A DNA stretch of 23,864 bases from an uncultured Clostridia bacterium (GTDB lineage Bacteria; Bacillota; Clostridia; Oscillospirales; Ruminococcaceae), in NCBI GenBank assembly GCA_947302065.1, contig CAMYUO010000003.1, forward strand, positions 1 to 23,864, given 5' to 3'. Below, piece after piece: positions 1-23,864 of this stretch. The notes under the pieces are model-generated. The model was not told where the DNA came from. It saw only the letters and a program-made list of their open reading frames with translations, and did not search any database. Made by a program: the position numbers and the translations under genes. How positions within the stretch are numbered: position 1 is the first letter of the stretch; each line of letters opens with the position of its first letter.

Positions 1-2
1 CT

Positions 3-176
3 GTAAGAGAGGGCTTTCCCTTACCCTGTGGTAACGTCGGCATCCTCAAGCTGACCGCAGAAGGTCAGCTTGAACATGAAAATGTTTTCTCTTGTTTTTT
101 GGAGCTTTCCGCAAATTTGCGCCCGTCCATACCCCTTCGGACAGACATTTATAATTTGCACAAATTCAAACATTGA
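3..176 (+). CDS. possible 3' end of an unknown gene, cut by the window edge
   Basis: One frame is open from the left edge to a TGA at 174-176 (57 residues, beginning VREGFPLPCGNVGI). It ends two bases before hairpin 178-212, as expected if this gene and the minus-strand gene ending at 236 converge on a shared terminator. I do not recognise a family. The opposite strand is also open for about 48 codons here (start near 173, no ribosome site), and the segment contains a perfect 9-bp inverted repeat at 48-56/63-71. A non-coding intergenic repeat is therefore a real alternative. Low confidence. Confidence 0.3.
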   Translation, partial: VREGFPLPCGNVGILKLTAEGQLEHENVFSCFLELSANLRPSIPLRTDIYNLHKFKH

Positions 177-177
177 A

Positions 178-212
178 AAAGCAGGGTGGACCGTGGTGGT
201 CTTCCCTGCTTT
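178..212. terminator. bidirectional intrinsic terminator
   Basis: A nine-base stem AAAGCAGGG/CCCTGCTTT continues after one mismatch through GGACC/GGTCT, with a GTGGT loop. It has T-rich flanks on the plus side and A-rich flanks on the left, giving a U-tail on the minus transcript. It follows the stop of the six-gene minus-strand operon (stop 236) and could also end the plus-strand frame that stops at 176. Confidence 0.8.
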
Positions 213-235
213 GTTTGTTATATTATAGTATATCG

Positions 236-1456
236 TCAGACGGTCAGTTTGATGACGTCGCCGAAGTCTTTGCGGGAGCCTGCCCAGCTGTTCATCATTT
301 CCTCGTCCCAGACGTTTGAATCGACGAGCATGAACGTGGTCAGCTCGCCTGTGAACTGGGCGCTGACGGTACAGCTTGACTCGTCGTATGACGTTTCAAG
401 CGGCAGCAGGGCGTTTGCCTGCTTATCATAATATGCGACATAGAGCGCTTTTATGCCGTCACGGTCTTTTTTGCCGAAGGTGAGCTTTTCCTTGACATAG
501 GTCTTATCGAGACGGAAATAGAGCGTTGCACCACGGCAGTCGAGCGACTTATCGGCGGTGATATCGACAGCTTTGCCGATGATGACGTTATTGTCCCGAA
601 GGTCGGAGATACTGGTTTCACGGGCAGAGAGCTTGCTTTCTGCGCCTGCGCTGGCGAAAACTTTCATTGACAGAGCATACGGCTCGCCTGTTTTATTGAC
701 GGTTTTGAACACTTTTGAAGCTGCGGGTATCGCCTGTTCGGCATAGCCGCCGGGGTTGGTCTTCGGGTCTGAGCCGGAGCTGCCCTTTTTGAGCGGGTCG
801 GTGCCGTTTTTAAGCTCATCGCCGTCGGAGATGCCGTCGCCGTCGGTATCGGGATTGAGCGGGTCGGTCTTATATCTATTGACCTCGTCGCCGTCGGAAA
901 GCCCGTCACGGTCGGTATCGGGATGTTTCGGGTCGGTGCGCAGCTGTATCTCTTTTTCATTGGAAAGGCCGTCATTTTCGATATCGACCTTGGCATCGGA
1001 GACGCCTTTCTGTATCGAATCGAACACCTTTGGGTCGGTGCCTGTGAGGCAGTTTTCCTGATAGTCGGTCAGACCGTCTTTATCGGTATCGGTCTTTTTA
1101 GGGTCGGTCTTTATCTGCTTTTCGACGTTATCGGGCAGGCCGTCGCCGTCGGTATCGGTCTCGCCGCCATAGATATACTCATTGCGCTGTTTATCGGGGT
1201 CATACACGACCCTTTTGGTCTGTTCGGGAGTTTTGGTGGTCGGACTTGTCATTTCGGAAGTGGTCTTCTCGGTTTGTGACGAGCTGTCGGCAGATGACGC
1301 TGTGGTGGTCGTGGTGGTGGTCTCTGTCAGCGAGGAGCTGTCCTTTGAAGACTCGGAGCTTGTCTTTGAGCTGTCGGTCTGCGAGCTGCTGTTACTGCAG
1401 GCGGTGGCAGAGAGCATTGCAAGTGCAAGCGAGAATGCAAGTATTTTTTTGCGCAT
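236..1456 (-). CDS. lipoprotein with five thrombospondin-type-3-like calcium repeats
   Basis: A 406-residue predicted surface lipoprotein. Residues 1-19 are a signal peptide and SATAC gives lipidated Cys20. A Ser/Thr-rich linker (21-80) follows. Five Asp-rich loops of the form DTDGDGLPD come next, near residues 101, 123, 158, 180 and 203, most followed by a TDP motif. This is the calcium-coordinating pattern of thrombospondin type 3/EF-hand-like repeats. The third loop (DIENDGLSN) is the most degenerate. The C-terminal half (about 240-406) is an unrecognised, probably beta-rich domain. The ATG at 1456 is chosen because GGGGAGG lies just upstream and it begins the signal peptide; a longer in-frame start at 1576 would lie inside the upstream gene. 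It is the last gene of the operon, 26 nt after its neighbour. Localisation is well supported; function is unknown. Confidence 0.9.
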   Translation of the reverse strand: MRKKILAFSLALAMLSATACSNSSSQTDSSKTSSESSKDSSSLTETTTTTTTASSADSSSQTEKTTSEMTSPTTKTPEQTKRVVYDPDKQRNEYIYGGETDTDGDGLPDNVEKQIKTDPKKTDTDKDGLTDYQENCLTGTDPKVFDSIQKGVSDAKVDIENDGLSNEKEIQLRTDPKHPDTDRDGLSDGDEVNRYKTDPLNPDTDGDGISDGDELKNGTDPLKKGSSGSDPKTNPGGYAEQAIPAASKVFKTVNKTGEPYALSMKVFASAGAESKLSARETSISDLRDNNVIIGKAVDITADKSLDCRGATLYFRLDKTYVKEKLTFGKKDRDGIKALYVAYYDKQANALLPLETSYDESSCTVSAQFTGELTTFMLVDSNVWDEEMMNSWAGSRKDFGDVIKLTV

Positions 1457-1482
1457 CGTATTTCCTCCCCTGTCTTTTGTTT

Positions 1483-2508
1483 TCAGTCTACTATCGTGGC
1501 GCTTGTGACATAGAAAACCTCGCAGGCGCCGTTGCCGGTATCTGTTCTTGATGTGCTGGAATGCCATTTGAACCATGTGCCGTCCGGTTTTGAGCCGTCG
1601 ACGTTGACGAGGTAGCCCTCGAGCTTGACGTGGTCTCCCCTGCGCATCTTGGTGACGGTCTTTTCGACATCGGATGTTGCAGGGATTATATGATTATTGG
1701 AGCAATGAGAATTGACCTGATCCTTGCCGCCTGCTCGGGCGATCTCGGAGCCGGTGTCTATTTCCCAGTATATCCACCTGCCCGACTGATCCCAGTGGTA
1801 GTCGATATCCTCATTGGTGGCGGCGACAGTGCCCCACGCAAGTCCGAGGTCAACGGGCGAGATCTGATCGTTTATCTTCGAGCCGCCGCTGTAATCTTTG
1901 GTATGTACAACGAGGGCATCAACGCTGTAAGCATATTTAAAGGTTATGTCGATATCGTAGCCGCCGACAGACATTGAGGTGCCGCCCTCTGCCTGAGTCT
2001 GCACGGGGTCGGGCAAGCCGCTTATCGAACGGCGTGTGCCGTTTCTATATACGAAATAGAATGAGACGAGCCCGACGATTGCGGCAAGCACGAGCAGGAC
2101 GACGACCGTGACCCACGGGCGCCGTTTGAACGGTTTTTCGTAGGGTGTGAACTGCGGCACTGTACCGGTGGGTCGGGTGAAGGTATAGGGTGAACGGTGG
2201 GCAGCGGCTTCGTATGGGTCATAAGGCTGATAGCCTGCATTTCCGTACTGCTGATAGGAGTTATCATACTGCGGATAGCTGTTATTGTACTGTCCGCAGC
2301 CTGAATTATCGTACTGACCGTAGGTGTTATCGTACTGTCCATAGCCTGTGTTGTCGTACTGTTCATAGGTATTGTCGTACTGCTGATAGCCCGAATAATC
2401 GTACTGTGCGTAGTTTGTATCATCGTACTGCTGATAAGGGTCATAGCCTGTGGTATCCTGATAATACTGACCGTTATCGTACTGAGGGTACTGTTCGTTG
2501 TTATCCAT
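1483..2508 (-). CDS. Tyr/Gln-rich single-pass membrane protein with extracytoplasmic domain
   Basis: A 341-residue protein. Residues 4-98 are low-complexity tandem repeats of the type QYDNTYEQYDN, rich in Tyr, Gln, Asn and Asp. A basic KPFKRR stretch precedes one membrane helix (about 133-154). The positive-inside rule puts the repeat tail in the cytoplasm and residues 155-341 outside. The outer part holds a compact domain with two Cys (269, 329) that could form a disulfide, and a motif near 290-335 (GDHVKLEGYLVNV, then SSTSRTDTGNGACE) suggesting a beta-barrel of OB-fold type. I cannot name the family. The ATG at 2508 follows a GGTGAG ribosome site. It lies 37 nt after the permease gene and 26 nt before the lipoprotein gene, so it is part of the same operon and may be an accessory subunit of the ABC system. 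Confidence 0.85.
   Translation of the reverse strand: MDNNEQYPQYDNGQYYQDTTGYDPYQQYDDTNYAQYDYSGYQQYDNTYEQYDNTGYGQYDNTYGQYDNSGCGQYNNSYPQYDNSYQQYGNAGYQPYDPYEAAAHRSPYTFTRPTGTVPQFTPYEKPFKRRPWVTVVVLLVLAAIVGLVSFYFVYRNGTRRSISGLPDPVQTQAEGGTSMSVGGYDIDITFKYAYSVDALVVHTKDYSGGSKINDQISPVDLGLAWGTVAATNEDIDYHWDQSGRWIYWEIDTGSEIARAGGKDQVNSHCSNNHIIPATSDVEKTVTKMRRGDHVKLEGYLVNVDGSKPDGTWFKWHSSTSRTDTGNGACEVFYVTSATIVD
2215..2499 (-). repeat. tandem coding repeat (YDN/QY units)
   Basis: An imperfect tandem repeat inside the preceding gene encodes units such as QYDNTY and QYDNSG. On the plus strand it appears as recurring CGTACTG and GATAG elements. The units vary in length and sequence and stay in frame, so this is a coding low-complexity repeat and not a CRISPR array. 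Confidence 0.8.
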
Positions 2509-2545
2509 AGGCTCACCGCCCTTTCAGTCCAAGTCTTGCTGTCGG

Positions 2546-3343
2546 TTATCTCTTATCTCTGTCGACAAGCGACAGGAAGAATGTGGCGACGAGAATATAC
2601 AAAAGCGCAAATATCATCGGGAAAGTCCACATTTTCAGGAGATTGGCGACCTCAAAATCAAAGTCGTGGTTTTCGGGTGCGCCGACCATGGCATTGACGT
2701 TTGACGTTATGCACACGGCGTTGAGTCCCCATTTGGAGACCATAAGGAAAGAGAGCTTTTCGGTGAAGCCTTTAAGCTCGAAAATCATTCCCGAGAGTAT
2801 CAGCTGCAGGATAAGCACGAACGGCATTACGGTCATTGCGGTCTGCGGCGTTTTAACGATGCACGAGACCATAAGGCCGAGCATATCCGAGCAGAAGATG
2901 ATGACAAAGAATGTTATGGCAAGCTCCATAACGACGGGCATCATTACGCCCGAACCTGTTATGTTGTCCTTATTGAAGATGACGGTGATGACGGTGACGA
3001 TGAGCGCCTCGCAGATGCACTGTATCAGCTCGAACAGGGCGTGGGCATTGACGTAGGCAAACACGCTCATACCCGAGCGGTGCTCACGCTTGATGATGTC
3101 TCTTTCCTTGCATATGGACTGGATAGAATTGAATATGCCTATCCAGATGCCTGCGCAGACCAGCGCAAATGCGCCGTTTCGTGTGGCACGGTAGGCTTTG
3201 AACATATCACTGCCCGTAACGCAGGTGATAAGAAAAGTGATTATGGCTGAGCTGACGAACGCTTTCCAGCCTTTTTCGTTGAGAAAAATTCTCCAGCACT
3301 TTCCGAAATATACTCTTATCTGTTCCCCTATTGATGAGCGCAT
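2546..3343 (-). CDS. ABC-2 type transporter permease (ABCG-like)
   Basis: A 265-residue integral membrane protein with about six hydrophobic segments. After a short amphipathic N-terminus come helices near 28-45, 58-77, 108-125, 133-160, 168-190 and a last one near 240-258. The segment between helices 2 and 3 (SICKERDIIKREHRSGMS) matches the conserved cytoplasmic loop of ABC-2/ABCG permeases, where the permease contacts its ATPase. It starts at the ATG at 3343, 12 nt after the stop of the FHA-ABC ATPase gene, so the two almost certainly form one transporter. In mycobacterial Rv1747 the corresponding parts are fused in one chain; here they are separate. The substrate is unknown. Export of a lipid-linked or surface polymer is possible by analogy only. 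Confidence 0.9.
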   Translation of the reverse strand: MRSSIGEQIRVYFGKCWRIFLNEKGWKAFVSSAIITFLITCVTGSDMFKAYRATRNGAFALVCAGIWIGIFNSIQSICKERDIIKREHRSGMSVFAYVNAHALFELIQCICEALIVTVITVIFNKDNITGSGVMMPVVMELAITFFVIIFCSDMLGLMVSCIVKTPQTAMTVMPFVLILQLILSGMIFELKGFTEKLSFLMVSKWGLNAVCITSNVNAMVGAPENHDFDFEVANLLKMWTFPMIFALLYILVATFFLSLVDRDKR

Positions 3344-3355
3344 ATTAACTCTCTC

Positions 3356-4837
3356 CTATATATAAAGTCCTTTGAATTTGCCTATGTAGTAGTCGGGGTC
3401 GTCATTGACCTTGCCGACGATGGCTTCGAGGTTATCGGTGTCAAAGAACTTATACGAGTTCTCGACAGTTCCGTAATATGACACATAGCCGCACTGGTCC
3501 TGCTTGCTCTTGGCGAGCACGAGGACTTTATCAAAGTTCTGAGCGATACGGTTTGCGCCGTGGGAGATGATGACGATTATCTTGCCCTCGTTTGCGATTT
3601 TACGCAATATAGCCATGAGCTGAACGGTATAGTGTCCGTCGATGCCGCTGTCAGGCTCGTCGAGGAAGAACACCTCGGGGTCGGCGATATACTCGATAGC
3701 GACGCTGAGGCGCTTTCTTTCGCCGCCGCTTAACTGTTTTACAAGGCTGGACTCGACTTTATCGAGGTTGAAGAGCTTCAATGTTTCATAGACCTTTTTC
3801 TCGATAAGCTCGGGCGGCATACTGTCGGGGAGCTTCATCTCTGCGGCGTTATGCAGGGTATGATATACGCTGTCAAAGCCTCGCATAAGGTCTGACTGAG
3901 GCACAAAGCTTATCTTATTCTGCACTGTCTGGTCGTCGGCATAGAGGTCGACGTTATCGTAGAGTATCTTGCCCTCGGCTTTTTCGTAGCCGAGGATAGC
4001 ATTTACGAGCGTGGTCTTGCCTGCGCCCGAGCCGCCGAGGATAAGTATCATCTCGCCGCTTTTGAATGTTACGTTTATATCACGAAGGAGTGCGTGGACG
4101 CTGAACAGCTTGCGCACTGTTCTCTGGACGATATGTATTTGCAGGGTAGAGCATTTATTGCTGCCCTGCTGGTCATAGCGGACGTTCTGGTAGAGGATCT
4201 TATCGCCGAGGAAGATGAAATTGATATTGACCACTCTGACGCAGTCGCCGAGCTTTAAATAAAGCGGTGTGGTGACACGGCAGTTATTGAGGAACACGCC
4301 GTTGGTGCTGCCCTTATCGGCGATCGCCCAGCCCTGTCCTGTTTTGAAGAACACGGCGTGGTCGGCGGAGATAGCCTGTGAGCTGACGGTGACGTCCCTG
4401 TCGACGCTCCTGCCGATGCTGACCTGAGTTGTCTGGTCGTCGAGGTCTATATTCTGCGGTGTGAAGCCTGCGGGGTGGTCGAACATCATTATCATCGTGA
4501 TGACGTCGTTTTTATCGGTGAGCGTGCCGTTATAGATATGCAGCACGTCGCCGTTGGTAAGGCGGTGAGGCTCATTCGCAGTGAGGCGTGCGCCGCCGAG
4601 ATATGTGCCGTTGGTGCTGCCTGTATCGACATAGAAGCAGCCTGTATTGCTGTAAATGAATTTGCCGTGAGCACGGGATACAAAATCTGCATCGAGGTCG
4701 ATATCGACCATATTTTCCTTGGTGTGCCTGCCGACGAGCATCTCACCGCTGATGGTATAGGACTTTATGCTGCCGTTTCTGACAACGAGCAGCTGCGGCG
4801 AGAAAAACCTCGCAGTGTACATTACGGTATTCGACAT
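3356..4837 (-). CDS. double-FHA-domain ABC transporter ATP-binding protein
   Basis: A 493-residue cytoplasmic ATPase. FHA domain 1 (about 20-118) shows GRHTKENMVDIDL, SRAHGKF and DTGSTNGTYL. FHA domain 2 (about 138-210) shows SIGRSVDRDV, SADHAVF and DKGSTNGVFL. FHA domains bind phosphothreonine, and both keep the Arg/Ser/Asn core residues. The nucleotide-binding domain follows: Walker A GGSGAGKTT (268-276), signature LSGGERKR (369-376), Walker B VFFLDEPDSG and H-loop His426. This is the ABCG-type order. The ATG at 4837 is preceded by GGGAGGA. It is encoded between a Ser/Thr kinase and its permease, so the FHA domains are presumably docking sites for the phosphorylated kinase or permease. Rv1747, with two FHA domains and controlled by PknF, is the closest described analogue known to me. 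The biochemical class is near certain; the substrate is unknown. Confidence 0.95.
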   Translation of the reverse strand: MSNTVMYTARFFSPQLLVVRNGSIKSYTISGEMLVGRHTKENMVDIDLDADFVSRAHGKFIYSNTGCFYVDTGSTNGTYLGGARLTANEPHRLTNGDVLHIYNGTLTDKNDVITMIMMFDHPAGFTPQNIDLDDQTTQVSIGRSVDRDVTVSSQAISADHAVFFKTGQGWAIADKGSTNGVFLNNCRVTTPLYLKLGDCVRVVNINFIFLGDKILYQNVRYDQQGSNKCSTLQIHIVQRTVRKLFSVHALLRDINVTFKSGEMILILGGSGAGKTTLVNAILGYEKAEGKILYDNVDLYADDQTVQNKISFVPQSDLMRGFDSVYHTLHNAAEMKLPDSMPPELIEKKVYETLKLFNLDKVESSLVKQLSGGERKRLSVAIEYIADPEVFFLDEPDSGIDGHYTVQLMAILRKIANEGKIIVIISHGANRIAQNFDKVLVLAKSKQDQCGYVSYYGTVENSYKFFDTDNLEAIVGKVNDDPDYYIGKFKGLYI

Positions 4838-4861
4838 AGTTTTTTCCTCCCGTGTGTCAGG

Positions 4862-7800
4862 TCAGCTGTTGACCTGCTTGAACACATATTCTTTCTTCTG
4901 GTTGGTGTCGTCTTCCTTTTCCTTTGCGGTGCAGAAGGTGACGGCGTAGCGTCCGACTTCGTCTTCGATAGCGACCTGCTTATCGAGCGGACAATCGACT
5001 ATCGAAAGGCGCAGGTAGCCTTTGCTTATCTCTTTGAGGTCGATGCCGTCGAAATAGGAGATGGCGATGTTCATTCCCTGTATATTCTTGACGGAATCGA
5101 GCGATTTGAGCGGATTGTTATAGACGAGCACTGCCTCGTAGGTCTTTGAGCCTGTGAGTGCGAGCTCGGAGATGTTATTGCTGCTAAGGTCAAGCACATA
5201 CATGCTGTCCTTCATCGAGGAAGTCATCTTGCGCACCGGGCTCATATCGCTTATCTTGTTATGCGCAAAGCTCAAACAGCGCAGGGCTGTCATATTTGCC
5301 ACGGCATCGAGCGAGGTTATCTTATTGCCGTCGCCCGACAGCGCTTTGAGCTTGGTGCAGTTCTTTATGCTGTCGATGCTTGTTATCTGGTTATTGTTGA
5401 AGCTCAGGGCGACGAGACCCTCGGCTTTGCCGACAGGTGAAAGGTCGGTGACGAGGCAGTCGTCGATAAACACGCTTTTGAGCTTATCCTTGCTTTTTTC
5501 GAGCAGGGTGATGTCGGATATCTTATTGGAGCTGAGGTTGACATAATACAGCACCGTGAGATTGGACATACAGGAAAGGTCGGTTATCTCGTTATGGCTG
5601 CACTCGAACTTTTCAAGTCTGATGAGCTTTTGCAGACCGTCGAGGCTTTTGAGATGATTATGGTTGAGGTTGAGGCTTTTGAGGTCCTGACAGTCTTCAA
5701 GCGGTTTTATTGACTCTATCTCGTTATTTGACAGATCGAGCGTATGCAGGCTTTTGTTGCCGCCGAGAGCAGAGATATCCTTTACGGAGTTTTCCGAGAG
5801 ATATACGGTGCTGACGGATTTGTCCTTTAATGCGGAGATATCGGTTATCCTGCAGTTTTCCGCTTTGAACGTATAGAGCCTTGACATATCCTTTATCGGT
5901 GAGATATCGCTGACCTCGCAGTAGGAAATGTCAACACTCGATGCAGTCTGCGAGGTCTTGAGAAAATTTATATCCGTAAGGCTGGGATTGCCCATTAAGT
6001 TTATGGAATAAAGGTCGGTCATTTTGCTCAGGTCAAGGTCTTTGAAAACGCTGTTTGAAAGGTCGCATTTCTCGACCGACAGGCTGTGCAGCGTGGTGAG
6101 CTTGGAAAGCGGCGAGATGTCGTCAAATCCCGAGCTTTCATTGATGCTCAGATATGTGAGCTGTCCGTCGAGCTCCCACAGGACATTCATTGTTTCCTGC
6201 GGTATCTGGCACTGTGAGATATAGACTGAACTGACGGTCTTGCGGCTTTTTATCTGTGCGATGTCGTTCGGAGTGATGACGGTCTTGCTGAAATGGACAT
6301 AGTCATCGTCGATTGAAAAGTTGAGCTTTGCGTCGGTATCGTTGAACGAAACGGGTTCGAGCTGTTCGCCCTCTTTTTTGGTCATAGTGTTGCTGCTTTT
6401 GTGTTTTATGACCAGAACGGCGATGACGATAGCTGCTGCAATGAGGACGATGGCGATGAACGCAAAGAGTGTCTTTTTATTGCGGCGCTTGCGCATTCTC
6501 TCGGCAATTTTAGCGTCGATGTCGCTGCCCTGCGGCACGACTGCCTGCGGGAACTGCGGCTGAACGAACTGCTGCGGCTGAGGCTGTGCAAACTGCCGGT
6601 TCGCATACTGCTGACCGGTATACTGCGTCTGCGGCTGGGTATACGGCTGCTGGGAGAACGGCTGGGAATAGGTCTGCTGAGCGTAAGTCTGCGGCTGCTG
6701 AGAGAACTGCTGAGAATAGGTCTGAGGCTGGGTATTATAGTTCTGCGGTGCGAACTGCTGGGACTGCACATTCTGCTGATATCCCTGATAGTTCTGCACA
6801 GGCTGTACCGGCTGCATTGGCACGACAGGCTGTCTTTGCGAGCTTTGCTGCTGGTGGACATAGCGTGTGCTCTGGTCTTCCTGCGTGGTGAGCACTGTTC
6901 TGCCGTCGTCGCTGACAGGCTCGGCACGGTTTCCGCCCGAGATAGCGAACGGGCTTATAGCTTTGAGCAGCTCCTCGATGCTCTGGTATCTGTTCTCCGC
7001 CATTACGCTCATACCTTTCATAAGCGCAGACTCAAAGCGTGGGTCAACGCTGATACCGAGCTGGGACGGAGTTTTGAGTTCGTCTTTATGCAGGCGGTCG
7101 TTCGCCTCATCGGGAGTTACGCCCGTTATACACTTATAGATAGTTGCGCAGAGGGCATAGACATCCGTCCACGGACCCTGGACGCCCTTGCTGCGATACT
7201 GCTCCTCGGGTGCATAGCCGGGTTTGAGCATAAGCGAGATACTGCGGTTGCCGTCGCCGCTTGCGTGCCTTGCGGCACCGAAATCTATGAGCTTGACGGT
7301 CTTTTCGAGTATCATTATGTTCGACGGGCTGATATCACGGTGGATAAGTCCCTGTTTATGCACTTTTTCAAGGGATATCATAACGGGCATGAGCGCTGTG
7401 AGAGCTTCGTCGGGCGTCATTGTTCCGCCTGATTTGAGCTTATTGCTCAGGCTCATTCCGTCGAGATACTCCATTACGATATAGGCGGTATTGTTCTCGA
7501 CAAAAAAGTCGAGGATATGCACTATTCCAGGCTCGCTTGAAAACTTTGCGAGCGTTTTGGCTTCGGTCAGGAATCTTTCCCTGCCCTTTTCAAAGGCGTC
7601 TTTGCCATGCTCGTCCTCGGTCTGTGTGACCATGGGCGAAACGGTGCTGTTGCGGTTGACAAGGCCTGTGGGATAGTATTCCTTGATAGCGACTGTGCGG
7701 TCGAGCCTTGTATCCTTGCCGACATAGGTTATGCCAAAGCCGCCCTCGCCTTTTGCTGCGCCGACGATATATCTGCCTGCGAGCACGGTATGCGGCATAA

Positions 7801-7897
7801 GACGATGAGGCGGTATCGTGACGCTCTGGCTCTGTCCGCAATGGGCGCACTTATCGCTTGCGTCATCTATTTCATTCATACAGAATATGCAAAGCAC
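4862..7897 (-). CDS. transmembrane Ser/Thr kinase with N-terminal zinc ribbon and extracellular leucine-rich repeats
   Basis: A 1011-residue receptor-like kinase. It begins with a zinc ribbon (Cys3, Cys6, Cys17, Cys20). The kinase domain (about 40-318) has glycine loop GEGGFG, Lys72 (AIKEYYP), HRDISPSN (186-193), DFGAAR (205-210) and APEEQY. The usual catalytic-loop Lys is Ser190. A Gln/Tyr/Pro-rich linker spans about 345-455. A basic stretch and one membrane helix (about 476-498) follow. The outer part (about 575-960) carries many 21-23-residue leucine-rich repeats of the internalin-like type (DISPLSKL, SLHTLDLSNNEI). The start is GTG at 7897: AGGAGG lies eight bases upstream inside the end of the phosphatase gene, with only 3 nt between genes. 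It probably senses an external ligand and phosphorylates partners that the FHA-ABC protein recognises. Confidence 0.95.
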   Translation of the reverse strand: MLCIFCMNEIDDASDKCAHCGQSQSVTIPPHRLMPHTVLAGRYIVGAAKGEGGFGITYVGKDTRLDRTVAIKEYYPTGLVNRNSTVSPMVTQTEDEHGKDAFEKGRERFLTEAKTLAKFSSEPGIVHILDFFVENNTAYIVMEYLDGMSLSNKLKSGGTMTPDEALTALMPVMISLEKVHKQGLIHRDISPSNIMILEKTVKLIDFGAARHASGDGNRSISLMLKPGYAPEEQYRSKGVQGPWTDVYALCATIYKCITGVTPDEANDRLHKDELKTPSQLGISVDPRFESALMKGMSVMAENRYQSIEELLKAISPFAISGGNRAEPVSDDGRTVLTTQEDQSTRYVHQQQSSQRQPVVPMQPVQPVQNYQGYQQNVQSQQFAPQNYNTQPQTYSQQFSQQPQTYAQQTYSQPFSQQPYTQPQTQYTGQQYANRQFAQPQPQQFVQPQFPQAVVPQGSDIDAKIAERMRKRRNKKTLFAFIAIVLIAAAIVIAVLVIKHKSSNTMTKKEGEQLEPVSFNDTDAKLNFSIDDDYVHFSKTVITPNDIAQIKSRKTVSSVYISQCQIPQETMNVLWELDGQLTYLSINESSGFDDISPLSKLTTLHSLSVEKCDLSNSVFKDLDLSKMTDLYSINLMGNPSLTDINFLKTSQTASSVDISYCEVSDISPIKDMSRLYTFKAENCRITDISALKDKSVSTVYLSENSVKDISALGGNKSLHTLDLSNNEIESIKPLEDCQDLKSLNLNHNHLKSLDGLQKLIRLEKFECSHNEITDLSCMSNLTVLYYVNLSSNKISDITLLEKSKDKLKSVFIDDCLVTDLSPVGKAEGLVALSFNNNQITSIDSIKNCTKLKALSGDGNKITSLDAVANMTALRCLSFAHNKISDMSPVRKMTSSMKDSMYVLDLSSNNISELALTGSKTYEAVLVYNNPLKSLDSVKNIQGMNIAISYFDGIDLKEISKGYLRLSIVDCPLDKQVAIEDEVGRYAVTFCTAKEKEDDTNQKKEYVFKQVNS

Positions 7898-7900
7898 TTG

Positions 7901-8614
7901 TTATTCCTCCTCGATCATTATGGCAACGGCTGTATTGTTGTCATTATCCATGCCGACTTTGTCCTCACGGCATTTGCGCATTTTTTCAAGCCACTGCTGC
8001 GGTGTCTGCGAGCTTTTCAGAGCCTCGCACATCTCGGATTCTAAAACGAACTCCCAGAAGCCGTCGGAGCATATCAGCAGGCTGTCGTAGTCGTCGTTAT
8101 AGGCAACGACGGTATCGACGCCGACATACTGTTTTCCGCCGAGAGAACGGGTGAGGATACATCTGTCCTCGTGGTCTCTTATCATATCGGGCGTTATCTC
8201 GCCGCAGTCGACACACATCTGTGCGACGCTGTGGTCGATGCTCTGAAAGACTATCCTGCCGTCCTTGAAGGCGTACAGTCTGCTGTCGCCGACGTTTGCA
8301 AAGACGGTCTCTTTTTTGCCTATCCAGACTGCTGCGGCAGTTGTTTTCATTGCGTTGTCAAGCTCCTGCTGCATTTGCAGGATATTTTCATTGGCTTCGG
8401 TCAGGGCAAGGTCGAGCGAAAAGCCGTCGGTGTTTTCAAAGGCAGCTTCGACGGTATCGACACAGATAGCCGAGGCGAGCTCGCCGCCGCTGTATCCGCC
8501 AAGCCCGTCTGCGACGAGCGCTGCAAAGCCGTTTTCGCCGATGCAGACAGCGTATGAATCCTGATTGCTCCTGCGTGAGCCGATATGCGAATATGTATCA
8601 TACAAGTATTTCAT
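7901..8614 (-). CDS. PP2C-family Ser/Thr protein phosphatase
   Basis: A 237-residue soluble phosphatase of the PPM/PP2C family, a Mn/Mg-dependent enzyme that removes phosphate from Ser/Thr. Metal-binding and core motifs are in order: RRSNQDS (Asp19), VADGLGG (Asp36), ANVGDSR (Asp110), a RSLGG turn at 156-160, CSDGFWE (Asp184) and a final DNDNNTAV (about 223-230). Length is typical of bacterial stand-alone enzymes. The ATG at 8614 is preceded by GGGAG and begins MKYLYDTYSHIGSRRSNQD, the normal N-terminus of the family. An in-frame start at 8725 would extend across the promoter and is rejected. It is the first gene of the operon and sits 3 nt before the kinase. PP2C-kinase pairs are a standard antagonistic unit in Gram-positive bacteria. 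Confidence 0.96.
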   Translation of the reverse strand: MKYLYDTYSHIGSRRSNQDSYAVCIGENGFAALVADGLGGYSGGELASAICVDTVEAAFENTDGFSLDLALTEANENILQMQQELDNAMKTTAAAVWIGKKETVFANVGDSRLYAFKDGRIVFQSIDHSVAQMCVDCGEITPDMIRDHEDRCILTRSLGGKQYVGVDTVVAYNDDYDSLLICSDGFWEFVLESEMCEALKSSQTPQQWLEKMRKCREDKVGMDNDNNTAVAIMIEEE

Positions 8615-8659
8615 AGGCTTCTCCCTGTTTTCATAATTACAATCATATATACATAGTCC

Positions 8660-8688
8660 ATTATACACCGAAGAATGCACAATGTCAA
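8660..8688 (-). promoter_or_regulatory. consensus sigma-A promoter of the phosphatase-kinase-ABC operon
   Basis: On the minus strand, TTGACA (8683-8688) and TATAAT (8660-8665) are separated by exactly 17 bp, a perfect match to the housekeeping consensus. The predicted start is about 40 nt upstream of the phosphatase ATG. It probably drives all six genes down to 236, since the internal gaps are 3-37 nt and I see no terminator between them. Confidence 0.88.
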
Positions 8689-8719
8689 TATTTTCAGGGG
8701 TTTGATATACAAAAAAGAC

Positions 8720-8748
8720 TTGCAAAGCGGCGGAGTTGGTGGTATACT
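8720..8748 (+). promoter_or_regulatory. sigma-A promoter of the divergent lipoprotein gene
   Basis: TTGCAA (8720-8725), 17 bp, TATACT (8743-8748). The two divergent -35 boxes in this region are about 31 bp apart, so one regulator bound between them could affect both transcripts. Confidence 0.8.
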
Positions 8749-8782
8749 TATAAAAATACCGAAAGAAAGGCGGAAGCGGAAT

Positions 8783-9439
8783 ATGAAAAAGGCTTTGATA
8801 ATTTTGACAATTGCGGCTGCGGCGGCGTTTGCGGGCTGCGGTGACAGCTCGTCGCAGGCGGACAAGGTGACAGAATCACAGGTGATATCGTCGAGCGAGG
8901 CAAAGGGCGAAAAGACGGTAAAGGACATTGACGTTTTTGAGGGACTGTGGAAAAGCGGCGGTGAAAAGTGGCTCGGGCTGACAAGGGAGCAGATAAGTCA
9001 GAGGTCGGGCGGTGCTTATGACAAGGCAAACGCCAAGGAATCGACTGAGGACTACGACATATTCGACCTCGGTGAGCAGACGGCGATACTCGGCGGCAAG
9101 GCTGATATCGGCATAAAGATGCCCATAACCCTGTGGATATACTACAAGGACGGAAAGGCATCAAAGCTGATATACGACATCGACCAGGAAGAAAAGGTGT
9201 ATGATGCAGACGAAAAGCCTGTGCTTGCGGCGCTGGAAAAGTACCTTGCTGCGAATGTCCCAGACGGATACACGAAGAAAGAGGGCAACAAGGCGATGGG
9301 CAAAGGCGCATTCTACTTTTTCAACGGACAAAAAGACGGATACGTTTTCACGGTACACGTTTCAAGCGGTGTAGGCTCGACGAACTTCCCTGTCAAGCTC
9401 TCGGTAGAGACTTACACAGACAAATACAAGCAGTATTAA
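8783..9439 (+). CDS. small lipoprotein of unknown function
   Basis: A 218-residue protein with signal peptide MKKALIILTIAAAAAFAGC; FAGC is a clean lipobox with lipidated Cys19. A Ser-rich spacer is followed by a globular alpha/beta region with no motif I recognise (segments GEKWLGLTREQISQ and PITLWIYYKDG). The ATG at 8783 lies about 34 nt downstream of a good promoter and after GGCGG. An upstream in-frame start at 8675 precedes the promoter and is rejected. It is transcribed divergently from the phosphatase-kinase operon, so it may be co-regulated or functionally linked as another surface component. Location outside the membrane is well supported; its role is not known. Confidence 0.88.
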   Translation: MKKALIILTIAAAAAFAGCGDSSSQADKVTESQVISSSEAKGEKTVKDIDVFEGLWKSGGEKWLGLTREQISQRSGGAYDKANAKESTEDYDIFDLGEQTAILGGKADIGIKMPITLWIYYKDGKASKLIYDIDQEEKVYDADEKPVLAALEKYLAANVPDGYTKKEGNKAMGKGAFYFFNGQKDGYVFTVHVSSGVGSTNFPVKLSVETYTDKYKQY

Positions 9440-9440
9440 A

Positions 9441-9480
9441 AAAGACGGCCATAGCACGAAAGCTGTGCTATGGTCGTTCT
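9441..9480. terminator. bidirectional intrinsic terminator
   Basis: A 13-bp stem ACGGCCATAGCAC / GTGCTATGGTCGT with a 7-nt loop, flanked by six A residues on the left and a T-rich stretch on the right. It lies between two convergent genes: the lipoprotein (stop 9439) and rubredoxin (stop 9487). The minus-strand version has the better U-tail. Confidence 0.9.
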
Positions 9481-9486
9481 TTGTCA

Positions 9487-9645
9487 TTATGATTCGGGTT
9501 CAAACTGGTCTTTGCCGACGCCGCAGAGCGGGCAAACAAAATCGTCGGGCACGTTTTCCCACGCTGTTCCGGGTGCTACGCCTGCATCGGCTGCGCCCTC
9601 CTGCGGATCATAGATATATCCGCACACGCTGCACACGTATTTCAT
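9487..9645 (-). CDS. rubredoxin
   Basis: A 52-residue electron carrier with a mononuclear Fe(Cys)4 centre. The protein begins [14 protein letters not shown] and ends with [12 protein letters not shown]. The two CxxCG motifs (Cys5, Cys8, Cys38, Cys41), the YxYD segment, the [16 protein letters not shown] stretch and the full length are textbook rubredoxin. It is in the cytoplasm and in anaerobes serves redox partners such as rubrerythrin, superoxide reductase or flavodiiron proteins; none is encoded in this window. The ATG at 9645 has a near-perfect AAAGGAGG site seven bases upstream and its own promoter at 9683-9711, so it appears monocistronic. Confidence 0.97.
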
Positions 9646-9682
9646 ACTCTCGCCTCCTTTGCCTCAGATTTGGTTTTTTATC

Positions 9683-9711
9683 AGTATAACCTATATTCCG
9701 GGCAAATGCAA
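9683..9711 (-). promoter_or_regulatory. sigma-A promoter of rubredoxin
   Basis: On the minus strand, TTGCAT (9706-9711), 17 bp, TATACT (9683-9688), giving a short leader of about 30 nt before the rubredoxin ATG. Confidence 0.78.
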
Positions 9712-9915
9712 GAGGGTGGGAGAACATTTTTGTATTTTTTATTTTGGGGGCTTTCCGGTCGCCCCGAGCGTCCGCCAGGACGGTCAGCCCCATTCGGATA
9801 CATACTGTAAGTTTGTGCAGATATTATAGTCAAGTTTTGGTGTAGTATGCGTGCTGCACAATTGGAAAGACCTCTTGAAAGAATCTTTCCTCAAATCTTA
9901 CTCTGAACCTTAGTC

Positions 9916-9956
9916 AAATTCAGCCATATGGGTCTTGTGCCCATATGGCTGAATTT
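9916..9956. repeat. perfect 17-bp inverted repeat, possible terminator or REP-like element
   Basis: AAATTCAGCCATATGGG and its exact complement are separated by a 7-nt loop (TCTTGTG). No T-tract follows on either strand beyond the three T/A bases of the stem itself, so it is not a classical intrinsic terminator. Its perfection points to selection or to recent spread as a repeat. Confidence 0.7.
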
Positions 9957-9980
9957 CATTAAAAGTTTTAGGGGTGGGGT

Positions 9981-10017
9981 TTGGGGAGTGACCCTTTTTC
10001 AAAAGGGTCCTCCCCAA
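9981..10017. terminator. strong hairpin downstream of ktrA
   Basis: TTGGGGAG pairs with CTCCCCAA, and inside it ACCCTTTT pairs with AAAAGGGT across a 2-nt gap, making about 16 bp with a small internal loop. It lies 30 nt past the ktrA stop (10048) and is the best candidate for its transcript end, although a C-rich stretch follows where a U-tail would be expected. Confidence 0.5.
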
Positions 10018-10047
10018 TTATGCAGCGCACATGCTGCTTTTGTGGTT

Positions 10048-10686
10048 TCAGAATGCTTTCTGGATATCCTTGATATTGCCCAGCAATAAAACTGCGTCGT
10101 CGCTGGTGAGTATCATATCGGGCATTGGCAGGACAAGTCTGTCCTCTGCGCGAACGGCGATGATATTGAGGTTATGCTTACGGCGGATATCAAGCTCTGC
10201 GATGGTCTTATTGCTCCAGTTGGCAGGTACCTGAACCTCGTAGATATTGATATTGCGGTCGAGCTGGAACACGTCGAGGATATCGTCGTGAGCCTCTTTG
10301 GTGGCAACGCGTATTGCGGTGAGTTTTTCAGGATAGACAGTCTCGTCGGCGCCGTTTCGGAGCAGGAACTTTTCCTGGACGTCGTTCTGGGCACGGGCGA
10401 TGACCTTTTTGGCGCCAAGCTCTTTGAGCAGGGCGGTAGTTTCGAGGGAATCCTGGAAGCTGGAGCTTATAGTTACGATACACACGTCAAAGTCGTCGAT
10501 ACCGAGGGACTCCATAAACTCGGCGTTGGTACTGTTGCCTATCTGGGCGTTGGTGACGTAGGGCAGGATAGAATTTATGCGCCCTTCGTCGCTGTCGACT
10601 ACCATTATTTCGCAGCGAAGCTCTGCCATACGCCTTGCGATATGTATTCCGAACTGTCCTGCGCCTATGATGAGAACTGATTTCAT
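10048..10686 (-). CDS. ktrA: KtrA-type potassium uptake regulatory subunit (RCK domains)
   Basis: A 212-residue cytoplasmic gating subunit. The N-terminal RCK/Rossmann domain starts MKSVLIIGAGQFGIHIARRM, with the nucleotide loop GAGQFG (8-13) and acidic Asp31 at the end of strand 2. The C-terminal RCK_C/TrkA-C domain covers about 140-212. Length fits KtrA (one RCK_N plus one RCK_C) and not the double-length TrkA. In the family, an octameric ring binds ATP/ADP and controls the KtrB pore; the RCK_C domain is a known c-di-AMP site in Firmicutes, which cannot be judged from sequence alone here. The ATG at 10686 follows GGGGAG. It lies 21 nt after the pore gene stop, in one operon. Confidence 0.93.
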   Translation of the reverse strand: MKSVLIIGAGQFGIHIARRMAELRCEIMVVDSDEGRINSILPYVTNAQIGNSTNAEFMESLGIDDFDVCIVTISSSFQDSLETTALLKELGAKKVIARAQNDVQEKFLLRNGADETVYPEKLTAIRVATKEAHDDILDVFQLDRNINIYEVQVPANWSNKTIAELDIRRKHNLNIIAVRAEDRLVLPMPDMILTSDDAVLLLGNIKDIQKAF

Positions 10687-10707
10687 AAAATGTCTCCCCT
10701 TTTCTAT

Positions 10708-12048
10708 TTATCCTACGGTCAGTTTTTCCTGCGGAAGCGTTGAGACTTCCTTATTTGATGCAAAGGCGGCATAGATGAGCGTGAGCGCACCGACTCTGCC
10801 TGCGAACATAAGTATCATCAGCAGGATATGCGATGAAAGTGACAATGAGGTGGTTATGCCGACGGTCAGGCCAGCTGTGCCGAGGGCTGAGCCTGTTTCA
10901 AACAGGCAGGCGGTCAGTGGCTGGTCGTCTATTATGCTGATGGCGATGCCTGCGGTCATGAAAAGTGTGATATACATAAAAAGTATTGAGCCTGCGGTAC
11001 GAACGACGTCCATAGGGATACGGCGCTTGAAGCACTCGACGTCGTTTTTGCGCTTGAAGACGCTGAGCGCTGCGAGAAACAGCACGGCAACGGTAGATGT
11101 TTTCATACCGCCTGCGGTCGAACCGGGACAGCCGCCGAAGAGCATCAGGATAGTCATGAGCATTGCGCTGGGTTCTCGTATGACGGAGAGGTCAGCGGTA
11201 TTGAAGCCTGCTGTTCGGGTGGTGACGGACTGGAAGAACGAATGCAGCAGACGGTCTTTCATAGGCTCGCCCGAATACTCGACAAAGAAGAAATAGACTG
11301 CCGGCAGGACAATGAGTATCGCTGTTGTGACGAGGACTATTTTGGTTTGCAGGCGGTATTTATTGAAATGGTGGCGGTTGCGGACGATGTCATCCCACGT
11401 TAAGAATCCTATTCCGCCGATGATGATAAGCAGCATTATGACGACATTTACATAGATATTGCTGCCGTAGCTGGTGAGCGAGGAGAATTTCTCACGCACG
11501 CCCATAAGGTCAAAGCCTGCATTACAAAAGGCTGAAACAGAATGGAATATCGAATACCAAATGCCTTTGAGTGCGCCGAAATCGGCACAGAACACGGGGT
11601 AAAGCAGCGCTGCGCCGATAAGCTCTATCAGAGCCATGCCTTTAAGTATAAAGGTCGTGAGTTTGAGTATGCCGCCGACCTGCGGTGCAGAGATAGAGTC
11701 CTGCATCATTCCCCTGAAGCCAAGACCTATTTTTTTGCCGACGAGCCTTGACAGCGTCAGACCGACGGTGATGACGCCCATTCCGCCTATCTGTATCATA
11801 ATGAGGATAATCGCCTGACCGAACAACGACCAATGGGTCGCTGTATCACGCACGACAAGTCCCGTAACGCAGGACGATGAGATAGCTGTGAAAAGCGTAT
11901 CTTTGAACGGCGTTATTGTGCGGCTGCGTGAGGATATCGGCAGCATGAGCAGAAGTGCGCCTGTGAGCACGAGTATCAGAAAGCCTATGCTGATAACTCG
12001 GAAAGAGTTATGGTTATGGCTTGCTATCTTGGTTTTGAGCTTTTTCAT
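10708..12048 (-). CDS. ktrB: KtrB/TrkH-type potassium transporter pore subunit
   Basis: A 446-residue membrane protein with four membrane-pore-membrane repeats. The filter-like segments with conserved Gly are visible: SSSCVTGLVVRD, SVSAFCNAGFD, SVTTRTAGFNT and TGSALGTAGLTVG. KtrB forms a homodimer gated by a KtrA ring and takes up potassium with sodium. The ATG at 12048 (MKKLKTKIASHNH) is preceded by CGGAGA at proper spacing. An in-frame start 72 nt upstream (12120) lies at the promoter and is rejected. The leader is only about 55 nt, too short for the ydaO-type c-di-AMP riboswitch that often precedes potassium transporters. It contains a small CCCGC/GCGGG stem. It is divergent from the micro-ORF transcript starting near 12267. 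Confidence 0.95.
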   Translation of the reverse strand: MKKLKTKIASHNHNSFRVISIGFLILVLTGALLLMLPISSRSRTITPFKDTLFTAISSSCVTGLVVRDTATHWSLFGQAIILIMIQIGGMGVITVGLTLSRLVGKKIGLGFRGMMQDSISAPQVGGILKLTTFILKGMALIELIGAALLYPVFCADFGALKGIWYSIFHSVSAFCNAGFDLMGVREKFSSLTSYGSNIYVNVVIMLLIIIGGIGFLTWDDIVRNRHHFNKYRLQTKIVLVTTAILIVLPAVYFFFVEYSGEPMKDRLLHSFFQSVTTRTAGFNTADLSVIREPSAMLMTILMLFGGCPGSTAGGMKTSTVAVLFLAALSVFKRKNDVECFKRRIPMDVVRTAGSILFMYITLFMTAGIAISIIDDQPLTACLFETGSALGTAGLTVGITTSLSLSSHILLMILMFAGRVGALTLIYAAFASNKEVSTLPQEKLTVG

Positions 12049-12108
12049 TTTATGTCTCCGAACGATGTTTTCCCGCTTTTTTTTGCCGCGGCGGGTATTG
12101 CATATTAT

Positions 12109-12137
12109 AAGATAGCACATTTAGTCGAAAAAATCAA
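12109..12137 (-). promoter_or_regulatory. putative ktrBA promoter
   Basis: On the minus strand, TTGATT (12132-12137), 17 bp, TATCTT (12109-12114). A better -10 hexamer (TATAAT, 12104-12109) overlaps but has no -35 at 17 bp, so the exact start is uncertain. Confidence 0.6.
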
Positions 12138-12212
12138 GTATTTAAACTACAATTTCAAGGCAGAGTGTAGTATAAACTACACATGCGGGCGGCGGCGTGG
12201 TTTAAACAACAC
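12136..12212. promoter_or_regulatory. three phased operator-like repeats between divergent promoters
   Basis: TTTAAACTAC (12141-12150), TATAAACTAC (12171-12180) and TTTAAACAAC (12201-12210) start exactly 30 bp apart, three helical turns. Extending the middle copy gives the dyad GTGTAGTATAAACTACAC (7-bp arms); the third reads GTGGTTTAAACAACAC. The array fills the space between the ktrB -35 (ends 12137) and the plus-strand -35 (begins 12232). This suggests cooperative binding of a dimeric regulator on one face of the DNA. The regulator is unknown. Confidence 0.7.
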
Positions 12213-12231
12213 GGCGGGCTGTAATTGTCTA

Positions 12232-12260
12232 TTGAAAACGGCGAAAATACGTGGTATTAT
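12232..12260 (+). promoter_or_regulatory. promoter of the micro-ORF transcript
   Basis: TTGAAA (12232-12237), 17 bp, TATTAT (12255-12260). The first downstream ATG with a ribosome site is at 12317, after an A-rich leader of about 50 nt that looks unstructured. Confidence 0.7.
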
Positions 12261-12316
12261 ATAGGCACAGCAAAGGAAACAACAAAACGAAAAACAGAAT
12301 GCAGGAGGACAACAAA

Positions 12317-12388
12317 ATGACAGATTACAGGCTCTATCCCGCAGACAGATATTTAGAAAAGATAAAGAACAGACCAAAGAAAGACTGA
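12317..12388 (+). CDS. micro-ORF 1, 23 residues
   Basis: A short ORF begins MTDYRLYPADRYLEK and ends in a basic NRPKKD. It has an excellent site, GGAGG, eight bases before the ATG, and is the first ORF after promoter 12232-12260. The peptide is Tyr- and Lys-rich, without a signal peptide or membrane helix. I recognise no family. The strong site argues that it is translated, but a leader or regulatory role is as likely as a functional product. Confidence 0.45.
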   Translation: MTDYRLYPADRYLEKIKNRPKKD

Positions 12389-12435
12389 CAAAAGAAAGAA
12401 CAAAGAAAGAAATATACACCGAAAGGAGAAAGAAT

Positions 12436-12480
12436 ATGTACCTTTTAGATTCCGCCTTTGTAGCAATAAGATTTACCTAA
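12436..12480 (+). CDS. micro-ORF 2, 14 residues
   Basis: The peptide is MYLLDSAFVAIRFT. The site CGAAAGGAG lies seven to eight bases before the ATG. It follows a purine-rich tract of about 50 nt. A longer reading frame in another phase covers 12366-12602 without a start, so frameshift decay of an older gene is an alternative explanation. Confidence 0.3.
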   Translation: MYLLDSAFVAIRFT

Positions 12481-12500
12481 AAGATGACGAGGACAGACCA

Positions 12501-12602
12501 ATGGACACGATATACTATCCGATAATGCCGATGAATTTCCCGTTCGGAACATACGTCCGTGATACGGGACTTATAAAACATAAACAGCGAAAGGAGATAT
12601 GA
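12501..12602 (+). CDS. micro-ORF 3, 33 residues
   Basis: It begins MDTIYYPIMPMNFPFGTYV and ends HKQRKEI. A GAGGA site lies seven bases before the ATG. Its last codons contain the AAAGGAG ribosome site of the next micro-ORF, whose ATG is 3 nt past its stop, an arrangement typical of translational coupling. It is Tyr/Pro/Met-rich with no recognised domain. Confidence 0.38.
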   Translation: MDTIYYPIMPMNFPFGTYVRDTGLIKHKQRKEI

Positions 12603-12604
12603 AT

Positions 12605-12667
12605 ATGTTGAATATGTGCTTTGTAGAACCGGTGAACTGGACACTGAGTACGCTCCGGAATTCCTGA
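12605..12667 (+). CDS. micro-ORF 4, 20 residues
   Basis: The peptide runs MLNMCFVEPVNWTLSTLRNS. AAAGGAG lies eight bases upstream, inside the previous micro-ORF. A fifth site of the same type, CGAAAGGAG near 12762-12770, is followed by ATG 12779 and an ORF of only four codons (MGRR, stop at 12791-12793), so the chain of start sites continues without a conventional gene. Confidence 0.35.
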   Translation: MLNMCFVEPVNWTLSTLRNS

Positions 12668-12830
12668 CCACAGACAATACGATCCGTAATCAAAGAAACT
12701 GCCGGGGCGACGGGCTCCGCATTTCACAGATAAAATTATGGAATTATGATATAAATATAACCGAAAGGAGTGAAACCGATGGGCAGGCGTTAGCCCGGTC
12801 GGCTGACCGAGAAAACAGATCCGTTCGTAT
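12668..12830 (+). other. 3' part of the micro-ORF transcript, no conventional gene
   Basis: The stretch holds an AT-rich segment (12725-12760), the fifth ribosome site and four-codon ORF, and small GC-rich dyads (GGGC/GCCC at 12781-12796 and CGGTC/GACCG near 12797-12810) before the shared terminator. A GTG-started frame 12616-12843 (75 codons) is open but has no ribosome site of its own. Confidence 0.4.
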
Positions 12831-12870
12831 AAAAAAGAGCTGATGCGAAAATGCAGCAGCTCTTGTTGTT
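12831..12870. terminator. bidirectional intrinsic terminator
   Basis: AAGAGCTG...CAGCTCTT with an inner TGC/GCA and a GAAAAT loop. On the minus strand it is followed by a run of six U residues, an ideal end for the MFS gene (stop 12874). On the plus strand it is followed by TGTTGTTTTCC and can end the micro-ORF transcript. Confidence 0.85.
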
Positions 12871-12873
12871 TTC

Positions 12874-14163
12874 CTATTCTTTTTTGTCTTCGCTCCATTT
12901 ATATTTGCGCAGGAGTATGCCAAAGACGGTACAGACCACAACGCCTGCTATGCCGAGCACTGCAAAAAGCATTGCTGCGCCCGAGCCTTTGCCTGTGCCG
13001 AACAGGGTATTGAGCATCGTGCCGCTTTTATCGCTCATATACGGCTCAAAGACGCTGTCGGTGAGCATTCCGCCGAGGTAATACCCCACGGGGATAGTGA
13101 AAAACTGCAGGGTATTGCGGCAGGAAAAGACTCTTCCCTGCATATCGCCCGGTATCTCGGTGCGCAGAATGACATCGAGATTTGCGCCCATAAATGGCAG
13201 CGCTATCCAGCCGAGGACTGCGCCGATACACCACACGAGCGGTGTTTTACCGAATGCGAGCAGGAAATTCTCGGTGCTCATCGAAAGCAGCAGCGACAGC
13301 CATATCATTTTTACACGGTTTTTGGGTTTCGGCGTTATCATAACGAGTATGCTGCCGACAAGTGTTGCTGCGCCGCAGGTCGCATTGACGAGCCCGAGGA
13401 CGCCGTTGCCGCCTGCTTCTCTCGGAATGATGAGTGCGGGAAGCACAGAATGATAGCAAGCTGCGACGAGGTTTATGCCCGACAGGAAAAGTATCAGATA
13501 CAGCACCATCGGGTTGCTTTTGAGCCACACGAGACCCTCGCCTGCCGAACGCAGCAGCGAGGTCTTTTCTTTATTTGTCTTTTCGGGCTCGGGTATTCTG
13601 ATAAACACGCTGAGCGTAACGAATGCGACGAGAAACGTTGCAAGGTCAACGGCGATGACCGACTTCAAGCCGCCGAATGCGAACAGAGCCGTTGCAAAGA
13701 CGGGTGTGAGTATGCCGTTGAGCGAATCGGAGAACGAACGCAGGCCGCTTGTGCGCTGATAATGCTTTTTGGGTATCAGCATAGTGGCGGCGACATCGCC
13801 TGCGGGACGCTGGACGGTATTCATAAGTCCGTTGAATGCGTTGATGATATACAGATGCCAGCCTGCGAGCCTGCCTGTGAGTGCGAGCAGCAGCACGGCG
13901 ACTGTGCTCAATGCGGCGAACAGGTCACAGCCGAGCATGGTCAGCTTTTTGTTCCACCTGTCGCTGAGCGCACCTGCGAAGATGCTCATAAGGACATAGG
14001 GTGCATAGGTGCATATCTGAAGCATTGCTGTTTCGAGTGCAAGGCCGTTTTTCTGATAAAGCCACAGCGTGAGTGCGTAGCTTGTCATGCCGCTGCCAAG
14101 TGTTGACAGCGACTGTGTGCTCCACAAGAGCAGATATGGTTTTAAAGTATTCTGTTTTTTCAT
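12874..14163 (-). CDS. MFS transporter, drug-efflux type (macrolide-efflux-like)
   Basis: A 429-residue membrane protein with about 12 helices in two halves around a charged central loop (PEPEKTNKEKTSLL, near residue 190). The loop between helices 2 and 3 has the MFS signature AGALSDRWNKK. The sequence style (short N-terminus, QRPAGDVAATMLIP, RTEIPGDMQGRVFS) is that of the MFS_3/MefA-like branch that exports drugs by proton antiport. The actual substrate cannot be read from the sequence. The ATG at 14163 has AAAGGAG upstream (14174-14180). The leader contains a small peptide gene and a set of alternative helices, which supports a role as an inducible resistance determinant. Confidence 0.88.
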   Translation of the reverse strand: MKKQNTLKPYLLLWSTQSLSTLGSGMTSYALTLWLYQKNGLALETAMLQICTYAPYVLMSIFAGALSDRWNKKLTMLGCDLFAALSTVAVLLLALTGRLAGWHLYIINAFNGLMNTVQRPAGDVAATMLIPKKHYQRTSGLRSFSDSLNGILTPVFATALFAFGGLKSVIAVDLATFLVAFVTLSVFIRIPEPEKTNKEKTSLLRSAGEGLVWLKSNPMVLYLILFLSGINLVAACYHSVLPALIIPREAGGNGVLGLVNATCGAATLVGSILVMITPKPKNRVKMIWLSLLLSMSTENFLLAFGKTPLVWCIGAVLGWIALPFMGANLDVILRTEIPGDMQGRVFSCRNTLQFFTIPVGYYLGGMLTDSVFEPYMSDKSGTMLNTLFGTGKGSGAAMLFAVLGIAGVVVCTVFGILLRKYKWSEDKKE

Positions 14164-14166
14164 TTT

Positions 14167-14257
14167 GACTTTGCTCCTTTATATTTATCTATATAGGGAA
14201 TGCAAAGTCCGAGGACTCACCTGCCCTCCATGCAGTGTCCTCAAACCTTGCATGGAG
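14167..14257 (-). promoter_or_regulatory. translational attenuator of the MFS gene
   Basis: Three minus-strand RNA pairings compete. (1) CUCCAUGCA (14257-14249), in the leader peptide gene, pairs with UGCAUGGAG (14234-14226). (2) 14253-14237 pairs with 14216-14200 as an unbroken 17-bp helix, three of the pairs being G-U. (3) GACUUUGC (14209-14202) pairs with GCAAAGUC (14174-14167), and next to it UCC (14199-14197) pairs with GGA (14177-14175) of the ribosome site. Helix 2 and helix 3 share one strand, so only one can form; helix 3 hides the transporter's ribosome site. No U-run follows, so control is probably of translation, not transcription. Confidence 0.7.
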
Positions 14258-14285
14258 CAGATGCACTGCAGTTTCTCTTGCTCAT
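14241..14285 (-). CDS. leader peptide of the MFS gene, 14 residues
   Basis: The peptide is MSKRNCSASAPCKV. GGAAAGGAG lies eight bases before the ATG, and the ORF starts about 30 nt after the predicted transcript start. Its last codons and stop overlap the 5' arms of helices 1 and 2 in the attenuator, so a ribosome on it must change the folding downstream. This is the arrangement known from erm and cat leaders, although the peptide does not resemble a stalling peptide I know. Two Cys codons and the basic KR/K residues are its notable content. Confidence 0.65.
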   Translation of the reverse strand: MSKRNCSASAPCKV

Positions 14286-14321
14286 AAAAAAGACTCCTTT
14301 CCAGAACGGTTTTTCGCTATT

Positions 14322-14350
14322 ATTATAGCACAGCGGCATCAAAACGTCAA
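14322..14350 (-). promoter_or_regulatory. sigma-A promoter of the MFS leader and gene
   Basis: On the minus strand, TTGACG (14345-14350), 17 bp, TATAAT (14322-14327). The expected transcript has a leader of about 150 nt before the transporter ATG, enough for the peptide gene and attenuator. Confidence 0.85.
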
Positions 14351-14404
14351 GGTGCGGCGTTTTTGGGAAACTGCGGAAAAGGCTCCGGGAATATGATAAA
14401 CGGC

Positions 14405-14433
14405 TTGATTATTCTGCTTGAATATGGTATAAT
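14405..14433 (+). promoter_or_regulatory. sigma-A promoter of the HD-GYP gene
   Basis: TTGATT (14405-14410), 17 bp, TATAAT (14428-14433). The leader is about 50 nt. The promoter is back to back with the MFS promoter, the -35 boxes being some 55 bp apart. Confidence 0.82.
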
Positions 14434-14490
14434 ATGATGAATAGTGATGACCGCAGACCTGCCCTGTGCAGCAGAAGGGAGTGATAGCCC

Positions 14491-16887
14491 TTGGAGTTCA
14501 TACGACAGCACCAGCTTGATATAATGCTCATACTGATAGGCATATGTGCAATACTGCCCGTGTTCGTGCTGATCTCAAAGTCACTTTCACGCAGGCGCAA
14601 GCATGCACTTATCCTTATGGAGATGAGTGCGGCGCTGCTATTGCTGGCGGACAGGTATTCATACATTTACAACGGGGACACGTCGATGCTCGGCATTGGC
14701 ATGACACGGACCTGCAATTTCCTCGTTTACTCGTTCCTGCTCGTGCTCATATATGCGTTCGAGCTTTATCTTATCGACCTTTACAAGAACGAGGGTCAGG
14801 CAGAGGTCATACCGAAAGTCCTGCGGGTGTCAAAGATAATAATCCTGTTCGGCGAGATAATGATCATCATATCGCAGTTCACAGGAATTTATTACACATT
14901 TGATGATTCAAACCACTATCAGCGCTCATCGCTGTATGTTATAAGCTACATCATACCGCTGGTGCTTATGATACTTAACATCATAGGCATAATACAGTTC
15001 ATCAAAAAGCTCAGTTTTCTGCAAAAGACCAGTCTTCTGCTGTTTTCATTCGTTCCGCTGATCGCATCGGTGATACAGCTGTTCACAAACAACGTATCGC
15101 TTATCAACATCACGCTGGTAGGACTTGTAGTGCTTTTGTACATCTTCTCGCTGGTGGACATGAACAATGCTGTTGACAAGGCAAATCAGCAGGAGATCCA
15201 GCTGCTCAAAGACGGGCAGAAAAAGATGCAGCTGATGTTCCAGGAGACAGCATCTGCGCTTGCAAGTGCAATAGATGCAAAGGACAAATACACGCACGGT
15301 CACTCGTCGAGAGTTGCGATATATTCGGAAAAAATAGCAAAGCTTTCGGGCAAGAACGCTGAGGAGTGTCAGGATATCTTCTTCGCCGCACTTCTGCACG
15401 ATGTAGGAAAGATAGGCATACCCGATGATGTGCTCAACAAAGAGGGAAAGCTGACAGATGAGGAGTTTGCGATAATCAAGACGCACCCTGTTATCGGGCA
15501 GCAGATACTTTCGAGTATCAGCGATTCGCCGTCGCTGAGCATAGGTGCACATCACCACCACGAAAGATATGACGGAAAGGGTTATCCCGACGGTCTCAAG
15601 GGCGAGGATATACCCGAGATAGCAAGGATAATCTCGGTTGCAGATGCGTATGATGCAATGACCTCAAAGCGAAGCTACCGTGACCCGATGCCGCAGCACG
15701 TTGTGCGTGAGGAGATAGTAAAGGGCAGCGGAACGCAGTTCGACCCCGAATATGCAACAGCGATGCTGCACCTTATCGACCTTGACACAGAGTACGACAT
15801 GATAGAAAAAGAGGAAAGCACAACGGTCAGCGACAGCAGTGAGCTTGTCTGCAAGCAGCTGCGTTCAGTCGTTTCAAGCGGCGTGCTCATCACCGATTCA
15901 TTCTCGGAGATAATCTTTACGGGCAGGGTCATCGACATGGATAAACTGACCGAGGACAGTCTGCCGACGCTGATACTGTTCGACTCGCTTGACGGTAATG
16001 CGCACGACACGGATTATCTGAGAAAGATAACGAACTATTTTGAATACGGAACTATCCGCATAGACGGAAAATGCGACTGCCCCGGCGTGAGAAAGATAAA
16101 GAGCACGGTCACGGAGCTTGACACGATAACTCCGCAGGAGTACAGGCAGGATATCAAGAAAGGCATACGCTACACGATAGATGCGGTGAGGTTTGAAGAC
16201 CACGTTCTGATAAGGCTGGTGACATGGTTCAAAAAGATCGAGCTGACGATAGCAATGCCCGACAGCACAAGGTTTGCATACATTGCGCTGACGGGAAGCA
16301 ACACGGTGATGTCGTCGATACAGATAAACCGTTCGGATACTGACATTTCGGCTGATTACATCACCCGTATCGCAGAAAAGATAAGCTATATCAACGTGCC
16401 GCAGGGCGACATACCGAACGTACAGATAGACGGCTGGCGCAAGGCGGCAACGGGCGGTATACCCGTGCACGACGGAATGAAGATAACCTTCCACACGATG
16501 AGCCTGCCGACTGCAAGGCTGATATGGCACTGCCCGTTCATCGACCTGTTCTATTCTGACGACAGGAAGATAGAGGGCGAGAATTACCGTGAGTTTGCTC
16601 TGATAAGACTTGACGGCGAGAGCTGGGAAGCAGACGAAAAAGCCGAGAACAAGATGCGGTACTCGCTGACTGACGAGTTCAAAGGGTGGGATGACTGGAA
16701 AGAGCGCAACAAGCAGGGCCTTGAATGCACGGTGACGTTTGAGAAAGACGGCGACACTATCATCGTAACAGGCGAGCTTGGCGGCGTTGTCACCCGAAGC
16801 ACGACGACGATAAACGATGATGTGAACATAGTTTATGCGGCGCTGACGGGCGACCAATGTGCGCTGACGAACATACGGATACAATAG
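14491..16887 (+). CDS. membrane HD-GYP c-di-GMP phosphodiesterase with duplicated unknown C-terminal domain
   Basis: A 798-residue protein. Six to seven hydrophobic segments fill residues 10-222, a 7TM-receptor-like or histidine-kinase-type membrane sensor. A short helical linker (223-250) leads to the HD-GYP domain (about 252-435): HGHSSRVA (269-276), HDVGKIGIP with His303-Asp304, KTHPVIG, and HHHERYDGKGYP (355-366). All canonical residues are present, so it should hydrolyse c-di-GMP. Residues 450-798 are an unrecognised Trp/Asp-rich region with an internal repeat (FAYIALTGSNTVMSSIQI and IVYAALTGDQCALTNIRI). The start is TTG at 14491, about ten bases after AAGGGAG; the next in-frame ATG is at 14524 and would cut into the first helix. 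The gene is monocistronic, with its own promoter and terminator. Confidence 0.92.
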   Translation: MEFIRQHQLDIMLILIGICAILPVFVLISKSLSRRRKHALILMEMSAALLLLADRYSYIYNGDTSMLGIGMTRTCNFLVYSFLLVLIYAFELYLIDLYKNEGQAEVIPKVLRVSKIIILFGEIMIIISQFTGIYYTFDDSNHYQRSSLYVISYIIPLVLMILNIIGIIQFIKKLSFLQKTSLLLFSFVPLIASVIQLFTNNVSLINITLVGLVVLLYIFSLVDMNNAVDKANQQEIQLLKDGQKKMQLMFQETASALASAIDAKDKYTHGHSSRVAIYSEKIAKLSGKNAEECQDIFFAALLHDVGKIGIPDDVLNKEGKLTDEEFAIIKTHPVIGQQILSSISDSPSLSIGAHHHHERYDGKGYPDGLKGEDIPEIARIISVADAYDAMTSKRSYRDPMPQHVVREEIVKGSGTQFDPEYATAMLHLIDLDTEYDMIEKEESTTVSDSSELVCKQLRSVVSSGVLITDSFSEIIFTGRVIDMDKLTEDSLPTLILFDSLDGNAHDTDYLRKITNYFEYGTIRIDGKCDCPGVRKIKSTVTELDTITPQEYRQDIKKGIRYTIDAVRFEDHVLIRLVTWFKKIELTIAMPDSTRFAYIALTGSNTVMSSIQINRSDTDISADYITRIAEKISYINVPQGDIPNVQIDGWRKAATGGIPVHDGMKITFHTMSLPTARLIWHCPFIDLFYSDDRKIEGENYREFALIRLDGESWEADEKAENKMRYSLTDEFKGWDDWKERNKQGLECTVTFEKDGDTIIVTGELGGVVTRSTTTINDDVNIVYAALTGDQCALTNIRIQ

Positions 16888-16895
16888 GATATGAC

Positions 16896-16937
16896 ACAAG
16901 CCCGAGGACGAAAAAACACGTTCCCGGGCTTGTTTTT
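16896..16937. terminator. intrinsic terminator between convergent genes
   Basis: ACAAGCCCG / CGGGCTTGT stem, with an inner GGACG/CGTTCC pairing and an A-rich loop, followed by TTTTTATTT on the plus strand. It ends the HD-GYP gene (stop 16887) and may also serve sbcC (stop 16958) on the other strand, where the U-tail is weaker. Confidence 0.85.
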
Positions 16938-16957
16938 ATTTGTTATGACAGGCTGCA

Positions 16958-19723
16958 TCAGGCAAGGCAAATCTGAGCGCTGCTGATGCCGCTGGGGTCT
17001 TTGCTGATGACTATCTGGTTATCGATGCGTGATTTGAGGGCATCGACGTGGGAGATTATGCCGATAAGGCGGTCGCTGTCGGCAAGGCTGTTAAGGGCGT
17101 TCATTGCCTGTTCGAGCGAGTCGCTGTCGAGCGAGCCGAAGCCCTCATCGACGAACATGGTTTCAAGTTTCACGCCGCCTGCGCAGGACTGTATCTCGTC
17201 GGAAAGACCGAGCGCAAGCGAAAGAGATGCCTTGAATGACTCGCCGCCCGAGAGAGTTTTGACGCTGCGGGCTGCGCCGATATAGTGGTCGATGACATCG
17301 AGGTCAAGGCCGCTCTGCGTCTGCTTGTTTTCGGACTTTGCGCGGCGGACAAGCTCGTACTGTCCGCCTGTCATCATCATGAAGCGGGTATTTGCCCGTG
17401 CGATGATGCGCTCAAAATAGGTCATCTGGATATACGCTTCGAGCGTAATCTTTTCCTTGCCGCTTATGGTGCCGTTTGCTGTGTCGGAAAGGGTCTTGAC
17501 CCAGCTGTACTGCTTTTCGAGCATGGCAAGCTCGCTTGATGTCGAGAGGATATTCTGCAGGACGGTCTTATTTGTTTCAAGGCGTGAATGTATCTGCTTG
17601 GCAAGCTCGTCAAGCTCACGGGTCTGCTGCGAAAGCGCAGTTCTCTGCTCGGTCAGCTTGCTCTTATCAAGCTCGCTGTCCTGCGAAAGCTGTTTTTGCA
17701 GGCTCTCGACCGATGCGGCGAGCGCTTTTATCCTGCTCTGTGAGTCGTTGTGGTTTTTAGATGCGGTCTCAAGTGCGGCTTTGCGCAGTGTTATCTCTTT
17801 GGAAAGGCGGTCTATCTGCGCTTGTGCGTCCTTTTTGCCAGCAAAGCGCAGGGTGCTCTGCATCTGCTGTGCCTGCTTTTTCTGCTGGGCTATCTGTGAG
17901 CTGAGCGCTGCGCAGTCCTTTTCTGTCTGTTCGAGCGACTGCTGGAGCTTTGCGAGCTTTTCCTCGTTTTCGGGTATCAGCTTTTCGAGCTTGTGCTTGG
18001 AAGAAAGGTTTTCGTCTTCCTGTTTTATCGCCTGTTCAAGCTCGCTTATCTTTGTTTTCAGGGCTGAGACTTCGGCATTTATCGTTTCGCCGAGGTCTTT
18101 TTTCTCACCGCCGAAAAGCTCGGTCATCTGCTTTTTGTATTCATCGAGCAGCAGGCTGTATTCTGTTTTTGCGGCACTGCATTTTTCACTTTTTTTCTGT
18201 GCATCGGACTCGGCATCTGCTCTTGCTTTTTCGGCACGCTTGACGTCCTGCTGGGAGGGTGCATTTGCCGAGACAGCGGCTTTATGCGGATGCTCGGTCG
18301 AGCCGCAGACGGGACAGGGCGCACCGCTTTCAAGGCTTTGTGCGATGATGCCTGCCTGCTCACTGAGAAAGGCTGTGCTCAGCGCATCGTAGTCACGGCT
18401 GCACTGCTCTTTTTTCTGCAGAGCCTGAGTCATCTGCTCACGCAGTTTTTCGTAGTCCTGTTTCTTCTGTTTCAGATTCTTGTGCTTTTCGATGAACTCG
18501 CCGAGGTCTTTAAGGCGCTGCCCGGCTTTTTCCTTTTCACCGTTAAGGCGCAGCCGGTTCTCGCCCGCATCTGAAAGCTCTTTGAGCTGTGCTTTGTCCT
18601 TTTCGATGAGCGCTTTGAGGTCGGTATGCTGCTGTTTTGTTCTGCCGAGCTGCTTTTGTTCGTCGGACAGTTTTTTCTCTGAGTCGGCGATAGCTTTTTG
18701 CAGCTCGTCGAGCGCATCGTAGCTTTCAAGTTCAGCTTCGAGCGTTGCCTGCTCTTTGGAGAGCTTATCGGTTTCGGGTATTTTTGCGGTCTGCTCGTCA
18801 AGCTCTTTTTTGAACATCTCCGAAGCTGCCTTTTCCTTTTCGAGCTTGGTCTTATCCGCCGCTATCGCTGCGAGAGTTTTTTCACGGGTCTCTATCTTTC
18901 CGAGGTCGGAATTTACGCCCTCGAGCTGTTTTGCGGTCTGTTTCTGCGAAAGGGCTATCTTTTCGTTCTGCTGTTCGTCCTGCGATATCAGCTTTTCGAG
19001 CAGTCCGGTGGTATCCTCTATCGGCAGATCCTCGTTCTTTGCCCTATCGACAAGCACGCTGAGCGGTTCGTCCTTTGCAGTGACGATGCCGTCGATATAC
19101 TGCCTGAGGCTATTGCGCTTATTTGCGCATTTGCCGTACAGCTCAGAGGACTTGGCTTTTATATTGTTTTGCAAAGACGAGTAGATGCCTGTGCCGAATA
19201 TCTTGCTGAAGATAGCCATTCGCTCGGGAGTCGGCGCAAACAGCAGCTTCTGGAAGTCGCCCTGCGCTATCATCGCTATCTGCTTGAACTGGTCGCAGGT
19301 GATGCCCATTATCTCCTCGACACACTTATCGACGTCGTTTATCTTAGTCACCACACGTCCGTCGGGATAGGTCAGCACTGCCTCTGCTGGTCTTTCCCTT
19401 GTGCCCTCGCCTCTCAGCTTGGGTGCCATATACTTTGGTCTGCGCTTGACTGTATAGACTTTATCGGCGTAGGTGAACACAAGCTCGACCTCGGTGGGCG
19501 TTTCGGGGTCTGCATATTTTGAGCGCAGCATGGACGCATCACGGTTATCGCCGCTTGCTCTGCCGTAAAGCGCAAAGGTTATGGCATCAAAGATAGTCGT
19601 TTTGCCTGCGCCTGTGACGCCGGTGATGAGATATATGCCGCCCTTGCCGAGCTTGTCCATATCGAGCACGGTCTTGCCTGCGTAGGTGCCGAAGGCGGTC
19701 ATTGTGAGTTTGATCGGTCTCAT
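16958..19723 (-). CDS. sbcC: SbcC, ATPase subunit of the SbcCD nuclease
   Basis: A 921-residue SMC/Rad50-like protein. Walker A is GVTGAGKTT near residue 35. Two long coiled-coil arms rich in Glu, Lys and Gln flank a zinc hook CPVCGSTEHP near residue 470. The signature LSGGESFKASLSLALG and Walker B ETMFVDEGFGSLD close the ATPase head near the C-terminus. Length is normal for Firmicute SbcC. With SbcD it opens and trims hairpins and DNA ends blocked by protein. The ATG at 19723 overlaps the sbcD stop (ATGA) and has GGGAGG seven bases upstream. A GTG 15 nt earlier is in frame but lies inside the ribosome site. Confidence 0.96.
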   Translation of the reverse strand: MRPIKLTMTAFGTYAGKTVLDMDKLGKGGIYLITGVTGAGKTTIFDAITFALYGRASGDNRDASMLRSKYADPETPTEVELVFTYADKVYTVKRRPKYMAPKLRGEGTRERPAEAVLTYPDGRVVTKINDVDKCVEEIMGITCDQFKQIAMIAQGDFQKLLFAPTPERMAIFSKIFGTGIYSSLQNNIKAKSSELYGKCANKRNSLRQYIDGIVTAKDEPLSVLVDRAKNEDLPIEDTTGLLEKLISQDEQQNEKIALSQKQTAKQLEGVNSDLGKIETREKTLAAIAADKTKLEKEKAASEMFKKELDEQTAKIPETDKLSKEQATLEAELESYDALDELQKAIADSEKKLSDEQKQLGRTKQQHTDLKALIEKDKAQLKELSDAGENRLRLNGEKEKAGQRLKDLGEFIEKHKNLKQKKQDYEKLREQMTQALQKKEQCSRDYDALSTAFLSEQAGIIAQSLESGAPCPVCGSTEHPHKAAVSANAPSQQDVKRAEKARADAESDAQKKSEKCSAAKTEYSLLLDEYKKQMTELFGGEKKDLGETINAEVSALKTKISELEQAIKQEDENLSSKHKLEKLIPENEEKLAKLQQSLEQTEKDCAALSSQIAQQKKQAQQMQSTLRFAGKKDAQAQIDRLSKEITLRKAALETASKNHNDSQSRIKALAASVESLQKQLSQDSELDKSKLTEQRTALSQQTRELDELAKQIHSRLETNKTVLQNILSTSSELAMLEKQYSWVKTLSDTANGTISGKEKITLEAYIQMTYFERIIARANTRFMMMTGGQYELVRRAKSENKQTQSGLDLDVIDHYIGAARSVKTLSGGESFKASLSLALGLSDEIQSCAGGVKLETMFVDEGFGSLDSDSLEQAMNALNSLADSDRLIGIISHVDALKSRIDNQIVISKDPSGISSAQICLA

Positions 19724-20856
19724 TGCTTTGCCTCCCACGTTTTTTCGATCATTTCGGTGATGAACCGGGTTTGCTCATCGCTCATCGGCTGGTTGTTCTG
19801 CTTTTCGTAGAACTCGGAAAACAGCTCGAGCGGAGATTTTTCCCTGACATGCTCGTCGGCTGTCAGCACGGAGTTTGAACGGGTGCGCTTGTTGTCATAA
19901 CTGAGCTTCATCAGGCGCTTGTATATCGAGCGAAGTTTGCCTATTGCATCGGGGATATCCTGCTCGTCGGTGAGCGTGATGTGCGTATAGTCCTGCTGAT
20001 AGGATGTGCCCTCATAGAACGCTTTGCTCGTTACCTCGTCGTAGCTGCCCTTGAGCTCGACAAGGTCGTGAAGCGGTTTGAGCGGTATTGTGCGGATGCT
20101 GACGCTGCCTTTCTCGGCAAGCTCGACTACCGTGACGGACTTGGTATGCTTTGATTCGGAGAAGGAATATTTCAGCGGTGTGCCGCAGTAGCGCACGGTA
20201 TCTTTTCCGCAGTTCTGCGCAGCGTGAAGATGCCCGAGGGCAACGTAATCGAACGGCTCGAACACGCAGGCATCGACGTTGTCGGTGCCGCCGACGGATA
20301 TCTCCTCGGAGTCGCAGCGGTCTGCGCCTGTGACGAACTGGTGGGTGATGAGCACATTGCGCCTGCCTTTGTCGACGTTCATTTTTTCTATTGCACAGCG
20401 CATAGCATCGGTATAGGTCTTTATCTCCTGCCCTTCGGCATAACGGCTGACGTGGGCAGGCTTGATGAACGGCAGCATATAGATGCCGACCTCGCCGCAG
20501 CTGTCGGACAGCACTACGGGGTCTACCCTGCCGTCGTAAACGGGTGCGATATGTATGCAGTCGATGAGCAGCTCGCCGTAGCTGGTGAGCCTTTCGGGCG
20601 AGTCGTGGTTGCCGCTGATGACAAATATCTGCGTATCAAGCTCGGAAAGCCGCACGAGGAACTTGTTAAACAGCGTGATAGCCTCTGTCGAGGCAACTGC
20701 CTTGTCGTAGACGTCGCCTGCGATGAGCACGCCGTCGGGCTTTTCATCTTTGATGATGCCGATGATGCTCAGCAGGATATGCTGCTGGTCTTCGATAAAG
20801 GAATACTCATTGAGCCGCTTGCCCAGATGCAGGTCTGACAGGTGGATAAGTTTCAT
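19720..20856 (-). CDS. sbcD: SbcD, nuclease subunit of the SbcCD complex
   Basis: A 378-residue calcineurin-like phosphoesterase of the Mre11 family. Metal-binding motifs are in order: LSDLHLGK (Asp8, His10), GDVYD (Asp48), SGNHDSPE (Asn83, His84), ITHQF and GHLHAAQ. The C-terminal third is the capping and SbcC-binding region. It makes double-strand 3'-5' exonuclease and hairpin endonuclease activity when joined to SbcC. The ATG at 20856 follows GAGGTG. A longer in-frame start at 20955 would read back through the promoter and is rejected. Its stop overlaps the sbcC start by four bases, implying coupled translation. Confidence 0.96.
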   Translation of the reverse strand: MKLIHLSDLHLGKRLNEYSFIEDQQHILLSIIGIIKDEKPDGVLIAGDVYDKAVASTEAITLFNKFLVRLSELDTQIFVISGNHDSPERLTSYGELLIDCIHIAPVYDGRVDPVVLSDSCGEVGIYMLPFIKPAHVSRYAEGQEIKTYTDAMRCAIEKMNVDKGRRNVLITHQFVTGADRCDSEEISVGGTDNVDACVFEPFDYVALGHLHAAQNCGKDTVRYCGTPLKYSFSESKHTKSVTVVELAEKGSVSIRTIPLKPLHDLVELKGSYDEVTSKAFYEGTSYQQDYTHITLTDEQDIPDAIGKLRSIYKRLMKLSYDNKRTRSNSVLTADEHVREKSPLELFSEFYEKQNNQPMSDEQTRFITEMIEKTWEAKQ

Positions 20857-20895
20857 TTTTTGCACCTCACGTTCGTTTTTTAATGGGTCATATTT

Positions 20896-20924
20896 ATTAT
20901 AGCACATATTTTTTCGTTTGTCAG
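20896..20924 (-). promoter_or_regulatory. sigma-A promoter of sbcDC
   Basis: On the minus strand, CTGACA (20919-20924), 17 bp, TATAAT (20896-20901), about 40 bases from the sbcD ATG. I see no LexA-like box next to it. Confidence 0.82.
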
Positions 20925-20943
20925 CCGTTTTTTTGGACACAAA

Positions 20944-20969
20944 AAAGGCGCACATCTCTGCACGCCTTT
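20944..20969 (-). terminator. intrinsic terminator of the LRR-CWB2 gene
   Basis: RNA stem AAAGGCGUGCA / UGUGCGCCUUU (two G-U pairs) closed by a GAGA tetraloop and followed by a U-run. It lies 13 nt past the stop at 20983 and just before the sbcD promoter. Confidence 0.9.
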
Positions 20970-20982
20970 AGTTTTGTTGTTA

Positions 20983-23358
20983 TCAGATGCTTGCCTTTGC
21001 GATGACGCCGATAAGTTCATCGGTAACTGCGCCTGTGCCGCCGAAAGCGGTCAGCTTGGCAGGATTCTTGGTCTTGAGATAAGACTTCTGGCAGTCGATC
21101 AGGTACTTGCCGTCTGCAAGGAACAGAGGCTGAGCGGTCTTTGCTGAGTAAACGCCGCCTGCGAGTGCATCAGGGAAAGTAGAACCCTTTGCGATGCAGA
21201 TGCCGTCAGCTGTCAGCAGTGATTTGAATGTGGTGTTTACGGATGTGCAGGTCTCATATCTGTTTGCGCCTGCGATTCTCTTAAATGTGGATCTGCCGCA
21301 TGCTTTTGCTGCCATGGCAGCCATCTCGTCGGTGATAACTCCTGTGCCGCCGATAACGTAAGCGGTACCGATCTTGCCCTTCATATCCTTGAGGTAAGCT
21401 TCTGTATCAGGATTCAGCGCGCCGTTCTTGGTCAGGTAGATTATCGGTGCGCCCTTTCTGGCTGCTACGCTGCCGATAGAAAGTGCGTCTGCAAAGTTAT
21501 CGGAGCAAACGAAGAATACTTCTGTCGGGAAGTTGAGTTTCTTTGCGATAGCGGTAGCTGTGCCGAAACGTGAGTTGCCAAATACACGCTCTACGTTTGT
21601 GACCTTGGTACACTTTTGTTTAATTGCGGTAACTACCTTGTCGCTGACAGCGCCCACGCCGCCGAGGATGTAAACGTTCTTTGCGCCGAGACGGTTTATC
21701 TCAGCGATAGTGCCTGCGTCGATAATATCCTTGCTTGTCAGAAGGATAGGTGCTTTCTTTTCAAATGCGAACGGAACGCCTGCGAGTGCATCGGCAAAGT
21801 TAGTGCCGTTTGCGAGAACGACATTCACTGCGCTGCTTTCGGTCTTTGAGATAGCGACAGCTGTGCCGTATCTGTTAGCGTATGGCTGTTCGCCTGCAAG
21901 GCGTGTGATAGCGTTCTTTGTGGTCTTGGTGACAGTTGTGCCACAATCAGCGCAATTGCCTGTCTGTGTTGAGGTCTTTGCCTTGGTGTCATATGCAGTG
22001 GTTCTCCAGTTTTCGCCGGTGTGACTCTTTTTAGGGGTCGTATCGCTTGTTGTGGTTTTACCGCAGTATTTGCAGATGTGGGCAGTATAGCCTTCAGCCT
22101 TGCAGGTAGCAGGAACGACAACAGCTACATTGAGGCATTTGTGAGTTGAATCCAGCACGGTAAATTTAACACTGAATTTGCCTGCATATCTCTCGGCTAC
22201 GCTGCCAAATGAGCTGTAAATAGTGCATGACGGATCTGTGCCGTATATATTTTTTTTGCTGTCATATACACATCCGAAAGCATGCTCCTGTATCTCGTTA
22301 AGCTCGTCGGCAGGGATATAGATACTTGTATAATTTCCGCAGTTAATGAAAGCATCTTCACCTACTGCTCTGAGCTTTTCACAGAAATCAACAGTGGAGA
22401 GTTTGGAACAATATGAGAATGCCTTCGGACCGATAACCTCAACGCCTGAGAGAATAGCAGTTGTCAGAGCAGAACAGCCTGCGAATGCGCTTGTGCCGAT
22501 AGTCGTTGTGCTTGGCATAAGAACTATTCTTGTAAGGGATGTACAATCCTCAAATGCGCTGTCGCCGATAGTTTCGAGGCTTGCGCCGAATGTAACGGAA
22601 TCAAGAGCCTTGCAGTTCATAAATGCGTTGCTTGCGATAGTCTTTACGCCGTTGCCGAGGCTTAATGTTTTAAGAGATATGCAGTCCTTGAACGCAGCCT
22701 GGCTGATGCTGTTAACGCTGCCGGGAATGGTAACGCTTGTGAGAGCCTTACAGCCTTCAAATGAACTTGTTCCGATAGCAGAAATTGTGTTGCCAAAGTT
22801 CACTGTGGTCAGTGCTGAACAATCCTGGAACGCATAATTATCAACAGTTGCAGATGCGCCGCTTCTGATAGTAACTGTTTTAAGACTTACGCACTCTGAA
22901 AAAGCGTATTCGCTTATCTGAGTAACGCTTGCGGGGATAGTAACGCTTGTCAGTGATTTGCACTGCTTAAAAGCATTTTTGCCTATCTTTTTAAGGTTCT
23001 TGCCGAAGTTGACAGCAGTCAGCTGAGGGCAATACAGAAATGACCTCTCACCTATTTCTGTGACAGTGTCTGGGAAGGTCACACTTTCAAGTGTATTACT
23101 CATTATAAACGCACTGTGAGCGATTTTTGATACGGTCTTGCCGTTGATGGTCGACGGGATAACAAGTGATTTTGCGGTGCCGTTGTACCCGGTTATCTGT
23201 ACGGTGCCGTCGCTGAGCGCCGAATACTGATAGGAACCGTACGTTGCTGCGCTTACTGAAATGCTTGAGCTTTCAGTGATGAAGCCCTGCGGCAGAGCTG
23301 CTGCTGAGCCGAACACCAATGTCAGCGCAAGCACTGCTGATAAAACCTTTTTTTTCAT
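20983..23358 (-). CDS. secreted leucine-rich-repeat (BspA-type) protein with three CWB2 cell-wall-binding repeats
   Basis: A 791-residue surface protein. A signal peptide covers about 1-37 (MKKKVLSAVLALTLVFGSAA). About 12 BspA/LRR_5 repeats of the form SALTTVNFGNTISAIGTSSF fill roughly 45-380. A short Thr/Lys-rich spacer with CxxC pairs (HICKYCGKT, GNCADCGTT) precedes three CWB2 repeats (about 495-791), recognisable by NRYGTAVAI, NFADALAG and AKNVYILGGVGAVSD. In Clostridia CWB2 modules hold proteins non-covalently on the wall through anionic polymers, and BspA-type repeats often mediate adhesion. The ATG at 23358 follows GGAGGAG at seven bases. It has its own promoter and terminator. The function as an adhesin or wall protein is inferred from domains. 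Confidence 0.95.
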   Translation of the reverse strand: MKKKVLSAVLALTLVFGSAAALPQGFITESSSISVSAATYGSYQYSALSDGTVQITGYNGTAKSLVIPSTINGKTVSKIAHSAFIMSNTLESVTFPDTVTEIGERSFLYCPQLTAVNFGKNLKKIGKNAFKQCKSLTSVTIPASVTQISEYAFSECVSLKTVTIRSGASATVDNYAFQDCSALTTVNFGNTISAIGTSSFEGCKALTSVTIPGSVNSISQAAFKDCISLKTLSLGNGVKTIASNAFMNCKALDSVTFGASLETIGDSAFEDCTSLTRIVLMPSTTTIGTSAFAGCSALTTAILSGVEVIGPKAFSYCSKLSTVDFCEKLRAVGEDAFINCGNYTSIYIPADELNEIQEHAFGCVYDSKKNIYGTDPSCTIYSSFGSVAERYAGKFSVKFTVLDSTHKCLNVAVVVPATCKAEGYTAHICKYCGKTTTSDTTPKKSHTGENWRTTAYDTKAKTSTQTGNCADCGTTVTKTTKNAITRLAGEQPYANRYGTAVAISKTESSAVNVVLANGTNFADALAGVPFAFEKKAPILLTSKDIIDAGTIAEINRLGAKNVYILGGVGAVSDKVVTAIKQKCTKVTNVERVFGNSRFGTATAIAKKLNFPTEVFFVCSDNFADALSIGSVAARKGAPIIYLTKNGALNPDTEAYLKDMKGKIGTAYVIGGTGVITDEMAAMAAKACGRSTFKRIAGANRYETCTSVNTTFKSLLTADGICIAKGSTFPDALAGGVYSAKTAQPLFLADGKYLIDCQKSYLKTKNPAKLTAFGGTGAVTDELIGVIAKASI

Positions 23359-23403
23359 GATACTCCTCCAAATACCTGCGTTAGCAGTTTTTTAACAAAG
23401 ATT

Positions 23404-23432
23404 ATTATACTACGTCACAATAATGCCGTCAA
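23404..23432 (-). promoter_or_regulatory. sigma-A promoter of the LRR-CWB2 gene
   Basis: On the minus strand, TTGACG (23427-23432), 17 bp, TATAAT (23404-23409), about 40 nt before the ATG at 23358. Confidence 0.85.
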
Positions 23433-23657
23433 CTAAATTCGGTCATTATGCGGTCAATTTTAGCGTTTTGCACAGCAACAGAGGCGTTTTGAGATACAAA
23501 TACTATATTTGTGTCACTAATAAGAAAATGTTTTAACAGCAAAACAAAAAGAGCCGGCGCTGAGCCGTGTGATATGCGGCGGATAAATCGGGATTTGTTA
23601 ACATTTTTACAGCAGGTGCAAAGTTGAAAACATTTTGATTTTTCTTTCAAATAAGGG
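23433..23657. other. AT-rich divergent intergenic region
   Basis: This is non-coding space between two divergent promoters. It contains a 9-bp dyad with one mismatch, GATACAAAT/ATTTGTGTC (23493-23515, 5-bp centre), which could be an operator. A minus-strand frame of 81 codons (23429-23674) lacks a ribosome site and overlaps both promoters. I see nothing else I can support. Confidence 0.45.
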
Positions 23658-23686
23658 TTGTAATAAATACACATTTATGTTATAAT
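23658..23686 (+). promoter_or_regulatory. sigma-A promoter of the right-edge gene
   Basis: TTGTAA (23658-23663), 17 bp, TATAAT (23681-23686). The leader is about 75 nt before the ATG at 23770. Confidence 0.82.
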
Positions 23687-23769
23687 GGTGTCAAAGTAAT
23701 TCTTATTTTCACATATTTAATGGTGTAGTAGCCCAAGGCGCAGAAAAACACGGCAAGGAGCTGACAAAA

Positions 23770-23864
23770 ATGACTCTTCGGGAATTGTATTCACAGATAG
23801 GCGGAGACTACGAACAGGCGCTGCGTGTGCTGCGTATGGAGAAGCTGATAGACAAGCATATACG
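23770..23864 (+). CDS. 5' end of a probable Hpt-domain protein (cut by window edge)
   Basis: The first 31 codons begin MTLRELYSQIGGDYEQALRV. AAGGAG lies about eight bases before the ATG, and a good promoter is upstream. The pattern of a short helix, then GGDYEQAL, then an amphipathic helix matches the N-terminus of small clostridial Hpt (histidine phosphotransfer) proteins as I remember them. The phosphorylated His lies beyond the window, so the assignment rests on a short stretch. That it is a real gene is likely; the name is tentative. Confidence 0.6.
   Translation, partial: MTLRELYSQIGGDYEQALRVLRMEKLIDKHI

Follow-up and report, generated by a model that had tools for sequence, protein, structure and literature searches.

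The leader region of an MFS transporter gene, found in the stretch of DNA analysed here (23,864 nucleotides from an uncultured Clostridia bacterium, 'the window' in what follows), probably acts as a translational attenuator and is a member of a widespread clostridial leader-RNA family serving resistance to drugs of the peptidyl-transferase centre (PTC). Its helices and their mutual exclusion, the leader ORF and the distribution of the family are supported by sequence and covariation; ribosome stalling, the drug, induction and the cargo of the pump are the parts that we infer.

The features are collected in Table 1. A sequence-only reading of this DNA had described a consensus promoter, a 14-codon leader ORF with a ribosome site, a 17-bp helix (14253-14237 with 14216-14200) and a competing helix (14209-14197 with 14177-14167) over the ribosome site of the transporter; we recovered all of these, both helices at exactly those coordinates. 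Three promoter-like sites occur on the two strands of the region against a shuffle mean of 0.3, and the promoter position suggests that leader and MFS gene lie on one transcript.

Table 1. Leader region and MFS gene of the window, with the pairing arms A to E
Feature	Position	Strand	Remarks
Sigma-70-type promoter, TTGACG-17-TATAAT, TG before the -10	14322..14350	-	11 of 12 consensus letters
Leader ribosome-binding site, AAAGGAG	14294..14300	-	Sequence
Leader ORF, 14 codons, MSKRNCSASAPCKV + TGA	14241..14285 (ATG 14285)	-	Counterpart of the 12-codon MxLCIAxAPCKV leaders of relatives
Arm A, CTCCATGCA	14249..14257	-	Partner C; ATGCA overlap with B; covariation
Arm B, ATGCAAGGTTTGAGGAC	14237..14253	-	Final leader codons and stop; open-state partner D; covariation
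Arm C, TGCATGGAG	14226..14234	-	Partner A; fold and covariation
Arm D, GTCCTCGGACTTTGCAT	14200..14216	-	Open-state partner B; fold and covariation
Arm D, closed-state stretch, GACTTTGCATTCC	14197..14209	-	Partner E; fold and covariation
Arm E, GGAGCAAAGTC	14167..14177	-	Includes some of the MFS ribosome site and bases ahead of the ATG; partner D
MFS ribosome-binding site, AAAGGAG	14174..14180	-	Sequence
MFS transporter, 429 aa, TIGR00900-like, distantly Mef-like	12874..14163 (start 14163)	-	Profile matches

Related resistance genes use transcriptional attenuation, in which alternative helices build a terminator, as in mef(E)/mel or cplR (described in sections of PMC4335068 and PMC10201436). 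Such a mechanism is very improbable here and was rejected for want of a terminator-like site on the minus strand between 14100 and 14420; D:E reaches directly into the MFS start, with no U-run.

In the window, helix B:D has 17 pairs, three of them G-U, and competes for D with D:E, which has 8 + 3 pairs around a 2-nt bulge. A further hairpin, A:C, was absent from the sequence-only reading. It competes with B:D, and since both use the bases ATGCA the two cannot both form in full. The minimum-free-energy fold of the free RNA (161 nt) is the closed state, A:C + D:E, at -47.2 kcal/mol. By itself this energy is modest evidence (z -2.77; 5 of 200 shuffles equally good), and the case against chance is made by conservation and covariation. 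That the pairing is a product of chance or decay, now functionless in this genome, deserves almost no credence, although the weak z-score and the incompleteness of the assembly (70% complete) might speak for it: all arms, ribosome sites, the promoter and the MFS frame are intact, and with the covariance model R1 the window reaches 96.2 bits (E 1.1e-23), partly by construction, the window being one of the 59 rows from which R1 was built.

Upstream DNA was taken from 117 MFS loci, and removal of two exact duplicates (L045, L047) left 115. Outside this set stood one gene with its N-terminus missing (L042) and L014-L019, six distantly related MFS genes of no more than 26% identity, in whose upstream DNA no such leader was seen. 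The leader was found at 104 of the 115 distinct loci, as 100 APC-type ORFs recognized by pattern and four strong model matches (L046, L076, L101, L124). Four pattern matches had been discarded as wrong ORFs (L012, L013, L041, L124), the last of these loci being recovered by the model. Among the remaining loci, L012, L013 and L041 have a diverged version with another peptide (MLCRLIINLR..LLCT type) and weaker model matches, L027, L037 and L039 have shortened versions, L109 has a weak model match, and at L056 a CD3324 gene immediately precedes the pump; no leader was seen at L043, L044 and L100.

Exactly 12 codons are found in 90 of the 100 leaders, with the consensus MxLCIAxAPCKV*. Numbered so that Ala falls at codon 8 (n = 100), codon 3 is Leu in 68 and Arg in 21; codon 4 is Cys in 61, Ile in 10, Ala in 10, Thr in 6, Met in 6 and others in 7; codon 5 is Ile in 61 and Ser in 13; and codon 6 is Ala in 46 and Val in 32. 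Codon 2 varies (I, R, L, K, V, M) and codon 7 is nearly anything. From codon 8 the peptide runs A-P/L-C-K/R-V (104 pattern rows, including the four wrong ORFs). At codon 3, Leu is written with all six of its codons and Arg with four, and the information per base is 0.63, 0.92 and 0.04 bit (92 rows, one a wrong ORF); selection at this codon seems to act on the amino acid. From codon 8 to the stop it seems to act mainly on the RNA, the choice of [A/T/S/P] at position 8 following from RNA pairing of NCT, and much of APCKV may be maintained for pairing, not for peptide sensing. Codon 5 gives a mixed signal, with ATT in 50 of 55 Ile codons of the 92-row set. Some of these leaders may resemble the leader of cat-86.

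Nucleotide conservation of the RNA core is very high across proteins 51-83% identical to that of the window, as a ligand-binding riboswitch with an incidental leader ORF would have it. We consider a riboswitch highly unlikely, and it was rejected for lack of an Rfam match: no family reached its gathering score in 10 relatives, and an E-value search with the window gave four matches, all below their gathering scores. Moreover, the leader start, ribosome site and length are preserved across relatives, the C-to-D stretch is variable in length and sequence, and B spans the last codons of the leader and its stop codon.

Covariation was counted in two alignments. The larger holds all 78 prepared sequences (the window and 77 of 96 loci), admitted where codon 8 is Ala and the leader and MFS starts lie 110-150 nt apart; the smaller, from which R1 was built, holds 59 of these 78, the other 19 being excluded by hand. 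In the 78 sequences, B:D has both-side changes in 10 of 17 pairs with 91.3% of cells paired; both sides are changed in 76 cells, where shuffles give 25.4 (0/500). The closed fold A:C + D:E likewise has both-side changes in 10 of 17 pairs, with 97.0% of cells paired and 38 both-side-change cells against 6.0 in shuffles (0/500). A:C taken singly is paired in 98.3% of cells and changed on both sides in 6 of 9 pairs; in D:E, where 8 core pairs were counted, 4 have both-side changes. The 59-row counts agree: 10 of 17 pairs and 62 both-side-change cells for B:D (21.0 shuffled, 0/500), and 8 of 17 pairs and 28 cells for A:C + D:E (4.7 shuffled, 0/500). For further pair types of A:C + D:E the corresponding shuffle counts were 15/500 (59 rows) and 13/500 (78 rows). 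Sliding the partner by 1-3 columns in the 78-row alignment lowers pairing from 91-97% to 26-49%.

These shuffles ignore relatedness, and a second test was therefore made in which partners were swapped between loci (96 of the 100 leaders, omitting four with Ala at codon 7). The native partner wins in 7264 of 8952 comparisons for B:D, 5362 of 8024 for A:C and 5240 of 9120 for D:E, and its energy lies under the median swapped energy at 89, 67 and 46 of the 96 loci, respectively. The weak result for D:E is expected, D and E hardly varying among the loci. Among 15 diverged leaders with at least 5 base differences in B, native wins are 192/210 for B:D, 168/200 for A:C and 153/210 for D:E. The sequence-only reading had named compensatory changes in relatives as a check on its helices, and both B:D and A:C + D:E do covary. 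Covariation and the shared bases together point to two mutually exclusive folds, one of which hides the MFS start.

The effect of a translating ribosome was modelled by masked folding, in which a ribosome is placed on one codon after another and the RNA beyond it is folded (P-sites 1-10, 12 and 13). It was applied to 99 of the 104 pattern rows, excluding L012, L013, L041, L124 and L098; codons are numbered from Ala 8 for the start-region measure and from each leader's own start for the ribosome-site measure. Without a ribosome the MFS start region has a mean unpaired probability of 0.37; the values are 0.46, 0.48, 0.43, 0.52 and 0.59 at P-sites 1-5 and 0.36-0.41 at P-sites 6-10, 12 and 13. Shuffled leaders give 0.48-0.50 at all positions. 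A gain of more than 0.15 above both closed states is seen in 59 of 99 leaders at P-site 5 (6 of 198 shuffled), 35 of 99 at P-site 4 (6 of 198) and 23 of 99 at P-site 2 (4 of 198), and in none of the 99 at P-sites 6-9. Only 35 of the 99 gain more than 0.25, and 16 loci gain less than 0.1 at any of P-sites 3-6. In the window the start is unpaired at 0.74 at P-site 5 against 0.45 with no ribosome, at 0.62 at P-sites 2 and 4, and at 0.40-0.41 from P-site 6 on. Ribosomes positioned earlier (P-sites 1 and 2) partly open the start. When the front edge was scanned base by base, the start was most open (mean 0.59-0.60) with the first free nucleotide at 27-29, where 69 of 99 leaders peak; 12 peak at 22. 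The opening rests on the assumed ribosome footprint, and a shift by one codon closes the start. For the ribosome site alone the picture is weaker (above 0.3 in 15 of 99 against 9 of 297 shuffles).

The sequence-only reading had held that the MFS start is hidden once a ribosome has moved to the end of the leader and freed by one stalled early, and masked folding of the 99 leaders and the window is on average in line with this, more weakly so for the ribosome site alone. Its logic is amended in that the third hairpin, A:C, is predicted to keep the ribosome-free RNA closed. The translational attenuator that we favour would accordingly be read as follows. In idle RNA, A:C and D:E would be formed and the MFS start closed. 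A ribosome reading the leader to its stop would cover B, D would remain with E and the gene would stay closed. A ribosome arrested by the drug would cover A and leave B free; free B would capture D, E would be released and the pump made. The predicted stall window is narrow, with the P-site at about codon 4-5 in relatives (Ala 8-aligned) and 6-7 in the leader of the window, whose codon 7 is the counterpart of codon 5 because it starts two codons earlier.

R1 was searched against genomes of the class and the phylum (391 and 398 genomes, partly overlapping each other and the 61 near genomes used below). In the window's own genome there is one strong copy, the window itself, which belongs to the family in having A:C, B:D and D:E in order before a resistance-type gene. 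The class genomes gave 47 matches at E<=0.01 in 44 genomes. By position 19 of these belong to MFS orthologues, 18 being model rows and only L025 independent; no R1 match was found at the MFS gene in 7 of 26 MFS-bearing class genomes (L027, L037, L039, L041, L042, L043, L044). The other 28 were inspected, and 14 were judged genuine, 13 chance-like and one (L192) perhaps a decayed copy. All 29 class matches with E<=8.1e-6 are genuine, as are 4 of the 18 weaker ones, these four having been judged after the fact by helices and gene; beyond about E 1e-5 chance accounts for most matches (13 of 18, one more doubtful), and many chance-like ones sit inside reading frames.

The genuine matches outside the orthologue set precede several kinds of gene. 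One stands before another MFS (L187; TIGR00900 148.5 bits). Three stand before CatA-like genes (L185, L188, L189; 210-214 bits against a cut-off of 270), followed at L185 and L188 by a Vat-like gene (242 against 300 bits at L188). Two stand before Cfr (L191, L197; 642 and 678 bits against a curated cut-off of 468) and one before an Lsa ABC-F gene (L199; 762.6 against 750 bits). Seven stand before CD3324-family genes, of which L190 and L196 were identified as CD3324, and L186, L193, L198, L200 and L202 were named by likeness of the first residues only. The phylum search gave 9 matches, including two model rows (the window and G199): L131 before another MFS, L132 directly before an MFS C-terminal piece, four before CD3324 genes (L134, and L133, L135 and L137, for which the family was identified), and L136, probably chance. 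Behind the CD3324 genes lie a Vat-like gene at L135 (235 against 300 bits), an ABC-F gene at L200 that runs off the end of the sequence (301 against 380) and a SpoU-type methyltransferase at L196. A:C and B:D are retained in the 11 loci outside the model rows for which they were computed, most weakly at L199.

CD3324 genes occur in 41 of the 398 phylum genomes (E<=1e-8), and by an informal count by eye about nine to eleven of 30 CD3324 loci have the core. As a control, CatA-like genes (26 genes in 23 of 172 genomes) have the leader at one, L230, which is the same place as L189; a second R1 match in this set (L227, E 0.08) was put down to chance. A plasmid cfr(C) gene (L206) and a plasmid CatA-like gene (L203) are without the leader. 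From the single CatA-like gene and the plasmid cfr(C) gene it follows that only some members of those families are associated with the leader. Nearly every gene of this MFS clade has it, whereas in other families it turns up sporadically.

CatA, Vat, Lsa and Cfr confer resistance to phenicols, streptogramin A, lincosamides, oxazolidinones and pleuromutilins. PTC drugs (phenicol, streptogramin A, lincosamide or pleuromutilin class) are the likely inducers, since these are the very drugs counteracted by genes that follow the same leader. Where a CD3324, Cfr or Lsa gene follows, different reading frames run through the conserved RNA core (e.g. LLHAES, RSMQS, THAKP), and one common arrest peptide therefore cannot serve all. 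This, together with the variable N-terminal residues (codons 2 and 7), would suit the same switch working as a general sensor of translation rate, tripped by any early slowing of elongation (by several drug classes or shortage of charged tRNA) with no peptide-specific arrest. We think this unlikely, though not negligibly so: the MFS class keeps L/R-C-I-A/V at codons 3-6 and writes Leu at position 3 with synonymous codons.

Within the drug-induced attenuator that we prefer, a broader proposal, about which we are evenly divided, is that a single undescribed RNA family is a shared PTC-drug sensor in Bacillota. One common core, in three reading frames, would control Mef-like pumps, pairs of CatA-like and Vat-like acetyltransferases, Cfr methyltransferases, Lsa ABC-F proteins, and CD3324-family small HTH-like proteins that adjoin further ribosome-drug genes. 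This would be a drug-induced regulon that shares its switch and not its effector, with x-[L/R]-C-I around codon 5 as the arrest residues of the MFS class. To our knowledge such a context rule has not yet been described for any PTC drug.

With the P-site at codon 5 the penultimate residue is position 4, which is Cys in 61, Ala in 10, Thr in 6 and Ser in 1 of 100 leaders. In the portions of PMC11832420 and PMC8987054 on which we draw, phenicol and oxazolidinone arrest is best with Ala, and less so with Ser or Thr, before the last residue, and chloramphenicol arrest is helped by Lys at -3 and Asp at 0. A small residue (C, A, S or T) at position 4 in 78 of 100 leaders is suggestive of this context only; it is not claimed as proof of the rule, since Cys, the commonest residue, is outside the rule as those portions state it, and 22 of 100 leaders have I, M, E, L or V. 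Some drugs are said, in part of PMC10201436, to act right after initiation with little need of context. With low-context drugs of this kind the P-site would remain within the first codons, for which masked folding predicts a start that is, on average, only partly open.

Leader-peptide attenuators as a kind are well known; the novelty lies in this particular family, in the variety of effector types that it precedes and in a core that does not depend on the reading frame. The erm, cat, cmlA and fexA attenuators, as excerpts of PMC5418344 and, for ermC, PMC10219788 describe them, likewise combine a short translated leader with alternative mRNA folds, the read-through fold hiding the ribosome site of the resistance gene and drug arrest opening it, as arrest would do here. 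In the same excerpts cmlA and fexA appear as translational attenuators of chloramphenicol export genes (PMC5418344). In contrast to these, our family has another leader peptide and RNA, as compared with the leaders given there and other known ones; it stands before several unrelated gene families, and the last leader codons and stop lie inside switching arm B.

The streptococcal mef(E)/mel system, in the account given by part of PMC4335068, resembles the window in having a leader peptide before a Mef-type MFS pump. Its leader is MTASMRLR, with a Rho-independent terminator; the window has neither the MRLR motif nor a terminator, its pump scores far below Mef cut-offs, and no MRLR-type leader occurs among the leaders examined. 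The Clostridioides cplR attenuator is closer in being clostridial and in serving a PTC-drug resistance gene, whose hidden ribosome site is freed by arrest on a uORF (PMC10201436, in part), as may be the case here. Its uORF consensus MR[I/M] and its transcription termination, in the same part of that source, differ from the window in this comparison by description. We found no description of the leader RNA or of the CD3324 proteins in the open-licence literature searched, and the excerpted text of PMC11477304 holds nothing on the leader.

Inducible resistance is easily overlooked by gene lists alone. In gut and rumen Clostridia this leader family would mark silent, drug-inducible resistance in commensals. 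It would also supply a new set of natural arrest peptides with which to study the reading of the nascent chain by PTC drugs, and would assign a testable role to the unnamed MFS clade and the CD3324 proteins.

The 429-aa product of the window gene is an MFS protein (PF07690, 90.1 bits), scoring 168 bits with TIGR00900 against a cut-off of 319.6. It falls under the cut-off of every Mef model, reaching 101.2 bits against the NCBIfam cut-off of 675 for the Mef(A) macrolide efflux family; membership of Mef was rejected on these scores, and the protein appears distantly Mef-like only. Of the 61 near genomes, 17 have a relative (E<=0.001), as do 26 of the 391 class genomes (E<=1e-80). Named public genomes were scanned as well; the best 80 of 575 relatives were taken, and these come mostly from Oscillospiraceae, Ruminococcus, Lachnospiraceae and other Clostridia, with one Treponema MAG. 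At E<=1e-30 no phage record and 12 plasmid records had a relative, and the idea of a mainly plasmid or phage gene was rejected on these numbers; two of the plasmid relatives are more than 50% identical (L204, L205), and both have the leader.

The leader architecture that precedes the pump gene of the window, a putative translational attenuator, also precedes genes for CD3324-family small proteins at eight loci in other genomes (L133, L135, L137, L186, L190, L196, L200 and L202, of which L186, L200 and L202 were assigned to the family by their first residues only), and genes for resistance to ribosome-targeting drugs adjoin some of these. The proteins are about 88 aa in length; one of the two that were tested gave a weak Pfam match, to Mor, and our literature search found no description of the family. 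At L056 (2191-2478) a CD3324-family gene lies immediately 5′ of an orthologue of the window's pump, into which it appears to run on; this orthologue is itself without the usual leader.

At L132 (genome G660) a complete-looking leader is followed directly by a C-terminal fragment of an MFS gene, most of which looks to have been lost. A weak match to the leader covariance model at L192 (G088) has a short MQIAYAP-type frame and a hairpin like A:C of the closed form, with no resistance gene seen 3′ of it, and is possibly a decayed copy. In a diverged MFS subclade (L012, L013 and L041; 38-41% identity) the leaders read MLCRLIINLR..LLCT, and their helix order looks like that of the usual leader, with different sequence.

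The window's own genome contains a CatA-like gene as well (L222; G000:C112:1065-1682; 166 bits, under the cut-off), upstream of which no leader of the pump type was found. Within the window, the two additional short ORFs listed below are convergent with the pump gene and placed downstream of it.

Further features of the window
Feature	Position	Strand	Basis
Two more short ORFs, MNMLNMCFVEPVNWTLSTLRNS and MGRR, with strong ribosome sites	12590-12800	+	sequence
Adjacent genes for an FHA/ABC-type protein, a large kinase-like protein with leucine-rich repeats and a PP2C-like phosphatase	3356-8725	-	by eye
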